DNA from: Fodinibius sp. Rm-B-1B1-1
GTDB taxonomy: Bacteria > Bacteroidota > Rhodothermia > Balneolales > Balneolaceae
Direction of reading: 5' to 3'
DNA length: 64,000 nucleotides
Assembly: GCF_038594945.1 (NCBI RefSeq)
Contig: NZ_JBCFYD010000001.1
Span: 558,001-622,000 of the forward strand
Position 1 is the first letter of the stretch. Each line of letters starts with the position of its first letter. Shown in pieces: positions 1-64,000 of the stretch. The position numbers and the translations under genes were made by a program. The notes beneath the pieces are model-generated. The model saw nothing but the letters and a program-made list of their open reading frames with translations. It had not been told where the DNA came from and ran no database searches.

Positions 1-588
1 AACCTGGTCATCCACGGTGCCGGTCGCGTTCCTGACATAGATAATATGCAACTGAAAGAAGGAAACGTAGAACGAACTAAAGAAGGAATTAAGGTAAATG
101 AGTACCTGCAAAGTATTAGCAATCCCAACGTTTATGCTGCCGGTGATGCCGTTGATTCCAATGGCCTGCCATTAACCCCGGTAGCCGGATTTGAATCTCA
201 TGTTGTTGCTTCGAATCTGCTGGATGGAAACCACCGAAAAGCAGAATATCCGGCTCAGCCTACCGCAGTGTTTACCATCCCGCCTCTGGCTATGGTCGGG
301 TTAACCGAACAACAGGCTCGCGATGCGGGCAATGACATAGAGGTCAACTTCAAAAAAACAGATGAATGGTATTCCTACCGGCGGACCAATGAATCAACCG
401 CTGCTTTTAAAACCATCATCAATAAAGAAACCGGTCACATACTCGGAGCTCATATTTTAGGGAGTAAGGCTGAAGAGATTATTAACCTCTTTGCAATGGC
501 TATGAACCAGAACCTGAAAGCAACAGCACTAAAAAAGATGGTCTATGCTTATCCTTCTCATGCTTCCGATATTCCGTATATGGTTTAA
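1..588 (+). CDS. FAD-dependent NAD(P)-disulfide oxidoreductase, C-terminal part (cut by window edge)
   Basis: The reading frame is open from base 1, so the gene begins before the window and only about the last 195 residues are seen. The fragment carries the second FAD-binding signature (NVYAAGDAVD), followed by the dimerisation domain (TAVFTIPPLAMVGLTEQQA, then a GAHILGSKAEEIINLFA segment). It ends YPSHASDIPYMV, where glutathione or mercuric reductases have the HPT/HPS active-site base segment. This places it in the class I disulfide oxidoreductase family (glutathione/mercuric/dihydrolipoamide reductase fold). The substrate cannot be decided because the N-terminal redox-active CxxxxC region is missing. 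Its position before a metal efflux operon would suit a thiol or metal-handling role, but that is inference. Confidence 0.85.
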   Translation, partial: NLVIHGAGRVPDIDNMQLKEGNVERTKEGIKVNEYLQSISNPNVYAAGDAVDSNGLPLTPVAGFESHVVASNLLDGNHRKAEYPAQPTAVFTIPPLAMVGLTEQQARDAGNDIEVNFKKTDEWYSYRRTNESTAAFKTIINKETGHILGAHILGSKAEEIINLFAMAMNQNLKATALKKMVYAYPSHASDIPYMV

Positions 589-682
589 CCTATTTTATCT
601 TCTGTTGTTTTCGAAAAACATGTTAAAATTTTGCAATCACTAAAAACCTATAATAGTCTTTTAAGTTCTTAGTCATTTTCGC

Positions 683-713
683 TTTTTTCCCTCCCAGCTA
701 TTCCCTAACTTTG
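683..713 (+). promoter_or_regulatory. Candidate Bacteroidota-type promoter before the metal-efflux block
   Basis: TAACTTTG at 706-713 matches the TAnnTTTG -7 element used by Bacteroidota sigma factors. It lies 24 bases before the start codon at 737. A T-rich stretch near 683-690 is at about the right distance for a -33 element but is not a clean TTG box. The call is based on motif match and position only. Confidence 0.4.
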
Positions 714-736
714 GGCTTAATTTAAAAGATTTCCAA

Positions 737-1207
737 ATGCATCAGATCCAATCCACATACAAGAAAAGCCTCAAGAGCATCACGCTTGCCCTTCTTTTCC
801 TGTTTGGACTGCATTTTCTTAGCATCCACGGATTTGTTGACAGTCTCGTCTATTGTTTTGAAGAAGATGGGCAAATCAATATCGAATCAGAAGTCGGTTC
901 CATCTTCAGCTTCCCTTCGGAAGATGTCGTTCATGCTGAAGATCAGCACGTTCATGAAGAGCCTACCTTTGATAATGTAGAAGACAGTCACCATGATGTC
1001 TCCCTTTCTCTGATTTGCTCAAAAGAACAACAGACCACCCGGTTTGATCAAGAACGCACACTCAAATTTCTTGATGGAATTCTGAACAGTAAGGTTGAAA
1101 ACCTCCCGCAATCACGGGTCTTTCAACTTGTTTCTTACAGCCCTCCTTTGATTGAGGATACGATAACAGCTTCGCTCAAAACGGTTGTTCGCATCCTCTA
1201 CAACTAA
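737..1207 (+). CDS. Small secreted His/acid-rich protein of the metal-efflux cluster
   Basis: This is a 156-residue protein with a basic N-terminus and one hydrophobic segment (about residues 14-34) that looks like a signal peptide or anchor. The mature part is acidic and contains scattered histidines (VVHAEDQHVHEE around 64-75, DSHHD around 84-88), which could bind metal. I recognise no named domain. It stands 119 bases before the TolC-like gene on the same strand, behind the candidate promoter at 683-713. A role as a periplasmic metal-binding accessory of the efflux system is therefore plausible, but this is inference. The start codon is the first ATG after the promoter-like element. Confidence 0.6.
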   Translation: MHQIQSTYKKSLKSITLALLFLFGLHFLSIHGFVDSLVYCFEEDGQINIESEVGSIFSFPSEDVVHAEDQHVHEEPTFDNVEDSHHDVSLSLICSKEQQTTRFDQERTLKFLDGILNSKVENLPQSRVFQLVSYSPPLIEDTITASLKTVVRILYN

Positions 1208-1326
1208 GTAGTTCCAGCCCTTCCATATCGCCATTTCACTTGCAAGTAATGTAATCAGGTAAGGAATAGTTATATCCTTCTGGTTCTGCTTGCCCCTCTA
1301 TAACAACAAAAATTGGCTGGAAACAC

Positions 1327-2694
1327 ATGAAATTATTTAAACCACTACTGGCCCTCGGCATGCTTGTGCTTGCTGCCGGTTGTGCCACAGAAGAAACCGT
1401 TATTGAACCACCTTCAGAAAGCACACTGGGAGACCAAACCTACGAGACGTCTCCCGCCTTAAATATGAACGTAAACTCGCAGGATACTACAACCAAGGTC
1501 ACCATTTCAGATACGCTGACCTTCTCGGATGCGCTGTCCAAAGCCCTGCTCGAAAATCCCCAGCTGCAAAGCTACGGCTGGCAGGTGCGCGTCAAAGAAG
1601 CCGAACGCATTCAGGCTTCGCTTCTTCCGAACCCAACTCTTAACGCCGAGATGGAAAACTTTGGCGGGACGGGACCCTTTGAAGGCTACGACGGCCGAGA
1701 AGTAACCGTCAAATTGGGACAGAAAATCCTGCTGGGCGCTGACCGACTTAAGCGCAAACGACTGGCAAGAGCCACAAAAGAGTTGGCCGGATGGGATTAT
1801 GAAGCCCAACGGCTGGACGTGCTGACCGGAGTGACCAAAGCCTACATCTCAGCACTGGAAGCTCAGCGCCAGTGGCAGCAGCAAAAAGAGCTGGTTGATG
1901 TGGCGCAAAACCTGTACAACTCCATATCTGCCCAAGTGAAGGCCGGAAAAGTCTCCAAGCTGGCCCAGACCAAAGCCCAGGTTGAGCTTTCCCGCGCAAA
2001 AATCGATCTGGAAAATGCCCGCAGTAAATGGGAATCCGCTCGTAGCTCACTGGCTGCCTACTGGGGAAGCGAGCAACCACAATTCAAGCAGTTAAAAGGT
2101 CAGCTGAGTATGCCTTCTGCTATTCCCGAATACGCCAAGGTGCAAACCTATATCCAGCGCAATCCGGATGTGGCGCGGTGGGCTACCAAATTACAGCAGC
2201 GCGAATCTGCTCTTAACCTGGAACAGGCAAAAGGCATTCCCGACATCACCGTGAGCGGTGGATATAAACGCGCGGAGGATTTGGGTGCCAGCGCCGCCAT
2301 AGTAGGCGTATCTATACCTCTACCCTTCTTTGATCGCAATCAGGGGAATATCAAAGCGGCGAAGTATGAGCTCAGTCGCGTGGAAACCCAAAGGGAAGCG
2401 GCTGTCTCACAAACCTACAAGAACCTGCGAACAGCATACAATAAGCTCGATGCAGCGGCCCATGAGGTCAATCAGCTGCAAGACCAAGTATTACCCGGAG
2501 CTAAAACGGCTTTTGAGGCGGCCCAAACCGGTTACCGGCAGGGTAAGTTCGATTACCTGGAAGTACTGGATGCCCAGCGCACGCTGTTTTCCACGCGCAC
2601 TCGCTACATCCAGGCCCTGGCCGAATACAACCGGGCCGTAGCCGAAGTCGAACGCCTCATCGGCACGCCCCTCTCTGAAATTTCTGCAAACTAA
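1327..2694 (+). CDS. cusC: TolC/CusC-family outer membrane efflux lipoprotein
   Basis: This 455-residue outer membrane channel would form the exit duct of a tripartite RND pump. The N-terminus is a lipoprotein signal with a lipobox ending LAAGC at about residue 19. Two OEP repeats follow, with the typical long alpha-helical coiled segments, for example ALEAQRQWQQQKELVDVAQ near 180 and the second repeat ending YLEVLDAQRTLFSTRTRYI near 415. The length is usual for CusC/CzcC proteins. The gene is first in a tight co-directional set, with the adaptor gene starting 28 bases after its stop and the pump gene after that. The family is certain; the metal transported is inferred from the pump. Confidence 0.93.
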   Translation: MKLFKPLLALGMLVLAAGCATEETVIEPPSESTLGDQTYETSPALNMNVNSQDTTTKVTISDTLTFSDALSKALLENPQLQSYGWQVRVKEAERIQASLLPNPTLNAEMENFGGTGPFEGYDGREVTVKLGQKILLGADRLKRKRLARATKELAGWDYEAQRLDVLTGVTKAYISALEAQRQWQQQKELVDVAQNLYNSISAQVKAGKVSKLAQTKAQVELSRAKIDLENARSKWESARSSLAAYWGSEQPQFKQLKGQLSMPSAIPEYAKVQTYIQRNPDVARWATKLQQRESALNLEQAKGIPDITVSGGYKRAEDLGASAAIVGVSIPLPFFDRNQGNIKAAKYELSRVETQREAAVSQTYKNLRTAYNKLDAAAHEVNQLQDQVLPGAKTAFEAAQTGYRQGKFDYLEVLDAQRTLFSTRTRYIQALAEYNRAVAEVERLIGTPLSEISAN

Positions 2695-2722
2695 TTTTTG
2701 AACGAATATAGAATTACCAATC

Positions 2723-3940
2723 ATGAAGAATCTAACAATATTAACACTTGCCGGACTTCTATTAGGTAGTCTTTTGGCAGGCTGTGGATCTGATTCAGAT
2801 TCCCAAGCCAACACCCAAAACGAACAACATCAACAGGAATCGCAACACAGCGGAGAAACCCAAAAGCATGCCCGTGAAGTGCATCTGACCGAGCAGCAAG
2901 AAGGTAACCTCGGCATCAAAGTGGAAACGCTGTCCGAAGGAAGTGCTTCTTCAACCATTTCACGACCCGCCAGCGTTGGATACGATCTGGATCAAATAGC
3001 AAAAGTTGGTCCCCGTATCGAAGCAAAGGTAGTGAAAGTCATAAAAGACTTGGGAGATCGAGTTAAGCAGGATGAACCGATTGCCCTCATGAGCAGCGTG
3101 GGCTTGGGGAAAGCCAAAGCCGAATTTATTCGACTCCGGGCCCGACTCAAAGCCGAAGAGGCACGCTACAAACGTGAGCAGTCGCTGTATGATCAGGAAA
3201 TATCTTCACAAGCCGAGTTGCTGGATGCCGAGGCCAATTACCAGGAAGCCAAAGCCGAACTGAATTCTGCGGCTGAGGCTCTACGCCTCTATGGGTTGTC
3301 AAAAAAGGACATCGAAAATATACAAGCGGGCAGCGATGAGCCCTTGTCTAACTTTTACCTGACGAGTCCGCTCGACGGGGTGATCCAGGAGCGGGATATT
3401 TCGCCCGGACAAACGATTAGTCCCAGTGAGACGCCCATCCACGTAACCAACCTCTCCAAAATGTGGGTGATGATTGATGCCTACGAGCAGGATATCCGGT
3501 ATCTGGACAAAGGCCAAAATGTAAGCCTTTCGGTTCGAAGCATCCCCGGACAGACGTTTGAGGGAAAAACAGACTGGGTCTCATATAGCCTCGAAAAGCA
3601 GACGCGCACCATGCCGGTTCGCGCGGTTGTTGAGAATCCGAACCGAAAGCTACGAGCCGGAATGTTCGGTACCGCTCGCATATCAACAGGGAAAGAACGG
3701 AACGTTGCGATGATTCCCATTGATGCGGTACAAACGATTGAGGGTGAGCAAGTGGTGTTTGTCCCCGGCAACGAGGACGGCAGCTACAAGCCGGTCAAGG
3801 TCATGCTGGGCAGCGAGAATGAGGGCTATGTAGAAATTGCTTCGGGCCTGAAACCCGGCCAGCAAGCCGTCATCGCCGGAGCCTTTGACCTGAAGTCCGC
3901 TCTTACCGCTCAGGGACGAAGCGCATCCCACGGACATTAA
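2723..3940 (+). CDS. cusB: RND efflux periplasmic adaptor (CusB/CzcB type)
   Basis: This 405-residue membrane-fusion protein would link the inner membrane pump to the outer membrane channel. It begins with a lipoprotein signal (lipobox LLAGC near residue 21), followed by a His/Gln-rich linker (residues 30-50). The barrel-sandwich halves and helical hairpin follow (the VKVIKDLGDRVKQDEPIALM segment near 105, the coiled region 130-190, then LTSPLDGVIQERDISPGQ near 215). A beta-barrel and membrane-proximal domain end near KPGQQAVIAGAFDLKSAL. The gene lies between the TolC-like gene and the pump, 39 bases before the latter. The His-rich N-terminal linker may hold metal, as in CusB-like adaptors; that is inference. 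Confidence 0.93.
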   Translation: MKNLTILTLAGLLLGSLLAGCGSDSDSQANTQNEQHQQESQHSGETQKHAREVHLTEQQEGNLGIKVETLSEGSASSTISRPASVGYDLDQIAKVGPRIEAKVVKVIKDLGDRVKQDEPIALMSSVGLGKAKAEFIRLRARLKAEEARYKREQSLYDQEISSQAELLDAEANYQEAKAELNSAAEALRLYGLSKKDIENIQAGSDEPLSNFYLTSPLDGVIQERDISPGQTISPSETPIHVTNLSKMWVMIDAYEQDIRYLDKGQNVSLSVRSIPGQTFEGKTDWVSYSLEKQTRTMPVRAVVENPNRKLRAGMFGTARISTGKERNVAMIPIDAVQTIEGEQVVFVPGNEDGSYKPVKVMLGSENEGYVEIASGLKPGQQAVIAGAFDLKSALTAQGRSASHGH

Positions 3941-3979
3941 CAGCTCGTTGCAATATAGAATTTCTTAAATGACAGACTT

Positions 3980-6900
3980 ATGCTTCAACAAATAATAGAC
4001 AACGTATTAAAGAATCGTTTGACGATCCTCATTCTGGTGGCGGCCGTTGGCGTCTATGGATACTTCTCTTTTGAGGATGTCCCTATTGACTCCTTCCCGG
4101 ACGTATCGCCTACCATGGTGCAGGTGTTTACCTCCAGCCCCGGTCTTTCTCCGGTGGATGTGGAGACGCAGATCAGCTACCCCATTGAAATCTCGATGTA
4201 CGGGCTGCCCAAGCTAGATCGCGTGCAAAGTACCTCCATTTTTGGGCTCTCGCGCGTAAACATTTACTTCGAGGATGGCACCGACATCTATTTTGCTCGG
4301 CGGCTGGTCATGGAACGACTCTCCAAAGCCAAAGAATCTATTCCTGATGGGTTGGGACAACCCCAACTGGGTCCCATTACTACCGGACTCGGGACCATCA
4401 TGATGTACGAAGTGACCAACACCGATACCGCCGACCACTCCTTGATGGAGCTTCGCACGGCCCAGGACTGGATCGTAAAACCCCAGCTGCGGACCGTACC
4501 CGGCGTTACCGGCGTACTTTCTCTCGGTGGGGATGTCCGCCAGTTCCAGGTCAATGCCGATATGAACGCCCTTATTTCACGGGGACTTACATTAGAAGAC
4601 CTGGAAAAAGCCATCAACAGCAACAACCGGAATGTGGGTGCTTCCTTTTTGGAACGAGGAGGCGAAGAGTATCTCGTCCGCGGCTACGGCTGGATTAAGC
4701 CAGACAAGCAGGGGCTGAAGGATATCCGAAACATCATTGTCAAGAACTCTGGCGGTACGCCCATTTACGTCAAGGATGTCGCCAAGGTGGAATTCGGCTC
4801 CGAGATTAAACGGGGGACCCTCATTAAAGACCAAGAGGAATCGGTGGGTGGCTTTGTGCTCAAGCTCATTGGTACAAATACCCAAGACTTGCTGGCCCAA
4901 GTGGATCAAAAGATCGATGCCATTAATAAAGCACTGCCCGACGGCATGATTATGAAACCGTTTTACTCGCAGGGACAGCTCGTCAGCAAAGCCGTAGGTA
5001 CGGTAAGCAATGCCCTGTACATCGGGGCCATTCTTGTGCTAGTCATCCTATACTTTTTTATGGGGGACCTTCGCTCGACACTTATTATTATATCCACCGT
5101 TCCCATTGCATTTTTGATTGCCTTCATTGGGATGAACCTCATGGGCATATCGGCGAACTTGATGAGTCTGGGGGGCTTGGCGATCAGCATTGGTATGATC
5201 GGGGATAGTGCCACCGTGATCGTGGAAAATACCTATCGCCTGCTGGAAGAACGGGATACCGAAAATGTATCTCTGGTGCGGGTGGTAGGCGAAGCTGCAC
5301 GCGAAGTGATACGCCCGGTGATCTTTGCGACCAGCATTATTATTATCGTATTCATCCCGCTCTTTTCGCTGGAAGGCGTCGAGGGTAAAATGTTTAAGCC
5401 CCTGGCCTATACCATTACCTTTGCACTGGGCGGAGCCATCTTTCTAGCCCTGACCTACATCCCGGTCATTTCCAGCTTTATCCTTCCGGACAAAGGGATG
5501 GACAAAGAGCCGTGGTTGGTCCGCAAAGTAAAAGGATTCAGCCGCCCGCTGATTGAAAAAGCAACCCAGTTCCCCAAGATGGTCTTCGGTGGGGCCTTGG
5601 TGCTGTTTGCCGCAAGCATGGCCGTGTTCCCATTCCTGGGAACCGAATTTCAGCCGACCTTACGGGAAGGAACCTTTGCGGTTCGCTCTGTACTACCTCC
5701 GGGCGCTAACTTACCGACTACCAAAGAATACACGAAGCGTATTCAAGAGTCGATGCAGACCTTCCCCGAAGTGCAAGGCATCTATTCCCGCGTAGGACGT
5801 GCCGAAGTAGGCGGCGATCCCGAGCCGGTGAACGTGGTCTTCAACGTGGTGAACCTAAAACCGCTCGATGAGTGGGAAGCAGGACGCAGCTATGAAGAGC
5901 TGCAGTCGGCGATGGCTGAAAAACTGCAGGAAGATCTGCCGGGCGTGGCTTCCAACTTTTCCCAGCCTATCCAGCTTCGTACGGATGAGCTGCTCAGCGG
6001 CGTCCGCGCCCAGGTAGTGGCCAGCTTGTATGGTGATGATCTTGATACCCTGGCTCAAAAGGCCCAAGAGATTGCCGAGGTCGCCAAAAGCGTAGAAGGA
6101 GCTGTGGATGTCCGCGCCCAGCAACAGGGCGGCAAACCGCAAATCCTCGTGCGACCTGATCGCGAGCAGCTGGCGCGACTGGGCATCAGCATTGACGACT
6201 TTCTGAATACCGTGGAAACCGGTATTGGCGGTTCGGTAGCCGGACAGGTATTCGAAGGCATTCGCCGCTTCGATATCTTCGTGCGTCTGCAGGAGAACCA
6301 ACGCAAACGCATTGAACAAGTGCGGGAGTTACCCGTTCGTACCGCTAAAGGCTCGCTGGTACCGCTCTCCCAAATTGCAGATGTAGAAGTCTTTACCGGG
6401 CCCAAGCAAATATCCCGCAACAAAGCGAGTCGTCGAACCTATGTGCAACTGAACGTACGCGGCCGAGATATGGGTAGTGTCGTGAACGAGATCCGCCAAA
6501 AAGTCGAAGAGCAAGTAGATCTACCGGCCGGATATTTTACCGAATACGGCGGACAGTTTGAAAACCAACAGCGGGCCATGAATCGCCTGATGGTGGTGGT
6601 GCCCATTACCCTGGGACTGATCTTCTTTATGCTGTTTTCCACCTTTGGAAGCTGGCGCTATGCGGTACTTATCTTCCTGAATATTCCGTTTGCCACCATC
6701 GGGGGCATCTTTGCCCTCTGGATTTCCGGGCTATACCTGTCGGTACCGGCTGCGGTAGGCTTTATCGCGATCTTCGGTATTGCGGTGCTTAACGGACTGG
6801 TGATTGTATCATATATCAATCAGCTGCGAGAGGAAGGCATGTCCACCGAGAAGTCAGTCGTACGGGCTTCGCTGCTGCGCCTGCGTCCCGTACTGATGAC

Positions 6901-7084
6901 CGCCTTGACCACCGGTTTGGGCCTGTTGCCGCTACTGCTAGCCAATGATATCGGCTCCAACGTGCAGCGCCCGCTGGCGGCCGTGGTTGTAGGTGGATTG
7001 TTTACCTCTACCCTGCTTACGCTGGTCGTACTGCCGACCATCTACAAGTGGTTTGCCGAACCGGTCACACACGCCGAACTCTAA
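3980..7084 (+). CDS. cusA: Heavy-metal RND efflux pump, CusA-like
   Basis: This is a full-length 1034-residue inner membrane proton-driven pump of the HME-RND class with 12 predicted membrane helices in two halves, each followed by a large periplasmic loop. The TM4 motif reads GMIGDSATVIVEN. Asp409 and Glu416 match the proton-relay acids of CzcA (D408, E415). The first CzcA acid (D402) is Ser403 here, as in CusA-like pumps, which also lack it. This favours a monovalent Cu/Ag or related class over Co/Zn/Cd, but substrate calls from one motif are only suggestive. The gene is the last of the tripartite operon and is followed by a strong hairpin terminator at 7097. Confidence 0.93.
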   Translation: MLQQIIDNVLKNRLTILILVAAVGVYGYFSFEDVPIDSFPDVSPTMVQVFTSSPGLSPVDVETQISYPIEISMYGLPKLDRVQSTSIFGLSRVNIYFEDGTDIYFARRLVMERLSKAKESIPDGLGQPQLGPITTGLGTIMMYEVTNTDTADHSLMELRTAQDWIVKPQLRTVPGVTGVLSLGGDVRQFQVNADMNALISRGLTLEDLEKAINSNNRNVGASFLERGGEEYLVRGYGWIKPDKQGLKDIRNIIVKNSGGTPIYVKDVAKVEFGSEIKRGTLIKDQEESVGGFVLKLIGTNTQDLLAQVDQKIDAINKALPDGMIMKPFYSQGQLVSKAVGTVSNALYIGAILVLVILYFFMGDLRSTLIIISTVPIAFLIAFIGMNLMGISANLMSLGGLAISIGMIGDSATVIVENTYRLLEERDTENVSLVRVVGEAAREVIRPVIFATSIIIIVFIPLFSLEGVEGKMFKPLAYTITFALGGAIFLALTYIPVISSFILPDKGMDKEPWLVRKVKGFSRPLIEKATQFPKMVFGGALVLFAASMAVFPFLGTEFQPTLREGTFAVRSVLPPGANLPTTKEYTKRIQESMQTFPEVQGIYSRVGRAEVGGDPEPVNVVFNVVNLKPLDEWEAGRSYEELQSAMAEKLQEDLPGVASNFSQPIQLRTDELLSGVRAQVVASLYGDDLDTLAQKAQEIAEVAKSVEGAVDVRAQQQGGKPQILVRPDREQLARLGISIDDFLNTVETGIGGSVAGQVFEGIRRFDIFVRLQENQRKRIEQVRELPVRTAKGSLVPLSQIADVEVFTGPKQISRNKASRRTYVQLNVRGRDMGSVVNEIRQKVEEQVDLPAGYFTEYGGQFENQQRAMNRLMVVVPITLGLIFFMLFSTFGSWRYAVLIFLNIPFATIGGIFALWISGLYLSVPAAVGFIAIFGIAVLNGLVIVSYINQLREEGMSTEKSVVRASLLRLRPVLMTALTTGLGLLPLLLANDIGSNVQRPLAAVVVGGLFTSTLLTLVVLPTIYKWFAEPVTHAEL

Positions 7085-7096
7085 ATTTTAATACCT

Positions 7097-7130
7097 AAAC
7101 CTCCAAGGTTTACAAGACCTTGGAGGTTTT
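7097..7130 (+). terminator. Hairpin terminator after the RND pump gene
   Basis: A perfect 13-base stem pairs 7097-7109 with 7117-7129 around a 7-base loop, followed by a short T run. It lies 13 bases after the pump stop codon and 16 bases before the next gene. It probably ends most efflux-operon transcription, with some read-through into the PII-like gene possible. Confidence 0.8.
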
Positions 7131-7145
7131 ATAAACAAAAATATT

Positions 7146-7466
7146 ATGAAAGAGATCAAAGCTTTTATTCGAACCAACATGATCGATTATGTCATTGACG
7201 CCCTTGAAAACCTTGAGGATGCCCCCGGCATTACGCTGAGTGACGTGCGCGGTTGGGGACATGCCCAAGAAAAAGAAGCTGCTCAACTGGTCCAGCGTAT
7301 TAAGCTGGAAACTGTTGTACCCACAAATAGAGTTGATGAAATAATTTCGGTGATCGTTGAAAAGGGGCACACCGGAAACTACGGAGACGGAAAGATATTT
7401 GTATCCAACGTAGAACAAGCTGTACGCATCCGCACGGGGGAAACCGATAACGATGTCATACGATAA
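7146..7466 (+). CDS. PII-like signalling protein linked to metal efflux
   Basis: This 106-residue protein has the ferredoxin-like PII/GlnB fold. It begins MKEIKAFIRTNMIDYVIDAL as PII does, and ends with the GDGKIFVSNVEQAVRIRTGE segment that corresponds to the PII nucleotide-binding C-terminal signature. The T-loop region (GWGHAQEKEAAQLV, about 36-49) lacks the uridylylated Tyr51 motif of classical GlnB/GlnK. This matches the divergent PII group (PII-NG) reported beside CzcABC-like efflux genes. A role in sensing nucleotides or metal to adjust the pump is inferred from location. It is flanked by two hairpin terminators, so its level may differ from that of the pump. Confidence 0.85.
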   Translation: MKEIKAFIRTNMIDYVIDALENLEDAPGITLSDVRGWGHAQEKEAAQLVQRIKLETVVPTNRVDEIISVIVEKGHTGNYGDGKIFVSNVEQAVRIRTGETDNDVIR

Positions 7467-7491
7467 CCAACGTCCCATCACTATCCCCGAG

Positions 7492-7522
7492 ACTGTCACT
7501 GTTTGACCGCAGTGACAGTTTT
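7492..7522 (+). terminator. Intrinsic terminator after the PII-like gene
   Basis: A perfect 10-base stem pairs 7492-7501 with 7510-7519 around an 8-base loop and runs into TTTT. It lies 26 bases after the PII-like stop codon and 26 bases before the start of the next gene, separating the efflux operon from the regulator gene. Confidence 0.85.
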
Positions 7523-7547
7523 CTCAAATTATCATACCTTTTAAGTT

Positions 7548-8114
7548 ATGGATCACAAACATTTTCATATCAAAAACATGGTGTGCAGCCATTGCGCTGA
7601 AGTGCTGCAGGAAAAACTCACCGACGCCGGCTTCGAGGTCCAAAAGATTGAACTTGGTGAACTTTACCTATCTAAAGCTGTTACCAAGAAAGAATATGAG
7701 CGCCTGGTATCTATAATTCGCAATAATGGCTTTGACATCATCGATGATGAAAACAGCCGTATTGTTGAGCAAATCAAACAGCTCATTATCCGGCAAGTCC
7801 GATCAGAAGAACCATTAGAAAAGAACCTGTCCGATTATCTCTCTGAGAACATTCACAAAGACTACCAGCACCTTAGTCGCCTGTTTTCGGGAGTCGAAGG
7901 CAAGTCTATAGAGCGGTACTTTATCCTGCAGAAAATTGAACGTGCCAAAGAGCTCATCGTCTATGATGAAAAGACGCTTGGCCAGATCGCTTTGGAACTA
8001 GACTATAGCAGTCAGCAACATTTCTCCAGGCAGTTCAAAAAAGAAACCGGGTTGTCACCCTCCCATTTTAAAGAGATCAAGGAGAACAAGCGAAATTCAA
8101 TTGATCGGCTATGA
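7548..8114 (+). CDS. AraC-type regulator with an N-terminal HMA-like metal-binding module
   Basis: This 188-residue protein has a short N-terminal module with MVCSHC (Cys13, Cys16), which resembles the MxCxxC motif of heavy-metal-associated (HMA) domains. The C-terminal half carries the double helix-turn-helix of AraC/XylS regulators (about residues 85-178), including the second-helix signature region LGQIALELDYSSQQHFSRQF and GLSPSHFKE. The layout suggests a one-component sensor in which metal binding alters DNA binding. It is independent of the upstream operon (terminator at 7492) and overlaps the next gene by 4 bases (ATGA), so the two are co-expressed. Control of the neighbouring efflux genes is inferred. 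Confidence 0.85.
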   Translation: MDHKHFHIKNMVCSHCAEVLQEKLTDAGFEVQKIELGELYLSKAVTKKEYERLVSIIRNNGFDIIDDENSRIVEQIKQLIIRQVRSEEPLEKNLSDYLSENIHKDYQHLSRLFSGVEGKSIERYFILQKIERAKELIVYDEKTLGQIALELDYSSQQHFSRQFKKETGLSPSHFKEIKENKRNSIDRL

Positions 8115-8322
8115 GCAAGGTGCAATTAGAATCAACCATTACCTGTTCAAACTGTGGACATAAAACAACCGAAACAATGCCCACGGTTTCCTGTCAATTT
8201 TTCTGGGAATGTCCCGATTGTGGCGAAGTGTTGAAGCCCAAAAGGGCGATTGCTGCGTATTTTGCTCTTTTGGAGAGATACCCTGTCCTCCTGTTCAAGA
8301 AGATGAACAACATTGCTGTTAG
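8111..8322 (+). pseudogene. GDCCVxC-domain Cys-rich protein with a -1 frameshift
   Basis: The gene begins with a ribbon of paired cysteines (TCSNCGH near residues 12-18 and CPDCGEVLKPK near 35-45). The open frame then changes to an unrelated tail that runs to 8371. In the +1 frame from 8245 the expected ending appears: GDCCVFCS, then GEIPCPPVQ, with a stop at 8320-8322. Between CCC (8237-8239) and GGC (8245) there are 5 bases, CCC-AAAAG-GGC, where 6 are needed, so one base is missing in an A/G run. The restored protein would be about 70 residues, the usual size for this metal-cluster-associated family. The cause is either a real mutation, programmed frameshifting or a sequencing error. Confidence 0.8.
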
Positions 8323-8508
8323 CAGAAATCAACTTTTCTATCAACCACTGACGGGCCTGCTGATCACATGACACCTTAAAACACGCTGTCCTAAACTCAT
8401 TTTCCGCATAATTTTGCACAAGATTCACATAAAGATGCAAGCACTCTTAGCAATCGGCATTTATTTTGGGAGTAGAAATTAAAGGTCGAATAAAAACACG
8501 GAGTGTTA

Positions 8509-8877
8509 ATGATTGAAGTGAATGCTCATACTGATGAAGACATTCTTGCCATTAAGGCATCGGGTAAACTTTCGAAAGAAGACCTCGATGACCTCAAACC
8601 GGCTTTAAATAAGTTTATAACTGCATCTGATGATCCCCATTTAATCATGATACTGGAAGATTTTGGGGGATGGCAGGAGACCGCAGCGTTTTGGAAAGAC
8701 CTACAGCTTGATGCCGAATACATCGGATATTTTGACCGCATTGCGGTAGTTGGAGATAAAAAATGGCAAGAGTGGGGTACGAAACTCGTCGATCCCATTA
8801 CCAAGGAAGAGATGCAATTCTTTCCCATCGACCAAGCAGGGAGTGCATGGGAATGGCTCAAACAAAATCATAACTAA
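8509..8877 (+). CDS. SpoIIAA-like (STAS/SEC14-type) small protein
   Basis: This is a 122-residue protein of the SpoIIAA-like family, with an alternating beta-alpha pattern. It begins MIEVNAHTDEDILAIKASGKL and has the conserved LEDFGGW and IAVVGDKKWQEW segments, the latter typical of the family in stress and transport clusters. I chose the ATG at 8509 because GGAG lies 5 bases before it; an upstream GTG at 8503 is less likely. It ends 6 bases before the P-type ATPase start, so the two are probably co-translated. The molecular role is unknown. Members may bind small hydrophobic ligands or act as anti-sigma antagonist-like switches, but that is family-level speculation. Confidence 0.82.
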   Translation: MIEVNAHTDEDILAIKASGKLSKEDLDDLKPALNKFITASDDPHLIMILEDFGGWQETAAFWKDLQLDAEYIGYFDRIAVVGDKKWQEWGTKLVDPITKEEMQFFPIDQAGSAWEWLKQNHN

Positions 8878-8883
8878 GTAATC

Positions 8884-10821
8884 ATGTCATTTATAAAAAA
8901 ATATAAAGAAGCCGTAACCAGCGCCCTGTTTTTAGCAGCGGCCTTGATTGTTGAACACGGGTTTTCGTTTGCTGGTCAGCCCTACGTGTACTTGCCATTG
9001 TATGGGCTTTCCTACATCGTTGTGGGTGGGCCGGTGTGGATGAAAGCATTTAAATCGATAAAAGGCGGCACTATATTCAGTGAGTTCTTGCTAATGGGCA
9101 TTGCCACTGTAGGTGCTTTTGCTATTGGCGAATTTGCTGAAGGAGTGGCCGTCATGCTCTTTTACATGGTAGGCGAATACGCCCAGGATGGAGCGGTGAA
9201 CCGGGCAAAGCAATCCATTAAGAGCCTGATAGATCAACAACCGGATAAGGCTACGGTAGAACGAAATGGGACCACCGAAAGCGTTCACCCCTCCAAGATT
9301 GAAACAGGTGAAATAATCCAGGTAAAACCCGGCGAAAAAGTACCACTGGATGGAGAACTCCTAACCGAAAAGGCTTCCTTTAATACCGCAGCCCTGACCG
9401 GTGAGTCAAAACCCATGAGTCGGGAATCGGGTGAAGAGGTATGGGCCGGTTCAATCAACCAGGACCGACCGGTCCGTATTAAAGTGACTAGCGGCTATGA
9501 GGATACCAAGCTATCCAACATTTTAACGATGGTCCAGGAGGCCTCCAAGCGAAAAGCCCCGACGCAACGCTTTATGACGAGGTTTGCCAGTATCTATACC
9601 CCCATCGTCGTTTGGCTGGCAGTAGCTCTTACGTTCGTCCCGTATTTTGTAGTTGAAAACTATGTGTTTCAGGATTGGTTCTATCGCGCTCTTATTTTCC
9701 TTGTCGTCTCTTGTCCGTGTGGATTGGTTATTTCCATTCCCCTTGGTTATTTCGGTGGTATCGGGGCAGCCTCCCGAAACGGCATTCTGCTTAAGGGTTC
9801 GGATTTCCTTGATCAGCTGCGAAAGATGAAAACCTTGTTCATGGACAAAACGGGCACAATGACCGAAGGCAGCTTTGAGGTTCGCGACATCCATCCCGTG
9901 AATGGATATAGCCAGGAAGAATTGCTTACACTGGCCGCTTCCCTGGAACAGGGCTCCACCCATCCGATAGCAAAAGCGATTCTCAACCGTACCAATGGGA
10001 AACAGCTGCATCCCGTAGAAAATCAGCAGGAAATTTCCGGCAAGGGATTAAAGGGAACAGTCAACGGGAAAACTGTTGTCGTCGGAAACAGTGATCTATT
10101 AGAGCAGCATGGTATCAGCATATCTTCTACCGACCTTGATGATCCTTATACCTATGTGCAGGTGGCCGAGGATGGCACCCATGTTGGTACCATCAGCATT
10201 GCGGATCAGATTAAAGAGGATAGCAAGCAGGCTATTGAGAGCCTTCGAAAACATGGAGTCAACGAAATCGTGATGCTTTCCGGGGATAACCAAGAAGTGG
10301 TTGATCATGTTTCCCGAAAATTGGGGCTGGATCGAGCGTATGGAAGCCTGTTACCTGATGAAAAATATCGCCACGTCGAGCAAGCACTAAGCCCATCCAA
10401 AACAGTGGGATTCATAGGGGATGGCGTTAATGATGCTCCGGTCATTACACTGGCCGACATTGGGATAGCCATGGGCGGGATTGGATCGGATGCTACCGTT
10501 GAAACGGCTGATGTGGTTATTCAAACCGACCAGCCATCTAAGATACCACTGGCTATTGAGATCGCAAACTTTACGCATCGCATCGTATGGCAAAACATCG
10601 GGTTTGCGTTGGGGATTAAAGTCCTGGTGATGGTTCTGGCCACCTTGGGCATGGCCACTATGTGGGAAGCCATTTTTGCTGATGTCGGTGTAGCCCTTAT
10701 TGCCATTGGCAATGCCATCCGCATACAAAATAAGTATTCCGATAAGGGATTTAGCTTTAAAGCTAAAAAGCCTTCTGCAAGTCAATCGGAGGGGCAACCT
10801 AACGCCTGTTGTGAAATCTAA
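8884..10821 (+). CDS. cadA: P1B-type heavy-metal ATPase (Zn/Cd/Pb class)
   Basis: This is a 645-residue metal-exporting P-type ATPase. It has no N-terminal HMA domain. The actuator motif TGES lies near residue 170. The membrane metal site CPC is at residues 277-279 and is followed by SIP, as in the zinc/cadmium/lead subclass. The phosphorylated Asp is at 321 (DKTGT), and the hinge motif GDGVNDAP lies near 514. The last helices contain FADVGVALIAIGNAIRI, fitting the DxG pattern of that class. The C-terminus ends ACCEI, a cysteine pair that could act as a cytosolic metal site in place of the missing HMA domain. It completes the metal-resistance block and is the last gene before the tRNA fragment. 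Confidence 0.93.
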   Translation: MSFIKKYKEAVTSALFLAAALIVEHGFSFAGQPYVYLPLYGLSYIVVGGPVWMKAFKSIKGGTIFSEFLLMGIATVGAFAIGEFAEGVAVMLFYMVGEYAQDGAVNRAKQSIKSLIDQQPDKATVERNGTTESVHPSKIETGEIIQVKPGEKVPLDGELLTEKASFNTAALTGESKPMSRESGEEVWAGSINQDRPVRIKVTSGYEDTKLSNILTMVQEASKRKAPTQRFMTRFASIYTPIVVWLAVALTFVPYFVVENYVFQDWFYRALIFLVVSCPCGLVISIPLGYFGGIGAASRNGILLKGSDFLDQLRKMKTLFMDKTGTMTEGSFEVRDIHPVNGYSQEELLTLAASLEQGSTHPIAKAILNRTNGKQLHPVENQQEISGKGLKGTVNGKTVVVGNSDLLEQHGISISSTDLDDPYTYVQVAEDGTHVGTISIADQIKEDSKQAIESLRKHGVNEIVMLSGDNQEVVDHVSRKLGLDRAYGSLLPDEKYRHVEQALSPSKTVGFIGDGVNDAPVITLADIGIAMGGIGSDATVETADVVIQTDQPSKIPLAIEIANFTHRIVWQNIGFALGIKVLVMVLATLGMATMWEAIFADVGVALIAIGNAIRIQNKYSDKGFSFKAKKPSASQSEGQPNACCEI

Positions 10822-10938
10822 GAATTCACCCACCAATCGGGAAACCGTTTCCCCTTATTCCCTTTCGGTACTACAAAAAGTACTACATGAAATGCCAAAA
10901 TCGCAGCCCATTTCACGCACAGGAATATATCGCATAGA

Positions 10939-10980
10939 TTACGGATCAGGAGGTTAGGGGTTCGAATCCTCTCAGGCGTA
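10939..10980 (+). tRNA. 3' fragment of tRNA-Arg(ACG), likely an attachment-site duplicate
   Basis: The bases fold as the 3' half of a tRNA. They give an anticodon loop TTACGGA (anticodon ACG, Arg), the 3' anticodon-stem strand TCAGG, a variable loop AGGTT, a full T-arm (AGGGG, loop TTCGAAT, CCTCT), a 3' acceptor strand CAGGCGT and discriminator A. The 5' half is absent: the bases before 10939 cannot pair with the anticodon or acceptor strands (CCTGA and ACGCCTG would be needed). A tRNA 3' end starting in the anticodon loop is what tyrosine recombinases leave at one border of an integrated island. It is not a functional tRNA. Confidence 0.75.
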
Positions 10981-10990
10981 CTCTCTACTA

Positions 10991-11024
10991 AGCCCATGAC
11001 TCACAAAGAGTTACGGGCTTTTTT
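10991..11024 (+). terminator. Hairpin terminator beside the tRNA fragment
   Basis: A 12-base stem pairs 10991-11002 with 11008-11019 (one A-C mismatch, one G-T) around a 5-base loop and is followed by a run of six T. It may be the old terminator of the tRNA locus carried with the attachment site. Confidence 0.75.
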
Positions 11025-11265
11025 ATTTGCTTATTTCTCCTCTATTTTACGGCTTTTATTTGCTCTGGTATCAGAATGGTATCAGTAATTAATCCGTCTC
11101 CCTCCATATATTTAGCCTTTTACTTTCAAACGGTCAACTTTTAGGGAAGCTTACACTTTTGTCTTCAAAAAGTGTTAATAACTGATCCAATTCGTCTGCT
11201 CCATTTCCAGCATACAACAAAGATAATCCCCAGAACTAACCATTGGCAAATAATATTACTTGCAG

Positions 11266-14200
11266 TCAATACGACTGATACACATGATCAAACACCTCGT
11301 TACACGTCTGAGCGAAGAGCTGACGGTCGTATTGGTCAGGTAATACGTTATCCAGCTCATTTTCAATGGTGACTTTCACATCAGCGATGCGCTGCTGCTG
11401 TTTGGTCCAGTCCATAACCAACTTTTCCTGTTTCAGCTTCTCGATAAGCTCTGATATCCCTTCTTTAATCTCTTTTCTTTCACTCTCTTTCAGATCTATT
11501 TTTTCGCGCTGCGTTATTAAATCATACAGGGCCAACTCCTCTTCGGTCATGTTTTCTTTGGCACTGCGCTCACGCTCTTCGTTCAAATCCTGCTGCAGTT
11601 TCAAAAACTCCTCGAACTGCACATCCAAATTGATGCTGTAGTTATTGTATTTCTCGATCATCTCCTCGAAGCGCTCCTTGAAGTCCATGCGCGTGCGGTT
11701 CTGCTCGACCATCTGTTGAATCTGGTTCTCAATCTTGGTCTTCATCTTCTGCAGGGCTACGCGCTTATGTTTCTTCTTGGCAAAGCGCTCTTTAAGCTTC
11801 TCAAAATCAATCTGCCCAATATCTACCAGATCATTATCCCCGTCAATCCGGTAAGGTTCACTTACAATAGACTCGTCCAGCTTACCCTCAATCTGCTTGC
11901 GGATATCCGAAATATCATCATTCTCTTCCGGACCCAGTATCTTGATGCGATCTTTAATTGCTTTAAGGGCTGAGCGAACCGGCAGAAACTCCTGGGCATT
12001 AGGATCGGGCAGGATCGCTTTATACAGTTTATTCACCACATTGGCATGGGTAACAAATTCTTTCTTTTTTTCCTCATTGATAAGCACTTCTTCCACGGCA
12101 TCATCGACCGCATCCCCTAACTCCTCGTACTCAACAATAGCCCGAGCAAATTCTTTCTGGTACTTTGAAATATCCAACCCTTCGGCCTCAATGATTTTAT
12201 CCAGATCCACGTCCTGCTGCTCACAAAACGCCCGGGCTTCGGCCACGGCTTCCCGTAGCTGATTCACCAGCTCTTCTTTATCCTTGACGGGATTGGTAGC
12301 ATCAGGATCTTCCGGCTCGTGTCCTGTCGCATAGGTGGCCAACGCTTTTTGCAAGTTGCGAAAGACGCCCACATAGTCCACAATCAGTCCGTTGTTTTTA
12401 TCTCCATACACCCGGTTGGCCCGCGCGATGGTCTGCATGAGCGTGTGGTTCTTCATGGGCTTGTCGAGATATAATGTAGACAGGCTCGGGGCATCAAAGC
12501 CGGTAATCCACATGGCGCAGACAAACACCAGCCGTAGCTCGTCATCGGGATCTTTAAATTGTTCTTCTAAATTCTCTTTCTCCTTCCGCTTGCGATGGGG
12601 ACGAATATCCAGTCCTTCCTCTTCAAACTCCTTAATCTCATTCTGGGACTTGGATATCACCACGGCCATGTCGGTTTCTTTCATATAGTTGAGCCGCTCC
12701 AACAGCCTATCCCGTTCCATGTCTGTATTAGCAGACTCCAGCTCTTTCTTCACGCGCCGCTGTTCCTTCTCCCACTCCTCCTGCACCAGATCATACATGC
12801 GCACGGTCGTAAAGCGGTCGATACAGATCATCATGCCCTTACCCATGTAGCCGCGATCCAGGAAGTGCTGGACCATATCTTCTGCTATAGCTTCAAGGCG
12901 ATCCTGCCGAGTAATCAGGTGGTACTCCTGGCGGAACTCCCGCTCCAGCTTCTCTTCCTGCGCTTCGTTAAGCATGGCCTCATCGAGCAGCTCTTCAAGC
13001 TCTTCATTTATATTTTCATTGGTCAGCTGCAGTTCGGGAATGCGATTCTCATAATAGAGCGGCACTGTGGCCCCATCCTCAATAGACTGCTGAAAATCAT
13101 AGACACTGACGTAGTCGCCAAACACTTCCCGGGTTTTTTCATCCTGACCTTTGATCAGGGGCGTTCCGGTAAAGCCGAGGAAGGCCGCATTTGGTAGCGC
13201 CTTGCGCATATTCATGGCCAATTTATCGTACTGGGTACGATGGGCCTCGTCGGTGATCACAATAATATCATCGTCGGTGCTGAGCACCGGAAACTCTTCG
13301 TTATCCCGGTCGTGAAACTTGTGAATAAGCGTAAACACGTAGCGATGATTTTCGCTGAGCAACTGCTTAAGCTCTTCTTTGCTGTCGGCCCGGATTTCAT
13401 CTTCGGGCTCAGTTACGGCGCCTACGGAAGCAAAGTTGGAATAGATCTGATCATCGAGATCCGTGCGGTCCGTAATAATGACAAACTTCCAGTCCCCGAC
13501 CAGCTCGCGCATGATCTTGCGCGTCAGAAATACCATCGAAAAGCTCTTGCCACTGCCCTGCGTATGCCAAAAGACACCAAGCTTACCTTCATTTTCCCCG
13601 ATATGTTTAACCGCCTCAATGGCATTGTTCACGCCTAAATACTGGTGGTTACGGGCAAATAGTTTCTTAGGGTTGGACTTGGCACTTTCAAAGAGAATAA
13701 AATGCTCCATCAGATCCGACAGCCGTTCTTTCTCACAGATACCATAGATGGCCGTTTGCAAGCTCACCAGCCCCAGCTCATCTTCATCGCTGATCTTCTT
13801 CCACTCCCCGTAAAACTCCCACGGTGAGGTAATCGTCCCCACCTTGGTGTCGGCACCGTTGGAGAGAATAATCACTTGGTTGTACCAGAATAGCTGCGGA
13901 ATCGTATCTTTGTAATCGCTGATATTATACTGGTAGGCGTCCTTGACACTGCGGCCGCCCCTTTTGAGTTCAAACAAGATCACCGGCAGGCCGTTGACAA
14001 AGGCCACCAAATCGGGACGCTTGTTGCCATAATCCCCATGCACCCATAGCTGGGATACCAACAGGTGATCGTTGTTTTCGGGCTTCTGCCAATCGATCAC
14101 TTTTAGTGTTTTGCGGATAAGCGAGCCGTCTTCATCGCGATACTCCAGGTCCACTCCGTTGCGCATCAGCTCGTATATCTGCTTGTTGGCACGGACCTTA

Positions 14201-14460
14201 TGCATGGAAGAGCGGTCCCGGGACAACCGGCGGACGGCCTCTTCTATGTGTTCCTGTGGTACCTCGGGATTGAACTCCTCCAGCTTATCTCGAAGTCGTG
14301 GTTGTAATACAACCTGATCACGAGTTTCTCGTCCTAATGTACCATCATCATTTTCAGTCGCCAATACCTCTTCGTAGGCGTTAATCGTCTCCCATCCCAG
14401 TTCGTCAAAAAGATCAATGGCCGGCTGTTCTACTGCGTGATCTTCGGAGTATTTCGACAT
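11266..14460 (-). CDS. hsdR: Type I restriction enzyme, R subunit (HsdR)
   Basis: This is a 1064-residue motor and nuclease subunit. The N-terminal nuclease has the PD-(D/E)xK pattern, with RPDLVAF then ILFELKRGG (about residues 148-168). The helicase has Walker A HTQGSGKS (about 299-306), DEAHRT, FTGTPL and a late ITGFDAPSLSTLYLDK motif followed by QTIARANRV. The long acidic helical C-terminus is typical of the subunit that binds the methyltransferase core. I start at the ATG at 14460; a TTG four codons earlier is possible. The protein appears intact. It is separated from hsdM and hsdS by about 4 kb, which is unusual for an operon that normally keeps the three genes close. Confidence 0.95.
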   Translation of the reverse strand: MSKYSEDHAVEQPAIDLFDELGWETINAYEEVLATENDDGTLGRETRDQVVLQPRLRDKLEEFNPEVPQEHIEEAVRRLSRDRSSMHKVRANKQIYELMRNGVDLEYRDEDGSLIRKTLKVIDWQKPENNDHLLVSQLWVHGDYGNKRPDLVAFVNGLPVILFELKRGGRSVKDAYQYNISDYKDTIPQLFWYNQVIILSNGADTKVGTITSPWEFYGEWKKISDEDELGLVSLQTAIYGICEKERLSDLMEHFILFESAKSNPKKLFARNHQYLGVNNAIEAVKHIGENEGKLGVFWHTQGSGKSFSMVFLTRKIMRELVGDWKFVIITDRTDLDDQIYSNFASVGAVTEPEDEIRADSKEELKQLLSENHRYVFTLIHKFHDRDNEEFPVLSTDDDIIVITDEAHRTQYDKLAMNMRKALPNAAFLGFTGTPLIKGQDEKTREVFGDYVSVYDFQQSIEDGATVPLYYENRIPELQLTNENINEELEELLDEAMLNEAQEEKLEREFRQEYHLITRQDRLEAIAEDMVQHFLDRGYMGKGMMICIDRFTTVRMYDLVQEEWEKEQRRVKKELESANTDMERDRLLERLNYMKETDMAVVISKSQNEIKEFEEEGLDIRPHRKRKEKENLEEQFKDPDDELRLVFVCAMWITGFDAPSLSTLYLDKPMKNHTLMQTIARANRVYGDKNNGLIVDYVGVFRNLQKALATYATGHEPEDPDATNPVKDKEELVNQLREAVAEARAFCEQQDVDLDKIIEAEGLDISKYQKEFARAIVEYEELGDAVDDAVEEVLINEEKKKEFVTHANVVNKLYKAILPDPNAQEFLPVRSALKAIKDRIKILGPEENDDISDIRKQIEGKLDESIVSEPYRIDGDNDLVDIGQIDFEKLKERFAKKKHKRVALQKMKTKIENQIQQMVEQNRTRMDFKERFEEMIEKYNNYSINLDVQFEEFLKLQQDLNEERERSAKENMTEEELALYDLITQREKIDLKESERKEIKEGISELIEKLKQEKLVMDWTKQQQRIADVKVTIENELDNVLPDQYDRQLFAQTCNEVFDHVYQSY

Positions 14461-14475
14461 GATTAATTTCAAATT

Positions 14476-15354
14476 TTAATCTGCAAATTCTACCTCAGCT
14501 GCAGGAGAATTACCATTTGACTCACTTATTGAAACTATTGCAGCTCTCAACACTTGTAAACATATTTTTGCTGTTTCTTTGTCTGGAGCAAAACCAGATT
14601 TTTTCTGCTGATAAGGATGAATATAATTCCTGAAATCTCTTAAACCATGACTAAACTTTTGCACATCGAGATTTAGATAGTCTAACCTATAAGCAACATC
14701 TATGAACTGTGCTAATGACCAATCAAAAAATTGCTTTACATTCCCATCATCGTCTTTTGGACTTGCATCACATTGATTAAATTCTTTCGGGTTATTTTCT
14801 GCGACACCCAATAAAACCCCTTCTAAAATACTACCACAAAGAAAAATTGTTGCCAAAGACGCTCCTGAACCTAAACACCTTTGAGCTTCTTCAAAACGAG
14901 CTTCTACAATTTCCTTAATAGGCTGTTCAAGACCTAGACCATCAAAGGAGATACTACCAAAATCTTTTTTCAAGAACTCTCTATCTTCATCAATTTTCTG
15001 CTCTTCATTTAATAACCCAGCTGCAATCCCCTTGCAATTTGTATAAATAGAATTCTCAGAGGGGTCATCTCCATTCATACTAACTTTAAAAGCATAAATA
15101 TCGAGCAACTCATTTAACAAATTACCAACTTTTTCATCAGATTCTTTTTCCCAGAAAGCTCTTAATCTTTTTGCTTTTGATGTTCCATACTTTTCGTACT
15201 TCTGTGTCATTATATCTAAGTCAGTAGTATCTTTGACAATAGATCGAAATTTAGCATTTGTTATATTGGCATCTACATTTCTAAGAATGTAACCTGTTCC
15301 CATCCCAAAAAGCTCTTCAAAATACTGTTTATCTGTTGGGCTTAAATCAGCCAT
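14476..15354 (-). CDS. AbiJ-N-like / HEPN-like putative abortive infection protein
   Basis: This is a 292-residue soluble protein. The first about 90 residues (FGMGTGYILRNVDANITNA, then SKAKRLRAFWEKES and VGNLLNELL) resemble the N-terminal module found in AbiJ-type abortive-infection proteins. The C-terminal part is helical and ends with RDFRNYIHP. R239 and H246 fit the R(x4-6)H catalytic pattern of HEPN ribonucleases. It ends 15 bases before hsdR on the same strand and is probably co-transcribed with it. The DNA is visibly more A+T-rich than hsdR, pointing to separate acquisition. A phage-triggered RNA-cleaving toxin role is inferred from the motifs and the setting. Confidence 0.6.
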   Translation of the reverse strand: MADLSPTDKQYFEELFGMGTGYILRNVDANITNAKFRSIVKDTTDLDIMTQKYEKYGTSKAKRLRAFWEKESDEKVGNLLNELLDIYAFKVSMNGDDPSENSIYTNCKGIAAGLLNEEQKIDEDREFLKKDFGSISFDGLGLEQPIKEIVEARFEEAQRCLGSGASLATIFLCGSILEGVLLGVAENNPKEFNQCDASPKDDDGNVKQFFDWSLAQFIDVAYRLDYLNLDVQKFSHGLRDFRNYIHPYQQKKSGFAPDKETAKICLQVLRAAIVSISESNGNSPAAEVEFAD

Positions 15355-15380
15355 AAATTTACACGATCATTTATTTATCT

Positions 15381-15575
15381 CTAATTCATGTAATTTTCCC
15401 ACTGCTGCTTTAAAAATCCCCTCATTCCTCCGGCCAAACTACACCGCGGATAAATCTCCTTAAACTCTTTTCGAGCTTGCAAGGAAGAATCCGATGCTAT
15501 TTCTTCTTTTTGGGCCAAATACAGCATGGCAATTCCAGGCGATCGGCTCCTGCCCTGATTACAATGCAATAGCAA
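15381..15575 (-). pseudogene. Dual-specificity protein phosphatase fragment (5' end lost)
   Basis: About 64-70 residues remain, including the complete PTP/DSP active-site loop HCNQGRSRS (HCxxGxxRS) and the following helices up to a natural-looking C-terminus. The frame opens just after a TGA, with no ATG and only a TTG possible start. The whole N-terminal general-acid half of the fold is missing. The missing part would lie where the Dam gene now ends, so insertion of the ParB-Dam pair probably removed it. Phosphatase genes of this kind occur in type I R-M loci, which may explain its origin (inference). As it stands it is unlikely to make an active enzyme. Confidence 0.65.
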
Positions 15576-15586
15576 CTTTCTACCCC

Positions 15587-16450
15587 TTACTCTTCATATT
15601 CTGTTGGAAAAGAAATAGAATTAGAATAGATCATTAATTCTTTAGCTTTCCGATGAGTATTAGCAGAATAATTTATATCGAATGTTTTCCTTGAACGGTC
15701 CGCATAAAGCTCTAAAATTTCGGGTACATTATCATAAGTTAAAATCCAATTTAAATCGACATTTTTATTTAAAAAATCAGCTAAGGCTTTATGATCAGAA
15801 GATTCATAATGATTCAAATACAACGAACTCCCTTTAACATAATACGGGGGATCAATATAAAATAGTTGGCGCCCATTTTGATGATCAAAATCGTTCATCA
15901 ATTGGATGCCATCTTTATTAGTTACATCTATTCTAGAATTATATAGAGCGATTTTTTTAATTCTTTTTATAAGTGTTTCCTTTTTGTAACGTGCTCCAAT
16001 TCCCCATTTTGAAGACTGATCAAAGCCACCTATAGGTCGACCTTCAATTATCCCCGAATGATTGGTTCGATTTAAATAAAAAGTAGCAAATCCTAATTCA
16101 TATTTATTTGAATCAGGATCTTGGTAAATATCCCTTTGTTTATTCCACTCTTTAATACTTATATCTTTTTCACGAATTTTATCTATCAAATACTTATGAT
16201 CATTGATAAGTATATCCCAAAGAGAATAAATAGCTTTGTCAAAATCATTAATAACAATACGATCAACCTTTTCTAATATTAAAAGTGACAAAGCAGCACC
16301 AGCTCCACCTGCATATGGCTCGATATAAGTGCATCCGCTTATTTTATTCTTTTCAATTACATTTGATAGAAACTCGGTTAATTTAGCTTTTCCCCCTGGA
16401 TATCTAAGGGGACTATAGAACTTTGATGGTCGTGATATAATTGACTTCAT
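15587..16450 (-). CDS. dam: DNA adenine N6-methyltransferase (D12 class, Dam/DpnM-like)
   Basis: This 287-residue enzyme would transfer a methyl group from S-adenosylmethionine to the N6 of adenine in DNA. The D12-class motifs are in the usual order: RYPGGK at 16-21 (cofactor-binding region), EPYAGGAG at 44-51 (motif I) and DPPY at 200-203 (catalytic motif IV). Its length is standard. The coding DNA is A+T-rich compared with hsdM and hsdR. It follows the ParB-like gene after only 5 bases on the same strand, so they form a two-gene unit. The target site, often GATC in this class, is not readable from sequence. Confidence 0.92.
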   Translation of the reverse strand: MKSIISRPSKFYSPLRYPGGKAKLTEFLSNVIEKNKISGCTYIEPYAGGAGAALSLLILEKVDRIVINDFDKAIYSLWDILINDHKYLIDKIREKDISIKEWNKQRDIYQDPDSNKYELGFATFYLNRTNHSGIIEGRPIGGFDQSSKWGIGARYKKETLIKRIKKIALYNSRIDVTNKDGIQLMNDFDHQNGRQLFYIDPPYYVKGSSLYLNHYESSDHKALADFLNKNVDLNWILTYDNVPEILELYADRSRKTFDINYSANTHRKAKELMIYSNSISFPTEYEE

Positions 16451-16455
16451 AATAT

Positions 16456-17835
16456 TTATTCACTAATCAAATGTCTTACTAACGATTCGATTTTACCCCA
16501 TGCACTACGTACATCTTTAGGTGTAGAAGTCCAATTTTCATTATGGTGTATCATATTCATTCTAGTCAATGAATATTTATCCTTCCAATCTCTAATCATT
16601 TGTTCAGCAATATCCTTAATACCTTGATCCTCTATTGAACTACATTTATCTGAAGCAATATAGCTAAGCATTTCACTTAGGCTGGGATAATGTTTGTCAT
16701 GCTTTTCGATAGAATTATATTCATCAGTTGATTTCAAGTAGTAAACCAAACTACATTCCAAAAAACTCCTCATAAAGTCGTGAATTGCATTAGGATGATT
16801 CTTAACACTTAATGTCCGTAGCTCATCATACATTAATTTTAAAGACGCGCTAGTGGCATTAAAAGGAAGATCCTTAACATAAAACAATCCGCTAGGAGTA
16901 CGTTTAGACCTATTCTTTTTTTTATTCTCTTTATTTTCCTTTTTGTCTTTCTCTTCATTTTCAACTTCTTCAAAATCGCCTGAATCAAAACTTCCATCAT
17001 CAGGCTCTTCAGATTTAATCTTATCCTCAATTAGGTCCAAATATTCTTTCCTCTCACTAATCGAGTTATATTTCCTTGAATCAATAACCCCTACTGCAAC
17101 ATCTTTTACTATGTGTTTGTATCTTTTGGAAAAATCTTTTTGACTAATATTTCCTTTGACCTTCCCTTTTTCTGTAAACTCTATGCCTAAAAATTGTTGC
17201 ACATTCTCATCATTATAAAATCGCTCAAGGTTTGTGATTGGAAATTTTCTTTCATCCAAAAGTTTTTCTTTTGCCTCTCCATTGATCTTCAAATTTTTTG
17301 CCAATTTATGCATTTCTAGCATTTTAATTGACCTTGTAATATCATGGTCTGGATATTCTTGATTGATTTCATCAATACTTTTGCCATTTTCCATTAAACT
17401 TTTAAAAAAATAAGCCTTCCTTAATGGTTGCCATGGACGTCTGTAATTTACAGTGTGTTTACTAGCAACAAGATCATTAGTACTATCACGATTAGGTGCA
17501 ACTACGACATTAATATGGGTAATATTCGGATTATTTAAATCCTTTATTCGACTCTTGAAATTCGGAACTAGCTCTGGTTCTAATAAAGCCTTTAAAGCAG
17601 CCAGCCTCCTATTCCCTTCGACCACCACGAAACGTTTATCTTCTTCTATAACTATCGGGAGCTCATCTGGAAAGACATTATTCCTTGAGTAACTTTTAGC
17701 AATTTTAAATGCTTTTTCATTGCTAAACATATCTTGAATTAGAGCACTCTGATTAGGCTCACTAATAGGTGTTCTGATATTATTTTCATCAAGAAAAATG
17801 TCCGTAACAGGCAACCTCTTTATTGGCCAATTCAT
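16456..17835 (-). CDS. ParB/sulfiredoxin-fold N-terminal protein, paired with Dam
   Basis: This is a 459-residue protein. Residues about 5-90 match the ParB/Srx N-terminal fold: a start like IKRLPVTDIFLDENNIR and the motif VEGNRRLAALKAL at 72-84, corresponding to the CTP/ATP-binding GxxR box. The middle part (90-240) is helical, with a run of lysines, acids and asparagines near 290-320 that looks like a flexible linker. The C-terminal 140 residues form a helical domain of unknown type ending RHLISE. There is no ParA partner, so plasmid partition is unlikely. Pairing with an adenine methylase suggests a DNA-modification or defence role. The start ATG lies 5 bases after the stop of an hsdS remnant. 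Confidence 0.7.
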   Translation of the reverse strand: MNWPIKRLPVTDIFLDENNIRTPISEPNQSALIQDMFSNEKAFKIAKSYSRNNVFPDELPIVIEEDKRFVVVEGNRRLAALKALLEPELVPNFKSRIKDLNNPNITHINVVVAPNRDSTNDLVASKHTVNYRRPWQPLRKAYFFKSLMENGKSIDEINQEYPDHDITRSIKMLEMHKLAKNLKINGEAKEKLLDERKFPITNLERFYNDENVQQFLGIEFTEKGKVKGNISQKDFSKRYKHIVKDVAVGVIDSRKYNSISERKEYLDLIEDKIKSEEPDDGSFDSGDFEEVENEEKDKKENKENKKKNRSKRTPSGLFYVKDLPFNATSASLKLMYDELRTLSVKNHPNAIHDFMRSFLECSLVYYLKSTDEYNSIEKHDKHYPSLSEMLSYIASDKCSSIEDQGIKDIAEQMIRDWKDKYSLTRMNMIHHNENWTSTPKDVRSAWGKIESLVRHLISE

Positions 17836-17840
17836 AGATA

Positions 17841-17948
17841 CTATTCTTTAGTATTTAAATTTTTATTCTCTTTCATAAACTTCGGCAATAGTAAATCTCT
17901 TGTCGCTTTCAACTTCTCATTTGCTGACTTAGCAGAGCAATTTCTTTA
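17841..17948 (-). pseudogene. hsdS C-terminal remnant
   Basis: On the minus strand the open frame encodes [17 protein letters not shown] and stops at 17841-17843. This matches the end of the complete HsdS encoded just upstream, which has [18 protein letters not shown] stop codon at 17946-17948 closes the frame 5' of it, so only about 34 codons survive. It is the scar of a second or former specificity gene, cut by rearrangement, and lies directly before the ParB-Dam pair. Confidence 0.75.
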
Positions 17949-18009
17949 ACCGTATTTATCCTCACATTTTTTCTTCCCAAAGTTTCAACCATACCTTTAA
18001 GACTAACGA

Positions 18010-18043
18010 GAAAGGGGATACGGAAGAATCCGCATCCCTTTTC
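18010..18043 (-). terminator. Hairpin after the histone-like gene
   Basis: A 14-base imperfect stem pairs 18010-18023 with 18030-18043 (one G-T, one A-C) around a 6-base loop. It lies 22 bases after the stop of the minus-strand gene that ends at 18066. There is no good T run after it, so termination strength is uncertain. Confidence 0.5.
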
Positions 18044-18065
18044 GAATGCTTAATCAAACTTCTCC

Positions 18066-18257
18066 CTACATTTCTTTGGCTTCGGCTACAGAAGCTTTCT
18101 TATAGGGCGTCAATAACTTCTTCAAGTTATTGGCAGCTTTTCTGGCTCTGCGACCAGCAGCTTTATTATCCTTTTGATCGAAGTCTTCGTGGTTTTCTTC
18201 TAACTTTTCCCACTCTTCTTTCATTTGATTGAAGAGACTAACTGTGCTTTCATCCAT
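18066..18257 (-). CDS. Histone H1-like (Hc1-type) small basic protein
   Basis: This is a 63-residue protein with an acidic N-terminal helix and a basic second half, DNKAAGRRARKAANNLKKLL. That pattern is typical of the short bacterial histone H1-like (Hc1) proteins common in Bacteroidota, which have NKAAGTRxRKAMQELK-like cores. It would bind and compact DNA without base specificity. It sits between the intact hsdS and the hsdS remnant, with its own downstream hairpin. Its presence inside a restriction locus is odd, and it may be an older chromosomal gene stranded there by rearrangement or passive cargo. Confidence 0.82.
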   Translation of the reverse strand: MDESTVSLFNQMKEEWEKLEENHEDFDQKDNKAAGRRARKAANNLKKLLTPYKKASVAEAKEM

Positions 18258-18368
18258 AATTATGTTTTGTTTATTTGTTTTTTAGTGAGGACACGTTAAT
18301 CGCGGTTCTGTTTGAACCAACAATACATTTATAAAACGGACTCAGGAATTTTCCTTTTCCACAAAAGA

Positions 18369-19634
18369 CTAATCAACATTCCCCTCATTCCCAAGTTGAT
18401 GTAATTTCTCCACATCAATCTTCCCCGAAATAAGCTTCGGTAATAATAAATCTCTTGTCTCTTTCAATCTCTTGTTTTGAAAACTCAGTGTCCTAATTTG
18501 TTGCAAAGAGCTACCAACTAATAAGTTTAATTTCTGCAATAGTTCTTCAGGAGGATAAGCAATTAGATACTTTTCGAGGACATCCCATTTTGCTCTTGGC
18601 ATTTTTGTACCTGAAGAAGAATTAGTGGCTACTTCTACAAACTTATCAGATGAAGAAGCAAGCAATGCTAATACAAAATCCTCTTTCTCTTTTGGTCGCC
18701 AAACAAATATATCTGAAGAACAAACCCCATTTACTTGTGCAAATCCTACTTTATGAAAATAAGGTCGAATTTTCCCAAAAAGAATATCATCTTCTTTAAA
18801 CCTTAACTTTGTACTGCCAATATCATCTGTATTTTCCCATTCGGATAAATTGATTGACTCCTTGGGCATGTCCCCCAATCCTAAAACAGACACTTCTTCT
18901 TCGACATCTTCATTTTTTACTCGGTCTCTATCATACTCAACTAAATCTCCAAACTTCTTCACCTCCCACCCCTCAGGAATATCACCCAGCTCCGTACCCG
19001 AATCCACCAGATCATCATTTTCGTGGCCGGGATAGCGGAAGTGCACGAACCACTCGCGATAGATCCGCCGCGCCATCTCCTCCAGGATTTCGATGCGTCT
19101 GCTGTTGTTTTCGATTAGGTTGTCAAAGGCGGAGAGAGTAGATGCAATTTTTGTTTGAGTATCTAATGATGGCAGTTCTATTTCTACATCTCTCAATAAT
19201 GTTATGGTAAAAGCTGACTGTGATGATCCAATTGTACTTCTTTTTAATTGGGCCTCACCTTGTGGTGATAAGAACCAGTAATAGAGATACTTGCTATTTA
19301 GCCCATCAAAATTTTTAAACCATATAAGGTTACCATCTTTAAAATAAAACCTTTCACCATTGTCAATAACATAAGGTACTCCCAATGTTCCAACTGAGGT
19401 TAAGAGTAAGTCGCCAGGTTTAGGAACATCATAATTTTCTTTAATCTCTTTATATCTCTCTTCGGATATAAATATCTCTGTGGATACTTCTAAATTACCT
19501 TTTTGCTTTTCAATTATTTCTTTTCCCCGATAAAAGGGAACTCCTTCATCTTTATATTCTGAAGCATATATTCTTTTGCTTGAAGTAACATCACAGAGCT
19601 CATCCAATTTTTTAGTCTTTATACTTTTAATCAT
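18369..19634 (-). CDS. hsdS: Type I restriction specificity subunit (HsdS)
   Basis: This 421-residue subunit sets the bipartite DNA target. It has two target-recognition domains (about 1-150 and 215-375), each followed by a conserved helical spacer. The first spacer runs [20 protein letters not shown] to [14 protein letters not shown] (about 165-205). The second runs from about 385 to [20 protein letters not shown] near the C-terminus. The start overlaps the end of hsdM by 8 bases, as usual for translational coupling. The TRD-coding parts are A+T-rich while the spacer is G+C-richer, which fits exchange of recognition domains between loci. Confidence 0.93.
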
Positions 19635-21249
19635 TGGTATTGAGCACTTTTTGAATATTTGAAGATATTTTCTGTTCTAAATCTTTGGACTCAGCATTTA
19701 GCAACTCCAACTCCTCGTACAGTTCTCCAAGACGCACCTGAAAATCCACATCATCCTCTTCCCGCTCGGCTACGCCCACGTACCGGCCCGGGTTTAGGCT
19801 CCAACCCTGCTCCTCAATTTCTTCAACCGTAGCCACCTTGCAGAGTCCGGGAATGTCTTGGTATTCGCCATTTAAAAACAGCTCGTCCATATCATCCGGC
19901 TGGGTAACAGATGAGCCGTTGGCTTCGTAATCGGTATCCGGCTCAGCAGCTACTTCAAAGTGTACTTCCTCTTCGTTGCGGTATCGGCGGACGATACTGG
20001 ATATAAATTCAATCTGGTCGGGCGTAAAGTCGCGCTGGGCGCGGTCAATCTGCCGATAGATGTTTCGGGCGTCAATAAAAAGCACTTCGTTTTCGCGGTC
20101 GGTGCCTTGCTTGCCCTTGTCAAAGAACCAGAGCGTACACGGCAGGGTTACCGTATAAAAGAAATTGGAGCCGACAGAGATAATCACATCCACCACGCCC
20201 TCTTTTATGAGCTGCTTGCGGATCTCCTGCTCACTGTGGCGGGCATCGGCGGCGGAGTTCGCCATCACAAAACCGGCCCGTCCGCCCTGTCCTGAACTTG
20301 TTTCAGGATCTTTAAGGGCACTGTAAAACTCCTGCATCCACAGAAAGTTGGCGTTATCGGTACTGGGAATGCCAAAGGGATAGCGCTCATCGCCTTCGAT
20401 CGTTTCTTTGTCCACCCCGCTTACATTAAAGGGCGGATTGGCCATCACGTAGTCAAAGCGTCCGACGCAATTGTGCAAATTTTCGTAGTAGGTGTTGCCG
20501 GCCTTAATATCCCCTTCCAATCCATGCACCGCCAGGTTCATCTTGCAAAGGCGAACGGTGGCTTCCTTGTTCTCCTGACCATATATCGAAAGATTCTGCT
20601 TGGCCTGATCGCGGTGGCGCTGCCGAAACTTCTCCGACTGCACAAACATACCGCCCGAACCACAGGCCGGATCTAAAATCTTGCCGCCATAGGGCTCCAG
20701 CACTTCTACAATCAGCTTTACAATAGAGGTGGGCGTAAAAAACTCACCGCCCTTCTGCCCCTCGTTCATGGCAAACTGCCCGAGGAAATACTCATAAATC
20801 TGTCCGAAGACATCTCCCTCTACGTCGGTACCTATATTGGAAAAGTTCTTGAGTAGGTCTTTGAGCATGGAATCGTCAAACCGCTTGTACTCCTTCGGTA
20901 GCACACCGGCCAGTTCACGATTTTCCTTCTCAATGGCTTCCATCGCCTCGTTCACTTTTTTACCAATATCTTCGCTTTCGGGGAGCTGTAACAGGTAATC
21001 GTATCGCGCTTTCTCTGGCAGGTACATCACGCCTTCAGCCTTGTAGTGCTCGGGACCAATGGTTACACGACCACTGCTTTCTTTTTCCTTCTTTTCGTGC
21101 AGGGGCTTAAAACGGTGCCAGGCATAGCGCAGGAAAATGAGTCCCAGTACGGGCGTAGAGTATTCAAAGGAACTGAGCGTGGAGTTGGCCCGAAGGTTAT
21201 TGGCAACTTCCCACAGGCGGTTTTCAAGCTTATTGAGGTTGGTGGACAT
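19627..21249 (-). CDS. hsdM: Type I restriction-modification methyltransferase subunit (HsdM)
   Basis: This 540-residue adenine methyltransferase has an N-terminal HsdM helical domain (1-130), SAM-binding motif I DPACGSGG (193-200) and the catalytic motif NPPF (271-274). A C-terminal coiled region (about 505-535) would contact HsdS. With HsdS it would methylate host sites, and with HsdR it would cut unmodified DNA. It is the first gene of the minus-strand run and is divergent from the PLD-like gene, with 206 bases between them that should hold both promoters. No motif is damaged. Confidence 0.95.
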
Positions 21250-21455
21250 GTGATCCCGAAGTTCTCTTGGTTGGTTTTTCTGTGGATGATTAAAGAAGTG
21301 TTAAATACGAAAAACAGGTGGGATAAAGCAAACGAGATGACTATCAACAAAAGTTTTTCACAACAGACACTTTACATCCGATTTAATACTCAAGATTTCT
21401 TGAATAAGCCCGATAAAAACTTCTTAACTAATCGAAAAGCAAGACAATCTACCTA

Positions 21456-22229
21456 ATGTCATCTTCTATGTTTCACAATGGGGTAAACTGTGACGTTTAT
21501 ATCGGCACGGGAGCCGGTTCTATGATCGACAGGCATATAAAGAATGCTAATAAATCTATTAAGATCGTTTCGCCCTACCTTAATCCCCACTTAGTGGAAA
21601 AACTGATACATTTAAAACGTAAGGGTAGAGAGATTTCCCTTATCACAAATACAGAAATTGAAGATTTTTACGGCTCAGTTTCCAAAAGGAATATTTATGA
21701 GCTTATCCATCAGGTTAAAACGACCGACAAGGATGCCGTTAAGCGGCAGGAGAAATATAAGAACACTTCGCAGATATTATTATATGTCACCGGTGGGCTT
21801 ATTCTACTACTTTTAGGGCTTTATTATTTTACTGCTAAGGCTGAAGTAGCAGTTGGCCTGGTACCCATCTTAATATTACTATTGGTATATAATATGTATA
21901 GGAGCAAGGCTAAGAATACGAAAATATACAACTATCATTATGAAAAGCTCTTCCCGTTTAAAGTCTGTCTGCCCGATAGTTATGCAAACAACAGTTTTAC
22001 CATCCACAGTAAAATATTCATCATCGACAACAGGACCGCTTTTTTAGGGTCACTAAACTTCACAAAAAGTGGATTTGAAGATAATCATGAAACGCGTGTC
22101 AAAATTGAAGACCCGACAGTAGTTCGCAAAATAAATGATGAGTTTAATGCCCTGTTTAACAATCCAAATATCAAAGAAGCAGACATCCAAAAAATAGGAA
22201 GCAGACTTTATCCTGAGCCTATCAATTAA
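21456..22229 (+). CDS. Membrane-anchored PLD-like protein with one HKD motif
   Basis: This is a 257-residue protein. The N-terminal part (MIDRHIKNANKSIKIVSPYL) has the start of the phospholipase D fold. A pair of hydrophobic segments follows (about 105-125 and 130-147). A single catalytic motif HSKIFIID (HxKxxxxD), then GSLNFTKSGFEDNHE, lies near 185-215. With one HKD motif it would act as a dimer, like bacterial endonuclease- or phosphodiesterase-type PLD proteins. The insertion of two membrane helices between the halves of the domain is unusual. It is divergent from hsdM, so a role in the defence locus is possible but inferred only from location. Confidence 0.75.
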   Translation: MSSSMFHNGVNCDVYIGTGAGSMIDRHIKNANKSIKIVSPYLNPHLVEKLIHLKRKGREISLITNTEIEDFYGSVSKRNIYELIHQVKTTDKDAVKRQEKYKNTSQILLYVTGGLILLLLGLYYFTAKAEVAVGLVPILILLLVYNMYRSKAKNTKIYNYHYEKLFPFKVCLPDSYANNSFTIHSKIFIIDNRTAFLGSLNFTKSGFEDNHETRVKIEDPTVVRKINDEFNALFNNPNIKEADIQKIGSRLYPEPIN

Positions 22230-22242
22230 TTACTCTGTATTA

Positions 22243-22557
22243 TCATGACTGCCAGAGATCTTTCATTTCAGATCTGTCAAGGGATTGTTTAGCATATAAT
22301 TTCTTTTTCCTACTCTTTTTTGGAGACTTTCCTTTTACCCAGTAGATAAATGCTCCCAAAAGTAGCAACGTTAAAGCAATCCTATGTAGAGGGTTCAGCG
22401 TATATACTGATCCAATGGTAGCCAATATCCCGGGAACAACAAATATTATTAAGAGGAAATGTGCGATGAGATAATATTTGAAAAGTGTAAACAGAAATGG
22501 GATAAGACGAAATATTAACGTAATAAGACCAATAACTGATAATAGTCTGCGAAACAT
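22243..22557 (-). CDS. Small membrane protein, unknown
   Basis: This is a 104-residue protein with three hydrophobic segments (about 5-25, 28-52 and 58-77) and a strongly basic tail (KGKSPKKSRKKKLYAKQ), which is presumably cytoplasmic. I recognise no family. Its start codon overlaps the stop of the upstream 84-residue gene (TAATG), so the two are translated together. It converges on the PLD-like gene with 13 bases between the stops. Confidence 0.6.
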   Translation of the reverse strand: MFRRLLSVIGLITLIFRLIPFLFTLFKYYLIAHFLLIIFVVPGILATIGSVYTLNPLHRIALTLLLLGAFIYWVKGKSPKKSRKKKLYAKQSLDRSEMKDLWQS

Positions 22558-22811
22558 TAGGGCCGATGTTTATTTCCGAAATAAATGAAAAGCGAAATAC
22601 CCACAAAATAAATTCCAGTGACACCATAAGTTAACCACATACGAATATTAGCATCTATTTCTTCAGATAAATTAGCTTCTAACTTACCAACATTAAATTC
22701 TTGGGGAGACAGCTGTATACCTGAAGTAATAATATTTCCAATTACCAATATTACTATAAAAGTATATACAATGTTTTTTATCGTAATATTAAAACTCTTA
22801 AAAAAATCCAT
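22557..22811 (-). CDS. Small two-helix membrane protein, unknown
   Basis: This is an 84-residue protein with two hydrophobic segments (about 12-31 and 60-78) separated by an acidic loop (FNVGKLEANLSEEIDANIR) that is probably periplasmic. No family is recognised. It is coupled to the 104-residue membrane protein gene by a one-base overlap. The pair might form a membrane complex, but nothing in the sequence shows what it does. Confidence 0.55.
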   Translation of the reverse strand: MDFFKSFNITIKNIVYTFIVILVIGNIITSGIQLSPQEFNVGKLEANLSEEIDANIRMWLTYGVTGIYFVGISLFIYFGNKHRP

Positions 22812-22891
22812 TTAATAACTGGTTTATCCACCTTGTATTTATTCCGGTCTTGGTTTTAAGGTTATATTTGTGATTGTCAGCCTCTATAAAA

Positions 22892-23041
22892 ATGAACTTA
22901 TCTTATTCGATAACAGGTAAACCCAATCTACATCTGGCCACACACAAATTGATAAATACATCCGAGATAGGTATCGACGGTAACAGCAAAAACTTTAGGG
23001 TAGGCTTACCTGTTTCCTTGATATTGAACGTGGTGGACTAA
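22892..23041 (+). CDS. Possible 49-residue protein, unknown
   Basis: An open frame runs from the ATG at 22892 to the TAA at 23041. It begins MNLSYSITGKPNLHLATHKL and contains EIGIDGNSKNFRVG, and has a non-random look (mixed hydrophobic and polar residues). I recognise no family and see no strong ribosome-binding site. It may be a decayed piece of a larger gene, since the surroundings are clearly degenerate. Confidence 0.25.
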   Translation: MNLSYSITGKPNLHLATHKLINTSEIGIDGNSKNFRVGLPVSLILNVVD

Positions 23042-23548
23042 TCTGCCACTACACAGAATTCTGAGTATGCCCAAAAACGACCTAATAAAGAGAGGATATA
23101 CCAGTCAAATAACTTAACCGCCTTAGAAACGAAATTTGAAAGCCGGTTTTTTCAAGTTTAAATAAATACCTATAAAAGGCCCGGAACTATGGAAAATTGT
23201 AAGAAGTTTTCTATGGAGTATTTTAATGGGAAAGGCTCCTTTGCAAAATCAATAAGATGGACCAAATCAACAAAGACAAAGAGACCCTAAAGGACGAACT
23301 ATTACGAATGGCTGTAAAGGGAGAAAAATAGGTTGGCTGAGCTACTTTTCTAAAAATAAAAACCGGCCCGGCAACAAAATAGGCCACCGAACCGGCCCTA
23401 ATTAAATGTCCTAACCATGAGTATAGCTAGAACAACGAGTGAATGTATACATAGGATTTATAATTATCCAATAAAAAAAATGAATTACCGTTATATATCC
23501 ATCCAAAAGACGAAGTTCATAGTACTGAAACATCCATTGAGAACCCCA

Positions 23549-24016
23549 CTATTTCTCTAACTTACCCTTGTCATCTATTTTTTGAGCAATATTTATCGAC
23601 ATTCTAAGAATGTCTTTTTTATTCAATTCTTTTGTATTTATTTCATTAATAACACGTTTTACCTTTTTAGGTTTACTAAAATGCTTTAATCGATGATATA
23701 AATTCAATTCTTCCAATTCTTCAAAACTTATATCACATTCTGTACAAAGGAAGTGGGGAAATGTAATATAACCCCTTTCATCATGTGTATAAGCTTTCTT
23801 ACTTTTTTCCCTGCATACTGGCCTCCATTTACGTTGGTATGGCCAAATCTTAATATATACTCTAAGGCTTTAACATCTTCATAATAAGTAGCTTCTATCA
23901 TTTTCTTTGTACCAGTGTCAATCGTTTCTATGATTTCAATGGGTTTGTGTTTTTTACACCATTCAGAAGCATCCCCACCACCTTTTTACTTATAGCCTTA
24001 ATACATAAACATACCA
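23549..24016 (-). pseudogene. GIY-YIG endonuclease with C2H2-like finger, broken
   Basis: Minus-strand frames encode pieces of one protein in order. WYVYVLRL, the usual GIY-YIG domain start, is followed at once by a stop. After a gap comes SEWCKKHKPIEIIETIDTG and ALEYILRFGHTNVNGGQY, the later part of the domain. After a frame change near GGGAAAAAAGTAAG comes FLCTECDISF with LYHRLKHF, a C-x2-C-x13-H-x3-H finger. The frame ends at a stop at 23549-23551. The catalytic middle (the YIG part with its Arg) is deleted and at least one frameshift is present, so the gene is dead. It was probably a small mobile or phage-type nuclease. Confidence 0.65.
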
Positions 24017-24070
24017 GTTATTATCACTTACTCTTTTCAATAACTTTACCTTGTAGGCGAAACCTCTGCT

Positions 24071-24116
24071 AAGTCTTTGAATAAAAACAACTCACAGCTG
24101 TTCAAAGGCTTTTTTA
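24071..24116 (+). terminator. Rho-independent terminator-like hairpin
   Basis: An 11-base stem pairs 24071-24081 with 24101-24111 (one G-T) around a 19-base loop and is followed by TTTTTATTTTT. No intact plus-strand gene precedes it, so it is either left over from a lost gene or ends an unseen small RNA. Confidence 0.55.
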
Positions 24117-24330
24117 TTTTTGATCTATATTATCGCCTCTTCTCAGTATGGAACACAGTATATTTTAGACATGACCACAAGATTTAGAGATAATTCCCAA
24201 ATTCTTGGAACAAGCATCTAATATTAACTAAATAAATTCCACTAACATGATGCTATCACAGATTTCTTTAGCTTATAGCAGACAATAAAGGGAGAAGGAA
24301 TTAAACATCATTTATTTTCAGGTATCATAC

Positions 24331-24738
24331 TTAGCTATTGTATGTAACAACCCGCTGCCAATGTAGTCCAACAAATAATACCACCGCAGCTACTTCGAAA
24401 GTTCTACCAATGATTCCCAATGGTACACTTGAAACCGTAAGTCGATCGATAATTACTACCGCTATCCCCACATTTAATAACAACACCATCAATTGGGCCA
24501 ATCGAGTGTTACCACGAGATGAACCTTCCAAATAACGAGGTAAAATCCAGTAGGCCGTACCCATTGTAAACTGTACAATCCAGCCCATAACCAACAGCTC
24601 TATATGAACAGGTAGGAGCGACCAAATAGCCGGATGCAAAGCATAGGCTTTATGCACCAGCATAAAAGCTCCAATAATTATCCCAACTAAAAGACACACG
24701 TACGAGGATCGTATTAACCAGCGGCTTGATATGGGCAT
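24331..24738 (-). CDS. Small heme-copper-oxidase-I-like membrane protein (4 helices), A
   Basis: This is a 135-residue protein with four hydrophobic helices. The conserved stretch VHIELLVMGWIVQFTMGTAY then WILPRYL resembles the helix-II region of heme-copper oxidase subunit I and NnrS-like proteins (His followed by GW...Q...G.aYWilPR). The ATG at 24738 follows the stop of the previous gene by one base, so the two are coupled; a longer reading from 24813 would only overlap that gene. A heme- or NO-related role is suggested by this motif and by the globin at the head of the operon. The protein is too short to be an oxidase. Confidence 0.6.
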   Translation of the reverse strand: MPISSRWLIRSSYVCLLVGIIIGAFMLVHKAYALHPAIWSLLPVHIELLVMGWIVQFTMGTAYWILPRYLEGSSRGNTRLAQLMVLLLNVGIAVVIIDRLTVSSVPLGIIGRTFEVAAVVLFVGLHWQRVVTYNS

Positions 24739-24739
24739 A

Positions 24740-25186
24740 CTATTGTTTATTTCGCTTTTTCTTGCGTTTGCGACGACGCTGCTCCTTAGACATGATACGT
24801 GGCCACATTTCAATGCAATAGGTTATCCCACCCGATACTTGTAACATAGCAGAACAAAGCACCAACATATTCCAAATAGCTAAATCAGAGTATGGTAACA
24901 TTGGCTCGGCCACAAGACGAAGCGTCAGTCCTACATTAAGAAAAATGTAAGTGAGCCAACCCCATAATTGCGCTTTGAATCCCTCCTTTTTGGTTCGACC
25001 CGGAAACATCCACATAGACACCCCAAAAATGATTTGCGTTATCCATCCAACCATCAACGTGTGCCAGAACAGAGGCATTAAAACTGGTGAACTTATAGAG
25101 TTAACTTCTACCAAAACTCCCAGTAAAAGCGATATCAGAAAGAATATTAGCCCTGTTTTAATAAATGTACGGGTAATTCTCGGCAT
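24740..25186 (-). CDS. Small heme-copper-oxidase-I-like membrane protein (4 helices), B
   Basis: This is a 148-residue protein with four hydrophobic helices and a very basic tail (MSKEQRRRKRKKKRNKQ). It shares with its downstream neighbour the pattern FWHTLMVGWITQIIFGVSMW then MFPGRTK, that is, His plus GWxxQxxxGxxxWmfP. The two genes are probably ancient duplicates. Its start overlaps the stop of the DUF3565 gene (TAATG), within a run of five coupled genes led by a truncated globin. Two such subunits together would offer paired histidines for heme, which is inference. Confidence 0.6.
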   Translation of the reverse strand: MPRITRTFIKTGLIFFLISLLLGVLVEVNSISSPVLMPLFWHTLMVGWITQIIFGVSMWMFPGRTKKEGFKAQLWGWLTYIFLNVGLTLRLVAEPMLPYSDLAIWNMLVLCSAMLQVSGGITYCIEMWPRIMSKEQRRRKRKKKRNKQ

Positions 25187-25395
25187 TAGGCTTCATTATC
25201 TTTAGGTTCGCTGCGATCACATTTCTTGCAATCCAATTGCATTCCCTTACGGGATTCTCTTCCAGACTCTGTTGTAACCCAGGGACGAAGTTGCCAAGGT
25301 GGATTATGACGCACATGCTGATTATGTCCGCATTCCAGCTCAGCCACCCAATCGTCCTCTACATCTTTGTGAAAACCAATAATAGATTGTTTCAT
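25186..25395 (-). CDS. DUF3565 family protein
   Basis: This is a 69-residue protein matching DUF3565: IIGFHKDVEDDWVAELECGH near the start, QHVRHNPPWQLRPWV in the middle and a final CKKCD. The Cys and His residues (C22, H23, H27, H30, then CxxC near 56-59) could make a metal site. The function is unknown in the family. It overlaps both neighbours by 4 and 1 bases, so it is made together with the globin and the two small membrane proteins. Confidence 0.85.
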   Translation of the reverse strand: MKQSIIGFHKDVEDDWVAELECGHNQHVRHNPPWQLRPWVTTESGRESRKGMQLDCKKCDRSEPKDNEA

Positions 25396-25598
25396 TTCGT
25401 GCTATTATCAGCTTGTTCACGGAGGATATTCTCAAGGTCTATCGACTGCATGGCACCAATTGCTGCCTCAATGGCCCCATCCATACAAAGTCCACTTAAA
25501 GCAGCATCTTGAAACCCTTCCTTAGCTGCACGTATACATGCCTTTCGCACTTCTTCAGCTTCTTCTTTCTTCATACCACCTTTGGTTTCATCATTCAT
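25392..25598 (-). CDS. Small helical protein of the globin operon, unknown
   Basis: This is a 68-residue helical protein with the core RKACIRAAKEGFQDAALSGL then GAIEAAIGAMQSIDL and no membrane segment. I have seen this kind of short protein in respiratory and denitrification clusters, but I know no function for it. It overlaps the globin gene and the DUF3565 gene by 4 bases each (ATGA type), so translation is coupled on both sides. Confidence 0.6.
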   Translation of the reverse strand: MNDETKGGMKKEEAEEVRKACIRAAKEGFQDAALSGLCMDGAIEAAIGAMQSIDLENILREQADNSTK

Positions 25599-25978
25599 TC
25601 CTGTTCCCGTTGTATTAAACCACCCTTTTCCATTCGGAACTCAAACGAAGAAGCTATATTACGGGCTAATTCTTTTGCAAGTGTAGCCTTTTCTCCACTG
25701 AAATTCTTATCTACTGTTTTCTCGAAAAGCCCATACCATCGATCAAAATCTCCCTTTTTAATAGGCAGAGGTATATGTTGTCGAAAAGGACGTCCCGTAT
25801 ACCTTCCTGTCTGGAACAGCAAGTTCGACCAAAAATCAATCATTTTCGGTAGATGTTTGTCCCAATCAACCTGGGCATAATCGTCAAAGATATATCCCAG
25901 CCTTTCATCATTCTGTACCTTTTCATAAAAACTATGAACAAGTATAGCTACATCCTGCTCATTTTCTATATCACACAT
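25595..25978 (-). CDS. Group III truncated hemoglobin
   Basis: This is a 127-residue globin. The group III pattern is visible: VHSFYEKVQNDERLGYIFDD at 14-33 (B helix Phe-Tyr pair), W-x-KHLPKMIDFWSNLLF, then GRPFRQHIPLPI with the likely proximal His near 88, and DFDRWYGLFEKTVD. Such globins bind O2 and NO, and in several bacteria they are induced by nitrosative stress and turn NO into nitrate. It heads a five-gene coupled operon. The cbb3 oxidase genes lie upstream on the same strand, with a 156-base gap that may hold its own promoter. Confidence 0.9.
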   Translation of the reverse strand: MCDIENEQDVAILVHSFYEKVQNDERLGYIFDDYAQVDWDKHLPKMIDFWSNLLFQTGRYTGRPFRQHIPLPIKKGDFDRWYGLFEKTVDKNFSGEKATLAKELARNIASSFEFRMEKGGLIQREQE

Positions 25979-26134
25979 ATATGAAACTTGACTAATAAAA
26001 ATTCAGATATACCACATCTTCAATTTGATAACTCGTTCATAAAATTAAAAGACCTATATTTCATAAACGAGCTGGGAATCTCTAATAGGAATATCACGTA
26101 TTGTAATTAAGTGTGTTTTTAGATTAAATATCTT

Positions 26135-26971
26135 TTAGTCGCCTTCAGCCCGCACTTTCTGAACCTCCTCGGCTGTAACCGTTGGTGCATCATTACCCCA
26201 GCTGGTACGCTCGTGATTAATGATGGCTGCCACCTCTTCATCCGAAAGTTGCTTTGCAAAAGGAGGCATCGCTGCCGAATACTCTACCCCCTCTATAGCT
26301 TTTCCCTGCATACCAAATAGGATGATTTCGATGTGTCGGGTAGGATCTTCGTCTGTGACTACAGGATCACCCGCCAAAGGAGGAAACGCTCCGGCTACTC
26401 CTTCTCCATTACCCTGATGACAACTCGAGCAACTGGTACGGTAAAGGGTTGCCCCAATATTCGCCCGGGACCTTGAAGGAGCCTCACCAGCAGGCTGTGC
26501 ATATTCTCCCTCTCCCGTAAATAAGCTATATGTTGGAGAACTGGCAAATTCATCCGGGGCATTCCATTGCTGGGCGATATAGAAAGCACTCCAAGCTACG
26601 ACTACCAAAAGCAGGACCCATGCCCAGGTTGGGACCGGAGCAGGCGTTTCAGCGCGTGACGGTTCCCAAAAAGGTTCTTTAGCCCCACCATACGCATTCA
26701 ATAGTATGGGGACTTTCCCTTCCAGCATATCATTGTCTTGCAAGCCTTCTACATCGATGCCCGGGCCGTTCCTTACCTCAAACGGGATAGTACGGACCCC
26801 CTTGTGACCACTGGCATCGGTAGCCACCACTTTTAATGTATGAGGCCCATCCTCCAGCTGCGTTGTATCCAACTCAAAACGAACAGGCGGCCGGTATGAT
26901 ACAATAGGCTCATCTCCGTCATCCAAATAAACATGTATCAAATTGCTGTTATCTTCAGACATTGTACTCAA
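26135..26971 (-). CDS. Membrane-anchored c-type cytochrome with N-terminal Ig-like domain (CcoP-like role)
   Basis: This is a 278-residue protein. Residues 1-70 look like an Ig/fibronectin-type beta domain (RFELDTTQLEDGPHTLKVVA). One membrane helix lies at about 115-134, then a cytochrome c domain with heme motif CSSCH at 181-185 and a candidate Met ligand (AAMPPF near 236). It ends the cbb3 operon, where CcoP normally stands, but it has one heme rather than two and no family-typical CcoP N-terminus. Its cytochrome domain is close to the extra domain at the end of the CcoO protein (both share LSDEEVAA, INHERT and WGNDAPT). It probably feeds electrons to CcoN. Confidence 0.82.
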   Translation of the reverse strand: MSTMSEDNSNLIHVYLDDGDEPIVSYRPPVRFELDTTQLEDGPHTLKVVATDASGHKGVRTIPFEVRNGPGIDVEGLQDNDMLEGKVPILLNAYGGAKEPFWEPSRAETPAPVPTWAWVLLLVVVAWSAFYIAQQWNAPDEFASSPTYSLFTGEGEYAQPAGEAPSRSRANIGATLYRTSCSSCHQGNGEGVAGAFPPLAGDPVVTDEDPTRHIEIILFGMQGKAIEGVEYSAAMPPFAKQLSDEEVAAIINHERTSWGNDAPTVTAEEVQKVRAEGD

Positions 26972-26973
26972 TA

Positions 26974-27198
26974 TTAAGATTCGTCATTTAAAATCTTGCG
27001 CTTTATATGATCCTCGGATTGCTCTCCGGGCCATATAAACCATTTAACGGTATAGTAGACTACCCCAATAACTATTAGAGATGAAACAATTAGTACCAAG
27101 TAGTAAAGAGGTCCATCGGGCGGGGCATATTCACGTCCCTCACTCGAGGTCGAAAACTCATTCACTTGTTGAATCAGCATTAAAAGTATTGTAAACAT
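26974..27198 (-). CDS. ccoQ: Small CcoQ/FixQ-like membrane protein
   Basis: This is a 74-residue protein with one strong membrane helix (about 32-52, YYLVLIVSSLIVIGVVYYTV) and a short charged tail. Size, topology and position between ccoO and the operon's last cytochrome fit CcoQ, the small stability subunit of cbb3 oxidases. Sequence similarity alone would not prove it, since CcoQ proteins are very variable. It is 2-3 bases from each neighbour. Confidence 0.6.
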   Translation of the reverse strand: MFTILLMLIQQVNEFSTSSEGREYAPPDGPLYYLVLIVSSLIVIGVVYYTVKWFIWPGEQSEDHIKRKILNDES

Positions 27199-27201
27199 AC
27201 A

Positions 27202-28218
27202 CTACTCCTCCTCGGCGGTAATTTCATTGAGTTCATCATTATTTCTAACTTCTGCTACATCTTCTGCAGTAATCGTTGGCGCATCATTACCCCAGTTGGT
27301 TCTTTCATGATTTATTACAGCAGCAACTTCTTCATCCGATAATGTCTGTTCAAAAGGCTGCATGATTCCATTGTAAGCCTCCCCCTTAATGGACACGCCC
27401 TGCATACCATAGAGCACAGCACGAATATGATCAGTAGGATCTTCATCGATAACTACCGGATCATCGACTAAAGAAGGAAAAGCTCCCTGAACGCCCTGAC
27501 CATTATTTTGATGACATGAGGCACAATTATTGGCGTATATAGAAGCTCCATCAATCGTTTTTTGTTGGTTTTCTGATATCTTCTCACTCGTGTCCTCTTC
27601 AGAATCTGAGGTCGCTGGAGCATTCATAGCGACTTGCTCAAGCGATTGCAGGTAAGCAATTAAAGCTTTAGCCTCTTCGGTAGCTACAATTTGGCCTTCA
27701 TCTGAGCCATAGTCATCCGGCATTGATACTACAGTTTCATCAGATCCAGGATCATTCTTAACCTCAAAAAGCCACGGGTAAGAGGGCATAATTGACTCTT
27801 CAACCACAGCTCTCGGATTATACAAGTGCATATAATGCCATACAGCACTGGGCTGCCGCTTACCAATATTGGTTAGATCCGGACCGGTACGCTCACTTCC
27901 CAAAACAGCAGGCGTTTGCCTCCATACACTCGGACGATTGACCCTCGCATAATCCCCTGGAGCTGATGGACGCCCCCAGTTTTTATCCATTTCAATAGGA
28001 CGTACCTGCTGGGTATGGCAATAAGCACACCCTTCATTAATAAAGACTTTCATCCCCTTCCGTTCCAGTTCGGTCATCGGTTCACTGGCAGGCAATGGCT
28101 CGTTCTCTTGCTGTACCCAAAGAGCCGGAAAGACGGCAATAATTAGACTGAGGAACACAAAGCCCCAAAACACTACGCCAAATAGCAACTTGTGATTTTT
28201 ATGAAAATTAAGCTTCAT
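27202..28218 (-). CDS. ccoO: cbb3 oxidase CcoO subunit fused to a C-terminal cytochrome c domain
   Basis: This is a 338-residue protein. An N-terminal anchor (about 12-34) precedes the CcoO mono-heme domain with CAYCHTQQVRP (heme motif 64-68). After a Ser/Glu-rich linker (200-222) there is a second cytochrome c domain with CASCH at 232-236. CcoO proteins are normally about 200 residues with one heme, so this is a CcoO-CcoP-like fusion. The added domain is very similar to the cytochrome encoded two genes downstream. It starts 14 bases after ccoN and would pass electrons to the CcoN active site. Confidence 0.9.
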   Translation of the reverse strand: MKLNFHKNHKLLFGVVFWGFVFLSLIIAVFPALWVQQENEPLPASEPMTELERKGMKVFINEGCAYCHTQQVRPIEMDKNWGRPSAPGDYARVNRPSVWRQTPAVLGSERTGPDLTNIGKRQPSAVWHYMHLYNPRAVVEESIMPSYPWLFEVKNDPGSDETVVSMPDDYGSDEGQIVATEEAKALIAYLQSLEQVAMNAPATSDSEEDTSEKISENQQKTIDGASIYANNCASCHQNNGQGVQGAFPSLVDDPVVIDEDPTDHIRAVLYGMQGVSIKGEAYNGIMQPFEQTLSDEEVAAVINHERTNWGNDAPTITAEDVAEVRNNDELNEITAEEE

Positions 28219-28232
28219 GACAGTTAAATACT

Positions 28233-29663
28233 TTAGGAGTTTGTAGATTCAACAACTTCATTTTTATTTCCGGGTCTCATTTTCCAGACGTTGTAAGCAA
28301 ATACCAGGTGTGAAATAAACATCATAGTACCTCCGACAGCTCTCCAAACCCAATACGGCGTCATCAAAGTAACCGACTCCATAAATGATTCTCCGGCGAT
28401 CCAGCTGAGCCCCTGCAGAGTTCCACCAATCATCAAAGGAATACTGTATACCAGCACCCCAATAAGCGCCAGCCAAAAATGAGCACCAACGGCAAACTGG
28501 GGCGGTTCATTGCCGGTCATTCTTGGAATCAGCCCATAAATTCCACCCCATACCAGAAATGATATAAATCCATACATGCTCATATGTGAGTGAGCAATGG
28601 TAAAATTCGTAAAGTGCCATACTTTATTAAGGGATCGGAAGGCCTCAAGCGTACCTTGGTAAGACACGATTGCATAAAAGATGACCCCTGCTAAAATAAA
28701 GGGTAAGGAATAACTACGAGCTATAGAACGCCATTTACCCCGCATCGTAAGCAAAAAGTTACCGGTACCGGCCGTCACTGGCACGATCATTCCTACACTA
28801 AAAACAATGGCTACCGTTTGAATCCACCAGGGAATGGGACTAAACACAAAGTGATGTGACCCAATCATGGTGTAGAATACCATCTGCGTCCAAAAGGCCA
28901 GTACACCCAGCGAATATGAGTAGATAGGCCTATTTAATAATTTGGGCAAAAAGTAATATGTAAGACCTAACACCATGGGGGTAAACCACTGTCCCACGCC
29001 TTGGTGCATGTAATATCCCTGAATAACTGTCTGGCTGATTCCGTCCTGCTGATAACCGGGCAAATAGGCAATCAACACCAAAATAATTGTCCACAGGCAG
29101 GCTGCCAGAATGTACCAGTTGGATATATAAATCTCTTTTACATTCCGATCTGCAATGGTTTTATACAAATTATAAGCAACCAATATGAGCCCAAAGGCAA
29201 ACAGAGCAAATATCGGCCAGATAAATTCGCGATATTCCTGCGCACCGTTATTAATACAGGCCATCAAAGCAATCACACCAGTAATAATAGATAGATTCAT
29301 GAGACCTAAGCTAAACCATCCCAACCGGTAGCTAAACAACTCACGCTGACTGGTACGGGGAACCACATAGAGTGCTAATGCAATCATGGCTTGGGAAAGG
29401 AATCCCCAAAATACCACATTCGTATGTACCGGACGAAGTCGACCAAATGAAAGCCAGGAGATGGAATCCAGTTCCGGCCAGACAAATTTGAATCCGAGGT
29501 ATTCACCAACGAGAGTGCCAAATACCAGCCAAAAAGCTGAACAGGCGATAAACGTAAATATCAACTTAACTGATTTGGGAGAGGTATCTATCCGCTCCTC
29601 AACTTTTGCCTTTTCGACCGTTAGTGGCCGTTCCACAGAACGTACAGCAGAAGGTTTATTCAT
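28233..29663 (-). CDS. ccoN: cbb3-type cytochrome c oxidase catalytic subunit (CcoN)
   Basis: This is a 476-residue, 12-helix subunit of the high-affinity oxygen reductase. The expected ligands are present: His80 (low-spin heme), His220 and the pair His270-His271 (CuB), and His358 and His360 (HSH, high-spin and low-spin hemes). Tyr264 lies six residues before the HH pair, where cbb3 enzymes have the cross-linked tyrosine. Keeping that tyrosine, and lacking the extra glutamates of NorB, marks it as an oxygen reductase rather than an NO reductase. It is preceded by the NnrS-like gene (72-base gap) and followed by ccoO. Confidence 0.92.
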   Translation of the reverse strand: MNKPSAVRSVERPLTVEKAKVEERIDTSPKSVKLIFTFIACSAFWLVFGTLVGEYLGFKFVWPELDSISWLSFGRLRPVHTNVVFWGFLSQAMIALALYVVPRTSQRELFSYRLGWFSLGLMNLSIITGVIALMACINNGAQEYREFIWPIFALFAFGLILVAYNLYKTIADRNVKEIYISNWYILAACLWTIILVLIAYLPGYQQDGISQTVIQGYYMHQGVGQWFTPMVLGLTYYFLPKLLNRPIYSYSLGVLAFWTQMVFYTMIGSHHFVFSPIPWWIQTVAIVFSVGMIVPVTAGTGNFLLTMRGKWRSIARSYSLPFILAGVIFYAIVSYQGTLEAFRSLNKVWHFTNFTIAHSHMSMYGFISFLVWGGIYGLIPRMTGNEPPQFAVGAHFWLALIGVLVYSIPLMIGGTLQGLSWIAGESFMESVTLMTPYWVWRAVGGTMMFISHLVFAYNVWKMRPGNKNEVVESTNS

Positions 29664-29735
29664 CTTTGATTTATATTTTTAACGTCAGTTTTCATGTTAA
29701 CTTCGTTATCCATTGCTTTGCAAAAGCATCATTAG

Positions 29736-30857
29736 TCATGCGGGTGATTTTTCAACTTTTGGGGGTTCAGGCTTTTTCTTAAGTGACCTTGACATTAGCT
29801 GGTATAACACACCAACCAGAAAGAGAATTATTGCCAAGACATTACCGTGACTTCCCACTTTTCTTACCATTGGAAGCAACAATAAATCACCCAAAATTCG
29901 TATAGCTAAAAAGCCATGCAGTAACAACAGGGGGAGATAAAAATAGCGGTGCCAAGGTATTATTTTGCCAGATAATGATGGGATGATGACCGATGCGTGG
30001 GCAAAGATCATACTAAACACAAACCCTACAAAAATCATATGAAGCAACCCATCGTAAAGCGGTCCTGCAGTTGGAAAGCCATACCAGAGCCCAAACAATC
30101 CCGCTAAAATAAGCCATCCATAACCCGTAAGCAGACAAACAGCACTGTATCGTGTCCACTCTACTGATTTTATGGTCCGACGGGCTACATCATATTGAAC
30201 AAGCCAGCCAGCAATGATAATCAATAATAATGAGGCTGTACTCCAACCTATTACTCGATCAAAATGAGTGATTCCTAATGCAATAATCCATCCTAAGATA
30301 AGTCCCACAAAAATTTGTTGGGCTTGCTTAGGTGGACGCATAATGCGATTCAGCTCCAATCTTTCTCCAAAGATCGTAAGCACCGGAAAAGCGGCCCACC
30401 AACCAACAAGCATATAAATCGGATAGTTAAACACATAGAACAAGTTTCCCACTAATAAGGAACCTGCTCCCAACGCCATAATGAGATGATACATTTTAGG
30501 CTGCAGGTAGTATAGAAAAGCCATAACTACAGTGAGTCCTACTGAACCCAAAATAAGGCTCCACTCTCCCAGCACTTGCAAACCAGTTAACAAAAACCCA
30601 GTTGAAGCAGCCATAAAAACGGGTCCAACAAATGCCCACTTTTTGTCAAGAGCTGCCGCCCTTTCTAACCCAATAAGCGTACCTAAAAAACCATTAATCA
30701 TCAGAGGCCCATGAGCTAAAGGAGAAATAGCATGATTAGTTTCTGGCAAGAATCCCAACCGTACCAACCCCGAATATAATCCTGTAAGCAACCCTACTGC
30801 AGCTACAAAAAGTAGACTGACCAAAATATATGTGGGTACTTTTATATTACTATTCAT
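29736..30857 (-). CDS. NnrS-like / heme-copper-related multi-helix membrane protein
   Basis: This is a 373-residue protein with about 12 membrane helices and a charged tail (KKKPEPPKVEKSPA). Motifs such as SPLAHGPLMINGFLGTLIGL near 46 and LLHMIFVGFVFSMIFAHASV near 275 place conserved histidines inside helices, as in NnrS and related heme-containing membrane proteins tied to NO metabolism. It lies between a DUF59 protein and ccoN on the same strand. The exact family is uncertain; a role in NO tolerance or copper/heme supply to the oxidase is inference. Confidence 0.6.
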   Translation of the reverse strand: MNSNIKVPTYILVSLLFVAAVGLLTGLYSGLVRLGFLPETNHAISPLAHGPLMINGFLGTLIGLERAAALDKKWAFVGPVFMAASTGFLLTGLQVLGEWSLILGSVGLTVVMAFLYYLQPKMYHLIMALGAGSLLVGNLFYVFNYPIYMLVGWWAAFPVLTIFGERLELNRIMRPPKQAQQIFVGLILGWIIALGITHFDRVIGWSTASLLLIIIAGWLVQYDVARRTIKSVEWTRYSAVCLLTGYGWLILAGLFGLWYGFPTAGPLYDGLLHMIFVGFVFSMIFAHASVIIPSLSGKIIPWHRYFYLPLLLLHGFLAIRILGDLLLLPMVRKVGSHGNVLAIILFLVGVLYQLMSRSLKKKPEPPKVEKSPA

Positions 30858-30878
30858 TCTTGCCTATTATGCCTTTAT

Positions 30879-31208
30879 TTATGCACGTTGTTGAGGCGGT
30901 GGATACGCAAAAAACTCTACGTCTTTCTTAATCATGTCGACATTCCACTCCGGTTCCCAAACTAACCGTGCTTCATACTCGTCTATCTCCTCAATAGCTG
31001 CGAGCTTTTCTTCAACTTGCTGTTGCAAAAACCGACGCATGGGACAGCCCGGAGTCGTAGCCGTAAATTCTACAACTACTCTGCCATCGTCACACAGAAT
31101 GTTGTAGACCAAACCAAGATCTACGATATTTACTCCCAGTTCGGGATCAATCACTTCTCGAAGATTCCGGGCTATCTTGCGCCGATCTATGGAAGATTTA
31201 CTCATCAC
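30879..31208 (-). CDS. DUF59/MIP18-type metal-sulfur cluster assembly factor
   Basis: This is a 109-residue protein. The DUF59 core begins IARNLREVIDPELGVNIVDL, continues GLVYNI and has the conserved TTPGCPM with the active Cys near residue 55. Such proteins (SufT, PaaD, MIP18 group) help insert or mature Fe-S clusters. It stands between the ferredoxin and the NnrS-like gene, fitting a cluster that needs repaired Fe-S and heme proteins under NO stress. It ends 21 bases before the NnrS-like start. Confidence 0.9.
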   Translation of the reverse strand: MMSKSSIDRRKIARNLREVIDPELGVNIVDLGLVYNILCDDGRVVVEFTATTPGCPMRRFLQQQVEEKLAAIEEIDEYEARLVWEPEWNVDMIKKDVEFFAYPPPQQRA

Positions 31209-31275
31209 ACAATCTTCTTTACCTATTTGCAGATGATTATTAGCATGCTAAAATCCTGTCACTGTTTACATACAA

Positions 31276-31632
31276 TTACTTTGCAATTTTCAAATCGTCC
31301 CAGCTTTCAATAAGGAAATCCAGTTTGTCATCGCGACCGCTCCATTTATGAACTTCAGGTAGCGGATCTTTTGCCTGATTGATCACATGGTCGGCCCATT
31401 CTTCGGCAAGACGCTCATTTAGTTCAATATAATCCACCCATTCTATGGGCACTTCATCATCAGGAAAAATGGCCTCCTCGGGACATTCCGCGACGTAAGC
31501 ATCACAATCAATGCACTCGAGAGGATCAATCACCAAAAAGTTGGGTCCCTCCCGAAAGGCATCCACCGGACAAACAGCCGCACAGTTAGTGTGCTTACAC
31601 TGAATACACGGATCGGTTACTACGTATGCCAT
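31276..31632 (-). CDS. fdxA: FdxA-type ferredoxin with one cluster Cys replaced by Tyr
   Basis: This 118-residue protein follows Azotobacter-type 7Fe ferredoxins closely (starting MAYVVTDPCIQCKHTNCAA, then EGPNFLVIDPLECIDC). Cys9, Cys17 and the last cluster Cys are kept for the 3Fe site. At the 4Fe site the normal CxxCxxCxxxCP reads C-I-D-C-D-A-Y-V-A-E-C-P: the third cysteine is Tyr (codon TAC, one base from TGC). The cluster would therefore be missing a ligand. The protein is otherwise complete, including the usual C-terminal extension. It is the first gene of the long minus-strand respiratory run. Confidence 0.92.
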   Translation of the reverse strand: MAYVVTDPCIQCKHTNCAAVCPVDAFREGPNFLVIDPLECIDCDAYVAECPEEAIFPDDEVPIEWVDYIELNERLAEEWADHVINQAKDPLPEVHKWSGRDDKLDFLIESWDDLKIAK

Positions 31633-31793
31633 CGTTACTACCGCTTATGATTTTTTCTTTGTTTCAGCCCAAAGGTATGAGTAGGCAAAACTAATTTCAA
31701 CCTTAAAAACGGTTTTTACCAATTTAATTGATTTAATACAAATAGATACCTATTTTCTAACTGCTTGAGTTGATAACACAAAGGCAAATAATT

Positions 31794-32543
31794 ATGAGTA
31801 ACGGTCAGTCACTTAAAGGTCTAACCCCTGAAGCTACCATTGGACAAATAATTACCTCAGAGAATAATGCTGGATCACTACTCTCTTCCATTGGCTTAAA
31901 TCCCAAAAATCATGAATCAGAAACCTTGCGCTCGGTATGCCAGCAAAAAAAATGGAGTGAGGCGGAAGTCCTAAAGTGGCTAAAAAAGAACCAGCAAAAT
32001 AATAGCTTACAAAATGGAAATGATGAGGAAAGACTACCTAATTTTGGTAGCAATCTAAATAAGTGGTGTAGTTACCTCGAAAAGTATTACCTGACAAAAA
32101 ATAGAAAGTTACTCGACGATATTAACCGTGATTTTCCCCAAGTCCGAAAAATACATGGCAATCAATACGAGTGGCTCAAGAACATGCATTGGCATCTTCA
32201 AAAACTGGAAGAAAAACTAAATTATTACTTCAATTTTCAACGCCATAAACTCTTTCCCCTTCTCCGAAAGCTAAAAGATTCTAAAAGAAATACTTTGCAT
32301 GGTATTATTAATAAGGTTGAAAATGGTATTCTTATCCTTGAAGAGGATCACCATGAAATTTTAGAGTTAACAAATGTAATTACAAAGAAAGGGCAAGGAT
32401 TTAAAAATCCGGAAGAGGCATGCTCTACACTTCGTATTCTAAATTACAATGTTAAAACGTTATTTTCTTCATTGCGGAAACAAATAAAAACCGAACAGGA
32501 TATCCTTATCCCATTAACCAAACAAAAATTAGAATCGGGATAA
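31794..32543 (+). CDS. Degenerate RIC/ScdA-like paralogue
   Basis: This is a 249-residue protein with the layout of the Fe-S repair protein RIC: a ScdA N-terminal domain then a hemerythrin-like helical domain. It aligns with the intact RIC at 43329, but the key CC pair is replaced (SIGLNPKNHES), keeping only the later CQQK. In the helical domain most di-iron ligands are also changed, for example the HH pair to YY and the last His-Glu set to TEQD. Only H near IHGNQYEW and EEDHHE remain. The ATG at 31794 is chosen over an upstream TTG. It is divergent from the ferredoxin gene. A non-catalytic sensor or partner role is possible. Confidence 0.65.
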   Translation: MSNGQSLKGLTPEATIGQIITSENNAGSLLSSIGLNPKNHESETLRSVCQQKKWSEAEVLKWLKKNQQNNSLQNGNDEERLPNFGSNLNKWCSYLEKYYLTKNRKLLDDINRDFPQVRKIHGNQYEWLKNMHWHLQKLEEKLNYYFNFQRHKLFPLLRKLKDSKRNTLHGIINKVENGILILEEDHHEILELTNVITKKGQGFKNPEEACSTLRILNYNVKTLFSSLRKQIKTEQDILIPLTKQKLESG

Positions 32544-32573
32544 GCTAACGCTTCCTATTTAATTCTACCGACC

Positions 32574-33209
32574 ATGTTTACAGGTTCGAAAAAACAACTA
32601 CTTGACCTTATCAAAAGAAAAGGAACAATCTCTATTGATGAGGCTGTAGAAAACACCAACTTGGCAAAAACAACCCTTCGTGAACACTTTTTGCAACTGG
32701 AAAGAGATGGATATATACAGCGAGATTACGTACGCTCTGGACCAGGTCGGCCAAGTCTTGAATACCAACTAACCCAAAAAGGCAATAGCCTGTTTCCCTC
32801 TTATGAGTCGGCCTTAATTAAAGAATTGCTTAACTTTTTAAAATCCAAAGGTGATGAAGAAACTATCAAAGAGTTTTTTAGCGCCTTTTGGGAAGAACGT
32901 ATTGAAAAAGCTCAATATCGGATGGATCAATCCTCAAAAAAGGATCTTCAGGCAAGGATTGAGACCCTAACCCACATGCTGGAAGAAGAAGGGTTTATGC
33001 CTGAATTTAATTTAGATGAGGACACCAAATCCCTCACTATTAAAGAATGCAACTGCCCATTTAGCGAAGTGGTAAAAGAAACCAGGCTTCCATGTAAACT
33101 GGAGGCTATGTTTTATAAAAAGCTATTTAATGATAAGGCTGAACGAACCAGCCATATTGCTGAAGGAGATTTCTCTTGCACCTATGATATCCCAATAGAA
33201 ACCTCCTGA
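32574..33209 (+). CDS. SufR-like Fe-S winged-helix regulator
   Basis: This is a 211-residue regulator. The N-terminal winged helix (about 5-70) has TISIDEAVENTNLAKTTLRE and the wing GPGRPSLEYQLTQKG, typical of the SufR/DeoR-like group. The C-terminal domain has CNCPFSE near 163 then RLPC 12 residues after the second Cys, and a last GDFSC. SufR normally has four spaced cysteines (C-x12-C-x13-C-x14-C). Here the first interval fits exactly but the third Cys is missing and an extra one stands before the first. It lies 30 bases after the RIC-like gene and probably controls this Fe-S/NO region (inference). Confidence 0.75.
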   Translation: MFTGSKKQLLDLIKRKGTISIDEAVENTNLAKTTLREHFLQLERDGYIQRDYVRSGPGRPSLEYQLTQKGNSLFPSYESALIKELLNFLKSKGDEETIKEFFSAFWEERIEKAQYRMDQSSKKDLQARIETLTHMLEEEGFMPEFNLDEDTKSLTIKECNCPFSEVVKETRLPCKLEAMFYKKLFNDKAERTSHIAEGDFSCTYDIPIETS

Positions 33210-33314
33210 CCAATAATATTCCAACTTGAAATTAGTTTAGAACCTAAAGGAAATTTTGACCGATCTATTTAAGATAAAATACTCTTATATATTCTAATTG
33301 AAAATCCATTTGCT

Positions 33315-34682
33315 ATGATTGTACACGATCTGGCCTCATTTGTTAAAAACACTTCTTTTAATGACCTGTCAAAAGAAGCTACTGAACAACTTAAAATAAG
33401 GCTATTGGATTCACTGGGTACAGCTATTGGTGCGATCGAAGGACCACCCATGAGACATATCCGAAAAATGCTGGATAATTTTGGCGGCACAAAACAAAGC
33501 ACGCTCATCGGTGGTGGTAAAACAACGCCTGATCGCGCGGCACTCTACAACAGTGGACTGGTTCGCTATCTCGACTTTAATGACAGCTACCTCGCTAAGG
33601 GAGAAACTTGTCATCCAAGTGATAATATTGGTGCTATTTTATCAGCTGGAGAAACTACTAATCTCAGTGGCAAAGGCTTTCTCACAGCACTTGGCGTTGC
33701 CTACCAAGTACAATGTCGGCTTAGCGACGAAGCCCCAGTACGTGACAAAGGATTCGACCATACCACCCAAGGATCATACGCCGTAGCAGCCGGCGCTTCC
33801 AAAGCAATGGGATTAGATGAAGATAAAACGGCCAATGCTATTTCGATTGCAGGTACAGCACTAAACGCCCTGCGCGTAACCCGAACCGGTGCCCTTTCGA
33901 ACTGGAAAGGATTGGCTTATCCACATACTGCCTTCGGAGGAACTCATGCGACTATGTTAGCCAAATATGGTATCACCGGCCCGCCCGCGGTTTTTGAAGG
34001 TAACAAAGGTTTTATGGACTCCATTGCAGGTGAATTTTCTATTGACTGGGAAAACGAAGGTCTGGAGCGTGTTACTGATACCATCATCAAGAAATATAAC
34101 GCTGAGATCCATTCCCAATCATCTATTGAAGGGATGATTGAACTTAAGGAGAAGCACGGAATTACTGCTAATGAAGTTGATAAAGTTGAGATTGATATCT
34201 TTGACGTTGCCTATCACATAATCGGCGGTGGTGAAGAAGGTGACAAGACAATTGTCCGCACTAAAGAAGAGGCCGACCACAGCCTACAGTATATGGTTTC
34301 GGCGGCCTTGCTTGATGGACAAGTGATGCCTGAACAATATGATAGAAGTCGCATTGAAGCTGATGACATTCAGTCGTTGTTAAAAAAAATAGAAGTATTT
34401 CCCAAGCAAGAGTACACCGATCGCTTTCCCGATGAAATGCCGACAACACTGACGTTATATCTCAAAAACGGAAAAACTCACTCTATCAAAAAGTGTGATT
34501 ACGAAGGATTCCATACGCGTCCGATGAGCTGGCATACCATTATCAATAAATTTGAAGGACTTACCGAACCGTATACGACGAAGGAATCACGAAATAAAAT
34601 TATAGATATGGTACAGGAGTTTGAGCAGCACTCGGTTCCTGACCTAATGCAACTGTTAACAAAAGTAAAGTTAGAATCTTAA
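33315..34682 (+). CDS. MmgE/PrpD family protein (2-methylcitrate dehydratase-like)
   Basis: This is a 455-residue protein covering the whole MmgE/PrpD family. The N-terminal helical domain has LLDSLGTAIGAIEGPP and the conserved segment around RYLDFNDSYL and ETCHPSDNIG (about 85-105). The C-terminal domain contains YNAEIHSQSSIEGMIEL. PrpD removes water from 2-methylcitrate, and other members act on iminodisuccinate or cis-aconitate. No prpB or prpC genes are near, so the substrate here is open. The neighbour downstream is a phosphosulfolactate synthase-like gene 63 bases away on the same strand. Confidence 0.88.
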   Translation: MIVHDLASFVKNTSFNDLSKEATEQLKIRLLDSLGTAIGAIEGPPMRHIRKMLDNFGGTKQSTLIGGGKTTPDRAALYNSGLVRYLDFNDSYLAKGETCHPSDNIGAILSAGETTNLSGKGFLTALGVAYQVQCRLSDEAPVRDKGFDHTTQGSYAVAAGASKAMGLDEDKTANAISIAGTALNALRVTRTGALSNWKGLAYPHTAFGGTHATMLAKYGITGPPAVFEGNKGFMDSIAGEFSIDWENEGLERVTDTIIKKYNAEIHSQSSIEGMIELKEKHGITANEVDKVEIDIFDVAYHIIGGGEEGDKTIVRTKEEADHSLQYMVSAALLDGQVMPEQYDRSRIEADDIQSLLKKIEVFPKQEYTDRFPDEMPTTLTLYLKNGKTHSIKKCDYEGFHTRPMSWHTIINKFEGLTEPYTTKESRNKIIDMVQEFEQHSVPDLMQLLTKVKLES

Positions 34683-34745
34683 AGAATATTTGAACTGTGC
34701 GGATACGGCTCCCGTATCCTAACAAAAAAATAAAAGGTGGCTATT

Positions 34746-35570
34746 ATGGCCGACGAAAAAACATTCGATTTCCTGAATAAAAACGAACGAGAATCCAAAC
34801 CACGTAAAACAGGCATTACCGAAATCCGCGGACCATATTACGCGATCATGGGCAAGCGGTACCTCAATGATATCATGGAAACAATGGGCGAACATGTGGA
34901 TTCGCTTAAGTTTTCCGGCGGATCATTCTCGATTATGCCTAAAAAATCGGTGCAGGAGCTTATCGGTATCGCCCACGATCACGATGCGCTGGTATCCACC
35001 GGTGGATTTATGGAGTACGTACTTACGCAGGGTAAAGATGCTGTCGACCGATATATCGATACCTGTAAAGATTACGGTTTCGATATTATTGAGCTTTCAG
35101 CGGGATTCATCACCCTGCCTACCGACGATTGGCTGCGTCTAATTGAAAAAGTGCAGGAAGCCGGACTCAAAGCGAAACCTGAAATCGGCATCCAATTTGG
35201 GGCTGGCGGTGATACGACCAAAGGTGAGCTGGAATCCGAAGGTACGCTCGATACCAGCTATGCCATCAAACAGGCAAAACGATTTGTGGATGCCGGAGCC
35301 TATATGATTATGATTGAATCGGAAGGCATCACTGAAAATGCTGATCCGTGGAGAACGGATGTCCCAGCCGCCTTTATTAACGAGATCGGTTTAGAAAAGT
35401 TGATGTTTGAAGCGGCCGATCCGGAGGTCTTTGCCTGGTACATCAAAAACTACGGTCCCGAAGTGAATATGTTTGTAGATCACAGCCAGATTGTACAGCT
35501 CGAAACGCTGCGCCGTGGCATCTGGGGCACCAAAAGCCTCTGGGGACGTGTATTGACCTATAAGGATTGA
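34746..35570 (+). CDS. comA: Phosphosulfolactate synthase-like protein (ComA family)
   Basis: This 274-residue TIM-barrel protein has the ComA pattern: VDSLKFSGGSFSIMPKKSVQ near 55-74, an acidic set in DIIELSAGFITLP and the AGAYMIMIESEGITENA region. ComA joins sulfite to phosphoenolpyruvate to give phosphosulfolactate, the first step to coenzyme M in archaea and to some sulfonates in bacteria. The ATG at 34746 is preferred over a GTG at 34737 because AGGTGG lies just before it. In this lineage a role in sulfonolipid or sulfolactate metabolism is conceivable, but the partners are not in the window. Confidence 0.82.
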   Translation: MADEKTFDFLNKNERESKPRKTGITEIRGPYYAIMGKRYLNDIMETMGEHVDSLKFSGGSFSIMPKKSVQELIGIAHDHDALVSTGGFMEYVLTQGKDAVDRYIDTCKDYGFDIIELSAGFITLPTDDWLRLIEKVQEAGLKAKPEIGIQFGAGGDTTKGELESEGTLDTSYAIKQAKRFVDAGAYMIMIESEGITENADPWRTDVPAAFINEIGLEKLMFEAADPEVFAWYIKNYGPEVNMFVDHSQIVQLETLRRGIWGTKSLWGRVLTYKD

Positions 35571-35599
35571 TATAACATGAGCAATGCCTTGTAAATCGA

Positions 35600-35632
35600 C
35601 ATAGCCCGCTTATATGGTGGGCTATGGTTTTT
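35600..35632 (+). terminator. Intrinsic terminator after the ComA-like gene
   Basis: An 8-base perfect stem pairs 35600-35607 with 35619-35626 around an 11-base loop, followed by GTTTTT. It is 30 bases after the stop codon and separates the MmgE/PrpD-ComA pair from the DUF2249 gene. Confidence 0.75.
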
Positions 35633-35691
35633 ATATATGATAGAATTTATACGTAATAGATTTTACAGACAAATAACTCAATACAAAACAT

Positions 35692-36441
35692 ATGGAAACT
35701 ACTGAACAAGAATTGGATGTCCGTAACCTCATCCCTATAAAGCGGCACGAAAAACTGCTGGCTTTATTTAAAGAATTGCTGAAGGGAGAAAGTTTTGTCT
35801 TTATCAACGATCATGACCCCAAGCCCCTGTATCATGAATTTCGATCGATTTATGGTGACGTAGTCGGCTGGGAATACCTGCAGCGCGGTGGACAGGAATG
35901 GAAGGTGCGCGTAACACGAACTGAGGTTTCCCGAGGACGTGAATTCGAAAATGTATCAACGCTAATGGATCTGCGAAAAGTAGATCACAAGGATTGGAAG
36001 TATTCCGTATTTCATCGATACGGAATGATGCTACAAGGCGATACCATGGAAATTATCGCTGAAAAAGATCCGGAAGAAATTCGCCAGATTTTCAAGAAGA
36101 AATTTGACGGGGAATATACCTGGACTTATAAAAAGGATTTACCGGGAGATTACGTGATTCATGTGACCAAAAAAGAGGAAACCGATCTGGCGCTTGAAGA
36201 TGTTTCCATCGTCAATGCATTTGACGTGCGCCCCCACCCACCTGCCAAGCGTCATGATATGGTCTTTGATGCGTTTGATGAATTGAATCCCGGCGAAGCA
36301 TTTGTATTTATAAATGATCACGATCCCAAACCGCTGTATTACCAAATGGAGGTTGAAAGTGAAGAACCCTTCAAATGGGAATACTTGGAAACGATGCCCA
36401 AAGAATGGAAAGTAAAAGTAATGAAACTTCGGCAAGAATAA
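35692..36441 (+). CDS. Triple DUF2249 repeat protein
   Basis: This is a 249-residue protein with three DUF2249 units. The first (9-75) and third (175-245) both have R-H near the start and FVFINDHDPKPLYH or FVFINDHDPKPLYY, followed by W-EYL and EWKVKV. The middle unit (90-160) is degenerate, with LQGDTMEIIAEKDPEEIRQI in the same position. DUF2249 proteins are frequent in denitrification and NO-response clusters, often near RIC and nirK genes, but have no proven role. The gene immediately precedes the sigma-54 promoter region of nirK. Confidence 0.85.
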   Translation: METTEQELDVRNLIPIKRHEKLLALFKELLKGESFVFINDHDPKPLYHEFRSIYGDVVGWEYLQRGGQEWKVRVTRTEVSRGREFENVSTLMDLRKVDHKDWKYSVFHRYGMMLQGDTMEIIAEKDPEEIRQIFKKKFDGEYTWTYKKDLPGDYVIHVTKKEETDLALEDVSIVNAFDVRPHPPAKRHDMVFDAFDELNPGEAFVFINDHDPKPLYYQMEVESEEPFKWEYLETMPKEWKVKVMKLRQE

Positions 36442-36491
36442 TATTGCAATGTTGCAGTTATTTCTCGACATAGTATTGCACAGATGCAATA
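36442..36491 (+). promoter_or_regulatory. Candidate enhancer sites upstream of the nirK sigma-54 promoter
   Basis: A perfect inverted repeat TATTGCA-CAGA-TGCAATA occupies 36474-36491. A second TATTGCA half-site begins at 36442, followed by TTGCA at 36452-36456. They lie about 85-130 bases before the -24/-12 element, the normal distance for binding of a sigma-54 activator. The activator itself is not in the window. Confidence 0.5.
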
Positions 36492-36574
36492 AAGGACTGA
36501 ATACACTCCTATCAGATTTAAAAAAATCGACCTAAATCAAGCTTTTCGAAGTATTCCCGAGCAACTAACAAATT

Positions 36575-36590
36575 TGGCACAACCCTTGCG
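36575..36590 (+). promoter_or_regulatory. Sigma-54 (-24/-12) promoter of nirK
   Basis: TGGCAC-AACCC-TTGCG agrees with the sigma-54 consensus TGGCAC-N5-TTGCW except at the last base. The invariant GG (36576-36577) and GC (36588-36589) are correctly spaced. It lies 71 bases before the nirK start codon, in the 219-base gene-free gap. Confidence 0.75.
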
Positions 36591-36660
36591 ATACTATTAT
36601 CTCAATAACAATTAAAGATAAAATTGTCTTAATTCTTAAATAGCCAAAAATTATACTGCT

Positions 36661-37794
36661 ATGAAACCTCTAACACTTACATATACGATATTAATAGGAT
36701 TGCTTTTATCGGGGATTGCAAACATGAGCTATGCTCAAACCGATGAATATAAAATGGATGGAATGACCTTTGGCATGCCTGAAGCAGAGGTGTTTACCGA
36801 AGATTATGATGGTCCACCGGTAGTTGGTGATCATTTAAGTATGCTGCCAAATCTGGAGCCGCTCGATTATGAGGGTAACAAAACACATGATGTTCGCATC
36901 GATATCATCGCCCAAGAAATTGAAGTCGCTGACGGAGTAAAGTACGAGGCATGGACGTTTGGAGGAACCGTACCCGGACCTGTTCTCCACGTCAAAGAAG
37001 GTGATCGCATCACATTTACGATGAAAAATCGCTCTGATGAAGAGGTCACAATTACCCAGCCAACCAAAGAAGGATCTCCTTTTATGCAGCAAGTGGCTCA
37101 GAATAACTTCATGAAGGCCAAGGAAGCCACCATGCCCATGCCACACTCCATGGATTTCCACGCGGGTACGGTAGCCAAAAACGATAAATGGCGAACTATT
37201 GCTCCGGGAGAATCCATAAAATTTGACTGGGTTGCCAACTATCCCGGCTCATACATCTATCACTGTGGTACCCCCAGCGTGCTTATGCACACAGCCATGG
37301 GACAACACGGAGTAGTCGTTGTTTCACCAAAGGATGGGTATGACACTGGCTATGAAATAGACAAAGAATACGTGGTTGTTCAATCAGAATATTACTTGAA
37401 AAAGGGATCCGGCGAATTGTTTCAATATGACTATGAAGCAGCTCAGAATAGAAATCCTTCGCACGTAGTATTTAATGGACACCAGACGATCCTGCACGAT
37501 CAGCCGCTGAAAGCAAATGCCGGAGACCGTGTTCGACTGCACTTTTCAAATAATGGTCCAAGCGGAACCTCGAGCTTCCATGTTATTGGTGCCATCTTCG
37601 ATCGCGTGTGGTTAGAAGGCCACCCCTTTAATGAAATGCGTGGCATGCAAACGGTACTGCTTGGTGCCTCAAGTTCAGCAACAATAGATCTTATCGTACC
37701 TGAAGAAGGAAAATACATCCTGATTGATCACGAATTCGCTGATGCTGAAAAAGGTGCAACAGGCACTCTGAAAGCTGGTCCACGCAAGAAATAA
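36661..37794 (+). CDS. nirK: Copper-containing nitrite reductase (NirK), variant type 1 site
   Basis: This 377-residue periplasmic enzyme would reduce nitrite to NO. A signal peptide ends near residue 25 (MSYAQ). Type 2 copper ligands are present (His167 in MDFHAG, His201 in YHC, His307 in SFHVIG), with catalytic Asp165 and His268 (PSHVVFNG). Type 1 ligands His162, Cys202 and His210 are kept. The axial Met position, five after His210, is Gln215 (MHTAMGQHG), with a Met at 213. An insertion of about 25 residues (132-158) precedes the first copper motif. Transcription probably starts from the sigma-54 promoter at 36575. It leads the cluster nirK-nirV-sco-cupredoxins. Confidence 0.93.
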   Translation: MKPLTLTYTILIGLLLSGIANMSYAQTDEYKMDGMTFGMPEAEVFTEDYDGPPVVGDHLSMLPNLEPLDYEGNKTHDVRIDIIAQEIEVADGVKYEAWTFGGTVPGPVLHVKEGDRITFTMKNRSDEEVTITQPTKEGSPFMQQVAQNNFMKAKEATMPMPHSMDFHAGTVAKNDKWRTIAPGESIKFDWVANYPGSYIYHCGTPSVLMHTAMGQHGVVVVSPKDGYDTGYEIDKEYVVVQSEYYLKKGSGELFQYDYEAAQNRNPSHVVFNGHQTILHDQPLKANAGDRVRLHFSNNGPSGTSSFHVIGAIFDRVWLEGHPFNEMRGMQTVLLGASSSATIDLIVPEEGKYILIDHEFADAEKGATGTLKAGPRKK

Positions 37795-37828
37795 ATTCAT
37801 ACTCATCAATTAATAACAACGTATTGAA

Positions 37829-38623
37829 ATGAACATCCTGACGAACATAGCACCTGTGAAAATCATGCTGGCAACTTTGGCTGCCGGAATAGTACTCTTG
37901 CCAGCAATGGCAGGAGCACAGGTGCTGGTTCCGTCGGGATCATTTCATTCTGTAATGCCTGAAGTAAAGGGCGAACCAGTCAAGGTGGATTCATTTTATT
38001 TAGACACCACGGCTGTAACGAATAAAAAGTACAACGAATTTTTACAAGATCATGAGGATTGGCAACCCCAAAATATTCCGAGCATCTTTGCTCACAAGGG
38101 ATATCTAAAAAGCTGGAAAAATGCTAATTCTGATGATATTGTAAATCCGGATCATCCAGTAACAAATGTTTCTTGGTATGCAGCTAATACCTACTGCCAG
38201 TCGATAGGTGGGCGTCTACCAACCCTCAATGAATGGGAGTATTCGGCGCAGCTTATGGATTTTGATTCTCCCTCCGACGCCCAAGAATTTGCCAGCAGGT
38301 TAATGAGTTGGTATTCAACGGTAGACAATGAAAATATTGGTGCAGTAGGCTCTTCTGGCATTGAAAATAGCCATGGAATTAAGGATCAGTTTGGATTAAT
38401 CATGGAATGGGTCGAAGATTTTAAACCGGTCATCGCAAATGATCTTTCGCTGGATTGCGGCACAGTGGGACGCATGCAACAGCTTGGCAACGCCTATAGC
38501 TATGCCGCTTCTATCCGGTATATCACGCGCATGAGTTTTACCCCAAAAAGCACTAACAGCACTGTGGGATTTCGATGTGCTTACGATGTAGAAAAGATTA
38601 CAGAAAAAGAAGCGAGTTTATAA
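37829..38623 (+). CDS. nirV: NirV-type formylglycine-generating-enzyme-fold protein
   Basis: This is a 264-residue exported protein (signal peptide to about residue 30, MAGAQ) with the FGE/sulfatase-modifying fold: VPSGSFHSV, DSFYLDTTAVTNKKYNEFL, HPVTNVSWYAANTYCQ, GGRLPTLNEWEYS and a final STVGFRCAYD. Genes of this fold directly after nirK are called nirV; their precise role in NirK maturation is not settled. It starts 34 bases after nirK and its stop overlaps the Sco start by one base. The catalytic cysteine pair of true formylglycine-generating enzymes is not evident, so it is probably a structural or accessory protein. Confidence 0.88.
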   Translation: MNILTNIAPVKIMLATLAAGIVLLPAMAGAQVLVPSGSFHSVMPEVKGEPVKVDSFYLDTTAVTNKKYNEFLQDHEDWQPQNIPSIFAHKGYLKSWKNANSDDIVNPDHPVTNVSWYAANTYCQSIGGRLPTLNEWEYSAQLMDFDSPSDAQEFASRLMSWYSTVDNENIGAVGSSGIENSHGIKDQFGLIMEWVEDFKPVIANDLSLDCGTVGRMQQLGNAYSYAASIRYITRMSFTPKSTNSTVGFRCAYDVEKITEKEASL

Positions 38624-39234
38624 TGAAAAAAATATTTCTCATAGCGTTGTTTTCACTTGCGGCTACGAGTTTGTTAGCCCAGCACAATCATAGTTCGGAT
38701 AGTGCCCTAAGTACCACAGAAATTAATTCCGAGCACTCCCTATATCACTTGAATGCTGAGTGGACGGACCATCGCGGTGAGACGCTATCCCTTACAGATT
38801 TTAGAGGTGCCCCGGTGATTGTGGTGATGTTTTACGGAAATTGTACCGACGTTTGTCCCATCTTGATTCAGGATGCCTGGCGATTATACAGCAGCTTGGA
38901 GAAATCGGTTCAAAAGGATGTTAATGTGTTGGCCGTCAGCTTCGATACCGAAAATGATACCCCCAAAGTTTTGCAAGAATATGCAGAATATGAGCAGCTG
39001 GATATTCCTGGCTGGCACTTTATGACGGCGGATAATGCCAACGTACGAACACTTGCCATGATGCTGGGCGTCCAGTATTCGAAAAAAAGTGACGGGCATT
39101 TTGCCCACTCAAATTTAATAACAGTGTTGGATGAAGAAGGCAGAATTGCCCAGCGGATTGAGGGATTAAATCAACCGATGGACAAAGCTACTAAAATGAT
39201 TGAATCAATTATCAGCAATAAAGATAAGCGATGA
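38623..39234 (+). CDS. SCO/SenC-family copper chaperone
   Basis: This is a 203-residue exported thioredoxin-fold protein. A signal peptide (about 1-19) is followed by a His-containing stretch (QHNHSS). The copper motif CTDVC is at 74-78 and the third ligand, His162, lies in AHSNLITVLD. SCO proteins deliver copper to cytochrome oxidases and, in denitrifiers, to nitrite reductase. The start ATG overlaps the nirV stop by one base (TAATG), and the gene overlaps the next cupredoxin by 4 bases. It is therefore tightly part of the nirK operon and probably loads NirK or the cupredoxins. Confidence 0.92.
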   Translation: MKKIFLIALFSLAATSLLAQHNHSSDSALSTTEINSEHSLYHLNAEWTDHRGETLSLTDFRGAPVIVVMFYGNCTDVCPILIQDAWRLYSSLEKSVQKDVNVLAVSFDTENDTPKVLQEYAEYEQLDIPGWHFMTADNANVRTLAMMLGVQYSKKSDGHFAHSNLITVLDEEGRIAQRIEGLNQPMDKATKMIESIISNKDKR

Positions 39235-39707
39235 AATACCTGACTATCATATTATTAACTGTTTTGGGAACGCTGGATGCAATTGCCGCAGATACTAATC
39301 TGACCAAGATCGATACCGTTATAGTAGAAATCAAAGGCACAGATACAGATGCTCGATTTGACCCGGTCATTATAGAAGTTAATACCGGAGATGTCATCCA
39401 ATTCATCGTCCGCGAAGGCATACACACGGTAACGGCATACCATCCTGATAACCGTCGTCCCCAACGAATTCCTACATCAGCCCAATCATTTAATTCAGGA
39501 CTGATGAAGAAAGGCGATCAATGGTTTTTAACCATATCAACAGAAGGTATATACGACTACTTTTGCCTGCCCCACGAAAAAGTGGGACATGTGGGACGTA
39601 TTATAACGGGAGCTATAGACACCACCTTAAATTATCCTGATGAAAATATGCCTGCTGTTGTAGTCCAAAAATTAAACTCTGAAATGGAAAAGTTTTTAAA
39701 TCAATAA
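39231..39707 (+). CDS. Plastocyanin/pseudoazurin-like cupredoxin with altered axial ligand
   Basis: This is a 158-residue exported cupredoxin (signal 1-20). The copper loop reads FCLPHEKVGH. His65 (GIHTV), Cys112 and His115 are in place. At the position of the pseudoazurin axial Met (Cys+8) there is His120, and at Cys+6 Val118. A Met-to-His change would shift potential and spectrum. It overlaps the Sco gene by 4 bases and precedes an azurin-like gene, so the two are probably alternative electron donors to NirK. The C-terminal 30 residues extend past the usual fold. Confidence 0.85.
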   Translation: MKYLTIILLTVLGTLDAIAADTNLTKIDTVIVEIKGTDTDARFDPVIIEVNTGDVIQFIVREGIHTVTAYHPDNRRPQRIPTSAQSFNSGLMKKGDQWFLTISTEGIYDYFCLPHEKVGHVGRIITGAIDTTLNYPDENMPAVVVQKLNSEMEKFLNQ

Positions 39708-39740
39708 ACAACCAAAAACAAACCTACAAGGTTACCTATT

Positions 39741-40196
39741 ATGAAAACACTAACAAAAATAACTCTGATATTAGCACTCATTTTCACTGGATTTGTGTCA
39801 ACAACAATGGCACAACGTACCATCGAAATAGTTGGTACCGATAATATGAAATTCGATGTAACCAATATCGAAGCTACACCTGGTGAAGAGATTACCATTA
39901 AGCTTACTACAAAAAGTAATCTCCCTAAACAGGCTATGGCGCACAATGTTGTTGTCGTTGACAATGATGTGGATATGGATGCCTTTGCTAATGCATCAGC
40001 CCGAGCTCGTGATAACGAATATATCGCCTCCGATTATGAGGAAGATATTATTGCGGCCACCAATCTTGCTGGCGGGGGCGAAACGGTTGAAGTAACATTT
40101 ACAGTCCCCAAAGAAATTGGTGAATACGAATACATTTGCTCGTTCCCAGGCCACTATGCTGCAGGGATGAAAGGGACTCTTTCTGTAAAAAATTAA
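39741..40196 (+). CDS. Azurin
   Basis: This is a 151-residue exported blue copper protein. The signal peptide ends near MAQ at 25. The azurin pattern is complete: an N-terminal EIVGTDNMKFDVTNI, His69 in MAHNVVVV, then the C-terminal loop CSFPGHYAAGMKG with Cys133, His138 and Met143. It would carry electrons in the periplasm to NirK or the cbb3 oxidase. It follows the cupredoxin gene by 33 bases and is followed by a long hairpin at 40215. Confidence 0.93.
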   Translation: MKTLTKITLILALIFTGFVSTTMAQRTIEIVGTDNMKFDVTNIEATPGEEITIKLTTKSNLPKQAMAHNVVVVDNDVDMDAFANASARARDNEYIASDYEEDIIAATNLAGGGETVEVTFTVPKEIGEYEYICSFPGHYAAGMKGTLSVKN

Positions 40197-40214
40197 AACA
40201 GTTAAATGACCATC

Positions 40215-40269
40215 ATCAAGACTTGCGGAGAAAGCGATGAATCGACCTCCTTCTTCGCAAGTTCTTGAT
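40215..40269 (+). terminator. Long hairpin after the azurin gene
   Basis: Bases 40215-40232 can pair with 40251-40269, with one bulge and one G-T, around an 18-base loop. A T run is weak, so this may be a partial terminator or an mRNA-stabilising structure that separates the nirK operon from the Rrf2 gene. Confidence 0.55.
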
Positions 40270-40325
40270 TCTTAAGCAAACAGACTAAAGAATTTTATCT
40301 CTTAAATTACTGCTGACCCTAACAT

Positions 40326-40778
40326 ATGCTTCTGTCAAAATCTTGTGTATATGGCTTACGGGCCACTCTTTATCTGGCTACCAATCGAAATGAAGAATAC
40401 ACTTCTATTAAAAAAATCAGCGAAAAGCTTGATATCTCTTTTCATTTTTTGACAAAGATTCTCCAACAATTAACAGCTGCCAATTTGCTGGAATCCCTTC
40501 AAGGCCCTAAAGGAGGCGTCCGATTAGCGCAACCGGCCAATGAAATCTCACTCCGAGATATTGTCGTGGCCATTGATGGTGACGATTTACTTACAAGTTG
40601 TGTATTAGGACTACCCGGCTGCGGGAAAGCAAAACCTTGCCCATTACATGATATGTGGCAAAATACACGCCATCAAATAAAAACAATGCTCGAAACTACC
40701 AGTTTGATCGAAGTGGCTAAAAAAGGAAAAGCAGAAAATTTACGTATCACGGCCGACGGTAATTTTATATGGAATTAA
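40326..40778 (+). CDS. Rrf2-family Fe-S regulator (NsrR-like)
   Basis: This is a 150-residue regulator. The N-terminal winged helix includes KISEKLDISFHFLTKILQQL, and the wing has GPKGGVRLA. Three cysteines, Cys92, Cys99 and Cys105 (CVLGLPGCGKAKPC), form the cluster-binding set of Rrf2 proteins such as NsrR and IscR. NsrR-type regulators sense NO through this cluster. Given nirK on one side and ric on the other, an NO-sensing role is the best reading, though IscR-like control cannot be excluded. Confidence 0.88.
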   Translation: MLLSKSCVYGLRATLYLATNRNEEYTSIKKISEKLDISFHFLTKILQQLTAANLLESLQGPKGGVRLAQPANEISLRDIVVAIDGDDLLTSCVLGLPGCGKAKPCPLHDMWQNTRHQIKTMLETTSLIEVAKKGKAENLRITADGNFIWN

Positions 40779-40868
40779 CAATCAGATATAGTTGGAGGCG
40801 TCATAGAAAGAGAAACTATAAATCGAGCTATCCCACTAATTGTCAATAAATGATTTCAGTTATTTACG

Positions 40869-42233
40869 ATGAACTCATCACTTATTAAAAAATATAACAC
40901 CTCCGGACCGCGATATACCTCATATCCCACTGCGGTACAATTCGAAGAAGTTAATGAGGATGAAATAAAATCACTGCACCAATACCTGAAAGAACGAAAC
41001 GAAAACCCTCAACCCATATCACTTTATTTTCATATCCCTTTTTGCTTTTCGCTCTGCTGGTATTGCGGTTGTACCAAGGTAATTACTAAGGATCAAAATC
41101 GGGGAGATCATTATCTCAACTATTTGGAAAAGGAAATCAATCAGGTGGCAGAAATGCTACACCCAAATTCTGACGTCATACAGATTCACTTTGGGGGCGG
41201 CACTCCTACATTTTTAAGTCCCAAGCAGTTAGAGCGACTGGGAAAACTGATCCATGCAAAATTTAACATAACGGATCGGACAGAATTTAGCGTAGAGATC
41301 GATCCCCGTCGATGCAATCAAAATCATGTTCAAACGCTGGCCAGCATTGGCTGCAATCGTGCTTCGCTGGGCGTGCAGGATACTAACGAAGACGTACAGA
41401 AAGCGATTCACCGTATTCAGCCCTTTGAGCAAACTCAACAGACTACCGAATGGCTACGGAACGCTGACATTAACTCCATCAACTTCGACCTTATTTATGG
41501 GCTTCCTCTCCAGTCCACTGACACTTTTCAGCAAACGATGGATGATGTATTAAGCCTTCAACCCGATCGGCTGGCCGTGTACAGTTACGCTCATATTCCC
41601 AGTATGATGCCTGTGCAAAAACTGCTCAATGAATCCGATATGCCAACCACGGATGAGAAATTATCCATGCTACAGCTGAGCATTTCGCACCTCACAAATA
41701 ACGGTTATCGTTTTATTGGGATGGATCATTTTTCGCGTGAGGGGGCAGAGTTGACCCAGGCGATGGATAACGGAACGCTGCAACGTAACTTTCAGGGATA
41801 CAGTACCCTGGCCGGGGCCGACTTGTATGCTTTTGGTATGTCAGGGATTTCAACAGTGGGAAATTATTATTGGCAAAACCCCAAAGAGTTAACCCAATAC
41901 TACAAACAACTTGATAACGGTATCCCGCCGGTAGCAAAGATATTATCGCTAAATCGTGATGACCAACTTCGTAAATCAATCATCATGGAAATTATGTGTC
42001 GTATGGATATAAATATCCGTTCTATTGAAGACGAATGGGGTATTCAATTTGATAACTACTTCTCTCAAGCCATTCGTCGATTACGTCCACTCGCTGAAGA
42101 TGGGCTCATACGCTTTTCTCAAAATAGCCTCCGAATTACCGAAACAGGTCGACTATTTCTCCGCAATATTGCCATGTGTTTTGATCGATATATGACCCGC
42201 AAAAAGAAGCAAACATTCTCAAAAACTGTTTGA
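40869..42233 (+). CDS. hemN: Oxygen-independent coproporphyrinogen III oxidase (HemN)
   Basis: This 454-residue radical-SAM enzyme makes protoporphyrinogen IX without oxygen. It begins YNTSGPRYTSYPTAVQFEE, the typical HemN start, and has the radical SAM motif CxxxCxxC (CFSLCWYC, near 64-71) followed by GGGTPTFL. The HemN C-terminal domain is complete. It would supply heme for respiration under low oxygen, which suits its place beside nirK. Its stop is one base before the ctaA start, so the two are co-expressed. Confidence 0.94.
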   Translation: MNSSLIKKYNTSGPRYTSYPTAVQFEEVNEDEIKSLHQYLKERNENPQPISLYFHIPFCFSLCWYCGCTKVITKDQNRGDHYLNYLEKEINQVAEMLHPNSDVIQIHFGGGTPTFLSPKQLERLGKLIHAKFNITDRTEFSVEIDPRRCNQNHVQTLASIGCNRASLGVQDTNEDVQKAIHRIQPFEQTQQTTEWLRNADINSINFDLIYGLPLQSTDTFQQTMDDVLSLQPDRLAVYSYAHIPSMMPVQKLLNESDMPTTDEKLSMLQLSISHLTNNGYRFIGMDHFSREGAELTQAMDNGTLQRNFQGYSTLAGADLYAFGMSGISTVGNYYWQNPKELTQYYKQLDNGIPPVAKILSLNRDDQLRKSIIMEIMCRMDINIRSIEDEWGIQFDNYFSQAIRRLRPLAEDGLIRFSQNSLRITETGRLFLRNIAMCFDRYMTRKKKQTFSKTV

Positions 42234-42234
42234 T

Positions 42235-43308
42235 ATGGATACTGCACCAAAATATATTCGCAGATGGTTTTGGTCGGGGGCAATCCTCATCTTTCTGATG
42301 GTTATTGTAGGTGGAATTACCCGACTAACTGATTCCGGCCTTTCGATGTCAGACTGGAACTTGATTATGGGCACCATTCCCCCCTTGAATAATGCCGAAT
42401 GGCTGGCAGCTTTTAAACGCTACAAAGAGTTTCCACAGTACCAACAATTAAATGCCGGTATGTCACTGGCCGCATTCAAAAACATTTTCTTCTGGGAATA
42501 CCTGCACCGTCTGCTTGGACGTCTAATTGGATTCGTCTTTTTGATTCCTTTTGCTTTTTTCTGGATCCGTGGGTTCTTCAACACCAAAACATTTCGCCGC
42601 TCATTAATATTACTGGGATTGGGAGCCCTACAAGGTGCCATGGGTTGGTTCATGGTTAAAAGCGGTCTTGTTGATGCCCCCTACGTTAGCCACTACCGAT
42701 TGGCCATTCACCTTCTGCTGGCAATGCTATTATTTGGATTTTGTACGTGGTATGCCCTTGATCTCTATCAGCAAAAACATATCACATTTTCTTCCAATAA
42801 GCCCGTCTTAAAACGTTGGTCAATAGGTTTGATTATCCTTTTTATCGTTCAAGTTATTTGGGGAGCCTTTACGGCCGGACTTGATGCCGGGTATATGTAT
42901 AACACATTTCCCACTATGAATGGCAACTGGATACCCCAAAACATAGGTACGCTTCCGACAGATTTCATCAATTTGGTTGAAAGTCCCGAGACAGTTCAGT
43001 GGATGCACCGAATTTGGGGGACTTTACTTGCAATAGCGACAGCCGGATTCTGGTGGCAGAATTACAATACGAGCATTCGTCCCTCGCTACAACAAAAGGC
43101 ATACATGCTCTTAGGGATTATCCTCACCCAATACGTGCTCGGCATTCTAACGATTCTAACTCACGTCCAACTTGTGATTGCTGTCGTGCATCAAGCAGGA
43201 GCCATGGCAGTACTCTTTTTCTGGATCTGGTATTACCACGATCTAACATCCAACAGGCAATCTTCAGAACATATTCACACTGAAAATAGCCTTAATCATA
43301 TTTATTAA
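42235..43308 (+). CDS. ctaA: Heme A synthase (CtaA/COX15)
   Basis: This is a 357-residue, eight-helix membrane protein of the COX15/CtaA type. The start VGGITRLTDSGLSMSDWNLI and the helix FWEYLHRLLGRLIGFVFL carry the conserved His pattern, and a second set, WMHRIWGTLL and VVHQAGAMAV, lies in the second half. It oxidises heme O to heme A for aa3-type oxidases. No aa3 oxidase or CtaB is in the window, so its product is used elsewhere. Confidence 0.93.
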   Translation: MDTAPKYIRRWFWSGAILIFLMVIVGGITRLTDSGLSMSDWNLIMGTIPPLNNAEWLAAFKRYKEFPQYQQLNAGMSLAAFKNIFFWEYLHRLLGRLIGFVFLIPFAFFWIRGFFNTKTFRRSLILLGLGALQGAMGWFMVKSGLVDAPYVSHYRLAIHLLLAMLLFGFCTWYALDLYQQKHITFSSNKPVLKRWSIGLIILFIVQVIWGAFTAGLDAGYMYNTFPTMNGNWIPQNIGTLPTDFINLVESPETVQWMHRIWGTLLAIATAGFWWQNYNTSIRPSLQQKAYMLLGIILTQYVLGILTILTHVQLVIAVVHQAGAMAVLFFWIWYYHDLTSNRQSSEHIHTENSLNHIY

Positions 43309-43328
43309 TACTCAACTCAAATAACATT

Positions 43329-44048
43329 ATGGATACATTACAACAACGAACAATAGGACAAATTGTTAAAGATGATTACAGAACAGCACAGGTTTTCCAA
43401 GAGTATAACCTCGATTTTTGTTGCGGTGGAAATCGTACCATCGATGAAGCTTGTCAGCAAAAAAGTATAGACCCCCAACAGGTTTATAAGGCGTTGGAAG
43501 AACTGGATCAATCCGGAACCAAAGATGATAATTATGATCAATGGTCACTGGACTTCTTAGTGGACTATATTGTCAACAATCACCATAAATTTAGCCGTAA
43601 CAAACTGCCCGAAATCGGTAAATATGCGAAAAAGGTTGCCAGCGTTCACGGCGAACGGCACGAGGAACTTAAAGAAATTTACTATGAATTTACTATGCTT
43701 CACGGCGAAATATCTAATCACCTTGACAAAGAAGAGCGGATACTTTTCCCTTATATCAAACACCTTGTAGAGGCAAAAGAAAAAGGAGAGAAACCTCAAA
43801 AACCGGAATTTGGAAATGCGGCTAATCCCATTGCAATGATGGAAGAAGAACATGACGATTCCGGAGAAGCCATAGCAAAAATCCGGCGACTAAGTAACGA
43901 TTTTACTCCTCCGGAAGATGCCTGCACCACCTACCGGTTGTTGTATCAAAACCTGGAAGCTTTCGAAAAAGACCTGCATAAACACGTTCACCTCGAAAAT
44001 AATATCCTGTTTCCAAAAGCAATCAACTTAGAAAAAAGATTGAACTGA
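43329..44048 (+). CDS. ric: Iron-sulfur cluster repair di-iron protein (RIC/ScdA/YtfE)
   Basis: This 239-residue protein repairs Fe-S clusters after NO or oxidative damage. The ScdA N-terminal domain has the Cys31-Cys32 pair (NLDFCCGGNRT). The hemerythrin-like domain holds the di-iron ligands: NNHHKF, VHGERHEEL, HLDKEERILFP, EEEHDDSGE and HKHVHLENNILFP. It lies 20 bases after ctaA in a plus-strand run and is the intact counterpart of the degenerate gene at 31794. It is expected to be induced by NO made by NirK. Confidence 0.94.
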   Translation: MDTLQQRTIGQIVKDDYRTAQVFQEYNLDFCCGGNRTIDEACQQKSIDPQQVYKALEELDQSGTKDDNYDQWSLDFLVDYIVNNHHKFSRNKLPEIGKYAKKVASVHGERHEELKEIYYEFTMLHGEISNHLDKEERILFPYIKHLVEAKEKGEKPQKPEFGNAANPIAMMEEEHDDSGEAIAKIRRLSNDFTPPEDACTTYRLLYQNLEAFEKDLHKHVHLENNILFPKAINLEKRLN

Positions 44049-44114
44049 GATTAAAGATAAAAACGCTATCCGATAAGATATTCCGCAGACTTTAAAAATT
44101 TAAGCATCATATCT

Positions 44115-45926
44115 ATGCCTGATTCTCTCCACAATTTTTCAATTCCCGTTATGGGAACTGGTCACTCTATCGATTCACCTATTCGCGTCGGCCCCTATGG
44201 CATTAATTCCGTAATCTCTATTGTAGACGATCTGCTGGTAGAAAAAATTCGTAAATATTACTGCCAAAAATACGATTTCGAATACGAAAATATTGCTCGC
44301 AATGCCAAAGACGGTCGTGCTCGGCGTATTACTGCTTACCTGGATACTGTAAAAAACATTGTCCACAAGAAGTTTTCGGCAATTAAAAATCAGCCATTTT
44401 TCGAAGACAATGATAAAGCAAAATATTTCGAAATGCTTCCTGATGGCAGTACCATCAAAGAGAAATACAATCAACTGATGAACACCGAAAAAGGGAGCTC
44501 ACGGGATCGCCTGTCATGCGAACTTTCACGGATGATGAAACCTGGATCTATCGATGTAAACATTATGGCCAAAGTGGACAAGCTCAATTACACTAAAGGC
44601 GGGACCCCGATGAGCCAAGAGTTCAGCGATGCCAGTGCTGCTTTGCGCGGCTATGCCAAAAGCAGCGTATCATCAAGTCTTATTTTGTCTGCCGGATTTA
44701 ACCCACGGCTCTATAATTATATCACCGAGTTTAAAGACTTTTATCGAAATGCGGCTGGAGAAATTAAAAAGAAAATCATTCTGAAAGTCAGTGATTTTCG
44801 TTCTGCCCTCATTCAAGGCAAGTATCTGGCTAAAAAAGGACTTGAAGTTTTTGAATATCGTATTGAATCCGGGTTAAATTGCGGAGGACATGCTTTTCCA
44901 TCCGACGGACACCTAATGCCAAGTCTGCTGCGGGAATTTAGAGAGAAACGTGATAAGCTTACGAAAGCCATTCAGCCGTTAATCAATAAGTATTACAAAG
45001 AAAATTCCGATGGTTTTTGGGATAACTGGGAAATTACCGAACCGCGTTTAACGGTTCAGGGTGGAATTGGCGTTAGCGGTGAGGCCAATCGTTTGCTCAA
45101 TGATTTTGAGATGGATGCCACCGGATGGGGCAGTCCGTTTTTACTGGTACCCGAAGCAACTACCGTAGATAAACCCACACGTCAACTGTTGGAAAATGCC
45201 GGTGAAAAGGAGCTGTATCTCAGCGGTGTATCTCCGCTGGGCGTGCCATTCAATAATATTCGCGATACGGGCTCCGAGCAGTGGCATAAAGAACGGATTA
45301 ACAACGGCAAACCCGGATCACCTTGCCCCAAAGGATTTTTGAAATCGAATACCGAATTCACTGAACAGCCTATCTGTACAGCCTCGACCCAGTATCAACT
45401 GCTCAAACTCGATCAAATTGCACAAAGTGAGATGGCCAAGGATAAAAAAGAGGAACAGCGTGAAAAAGTGCTGAGCAAGGCTTGCCTGTGTGACCACCTT
45501 GGTAATGGGGCACTCATCAATTTAGGAATTTTAGCTGAACACCGCGCGCCGCAGGCCATCTGCCCCGGACCAAATATCGCCTATTATAACGGTGAATATA
45601 CGCTTCACGAAATGGTCAATCATATCTACGGCCGCAGCGAATCGCTTGCAGATCAAGATCGTCCCCATATGTTTGCCAAGGAGATTACCATGTATGTAGA
45701 TTATGTAGAAGAATTGGCAGAGCAGCTGGACGGGAAATCTGGACTGAAGAAGTTACAAAAATTTCAGCAGAACCTGGAAAAAGGAATGGAATACTGCATA
45801 GATATTGCCCAAACTGAACCCTATCAGGATGAAAACCTTGCCTCAATAAAAGATGTAGTTAATAAACAACGTCCAAGGTTACGAGCAGTCATCCAAAATT
45901 TTAAGAAACCCATTGGACAAACGTAA
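44115..45926 (+). CDS. Large conserved protein of the nitrite-reduction cluster, unknown function
   Basis: This is a 603-residue soluble protein with no signal peptide or membrane helix. It begins SIPVMGTGHSIDSPIRVGPY and has a barrel-like alternation in the first 300 residues, with GLNCGGHAFPSDGHLMP near 260. That GGH segment is loosely like the flavin-phosphate region of nitronate monooxygenases. Several cysteines cluster later: GSPCPKG, PICTASTQYQ, SKACLCDH and QAICPGPN (about 400-480), which might bind an Fe-S cluster. I do not recognise a characterised family. It lies 66 bases after ric and 7 bases before a membrane protein gene, so it belongs to the NO/nitrite cluster. A flavin- or metal-dependent enzyme is the best guess. 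Confidence 0.7.
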   Translation: MPDSLHNFSIPVMGTGHSIDSPIRVGPYGINSVISIVDDLLVEKIRKYYCQKYDFEYENIARNAKDGRARRITAYLDTVKNIVHKKFSAIKNQPFFEDNDKAKYFEMLPDGSTIKEKYNQLMNTEKGSSRDRLSCELSRMMKPGSIDVNIMAKVDKLNYTKGGTPMSQEFSDASAALRGYAKSSVSSSLILSAGFNPRLYNYITEFKDFYRNAAGEIKKKIILKVSDFRSALIQGKYLAKKGLEVFEYRIESGLNCGGHAFPSDGHLMPSLLREFREKRDKLTKAIQPLINKYYKENSDGFWDNWEITEPRLTVQGGIGVSGEANRLLNDFEMDATGWGSPFLLVPEATTVDKPTRQLLENAGEKELYLSGVSPLGVPFNNIRDTGSEQWHKERINNGKPGSPCPKGFLKSNTEFTEQPICTASTQYQLLKLDQIAQSEMAKDKKEEQREKVLSKACLCDHLGNGALINLGILAEHRAPQAICPGPNIAYYNGEYTLHEMVNHIYGRSESLADQDRPHMFAKEITMYVDYVEELAEQLDGKSGLKKLQKFQQNLEKGMEYCIDIAQTEPYQDENLASIKDVVNKQRPRLRAVIQNFKKPIGQT

Positions 45927-45933
45927 TCATCAA

Positions 45934-47169
45934 ATGAATCCAAAAAACAGTTGGCTTACACATTCACTTTTGTGGCATGCTTCTATAGCCTGTTTTCTAA
46001 TAGCCGTGCTAACGGGGTTCCTATACCGGGTAGGAATGCTGGGATGGGTACCTGGCAATCTGTCTCTTGGCAATATCAGACATGCCCATTCCCACCTCAT
46101 GTTTTTTGGATGGGCTGTACCTCTTCCATTATATATTTTCTTATACCAGATTTCTTCTATAACAGATCAAAGCAAAAACTGGCTACAACTGATGTACTAT
46201 GCTTTGGCTGCAGAATTAACTTTGGGACTATTGGCTTATCCCTTTTTCCTTTTTTACGGATATCGTCCTGTTCAAATTGGATCTCTATCCTTACCCCTGT
46301 CTGTTATTATATCGGGACTTGTAATGGTCTGCTGGTATATATACCTGTGGGGGTACTTGCATGTCCGATCCTATCTGAAAAAGACTTCTTGGCAAGCTTG
46401 GTTCGACGGGGCTCTCCTAATGCTTGTTGTAAGCTCTTTGGGGGCATGGGGCATAGCAATACTTCAGGCCGTTGGTCCATCAAGTCATCTTTTTATGGAG
46501 GGTTTAACACACTTCTTTCTCGCTACTTTTACCGAGGGCTGGGTTGTATTAGCGCTTATAACCATACTGATAACGCAATCATCTACGACTTCTTCCGATT
46601 CGCTTACTTCTCAAAATCTTTCACTTGCCTGTATTGCTATTGGCGCTCCGCTCACTTTTCCCTACGGAATCTCTGAATCACTATTATCACCCATACTCCT
46701 AATTGTAGCACGTGCAGGAGGACTCCTAACGGCTATTGGACTGATCGCAATATTATATACCCTGATCTCATCTGCCATGGCAAAAAACCGCATCTGGATC
46801 TGGCCTATTTTGTTATTAAGCATTAAAGCCGGCATACAGATAATAGCTTCTGTTATGCCTTCCTCATTCTGGTTATCCGATCACGCTCTTCGCATTTTAT
46901 ACCTGCATATTCTCCTCTTGGGAGGTTTTACGCTTGGAGTAATTGGCTATGTGCATATTAATAGCCGGGTGTCAACCTCATATTATTATGGCGTCGTTCT
47001 CTCGGTATGTGCGGTCTTGATTAGCTTGCTATTACCCAGTCCTCTTTGGCCAACGGACTGGAGTGGACTGTGGGTATTTTACGCCTTGGCAATAACGGCC
47101 ATCTTTCCTGTGGTAGCTGTTTTAGTTGAATGGGTTAAGGTCTCTATTGATCATTCAAAACACGTCTAA
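45934..47169 (+). CDS. Multi-helix membrane protein, heme-copper/NnrS-like
   Basis: This is an about 411-residue protein with roughly 12 membrane helices. Near the start, SLGNIRHAHSHLMFFGWAVP puts three closely spaced histidines at the mouth of a helix, as in heme-copper oxidase subunit I and NnrS relatives. Further histidines occur in EGLTHFFLATFTEGW (near 195) and YLHILLLGG (near 333). The full CuB ligand set of oxidases or NO reductases is not obvious. I start at the ATG at 45934; a TTG at 45913 would overlap the upstream gene. It follows the 603-residue protein gene and probably works with it. Confidence 0.6.
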   Translation: MNPKNSWLTHSLLWHASIACFLIAVLTGFLYRVGMLGWVPGNLSLGNIRHAHSHLMFFGWAVPLPLYIFLYQISSITDQSKNWLQLMYYALAAELTLGLLAYPFFLFYGYRPVQIGSLSLPLSVIISGLVMVCWYIYLWGYLHVRSYLKKTSWQAWFDGALLMLVVSSLGAWGIAILQAVGPSSHLFMEGLTHFFLATFTEGWVVLALITILITQSSTTSSDSLTSQNLSLACIAIGAPLTFPYGISESLLSPILLIVARAGGLLTAIGLIAILYTLISSAMAKNRIWIWPILLLSIKAGIQIIASVMPSSFWLSDHALRILYLHILLLGGFTLGVIGYVHINSRVSTSYYYGVVLSVCAVLISLLLPSPLWPTDWSGLWVFYALAITAIFPVVAVLVEWVKVSIDHSKHV

Positions 47170-47280
47170 ATCATCCCTGCGTTAAGCGAATGGCATAATA
47201 TAAAATGGCTAATCCCAACAAAAAGTTAATACGACCAAACCATAATGATATTCTTAACCAATACTACTACAGTAATCTAA

Positions 47281-47313
47281 AAAAGCCCTTGCCATCTTTA
47301 AGCAAGGGCTTTT
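47281..47313. terminator. Bidirectional terminator between convergent operons
   Basis: A perfect 12-base stem pairs 47281-47292 with 47302-47313 around a 9-base loop, with A-run and T-run at its ends, so it can act on both strands. It lies between the nitrite-cluster membrane protein gene and the GH109-like gene. Confidence 0.85.
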
Positions 47314-47334
47314 AACTATGAGCTCTTAATAAAA

Positions 47335-48669
47335 TTAGTATTCCCCATTCGGGTCAAAGATCTGCTTATTATCAAGCCATTCTCCACTTGTAAAATCAGG
47401 GAATTCAACAGGTTCACCGCCTTGGGCAATTGAATCTTCTGATAGTGGAAATATTGCACTCCAGGCAGCCGCATCATACACATCTTGCGGAGTTTGCGTC
47501 TGATTTTTAATTGACTCTACGAAGGCATTTCTTACAAAGTAGTCCATCCCTCCATGACCAGCTCCTTCCGCTTCGCGTTCATAACGCTTCCATAACTCAG
47601 CATCAAACTCATCTTGGTATTTTTCAAAATCTTCCCATCGATGAGGCTCACTGCGTCCTCGTATATGGATCGAGTCATTATCCTTTTGCCAAATGCCATT
47701 AGTTCCCTGTGCTCTAAATCCAAGCGAATAGGGTCTCGGCAAGGTAGTATCAAGAGTTACTATTATTGTCTCCCCATTCGAAGTTGTCAATGTAGTAGTA
47801 ATGATATCCCCGGTTTTCCAATCCACATCAGCGTTGGGATGATCTTCTCCACCATGATATTTAATATGGCTTTCTAACCCTTTCGCCTTCGTAGCATTGG
47901 AACTTAACTTCACAAATCTGTTACCTCGATTGATATCTAACCAATGGGCAACAGGTCCAATACCATGGGTGGGATATAAATCACCATTTCGTTTGCGATA
48001 GTGCTCAGCTCTCCAGCTGGACACGCTACCAGTACCCGGCCCAAAGTCTAAATCTTTATTTAGCATAAATGGTGTTAGATCGTGCTGATAACCACACCGG
48101 GCATGAATCATCTCTCCAAAAAGCCCTTCACGAACCATATTCAATACAGCCATCACATCTCTGCGATAGCAAACGTTTTCCAGCATCATACAGGGCATAC
48201 CTGTTCGCTCTGAAGTTTCCACCAGATCCCAGCAATCCTCTACCGTTAATGCAGCTGGAACCTCAACTCCAACATATTTACCATTTTCCATTGCTGCTAT
48301 AGCCTGAGGTGTGTGAAACTTCCAAGGTGATGCAATGATTACACCATCAAGATCATCTCTTTTGCAGAGCTTTTTGTAATCTTCTTTTTGGGAATATCCC
48401 TCAGGCCTATCCTGTCCCGCATCTTCTACAAGATCTAAAGCTTGTTTTAAATTTTTCTCTTTGGGATCCAGAATTGCTTTAACCTCAACATCATCCCGAT
48501 TTAGAATTCCACGAAGATGACTGGAACCTCGGGCCCCGACTCCTAAAAAGCCTAAAGAAATAGTTCGATCGTCATTTCCTCGAAGAATTGAAAACGGTGC
48601 CATGGAAAGTCCCAATCCAGTTAGCGCAGTCGTTTTTAGAAAATCTTTACGGTTTATCTCGTTACTCAT
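47335..48669 (-). CDS. Gfo/Idh/MocA-family, GH109-like glycosidase (alpha-N-acetylgalactosaminidase type)
   Basis: This is a 444-residue exported protein. The N-terminus NRKDFLKTTALTGLGLS is Tat-like with RK in place of RR. The Rossmann start is LGFLGVGARGSSHLRGIL. EVPAALTVEDCWDLVE, MLENVCYRRDVMAVLNMVR and CGYQHDL match GH109 proteins, which use tightly bound NAD to split alpha-linked N-acetylgalactosamine. The neighbours (SusCD, AgaS, tagatose pathway) support GalNAc release. Other Gfo/Idh enzymes share the fold, so the activity is inferred from these motifs and context. It lies 19 bases after the susD-like stop. Confidence 0.85.
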   Translation of the reverse strand: MSNEINRKDFLKTTALTGLGLSMAPFSILRGNDDRTISLGFLGVGARGSSHLRGILNRDDVEVKAILDPKEKNLKQALDLVEDAGQDRPEGYSQKEDYKKLCKRDDLDGVIIASPWKFHTPQAIAAMENGKYVGVEVPAALTVEDCWDLVETSERTGMPCMMLENVCYRRDVMAVLNMVREGLFGEMIHARCGYQHDLTPFMLNKDLDFGPGTGSVSSWRAEHYRKRNGDLYPTHGIGPVAHWLDINRGNRFVKLSSNATKAKGLESHIKYHGGEDHPNADVDWKTGDIITTTLTTSNGETIIVTLDTTLPRPYSLGFRAQGTNGIWQKDNDSIHIRGRSEPHRWEDFEKYQDEFDAELWKRYEREAEGAGHGGMDYFVRNAFVESIKNQTQTPQDVYDAAAWSAIFPLSEDSIAQGGEPVEFPDFTSGEWLDNKQIFDPNGEY

Positions 48670-48688
48670 TGTCCCAAGTTTCTTTTGA

Positions 48689-50191
48689 TTATGGGTTTTG
48701 CTCTAAGTTCTCATTTAACTCAATTTCATTTTCCGGTATATAGTAGATTACCCTGGGATTATCAGGAGCAATTGTTTGACTTGCCTCACCAGTTGACAAG
48801 TGTGTGCCAGGATAATCCCGAACCATTGTCCGGTTGTTACGAAATACGTCAAATTTCCGATGCCCTTCAAAAGCGAATTCCAACCTGCGCTCTTCCAGAA
48901 CTACATCTAAAACTGTATTATGATGTTTTAGATCACTGGTGGAGTACAATTCATTACCTGACAAACCAGCTCTTTCTCGCAGTTTATTCACATCGTCAAT
49001 AGCAAGTTGGTCATTACCTAACTTTGCATTCGCTTCTGCACGATTTAAATACATTTCAGCAAGTCGTAAAATTACTGGGGAGCTTAAAGAAACGATTCCC
49101 TGCTGGTAAGAAAATTTATTGACGTAATAGATTGGATACCCATTTCTTTCCTGCACTATGGGATCCCCGTTCCCATCGGTTTCAATGTTTCCATCCTCAT
49201 CGCGCTTATACTGTGGTTCAATAAATGCATGGCGGGCGTCATCCTCATATCGATTCAAAGCATTCCTATACGACTCCGAAGCATACATTTCGCCCCAGCC
49301 AACACCATCTTCACCTTTCAAATACATTGAGCCTATATTGCCATACTCCTTGTCATCCTCTTGGGTAAACTTGATGGCAAAAATAGTTTCTGGATTATTT
49401 TCATTAACAATAGTAAAGTATTCTTTGAATGTTTCGGTATCTACTAACTGATACCGTCCAGAATCGATAACTTGATCAGCATAATCTATAGCCTCCTCGT
49501 TATTTTCCATATATAAATGCACGCGAGACAACAACGCATAGGCTACTTCTTGGGATGCAAAACTACTGCTTTTTGATTCATTCATCAGTTCAGCCGCATC
49601 TTCTAAATCGGACACGATAAAATCATACACTTCAGCAACAGTTGCTCGCTCAGGATTTTTATCCACATCAGTATAGTCTACGATAGGAATACCCAGGTTT
49701 TCGGTTGGGTTTTGGGGATATGGCCTCCCAAATGTATTAACCAACTGGAAGTGAACAAGTGCTCTTAAAAATAAATTCTCTCCCTTAATTTGATCGAGTT
49801 CAGATGAGGACTCATCTCCAATAGCTTCAATTACCCTATTGGCTCCCTGAATCATCGAATACCCTTCACGCCATAACCTTTCCGCATTTCCCATATTGGG
49901 CGTGTGCCCATAATTATAGGCATAAAAAAGTGGGTCAGTTGTAGAGCCACTCAAAGAGGCATTATCACTTGGAAACTCGTTCATATAGAACAAGTGCTTT
50001 ATATAGTAATAATAGCCTTCTCCAATGAAGCCCTGATAGTTACCACGTGTAGCTGATTCTAAACCTTGTACCGTATCAAGAGCTTCTTTATTTGATTTTC
50101 CATTATAGGGACTTGTATTGATATCACACCCGGATATAAGCAATACAAGTATTCCAAGCATCGCCGTGAATTGTAATTGAGAAAATTTCAT
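48689..50191 (-). CDS. susD: SusD/RagB-family glycan-binding lipoprotein
   Basis: This is an about 500-residue outer-surface lipoprotein. I start at the internal ATG at 50191 because it gives a proper signal with lipobox ISGC (Cys about residue 22); the reading 15 codons longer spoils it. TPR-like SusD features follow: REGYSMIQGANRVIEAIGDE, LRALVHFQLVNTFGRPYP, YALLSRVHLYMENNEEAI and LEERRLEFAFEGHRKFD. It binds the glycan and forms the lid of the SusC channel. The gene begins about 50 bases after the susC stop on the same strand. Confidence 0.94.
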   Translation of the reverse strand: MKFSQLQFTAMLGILVLLISGCDINTSPYNGKSNKEALDTVQGLESATRGNYQGFIGEGYYYYIKHLFYMNEFPSDNASLSGSTTDPLFYAYNYGHTPNMGNAERLWREGYSMIQGANRVIEAIGDESSSELDQIKGENLFLRALVHFQLVNTFGRPYPQNPTENLGIPIVDYTDVDKNPERATVAEVYDFIVSDLEDAAELMNESKSSSFASQEVAYALLSRVHLYMENNEEAIDYADQVIDSGRYQLVDTETFKEYFTIVNENNPETIFAIKFTQEDDKEYGNIGSMYLKGEDGVGWGEMYASESYRNALNRYEDDARHAFIEPQYKRDEDGNIETDGNGDPIVQERNGYPIYYVNKFSYQQGIVSLSSPVILRLAEMYLNRAEANAKLGNDQLAIDDVNKLRERAGLSGNELYSTSDLKHHNTVLDVVLEERRLEFAFEGHRKFDVFRNNRTMVRDYPGTHLSTGEASQTIAPDNPRVIYYIPENEIELNENLEQNP

Positions 50192-50240
50192 AGCACTAAG
50201 TAGTTTGCTTAATTGATTTGTGCAATTTGTTAACACAAGG

Positions 50241-53156
50241 TTAAAGTCCTAATTCAATACCGATAAGATATTTTTTGCTAATTGGATATTTCGTACTGGC
50301 ATCACCATCTACGCCAACCTGGGGATCCATCCCAGAAAATGAGGTGAATGTGGCCAAATTATCACCTTTAACGAATAATCGAGCAGACCGTATTCCAAAA
50401 TTAGCAATCCAATCATTTGGCATCGTATAAGACAAGGATACATTTCGCAATCTCAGGTAACTTCCATCTTCCAAATACCGAGAAGAAGGTCGGTTTGAGT
50501 TATTATTTCCTCCAAATTCAGGTTTTGGATGGGTTGCTTTATCACCCGGCTCTTGCCAACGACTCCAATCATCTTTTAGAACCATAGCGTTGTAGGTAAC
50601 ATAGGCTCCATCAGAATCAAACAATTGTCGAGCGCTGTGATAGATCTCATTTCCGTACACAAAGTTAAAAAATGTATGTAATCGGAAGCCTTTATATTGG
50701 AAGGTGTTGCCTATACCGCCCGTAAAATCGGGACTGGCATTTCCAACAGACATCAATGTCGCCTCACTATAATTGCTCGTCTCCGTTTCTGAGATCACAT
50801 TACCCTGACCATCTTTTTCTTGCTTGATCCATAAGGGATCACCTGTCTGAGGATCTACCCCAGCCCATTCTCTCATATACCACGTTCGAAGGTCATATCC
50901 TTCCATAATGCGCTGGTTCCCATTTGGGATATCTTCCCCTTCATTAAGTGACAGAACTTCGTTGTCATTAAATGAAATATTAAAATCGGTAGTCCATTGA
51001 AAAGCTCCCTGTATGTTGGTTGAACTAATACCCAACTCAATACCATTATTTCGGACAGACCCAATGTTTCGGGTTATACTTTCAATTCCGCTTGTACCTG
51101 GGAGACGTACATTTTGTAGTAAGTCATCATTTGTTTTCCTATAAAAATCCAGAGTAACATCAATGCGATCTGCTATACCTATGTCTAAACCAATATTAGT
51201 CATTCGAGCAATTTCCCAGGTTAGGTCTGGATTCTCCAACCTCTCTGGCTGACTTGCAGGGTCGCCGGCGTATTGTAGCGAGTACGTATAAAGTCCACTT
51301 GCTAAATAATTACCGATCTCGGCATTTCCAGTCGTTCCATAACTGGCTCTTACCTTGAGGTTTGTTAACCAGTCATAATTACCCAAAAACTCTTCATTGC
51401 TCAGAATCCAAGAACCACCTAATGAATAAAAGTTTCCGTATTGGTTTTCTTGGCCAAACCGAGAAGAACCATCTGTACGAAAAGAAGCTTTTAAGTAATA
51501 GGTGTTATCGTAATCGTAAGTAACTTGAGACAACCCCGAAACAAACTTGCTGTCTGATTTAAAACCACCAATCGAAAATGCCTCGGCTGTTACATCAAGA
51601 ACTTCAAGACCGGAAAAAACTCCAACTCCCGTTCCTCCCATGCCATCAGCATAATTGAACTCATATTCAAAACCGGCTACCCCACTTATGCTGTGATCAC
51701 CGAAACTTCGATCAAAATTAAAGAGGTTTGAACTCAAGAAAGAACTATTTTGCGAGTAGTAGTTATATAGTTCTCCATTGTTCGTACTACCAGCCGACGT
51801 TTGCGCATCAGAAAAAACCTCATTTCTTGATGTCGAATACGTTACTCTATTTGTAGAAGACAGGTATATCCAATCAGCAATCTCATATTCAGCACGCACA
51901 TTAGCAGTAAGCTGTTTACTATTGCTATTGTTATAGTTGTATTGGAGGGGATACAAGAAGTTTGATTGATCTCTACCAATCCAATCATTTTCCTTTCCCG
52001 TCCTTAATTCTCCATCATCACTATAGGGTTCATCCCAAGGCATATTTGTATATGATTGATATAAAGCCCCCGTGGGATTATTATCAGAACTTGTATATCG
52101 CCCAGATAACTGAGCATTGACTTTAAAATTGTCTCTGAATTGATGATCAATATTGGCCCTTCCACCAAATCGCTCATATCCAGTTTCTACCAACGTTCCT
52201 TCTTCTTTGTAATAATTACCAGATACATAAAAAGTAGTTTCTTCGTTACCCCCCGATGCAGATACATTATATTTATTGGTCATCCCTGTTCTAAATGCCA
52301 GGTCTTGCCAATTTGTATCAATATTTTGCCAGTCACTCTGTAAATTGGGATTCCCAATTTGCTCATGATACCGATACAGTTGTTGAGAATTCATTATTTC
52401 AAAGTTGCCATTCGAACGTTTATTCCAACCAACTGTACTACTTATATTTATCTGCGTCTCATCAACCGAACCACTTTTAGTTTGCACAACAACTACACCA
52501 TTTGCTGCTCTTGAGCCATATAGCGCAGTGGCTGACGCATCTTTAAGTACTGACATCGATTCTACGTCACTGGGATCAAACGTTCCCCCAATAACCCCAT
52601 CAACAACATATAGAGGCTCAGCACCAGCCGATATGGAACCGGTTCCACGCACTCTAACCTCAGTATCTGAGCCAGGCTGACCCGATGAACTTGTCACAAA
52701 AACACCTGTTGCTTTCCCTTGCAGGGCTTCTGTTGCTGAAGTTGCTGTCACATCGTTTATATCCTCTCCGGATACCTGTACAACAGAACTTGAACTTTCC
52801 TCCCGGGATTGCTGGGTATATCCCATAACCAAAACCTCATCCAAAGCTTCAGTTGAAGCAACAAGTTCAATATCAATAGTATTGCGACCATCAATTGAAA
52901 CCTCCTGAGTTTCAAATCCAACAAATGAGAAGACTAATGTAGCATCAGAACCAGCAGTAATTTCGTAAAGTCCTTCACCATTTGTTGTTGTCCCACTCGT
53001 TGTTCCTTGCACTGTTACATTAACCCCAGGCAAAGACTCACCCGTTGAAGCTTCTGTAACAGTACCTTTAACCGTTATGTTTTGAGCTTGTAAACCAACA
53101 GCCCCAAACAAAAACAAAACAAAACTAAAAGCACTTACTTTTAACTTTATTCCCAT
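50241..53156 (-). CDS. susC: SusC/RagA-family TonB-linked outer membrane transporter
   Basis: This is a 971-residue outer membrane receptor. A signal peptide (1-24) precedes a carboxypeptidase-D-like beta domain (VKGTVTEASTGESLPGVNVT, about 29-110). The plug domain follows (VVQVSGEDINDVTATSATEA and RVRGTGSISAGAEPLYVVDG to about 225), then a long beta-barrel ending LIGIELGL. It imports oligosaccharides with SusD using TonB energy. The promoter region at 53197-53226 holds a TAnnTTTG box on this strand overlapped by a candidate repressor site. The glycan is probably GalNAc-containing, given the GH109 and Aga genes. Confidence 0.95.
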   Translation of the reverse strand: MGIKLKVSAFSFVLFLFGAVGLQAQNITVKGTVTEASTGESLPGVNVTVQGTTSGTTTNGEGLYEITAGSDATLVFSFVGFETQEVSIDGRNTIDIELVASTEALDEVLVMGYTQQSREESSSSVVQVSGEDINDVTATSATEALQGKATGVFVTSSSGQPGSDTEVRVRGTGSISAGAEPLYVVDGVIGGTFDPSDVESMSVLKDASATALYGSRAANGVVVVQTKSGSVDETQINISSTVGWNKRSNGNFEIMNSQQLYRYHEQIGNPNLQSDWQNIDTNWQDLAFRTGMTNKYNVSASGGNEETTFYVSGNYYKEEGTLVETGYERFGGRANIDHQFRDNFKVNAQLSGRYTSSDNNPTGALYQSYTNMPWDEPYSDDGELRTGKENDWIGRDQSNFLYPLQYNYNNSNSKQLTANVRAEYEIADWIYLSSTNRVTYSTSRNEVFSDAQTSAGSTNNGELYNYYSQNSSFLSSNLFNFDRSFGDHSISGVAGFEYEFNYADGMGGTGVGVFSGLEVLDVTAEAFSIGGFKSDSKFVSGLSQVTYDYDNTYYLKASFRTDGSSRFGQENQYGNFYSLGGSWILSNEEFLGNYDWLTNLKVRASYGTTGNAEIGNYLASGLYTYSLQYAGDPASQPERLENPDLTWEIARMTNIGLDIGIADRIDVTLDFYRKTNDDLLQNVRLPGTSGIESITRNIGSVRNNGIELGISSTNIQGAFQWTTDFNISFNDNEVLSLNEGEDIPNGNQRIMEGYDLRTWYMREWAGVDPQTGDPLWIKQEKDGQGNVISETETSNYSEATLMSVGNASPDFTGGIGNTFQYKGFRLHTFFNFVYGNEIYHSARQLFDSDGAYVTYNAMVLKDDWSRWQEPGDKATHPKPEFGGNNNSNRPSSRYLEDGSYLRLRNVSLSYTMPNDWIANFGIRSARLFVKGDNLATFTSFSGMDPQVGVDGDASTKYPISKKYLIGIELGL

Positions 53157-53196
53157 AGCTAAACACCCAATTTCTAATTTAAGTTAAGAAACAAAA

Positions 53197-53226
53197 CAAA
53201 ATTACCTTTTGTTTCGCTTCATTTTC
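53197..53226 (-). promoter_or_regulatory. susC promoter -7 box overlapped by a DeoR/AgaR-like operator
   Basis: On the minus strand TAATTTTG (53204-53197) is a TAnnTTTG -7 element 41 bases before the susC start. On the plus strand 53203-53226 reads as repeated TTTTG/TTTCG/TTC/TTTTC units, close to what I recall of the AgaR consensus built of TTTCRTTTYRTTTY repeats. The overlap would let the DeoR-type protein encoded at 60106-60870 block susC. Confidence 0.45.
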
Positions 53227-53385
53227 CATAAATTAAAATAATAATACTGGAATGCAAGAATATAATTTTCATTTTCTTTCTTAATGTATTTTTATACCTT
53301 TCGATAACGAACTCATATTTTCGCATTTTATATGATTTATGATTAGTTAGAATTGCATGTTCGTTACTAATAAACTTATGCAGTA

Positions 53386-54573
53386 ATGAAAGACAGACTA
53401 AGTATCGATACGAAAAAGAAAACGAAAGGTGAGTGTTATACCTCAGCCGAGATCCTTAGACAACCGGAGACGTGGGAAAATGTTGCGCAGCAGATTTTTA
53501 AGAGACAGGATACGATACTCAATTTTTTAAGTGACCCTATCTCACATGATGATTTACAGATCCTCTTAACCGGTGCTGGATCTTCAGCTTTTATGGGCAA
53601 TGTAGTAGCCAAACAATGGCAACGAAATACATCCCGAAAAGCAGAAGCAATTCCTACCACCGACCTTGTTACACACTTTAAAGATCACGTGTTAACAGAT
53701 CATCCCTTATTGTTAATATCTTTTGCCCGATCTGGTAATAGCCCTGAAAGTACCGCTGTTATAGAAAAAGCCAATAAGTATTGTGAGCAAGCATATCATC
53801 TTATTATTACCTGCAACCCAAACGGTAAACTTGCTAAATTAAAAGACCAAGAAAATACATTCATTTTTCTACTTCCCTCAGAAGCTGAGGATCAAAGTCT
53901 TGCAATGACTAATAGTTTTACCAGTATGGCTTTATCTGCCACACTCATTCCAAAACTCATAAATAGCAAATCAAATTATCTCCAAAAACAAGTGTCTACG
54001 CTGTCCGAATATGGCACAAGATTAATAAATGATTTTCATGATGATTTAAACGAGGCAGCCAAATTAGAATTTGATAGAGTTGTTTTCTTGGGAAGTGGCC
54101 CTCTTTTAGGTATCGCACGAGAATCACATCTAAAAGTGCAAGAATTAACAAACGGTGAAGTTATTGGCAAGTATGACTCATTTCTCGGTTTTCGGCATGG
54201 TCCTAAAGCTATAATCGATGATGATACCCTCTTGGTTTACCTGCTTTCTAATGAGGATTATACATCTCAATACGAATATGACCTAATAGAGCAAGTAAAT
54301 CGACATAATATTAACTTGCACACCATTGGCATATCAGAAACAGATAGTGACCTTGATTACCTGGACTTTAATATATCTATTAACAATAGATCAGAATTAG
54401 AAGAAGGATTTTGGGCCATTGCCTGTACCCTACCCAGTCAAATAATTGGGTTTTACAAATCTATTCTTTTGGGATATAACCCCGACAACCCCTCACCAGA
54501 TGGAACAATTTCGCGGGTAGTGGAGGGCGTTCATATATATGATGATAGCCCAGAATTAAAGTCCAAACGGTGA
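53386..54573 (+). CDS. agaS: AgaS-type galactosamine-6-phosphate deaminase/isomerase (SIS domains)
   Basis: This is a 395-residue protein with two SIS sugar-isomerase domains. The first has LLTGAGSSAFMGNVVAKQW and ISFARSGNSPESTA (about 60-125). The second has VFLGSGPLLGIARESHLKVQ and DSFLGFRHGPKAII (about 230-275), the latter a family hallmark. AgaS converts galactosamine 6-phosphate to tagatose 6-phosphate plus ammonia in the GalNAc pathway. It is the first gene of a plus-strand operon of six, divergent from susC, and its stop is one base before the kinase start. Confidence 0.9.
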   Translation: MKDRLSIDTKKKTKGECYTSAEILRQPETWENVAQQIFKRQDTILNFLSDPISHDDLQILLTGAGSSAFMGNVVAKQWQRNTSRKAEAIPTTDLVTHFKDHVLTDHPLLLISFARSGNSPESTAVIEKANKYCEQAYHLIITCNPNGKLAKLKDQENTFIFLLPSEAEDQSLAMTNSFTSMALSATLIPKLINSKSNYLQKQVSTLSEYGTRLINDFHDDLNEAAKLEFDRVVFLGSGPLLGIARESHLKVQELTNGEVIGKYDSFLGFRHGPKAIIDDDTLLVYLLSNEDYTSQYEYDLIEQVNRHNINLHTIGISETDSDLDYLDFNISINNRSELEEGFWAIACTLPSQIIGFYKSILLGYNPDNPSPDGTISRVVEGVHIYDDSPELKSKR

Positions 54574-54574
54574 T

Positions 54575-55498
54575 ATGATATTAACACTTTGCGCCAATCC
54601 ATCCGTAGATTCATTTTGGTCAATTAACGACATCCAACAAGGAACTACGAATCGCTCTTCGAAAGAACGTTTTTTCGCCGGAGGGAAGGGAGTACATGTT
54701 GCCATGGCTCTTCATGAACTTGGCCAAAAAGTTGCGTTACAAGGAGTTTGGGGTGGCGTAACGGGGAATTGGATTAAGAAGAGTTGTGAAGATAAAGGTA
54801 TCGAGATATCCGGCCCTATAGTAAATGGATGGACTCGTATTTGCATCACCAACCAAAGTAACAACAGTTGGAATGAAACAGAATTTTTGGGCTCCGGCCC
54901 TTCCCTTACACCAGAACAGATAAAAGAATTCTACTATACTTTTGAGCAATCACTAAAAGAACAACAACCTAATGGTGTAGTTATTGCGGGCTCAACCCCG
55001 GCAGGTTTTGAAGATTCTGCATATAAAAAATTGATCTCTACAGCGCAGAAGCATAACACCCCTACATATATAGACGCCAGCGGCTCTTTGCTTAAACAAT
55101 CGTTGGATACCAAACCTCACCTTATTCATATCAATCAGCATGAAGGAAAAACAATAAGTGGCTACCTGGATCCCCAAAAAATATGCCAGTGGCTACAACA
55201 ATATTGTAATATTGCAGCTATAACTGCAGGTTCTGATGGACTTTACTTATCAGTAGACGATCAGATATACCATGGCTACCACATACTAAAAGAATCAGCA
55301 ATACATAGTACAATTGGTTCGGGCGACTGTTTACTTGCCGGACTTTGTAAAGCTATTAACGAATCAAAAGATCCCAAAACATGGGTGCGATGGGGAGTAG
55401 CATGCGGAAGTGCTAACTGTGTATACCCCAAATTGGGAATGCTTTCCGAAGAAGACGTAAGTAAGTTTTTTAATCAGGTAACAGTAGAAAAATATTAA
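54575..55498 (+). CDS. Tagatose-6-phosphate kinase / 1-phosphofructokinase-type PfkB kinase
   Basis: This 307-residue PfkB kinase has the LacC/FruK layout: LTLCANPSVDSFWSI at the start, the first PfkB box FAGGKGVHVAMALHELGQ (near 34-51) and the second box IHSTIGSGDCLLAGL with catalytic Asp near 250. After AgaS makes tagatose 6-phosphate, this enzyme would add the second phosphate. It is separated by one base from the genes on either side of it, so the operon is tightly coupled. The fructose-1-phosphate alternative is less likely because no fructose PTS is nearby. Confidence 0.85.
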   Translation: MILTLCANPSVDSFWSINDIQQGTTNRSSKERFFAGGKGVHVAMALHELGQKVALQGVWGGVTGNWIKKSCEDKGIEISGPIVNGWTRICITNQSNNSWNETEFLGSGPSLTPEQIKEFYYTFEQSLKEQQPNGVVIAGSTPAGFEDSAYKKLISTAQKHNTPTYIDASGSLLKQSLDTKPHLIHINQHEGKTISGYLDPQKICQWLQQYCNIAAITAGSDGLYLSVDDQIYHGYHILKESAIHSTIGSGDCLLAGLCKAINESKDPKTWVRWGVACGSANCVYPKLGMLSEEDVSKFFNQVTVEKY

Positions 55499-55499
55499 T

Positions 55500-56474
55500 A
55501 TGGGTACGCAAGAATCGCACAACTTTGATCTACTGGTAATTGGAGAACTAAATTTAGATCTCATTTTAAATAACCTTAATTCATTTCCTGAATTAGGAAA
55601 AGAAAAAATTGCCCACAACATTGCTCTCACATTGGGTAGTTCGTCAGCAATTTTTTCTGCTAATAGTGCTCGTCTGGGGCTTTCAGTAGGTTTCTGTGGG
55701 ATGGTAGGTAAAGATGATTTTGGAAAAAAAGTTTTGAAAGATCTAAGCGACTATAAGGTTGATACGTCACTTATCAAGCAGTCAAGTAGGCACAAAACAG
55801 GTATCACTGTAATTTTACGCCATGATAATGATCGTGCCATGACTACCTACCCGGGCACCATGGAACAATTTGGCTTATCTGATATCTCGGAAAAGGCATT
55901 CAAACAAGCACAACACCTTCACATCTCATCGATTTTCTTACAACCAAAAATAAAACGGGATCTCTTCGCAATCATTGATAAAGCCAAAGCTCACGGGATG
56001 ACTGTGTCAATTGACCCACAGTGGGATCCCAGCGAGAAATGGGATATAGCTCTTCCAAAACTACTAAGCAAGATCGACTTTTTTACACCTAATGAAACAG
56101 AATTTATCGCTCTCACAAATGCCTCTACTGTGGAGGAAGGGCTCCAAAAAATTTGCGAAAATAATTCAAGTTGTTCAGTTATTGTAAAACGAGGATTACA
56201 AGGGGCTTCTTTTTTAGATGATGGCATTGTAAGAACTATCCCAACTATAAAAAACGAGGCCCCGATAGATACCGTTGGCGCTGGCGACAGCTTTGATGCC
56301 GGCTTTATCTATCAAATTATTCAAGGAAATGATATTTCAACTGCAACCTATTTTGGTAATATCGTTGGCGCTGTATCAACAACCGCAGCAGGAGGTACAG
56401 AAGCAATTAAAAGCTTAGAACATGTTAAAAATATAGCTAAAGAAAAGTTTCAGATAGATGACCTTACAGGATAA
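55500..56474 (+). CDS. PfkB/ribokinase-family sugar kinase, candidate GalNAc kinase
   Basis: This 324-residue kinase differs from the one upstream. It begins FDLLVIGELNLDLILNNL, has a ribokinase-like body and the active-site box DTVGAGDSFDAGF (catalytic Asp near 266). In this locus the missing early step is phosphorylation of GalNAc, because the importer is a symporter rather than a PTS. This kinase is the only candidate present. That assignment is inference; family members act on many sugars. It overlaps the aldolase gene by 17 bases. Confidence 0.82.
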   Translation: MGTQESHNFDLLVIGELNLDLILNNLNSFPELGKEKIAHNIALTLGSSSAIFSANSARLGLSVGFCGMVGKDDFGKKVLKDLSDYKVDTSLIKQSSRHKTGITVILRHDNDRAMTTYPGTMEQFGLSDISEKAFKQAQHLHISSIFLQPKIKRDLFAIIDKAKAHGMTVSIDPQWDPSEKWDIALPKLLSKIDFFTPNETEFIALTNASTVEEGLQKICENNSSCSVIVKRGLQGASFLDDGIVRTIPTIKNEAPIDTVGAGDSFDAGFIYQIIQGNDISTATYFGNIVGAVSTTAAGGTEAIKSLEHVKNIAKEKFQIDDLTG

Positions 56475-57279
56475 GTTCCAGCAATTAGACAAACAAAACA
56501 AGGCATTACTTGCCGTTAATTTTTATAACTTTGAAACCCTTTCTGCTGTTTTAAAAGCAGCTGCCGAGCAAGAAACAGCTATCATTCTACAATCCACCAA
56601 AAGCACTATTGATTATTTAGGGTTGGAAGTAACGGCTAATCTTGCTCGAACAGCTATCAATCAGTATGGAGTTAAGGCATGGCTCCACCTTGACCATGCT
56701 CAAGATATTGACCTCATTAAACAAGCACTGGATATCGGCTACGACTCTGTAATGATTGATGCCAGCGAAAAACCTATCGAAGAAAATCGGGAAATTACTC
56801 GAAAAGTTGTTGAAATGGCCGAACCATATGGTGCTAATGTTGAGGCCGAGTTGGGGTATATAGCAAAATTGGGTCAATCGAAAGAGAAAGCGGCTTTTAC
56901 CCAGCCCGAAGAAGCAAAACAATTTGCAGAAGATACCGGCATTGATGCTTTAGCTGTAGCTATTGGTTCAGCTCATGGCTTTTACGATAAAGAACCGGAC
57001 TTAGACATAGAATTATTAAGTAGAATTTATAAAGAAACTCCAGCAGCACTTGTTTTACATGGTGGGTCTGGTATTCCAGATCAACAGATTCAAGCTGCAG
57101 TCCGTAACGGCATACGTAAAATAAATGTTGCTACAGAAGTAAAAAACGGATTTATAAATACCTTGCGTAATGAACTACCACAAACCAATGAAATTGATCT
57201 GCGGAAAATCTTCCCTTCGGCCATCAATCACGTACAACATCTGTTGAAAGATAAACTAACTATGATTAACCAGGATTAG
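56458..57279 (+). CDS. Class II tagatose-bisphosphate aldolase (GatY/KbaY-like)
   Basis: This 273-residue zinc aldolase has the class II pattern: WLHLDHAQD with zinc-binding His and catalytic Asp near 80, VEAELGYIAKLG, AIGSAHGFY and LVLHGGSGIPDQQIQ. It would split tagatose 1,6-bisphosphate into dihydroxyacetone phosphate and glyceraldehyde 3-phosphate, ending the pathway. Fructose-bisphosphate activity cannot be ruled out from sequence. It starts inside the upstream kinase gene and is followed 4 bases later by the amidohydrolase gene. Confidence 0.9.
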   Translation: MTLQDKFQQLDKQNKALLAVNFYNFETLSAVLKAAAEQETAIILQSTKSTIDYLGLEVTANLARTAINQYGVKAWLHLDHAQDIDLIKQALDIGYDSVMIDASEKPIEENREITRKVVEMAEPYGANVEAELGYIAKLGQSKEKAAFTQPEEAKQFAEDTGIDALAVAIGSAHGFYDKEPDLDIELLSRIYKETPAALVLHGGSGIPDQQIQAAVRNGIRKINVATEVKNGFINTLRNELPQTNEIDLRKIFPSAINHVQHLLKDKLTMINQD

Positions 57280-57283
57280 TTAT

Positions 57284-58285
57284 ATGCTTGCTATTGATAA
57301 TCTTCCAAAAATTGATGCTCATATTCACTACAATTCCGGCCGCTCCCAAATTTTTGAGCTTGCAGCAGACTTTAACTTTGACCTCCTGTCAATAAATACA
57401 GAAGTACCGGAATTCCCTTCAATAGATCAACAGCAACAGCTTGTTTTAAACAACCGAAATGAGTTTAAAAATGGTAATTTATACTATGCAACAACAGTTA
57501 GTACAGAAAATATTTTCGTAGATAGCTGGACAGAAAAAGCCATTAATAAAATCAAGCAGGATGTAGCCAAAGGAGCTTCTGGTGTCAAGTTCTGGAAGAA
57601 TATTGGGATGTCTATAAAAAAACCTGGTGGGAATTTCCTAATGCTTGATGATCCAATATTTACACCTGTTTTTAACTTTTTGGAGGAAAAACAAATACCG
57701 GTTTTAGGTCATCAGGGAGAACCAAAAAATTGCTGGCTTCCAATAGATGAAATGACCGTTACCAGTGATCGTGAGTACTTTGCCAATAATCCACAATATC
57801 ACATGTATAAACATGAAGAATACCCGGATTACTGGAAACACATTGAAGCACGAGACAACATCTTGGAACAACATCCTAACCTACAATTTGTGGGGTTACA
57901 TCTTGCCAGTTTAGAGTGGAGCCTTGAGGAAATATCCAGACGTCTTGACAAATATCCCAACCTGGCCGTTGACTTAGCGGAACGCATATCTCACCTATAC
58001 TACCACACCGCTAAAGATCGAAAAAAAGTTATTAGCTTTATAAAAAAATATCAGGACCGCATTATTTATGGGACTGATATCATTGATGGCCCGGATTTAG
58101 ATTCCAACAAAATTACTAATGATCTCAAAGATCGTTGGCAATCTCATTGGGAATTTTTCGCTACAGACAAAACACTCACATCCTCTCAAATAGCAGATTC
58201 CTTTAAAGGGCTTAACCTACCTAAAAACGTCCTTGAAAAGATATATCGTACCAATGCTGTTCGATGGTATCAATTAACAAAATAA
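57284..58285 (+). CDS. Amidohydrolase-2-type TIM-barrel protein, candidate GalNAc-6-phosphate deacetylase
   Basis: This is a 333-residue metal-dependent hydrolase. IDAHIHYN (HxH near 12-14) gives the first metal ligands, a Lys follows in GASGVKFWKN, then PVLGHQGEP, FVGLHLASLEW and the final Asp in IIYGTDIIDGP. This is the amidohydrolase-2 (ACMSD-like) type, not the NagA family. The GalNAc pathway needs a deacetylase and no nagA-like gene is present, so this enzyme is the obvious candidate for a non-homologous replacement. That is inference from context. It lies between the aldolase and the symporter genes on the same strand. Confidence 0.8.
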   Translation: MLAIDNLPKIDAHIHYNSGRSQIFELAADFNFDLLSINTEVPEFPSIDQQQQLVLNNRNEFKNGNLYYATTVSTENIFVDSWTEKAINKIKQDVAKGASGVKFWKNIGMSIKKPGGNFLMLDDPIFTPVFNFLEEKQIPVLGHQGEPKNCWLPIDEMTVTSDREYFANNPQYHMYKHEEYPDYWKHIEARDNILEQHPNLQFVGLHLASLEWSLEEISRRLDKYPNLAVDLAERISHLYYHTAKDRKKVISFIKKYQDRIIYGTDIIDGPDLDSNKITNDLKDRWQSHWEFFATDKTLTSSQIADSFKGLNLPKNVLEKIYRTNAVRWYQLTK

Positions 58286-58307
58286 CTGTTCTAAACTATA
58301 CCCATTC

Positions 58308-60098
58308 ATGCTCTTATCTACAGTTGACTGGATAATAGTTGCTGCATATTTAGTTTTTTCACTTGTAATTGGTGTTTGGTATGCCAAGCAAGCGGGAAAA
58401 AGCTCCGAACATTTTTTTGCAGCTGGCAAAAATATGCCTTGGTGGTTGCTGGGTATTTCAATGGTTGCGACAACCTTCTCGACTGATACTCCAAACCTTG
58501 TTGCGGATATTGTTCGAACGCAGGGCGTTGCAGGAAATTGGGGCTGGTGGGCTTTTCTATTAACCGGCATGCTTACCGTTTTCGTCTATGCCCAGCTGTG
58601 GAAACGTTCAGGCGTACTTACTGATGTTGAATTTTATGAACTCCGCTATAGTGGAAAATCAGCAGCTTTTCTGCGTGGTTTCCGGGCTATTTACCTTGGA
58701 TTTATTTTTAACATCATTGTAATGGCTACGGTATCATTGGCAGCTATTAAAATCGGAAGTGTCTTAATGGGGCTCACTCCACTTCAAACGATTCTAATAG
58801 CCGGTACTGTTACAGTCATTTATAGCTCACTGGGCGGCCTAAAGAGCATCTTGGTTACTGACTTTTTCCAATTTTTCTTATCACTCTTAGGTGGATTCGC
58901 TGCGGCCTACTATGCTCTCCAACATCCTGATGTTGGAGGACTCGAAGGTCTACTAACCAATGCTAATGTCATCCCTAAACTAAATATCTTTCCTGATTTT
59001 AGTAATGCTTCTGAGATGATCGGACTCTTGATTATTCCTCTTGCTGTACAGTGGTGGAGCGTATATTATCCAGGATCAGAACCTGGTGGTGGCGGTTATA
59101 TTGCTCAGCGTATGTTTGCCGCGAAGAATGAAAGCCATTCCGTTGGCGCTGTATTTTTCTTCAATGCTGCACACTTTGCTTTACGTCCCTGGCCCTGGAT
59201 TATTGTAGGACTTGCCTCTCTTATCGTATTCCCTGACATAGCTGCCATGAAAGAAGCATTTCCATCGGCATCTGGGGTTGCTGCTAATGATATGGCATAT
59301 CCAGCTATGCTTACTTTTCTTCCTAAAGGCCTTATAGGCTTGGTAGTCGCATCTCTTATAGCAGCTTATATGTCAACCATTTCGACTCACCTTAACTGGG
59401 GATCCTCATACTTAGTAAATGATTTTTACAAGCGTTTTGTCCGACCTGACTCTTCAGAAAAAGAGCTGGTTTTAGCTGGACGAATTTCAACATTGGTTCT
59501 CATGATTTTTGCCGGTGCATTAGCACTTATGATGCGATCAGCATTAGATAACTTTCAAATTCTTTTACAAATAGGAGCCGGTACTGGCTTAATTTTTATT
59601 CTCCGATGGTTCTGGTGGCGTATTAATGCGGCCAGCGAAATAGCAGCAATGATTATTTCATTCTTAGTAGCATTATATTTTCAATTCTTACACAGCTACA
59701 CGCCTCTTCCAGAATTTACAAGCTGGCAAGAGTTGATTACCGGTGTTATTGTTACTACGATTGGATGGGTATTAACCATGTATTTAACACATCCTACCAA
59801 ACAAGAGAAATTGGTCGAATTTATTAAACTTGTAAAACCAGGCGGGCCCGGCTGGAAAAAAGTACGATTTAAAGCTAATAAAGAAGGTCAAACATTGGGT
59901 GAAACCGATGGCTGGATGGTTCCACAAGGTATATTATGTATGGTACTTGGTACTATTGTAATTTATGGAACTCTTCTATCAACAGGATACTGGATCTATG
60001 GTAATCTTATTCCGGCTATTACGCTGACAATAGTTACCATAGTCAGTAGCTATTTGCTTACAATTTCTTGGAAAAAGTTATTAAAAATTCGCAGCTAA
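58308..60098 (+). CDS. Sodium:solute symporter (SSS family)
   Basis: This is a 596-residue inner membrane transporter with about 14 helices in the SSS/SGLT fold. Typical segments are FSLVIGVWYAKQAGKSSEHF, FSTDTPNLVADIVRTQGVAG and GLIGLVVASLIAAYMSTIST (near 345), the last being the TM8 region with sodium-site Ser/Thr. It ends the aga operon and should import the free sugar, probably GalNAc, across the inner membrane after SusCD and the glycosidase. The substrate is inferred from context. Confidence 0.92.
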   Translation: MLLSTVDWIIVAAYLVFSLVIGVWYAKQAGKSSEHFFAAGKNMPWWLLGISMVATTFSTDTPNLVADIVRTQGVAGNWGWWAFLLTGMLTVFVYAQLWKRSGVLTDVEFYELRYSGKSAAFLRGFRAIYLGFIFNIIVMATVSLAAIKIGSVLMGLTPLQTILIAGTVTVIYSSLGGLKSILVTDFFQFFLSLLGGFAAAYYALQHPDVGGLEGLLTNANVIPKLNIFPDFSNASEMIGLLIIPLAVQWWSVYYPGSEPGGGGYIAQRMFAAKNESHSVGAVFFFNAAHFALRPWPWIIVGLASLIVFPDIAAMKEAFPSASGVAANDMAYPAMLTFLPKGLIGLVVASLIAAYMSTISTHLNWGSSYLVNDFYKRFVRPDSSEKELVLAGRISTLVLMIFAGALALMMRSALDNFQILLQIGAGTGLIFILRWFWWRINAASEIAAMIISFLVALYFQFLHSYTPLPEFTSWQELITGVIVTTIGWVLTMYLTHPTKQEKLVEFIKLVKPGGPGWKKVRFKANKEGQTLGETDGWMVPQGILCMVLGTIVIYGTLLSTGYWIYGNLIPAITLTIVTIVSSYLLTISWKKLLKIRS

Positions 60099-60105
60099 AA
60101 TAGCT

Positions 60106-60870
60106 TTATACCTTTACCACTTCGATATCTCGCATTTTAAACTTTTCCTCAAACTCCTGTGATATATTTGTATCTGTAACTATAGTATTTATAGGATCTA
60201 AATCACAAATATAAGAAAAGCTGTGTCGACCAAACTTTGAAGAATCCGTTACAGCAATAATTTTATTAGATCTTTCCACCATAATTCGGTTAAGTTGTGC
60301 CTCCAAAGGGTTTGAAGTTGTAAGTCCATGCTCAAAATCCATCCCATCTACACCAAGGAATAAAGTATCAAAATAATAGTTTTGCATTGTTCGCTCTGCC
60401 TCAGGCCCCACTAATGAATAAGACTTATCACGTAAAACGCCACCTGTTAGCATCACTTTGAGATCAGAAGCGCCGGCCAGCTCCAACCCAATGTTGATAG
60501 CATTAGTCATAATTGTTAACTCCTTTTTCTCTTTTATCCGAAGCGCAACCTCTCGGGTGGTTGAACCCGAATCTAAAATGATCGATTCTCCATCGTGGAC
60601 AAGCCCAGCAGCATACTTTCCAATCCGCTTTTTCTCTTCAATATTTATCTTCTTCTTTTCTTCTATTGATGGATCATTATAAACACTATTCCTAAGTAGA
60701 GCTCCTCCATACGTTCGATCAATCAAACCCTTCTTCTCAAAGAAGTCCAAATCATTCCTAATGGTAACCGTCGAAACTTCAAACTCCTCACTAAGTTCAT
60801 CGACTCTTACCGACCCCTCTTTCTGAATTTTTTGAATTATTTTATCTCTTCTATCTACAGTTGATTTCAT
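60106..60870 (-). CDS. DeoR-family repressor (AgaR-like)
   Basis: This is a 254-residue regulator. The N-terminal DeoR helix-turn-helix has VRVDELSEEFEVSTVTIRND and EKKGLIDRTYGGALL (to about 60). The C-terminal sugar-phosphate sensor domain has ILDSGSTTREVALRI, LTGGVLRDKSYSLVGPEA and LGVDGMDFEHGLTTSN. DeoR proteins are released by phosphosugars, here probably a galactosamine or tagatose phosphate. It converges on the symporter gene with 7 bases between them. Candidate operators lie at 53203-53226 and upstream of its own start near 60919-60940. Confidence 0.92.
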   Translation of the reverse strand: MKSTVDRRDKIIQKIQKEGSVRVDELSEEFEVSTVTIRNDLDFFEKKGLIDRTYGGALLRNSVYNDPSIEEKKKINIEEKKRIGKYAAGLVHDGESIILDSGSTTREVALRIKEKKELTIMTNAINIGLELAGASDLKVMLTGGVLRDKSYSLVGPEAERTMQNYYFDTLFLGVDGMDFEHGLTTSNPLEAQLNRIMVERSNKIIAVTDSSKFGRHSFSYICDLDPINTIVTDTNISQEFEEKFKMRDIEVVKV

Positions 60871-60918
60871 AAGGTCATGCTTTATTTACCATTAAATTAT
60901 AAGATAAAAAAAGTTTAT

Positions 60919-60940
60919 AGCTTTCCTTTACTTTCTATTA
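60919..60940. promoter_or_regulatory. Candidate autoregulatory operator of the DeoR-type gene
   Basis: Bases 60919-60940 read as repeated CTTTC/CTTTA/CTTTC units, the same repeating pattern as at 53203-53226. The site lies 49-70 bases upstream of the minus-strand repressor start. Evidence is similarity of the two sites only. Confidence 0.35.
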
Positions 60941-61151
60941 ATTTAATTGCCCAAAATTCGTTGTTCTATTCTTACATATTGAAAATACCATTTCCCATCG
61001 AAAGTTAGGCTATAACCCTATAACCCTCCTTAATCTAAGACGGGTCATCCTTCACAGACTAACCGCTACCTTTTTAGCTCAATTTATCTGCGGATGGATA
61101 ATCAAATTCAGAACCTATACATTGCTCAAAAACCGTATCGAATTTAAATTC

Positions 61152-61727
61152 ATGTTTGAGCAACTGTACCAAAGCATTCACGAAAATGTAACCCTTACAG
61201 ATGAGGAGTGGAAGTTCTGTAAAAACAGCTTTCGTCCCAAACGTATGCTAAAGCGACAGTTCCTACTCCAAGAGGGCGATGTGTGCCGGCAAATTGCCTT
61301 TATCGAAAAGGGAGCACTCTACTCGTTTTCGATGGATGAAAAAGGCACCCGACACGTTATGCAGTTTGGCTTTGAGGGCTGGTGGATTGCTGATTTACAC
61401 AGCTTTTTTACAGAAACACCCTCGACACTAAATATTGAAGTGCTCGAAGATGCTGAACTGTTGCTTATAGATCACAAAAACCACAATAAACTGCTCAAAG
61501 AGATTCCGGCCTACGAAAAGTATCAGCGAATTATCATGCAGAATGCATATGTAGCACTTCAGCAGCGAGTCGAAAATGCGTTGGGGCGAACGGCAGAGGA
61601 ACGCTACTGTAGACTTATCGAACGCAGTCCGCAGTTTATGAATCGCGTACCACTTAACTTAGTAGCTTCTTACCTGGGAATGAGTCCCGAAACTCTGAGC
61701 CGTATCCGCAGTAATTATAGCGGTTAA
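61152..61727 (+). CDS. Crp/Fnr-family transcriptional regulator
   Basis: This is a 191-residue regulator with a cyclic-nucleotide-binding-like beta-barrel (about 25-120, including RQFLLQEGDVCRQIAFIEKG and GEEK-like MDEKGTRHVMQFGFEGWW). A short C-terminal helix-turn-helix ends NLVASYLGMSPETLSRIRSN. It lacks the N-terminal cysteine set of oxygen-sensing Fnr, so it is not an O2 or NO cluster sensor of that type. The ATG at 61152 is preferred to an upstream TTG at 61122. It stands alone, with no obvious operon partner. Confidence 0.88.
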   Translation: MFEQLYQSIHENVTLTDEEWKFCKNSFRPKRMLKRQFLLQEGDVCRQIAFIEKGALYSFSMDEKGTRHVMQFGFEGWWIADLHSFFTETPSTLNIEVLEDAELLLIDHKNHNKLLKEIPAYEKYQRIIMQNAYVALQQRVENALGRTAEERYCRLIERSPQFMNRVPLNLVASYLGMSPETLSRIRSNYSG

Positions 61728-62019
61728 TTCAACAATTTCAACGTTTCAGATAAATTGCTCGGCTTCACAGTTTCCAAACAGGTCTAAGAATTGTGTGATT
61801 GAGGTTAAAAGAAAGCGAAGTATATTTCGCACCGGTAATTAAAAAGAAGAAGGTGAGATAGAAAAAAACCATCGAAATACACGCATTCTGCTAAACCGAA
61901 GTCTGTTTCACAATTCTTCAACCCTGATTTTTTTAGTCTCTTTTGTATTAAGACAAAAGGGACACTTCCATGCCATTTTTAAAACTGAGCAAAATTATAC
62001 TTCTCTCCAGACATTCTTC

Positions 62020-62307
62020 TTACCTCAACACATCCTGCAACGATTTATCCCGCTCAATAACGGCTTTGGCAAAAGGGCAAAGGGGAATTACTTTCAGCTC
62101 ATTGTCTCGAGCATAATTAATAGCATACTCCACCAATTCTTTCCCGACTCCTTCTCCCTTTAGTGAATCAGAAACCTCGGTATGATCAATAATAATTTGC
62201 GTATCACCAGCTTTAGAGTACGTAATTTCTGCCTGCACTTTCCCATCATGTTCAATAAAAAACTTGCCTTTGGATTCTCCGGAAGTATGCTGAATATTCA
62301 TTTTCAT
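62020..62307 (-). CDS. GNAT-like N-acetyltransferase (YjdJ type)
   Basis: This is a 95-residue short GNAT-fold protein. It has FFIEHDGKVQAEITYSKAG, IIIDHTEVSDSLKGEGVGKE, LVEYAINYAR and VIPLCPFAKAVIER, matching the small GCN5-related (YjdJ/At1g77540-type) family with the acetyl-CoA-binding GxGxGK-like loop and conserved Cys. The substrate is unknown. The preceding 292-base gap (61728-62019) shows nothing I can name. Confidence 0.88.
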   Translation of the reverse strand: MKMNIQHTSGESKGKFFIEHDGKVQAEITYSKAGDTQIIIDHTEVSDSLKGEGVGKELVEYAINYARDNELKVIPLCPFAKAVIERDKSLQDVLR

Positions 62308-62498
62308 CGGGCTTAATATTTACCAAAAAGTTTACGTACCAGATAGTAACCAACAATAGATTGAATTCACAATCAAACCTCTTTCAAGCAGATATTCTTG
62401 ACATATATCAATCCTATTTTATGAGTTATATCAATGGTGATGGTCGCGCCAATCAGTACATTTAGCATAACAAATTTCGACAAGCAAAAACCATCACC

Positions 62499-63053
62499 AT
62501 GCCAGTAACTAAACAATCCATCGGCTTTATCGGAGCCACCAGCAACATAGGTTTATCCCTTGCCCAAGGCGTAGCGCATGGAAATTACCGGTTATTACTT
62601 TTTGGTCGTGATTCTGATGAAATCGAGCCCATAGCCAAAAAGATTCGAGGCAACACCCCAAATGCTGATATTGCCATTCTGGAATGTGCCCACGAATGTA
62701 GCTGGGAAGCCGATGTTATTATACTCGACGTTTCAGATAATAAGCTTGACGAGGTACTACCTAACATTCGTGACGTAGCTACTCAAAAGATTGTCGTTCA
62801 ATTATCCAGCAATCCCCGAAGGGAGATGGAGAACAGAACACATATCATAGAAAAAATTCACAGGGAACTGCCCCATTCTAAAATAATTCACCTTGGGCCA
62901 ACCGAACTCCTTGACAGTATAAATGAGTCTAAAAAATCGGGTAGTCTTTTTATTTCCGGGGATGATAACGAAGCCGTACAGACCGTTTCAGAAATCATTG
63001 AAACAGCCGGTTTCCACCCCTTTGTTAAAAATAATATCAAAGAAGAAATCTAA
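62499..63053 (+). CDS. NAD(P)-binding F420/ketopantoate-type small reductase-like protein
   Basis: This is a 184-residue Rossmann protein. It begins QSIGFIGATSNIGLSLAQGV, a dinucleotide-binding GxxGxxG-like start, and continues with EADVIILDVSDNKLDEVL and KIVVQLSSNPRRE, like the NADPH:F420 oxidoreductase group. It is shorter than full ketoacid reductoisomerase-like enzymes and no catalytic domain follows, so its reaction is unknown. It precedes the SDR-like gene by 31 bases and both may act on quinones or aldehydes. Confidence 0.72.
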   Translation: MPVTKQSIGFIGATSNIGLSLAQGVAHGNYRLLLFGRDSDEIEPIAKKIRGNTPNADIAILECAHECSWEADVIILDVSDNKLDEVLPNIRDVATQKIVVQLSSNPRREMENRTHIIEKIHRELPHSKIIHLGPTELLDSINESKKSGSLFISGDDNEAVQTVSEIIETAGFHPFVKNNIKEEI

Positions 63054-63084
63054 CTACTATATAACTTATTAAAATCCATTTATT

Positions 63085-63939
63085 ATGATACTTGTAACCG
63101 GAGCTAACGGACATTTAGGTTCACAAACGATTGACTTTTTACTGGATAACAACCCCGATACCGACATTGCGGGACTTGTCCGCAGTGAAGAAAAGGGAGC
63201 AGAACTAAAAGAGAAGGGGGTTGAGCTGCGTATCGGTGACTATACCGATTATTCCTCCATATCCAAAGCCCTAAAAGGCGTTGATACGTTATTGCTTATA
63301 TCATCCAGCTCGATGGAAGGGCGCACCCAGCAACACAATAATGTGATTAAAGCAGCCAAAGAAGCCGGTGTATCACAGTTGTTTTACACCAGTATGGTGC
63401 AAGCTGACAAAAAATTAAGTCCCCTCGTGCTTGATCACGCTAAAACAGAAGAACAGATTAAAAAATCCGGCATCCCCTATAGTATTTTTCGACATACCTT
63501 TTATACGGAATTTCTTCCCCTGTTTTTGGGTAATGCCATGGAAACCGGGCAGTGGTTTTTTCCATCCGACGGAGAAAAAATCAACCTGGCTTATCGCAGC
63601 GAAATGGCAGAAGCATTAGCTAATGGACTCGTAGATCCCCAAAAACACAAAGATAAGATTTACGAAATCACTTCCGCCAAAGCGTATTCGCTTGATGAAC
63701 TTGCGGATATGCTGAGCGAAGCATCCGGCCAAGAAATTACCTATACCGATATTTCGATTTCGGAGTTTGAACAAAATCTGGAGAAAGCCGGCCTACCTGA
63801 AGAACAAATTGCTATGAGCGTAGTGACGGCAACGACTTTTGTGAACGGTGGACTCAATTTCACTTTTGATGACATGAAGCAACTGCTGGGACGAACGCCT
63901 ACCGGGGTTGACCAATTTATTGAAGACTTTACCAACTAA
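63085..63939 (+). CDS. NmrA/QOR2-like SDR family NAD(P)H oxidoreductase
   Basis: This is a 284-residue atypical short-chain dehydrogenase. MILVTGANGHLGSQTIDFLL shows the GxxGxxG cofactor motif, and GVDTLLLISSSSMEGRTQQH and VSQLFYTSMVQADKK follow the pattern of E. coli QorB/YtfG quinone oxidoreductases. Typical length and a complete C-terminus suggest an active enzyme. Upstream is the smaller Rossmann protein gene on the same strand. Confidence 0.9.
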   Translation: MILVTGANGHLGSQTIDFLLDNNPDTDIAGLVRSEEKGAELKEKGVELRIGDYTDYSSISKALKGVDTLLLISSSSMEGRTQQHNNVIKAAKEAGVSQLFYTSMVQADKKLSPLVLDHAKTEEQIKKSGIPYSIFRHTFYTEFLPLFLGNAMETGQWFFPSDGEKINLAYRSEMAEALANGLVDPQKHKDKIYEITSAKAYSLDELADMLSEASGQEITYTDISISEFEQNLEKAGLPEEQIAMSVVTATTFVNGGLNFTFDDMKQLLGRTPTGVDQFIEDFTN

Positions 63940-63957
63940 TCATAACTCACGATTAAC

Positions 63958-64000
63958 ATGAATACCAAACAGATGAAAAAACTAATACTTTCATTATCTA
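63958..64000 (+). CDS. Start of a gene cut by the window end
   Basis: An ATG at 63958 opens a frame reading MNTKQMKKLILSLS up to the last base. The basic start followed by hydrophobic residues looks like the beginning of a signal peptide. Nothing more can be said from 14 codons. The gene follows the SDR gene by 18 bases. Confidence 0.45.
   Translation, partial: MNTKQMKKLILSLS

Follow-up and report, generated by a model that had tools for sequence, protein, structure and literature searches.

A putative FMN/Fe-S oxidoreductase and a predicted oxidase-derived heme-b membrane protein encoded beside nitrite-reduction genes in Fodinibius

The window analysed here, a 64,000-nucleotide stretch of the genome of Fodinibius sp. 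Rm-B-1B1-1, a salt-loving member of the Bacteroidota, carries a set of nitrite-reduction genes followed by two genes that belong to no named family, and this raises the question of what the two products contribute to nitrite respiration. They are P603, a protein of 603 residues, and M418, a membrane protein (Table 1). A preliminary description had proposed that the pair might be an NO- or nitrite-handling system, for example a flavin/Fe-S enzyme with a membrane heme partner, standing where an NO reductase would be expected. The explanation to which we give about an even chance is that P603 is an FMN/Fe-S oxidoreductase and M418 a bis-His heme-b protein, both accessory to nitrite respiration; we infer the cofactors, the substrate, the direction of the reaction and the role.

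Table 1. Positions of the genes and motifs discussed, numbered within the window
Feature	Position	Strand	Remarks
Truncated globin	25595-25978		
CcoO-like cbb3 subunit	27202-28218	-	
cbb3-type oxidase subunit I (CcoN-like)	28233..29663	-	active-site Tyr kept
NirK-type nitrite reductase	36661..37794	+	structure homologues; under NCBIfam cut-off
Rrf2-family regulator	40326..40778	+	
HemN, O2-independent coproporphyrinogen oxidase	40869..42233	+	
CtaA heme A synthase	42235..43308	+	
RIC (YtfE/ScdA-type) Fe-S repair protein	43329..44048	+	
P603	44115..45926	+	proposed oxidoreductase of an unnamed family: FMN TIM-barrel (~residues 1-380), then a Cys-rich, probably Fe-S, C-terminal part
C256-G257-G258-H259 codons (LNCGGHA) of P603	44880..44891	+	invariant; proposed catalytic His; coordinate computed from 44115 + 3 x (256-1)
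C404, C421, C457, C459, C483 stretch of P603	45324..45563	+	all invariant; proposed Fe-S part
M418	45913..47169	+	heme-copper-oxidase-fold membrane protein; only low-spin heme ligands kept (H51, H324 counted from 45937)

The setting is largely as the preliminary description had it. NirK is genuine by its structure homologues, though under the NCBIfam cut-off, and RIC, the Rrf2 regulator and a globin, here a truncated one, are present; the cbb3-type oxidase genes, about 15 kb upstream of P603 and M418, had been omitted from the earlier account. In this NirK and in Balneolaceae relatives (L240, L241, L242, L249), Gln takes the place of the axial Met of the type-1 copper site in HxxxxM (HTAMGQHG), which resembles stellacyanin-like sites. 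Two further genes of the window are noted in passing. At 29736-30857 (-) lies the gene for a 372-residue membrane protein with no Pfam match, a 33% identical relative of which adjoins nosY in a distant family (L244), and at 31770-32543 (+) a second, divergent RIC/hemerythrin-type protein is encoded next to a winged-helix regulator.

Both P603 and M418 are confirmed as real genes. P603 is an intact open frame, the frame of M418 starts at a TTG or at an ATG at 45934 and either overlaps the P603 frame at its end or begins almost directly behind it, and homologues of both run full length without stops. P603 was found in 152 of the 392 Bacteroidota genomes sampled, as a single copy in nearly all, and, within Balneolales, the order of the present genome, in 97 of 129 genomes; the closest named relatives of P603 are Aliifodinibius records, and no P603 was found in the viral contigs and plasmids searched. 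The protein has no Pfam match (0 families at E 1), no NCBIfam match and no match among solved structures (PDB) by sequence or profile search, and Pfam scans of 49 homologues gave scattered weak matches only, PF03060 not being among the 25 commonest families. Literature searches returned no mention of either the P603 or the M418 family. Both families seem undescribed in the libraries searched, each being a variant of a known fold.

The N-terminal half of P603 is probably an FMN barrel of the NMO/FabK/FabX/PfaD kind, a conclusion that draws jointly on motifs, a marginal profile match and structure comparison, none of which is decisive alone. Six cysteines (256, 404, 421, 457, 459 and 483) and H259 are invariant in 66 homologues, and a 49-sequence alignment adds N149, E251, C256-G257-G258-H259, Q315-G316-G317 and G337-W338. 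The preliminary description had pointed to four Cys clusters and a GGHA segment; the cysteines in question are these six invariant residues, and GGH257-259 is invariant too. The order of the motifs fits that of NMO/FabK enzymes (Asn in 'GVN', 'E..(A/S)GGH', 'AAGGI', 'GS/T-RF'), and the catalytic His of the GGH motif is present in P603 as H259 of CGGH in all 66 homologues. The barrel part matches the NMO/FabK profile marginally, with a score of 25.1 and an E-value of 0.023 against at most 24.4 for 60 column shuffles, and the alignment starts at the GGI-GS block and runs onward. AlphaFold gave a weak model (mean pLDDT 57), yet one whose best structural matches are PfaD (Z 14.5), the MlnA enoyl reductase, FabX (13.4), FabK (12.4) and NMO (12.2), and Foldseek gave no match under E 0.001. 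P603 thus resembles NMO/FabK (PF03060) and the PfaD/PksE-type enoyl reductases in FMN motif order, marginal profile match and Z-scores of 12-14.5, but differs from them in lacking a Pfam or NCBIfam match, in its insertions and in an extra C-terminal Cys-rich part.

That extra part finds its nearest parallel in Helicobacter pylori FabX, an FMN and [4Fe-4S] dehydrogenase/isomerase (7e1q) that, as proposed for P603, has an FMN barrel with a GGH-type catalytic His followed by a C-terminal Cys-rich part (PMC8626469). The residues of FabX that touch FMN include N99, E175, G180 and G220/G221, and H182 is its catalytic His (PMC8626469). The two proteins share no significant sequence match, and P603 is about 230 residues longer. 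Because five invariant cysteines come after the barrel, P603 probably has an Fe-S site, and the comparison suggests that the C-terminal cysteines would form it as in FabX, but with a different spacing: C404/421/457/459/483 do not follow the [4Fe-4S] pattern of C300/C304/C308/C320 in FabX (PMC8626469). The earlier guess of a flavin/Fe-S enzyme is thereby supported by comparison of conserved residues, structural matches and profile. As to other flavoenzyme and barrel families, hhalign against 30 GltB sequences yielded nothing meaningful for glutamate synthase (FMN + 3Fe-4S; PF01645), and IMPDH gave no profile match.

M418 has no match in Pfam and NCBIfam scans, yet its profile (29 homologues) aligns over its full length with a CcoN/NorB profile (hhalign: 434 columns, probability 92%, E 6e-7, score 60.6; controls at most 20.7 when shuffled and 24.1 when reversed). 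Of the H372, c14, aa3, B-family NOR-like and CcoN/NorB profiles, c14 and CcoN/NorB alone gave strong matches, and a 480-residue HCO-like protein matched weakly. The HAHSH motif of the preliminary description is present, with H49/H51/H53 in 27 of 29 homologues, and the profile alignment places H51 within it on the helix II ligand of the low-spin heme and H324 on the helix X ligand. In the same alignment, the three FeB/CuB histidines are missing (Ala196 stands in place of the helix VI His, and helix VII has lost its His pair), and the proximal His of high-spin heme b3 is replaced by Tyr322 in 27 of 29 homologues. The structure model is weak (pLDDT 50) but in agreement: Foldseek placed cNOR on top (probability 0.96-0.97, E 0.09-0.2), and VIA-align matched the model over its full length to cbb3 (Z 11.1) and cNOR (Z 9.2), values below the level of trust that the tool advises for helical proteins. 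M418 is thus like CcoN of cbb3 oxidase and NorB of cNOR in its full-length profile match and low-spin heme ligands, and unlike them in having neither the CuB/FeB histidines nor the His of the high-spin heme. It is probably a remote heme-copper oxidase subunit I, that is, a heme-b protein derived from an oxidase and devoid of the catalytic centre, and the earlier guess of a membrane heme partner gains support from the profile match and the predicted low-spin ligands. Elsewhere in the window, at 24331-25186 (-), two adjacent membrane proteins of about 150 residues, half-size and oxidase-like, show weak COX1 matches (E 1e-6 and 3e-5); the pair also matches the M418 profile at E 3e-6.

A different account of M418 compares it with NnrS (PF05940), a membrane heme/copper-type protein tied to NO-stress and denitrification regulons, those of NsrR, NnrR and DNR (PMC1274295), and supposes that M418 eases NO stress by binding NO or metal. 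We regard this as possible, with clearly less than an even chance. M418 has a similar size and a His-rich TM2, and it stands beside Rrf2, RIC and nirK/nos in distant families, in keeping with the NnrS regulons. However, PF05940 has no match at E 10 or below in the genome and M418 matches no Pfam family, so it is not a member of PF05940; this lowers the case for membership, and not that for a likeness of work.

The association of the pair with nitrogen-oxide genes can be judged across genomes. In the 392 genomes, the odds ratio of P603 with nirK is 8.4 (p 2e-16) and with nosZ 2.4 (p 8e-5), and M418 has odds ratios of 22 with nirK and 11 with nosZ, all of these being computed from the listed hits only and irrespective of phylogeny. 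Stratification by family, which corrects partly for phylogeny, leaves the odds ratio of P603 with nirK at 8.8 (p 5e-4), families having been read by hand and the test covering nirK over the cut-off without unlisted double negatives. P603 lies less than 25 kb from nosZ in 22 genomes and from nirK in 20, in all 33 of 151 genomes, where chance would give an estimated two or so. On the P603 tree, the linked state requires 15 changes, at least 11 of them forced by well-supported branches, a count that is approximate in that some loci labelled unlinked were later found to be nirK-linked. RIC, Rrf2, globin, NadA-NadB, CtaA, NirK and nos genes recur less than 4 kb from P603 in several genera, and P603 and M418 are neighbours in their own family and in f21, f29 and f57, the distant-family loci including L086, L179 and L237. 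NadA-NadB adjoin P603 in families f29 and f57 (L086, L096, L099, L178, L238), perhaps as a route to NAD that needs no O2 and is retained together with denitrification genes.

These data also bear on the view that P603 serves the general metabolism of Bacteroidota as a flavoenzyme with no relation to nitrogen oxides, and that its location reflects a loose clustering of facultative anaerobic functions. The presence of P603 in 152 of the 392 genomes would agree with such a role, as would the 118 of 151 P603 genes that have nirK or nosZ over 25 kb away or on a different contig, and the lack of any gene theme among P603 neighbours outside nitrogen-oxide loci. That homologues are mostly far from nitrogen-oxide genes had been named in the preliminary description as counting against its own proposal. 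We nevertheless hold a general flavoenzyme to be unlikely, since the association with nirK holds within families, the linkage arose several times on the tree, and RIC, Rrf2 and globin recur beside P603. Of the proposal that the pair is an NO- or nitrite-handling system, the tie to nirK, within families too, and the adjacency of P603 and M418 in distant families speak for the general idea, and the replacement of an NO reductase is not supported.

Less probable still is that P603 acts in the manner of a nitronate monooxygenase or denitrase, clearing nitro or nitrosated metabolites that arise as NirK releases NO. NMO proper consumes O2, of which little would be available in nitrite respiration, and it has no C-terminal Cys-rich part; moreover, enoyl-reductase types are equally among the closest structural matches of P603. 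These points weigh against an NMO-like barrel with a GGH motif and the association of P603 with nirK, the two observations that recommend the idea, and leave it improbable.

The search for an NO reductase gives the preliminary description its due in part. Genome-wide, PF00115 finds three full-length oxidases (A2-type, ba3-type and the cbb3-like one of the window) and a short c14-type protein; the motifs of the three (SHPAVY, GHAVVY and YTMIGSHH) all keep the active-site Tyr of oxygen reductases. No canonical NOR, and hence neither the NorB nor the qNor that had been reported missing, was found by this search, whose scope is the PF00115 family. In the congeners G009 and G014, the nir region holds an HCO in which GHMSQQ replaces the tyrosine motif, together with a CuA-like subunit, and the HCO is a probable B-family NO reductase. 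HCOs of the GHMSQQ type are located at L232:4525-6249 and at L234 near 5121. In G301, a relative of family f29, a NorB with HLWVEGVWE and GHHYYY lies about 9-10 kb from P603. Since these congeners and the f29 relative have P603 and NORs of their own, P603 is not a general NOR substitute, and M418, which has neither the CuB/FeB histidines nor the ligand of the high-spin heme, is excluded as a canonical NO reductase. That the two proteins form a new system for reducing NO or nitrite in place of NO reductase is thus highly improbable despite the absence of a canonical NOR by PF00115, the linkage of the pair to nirK and the oxidase/NOR fold of M418, as relatives with both P603 and M418 have NORs and P603 is cytosolic and mostly unlinked to nitrogen-oxide genes.

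The nir regions of the congeners also encode another oxidase-like protein of 467-480 residues (L232:6989-8428, L233:7875-9275; 30-39 bits to COX1), in which the helix VII His pair is seemingly absent. In the congeners, P603 lies downstream of nosZ-nosB-nosL-nosD-nosF-nosY, NosB being recognised by its motif LNHYIGM (PMC9697520). No NosZ over the family cut-off was found in the present genome, and because nearly all sampled congeners have NosZ, the cluster here may be what is left of a more complete denitrification locus.

Returning to P603 and M418 as accessories to nitrite respiration, a working scheme can be drawn. P603 would be a cytosolic enzyme in which an FMN TIM barrel like those of NMO, FabK, FabX and PfaD precedes a Cys-rich Fe-S part, and it would probably oxidise or reduce an organic substrate, H259 serving as the acid/base and FMN carrying the hydride. 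The Fe-S site of the C-terminal cysteines would accept or donate the electrons, and O2 would therefore not be needed. M418, with a heme-copper oxidase fold and only a bis-His low-spin heme b, would serve as an electron carrier or in NO protection, not in NO reduction: it may donate or accept electrons at the membrane or, in the way supposed for NnrS-type proteins, bind NO. The company of HemN (an O2-independent heme step), NadA-NadB, RIC and Rrf2 suggests an anaerobic, NO-stressed state, and the pair would be accessory to this nitrite-respiration programme beside RIC, HemN and CtaA. In that state, an FMN/Fe-S enzyme resembling FabX could carry out an oxidation without O2, although FabX itself hands its electrons to O2 in H. 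pylori (PMC8626469). Tentatively, and with the odds against it, P603 may represent a new FMN/Fe-S class that performs a normally O2-requiring biosynthetic step without O2, and M418 an ex-oxidase turned heme-b wire or NO buffer, the two forming an unrecognised accessory kit of nitrite respiration.

Overall, P603 is a strongly conserved protein that occurs in more than one third of the sampled Bacteroidota genomes without a Pfam or NCBIfam name. Being associated with nirK, it is a candidate for a missing part of the denitrification machinery in a phylum that matters for the turnover of N2O. For its part, M418 is a relative of the heme-copper oxidases that is predicted to have lost the catalytic centre yet kept the electron-transfer heme.
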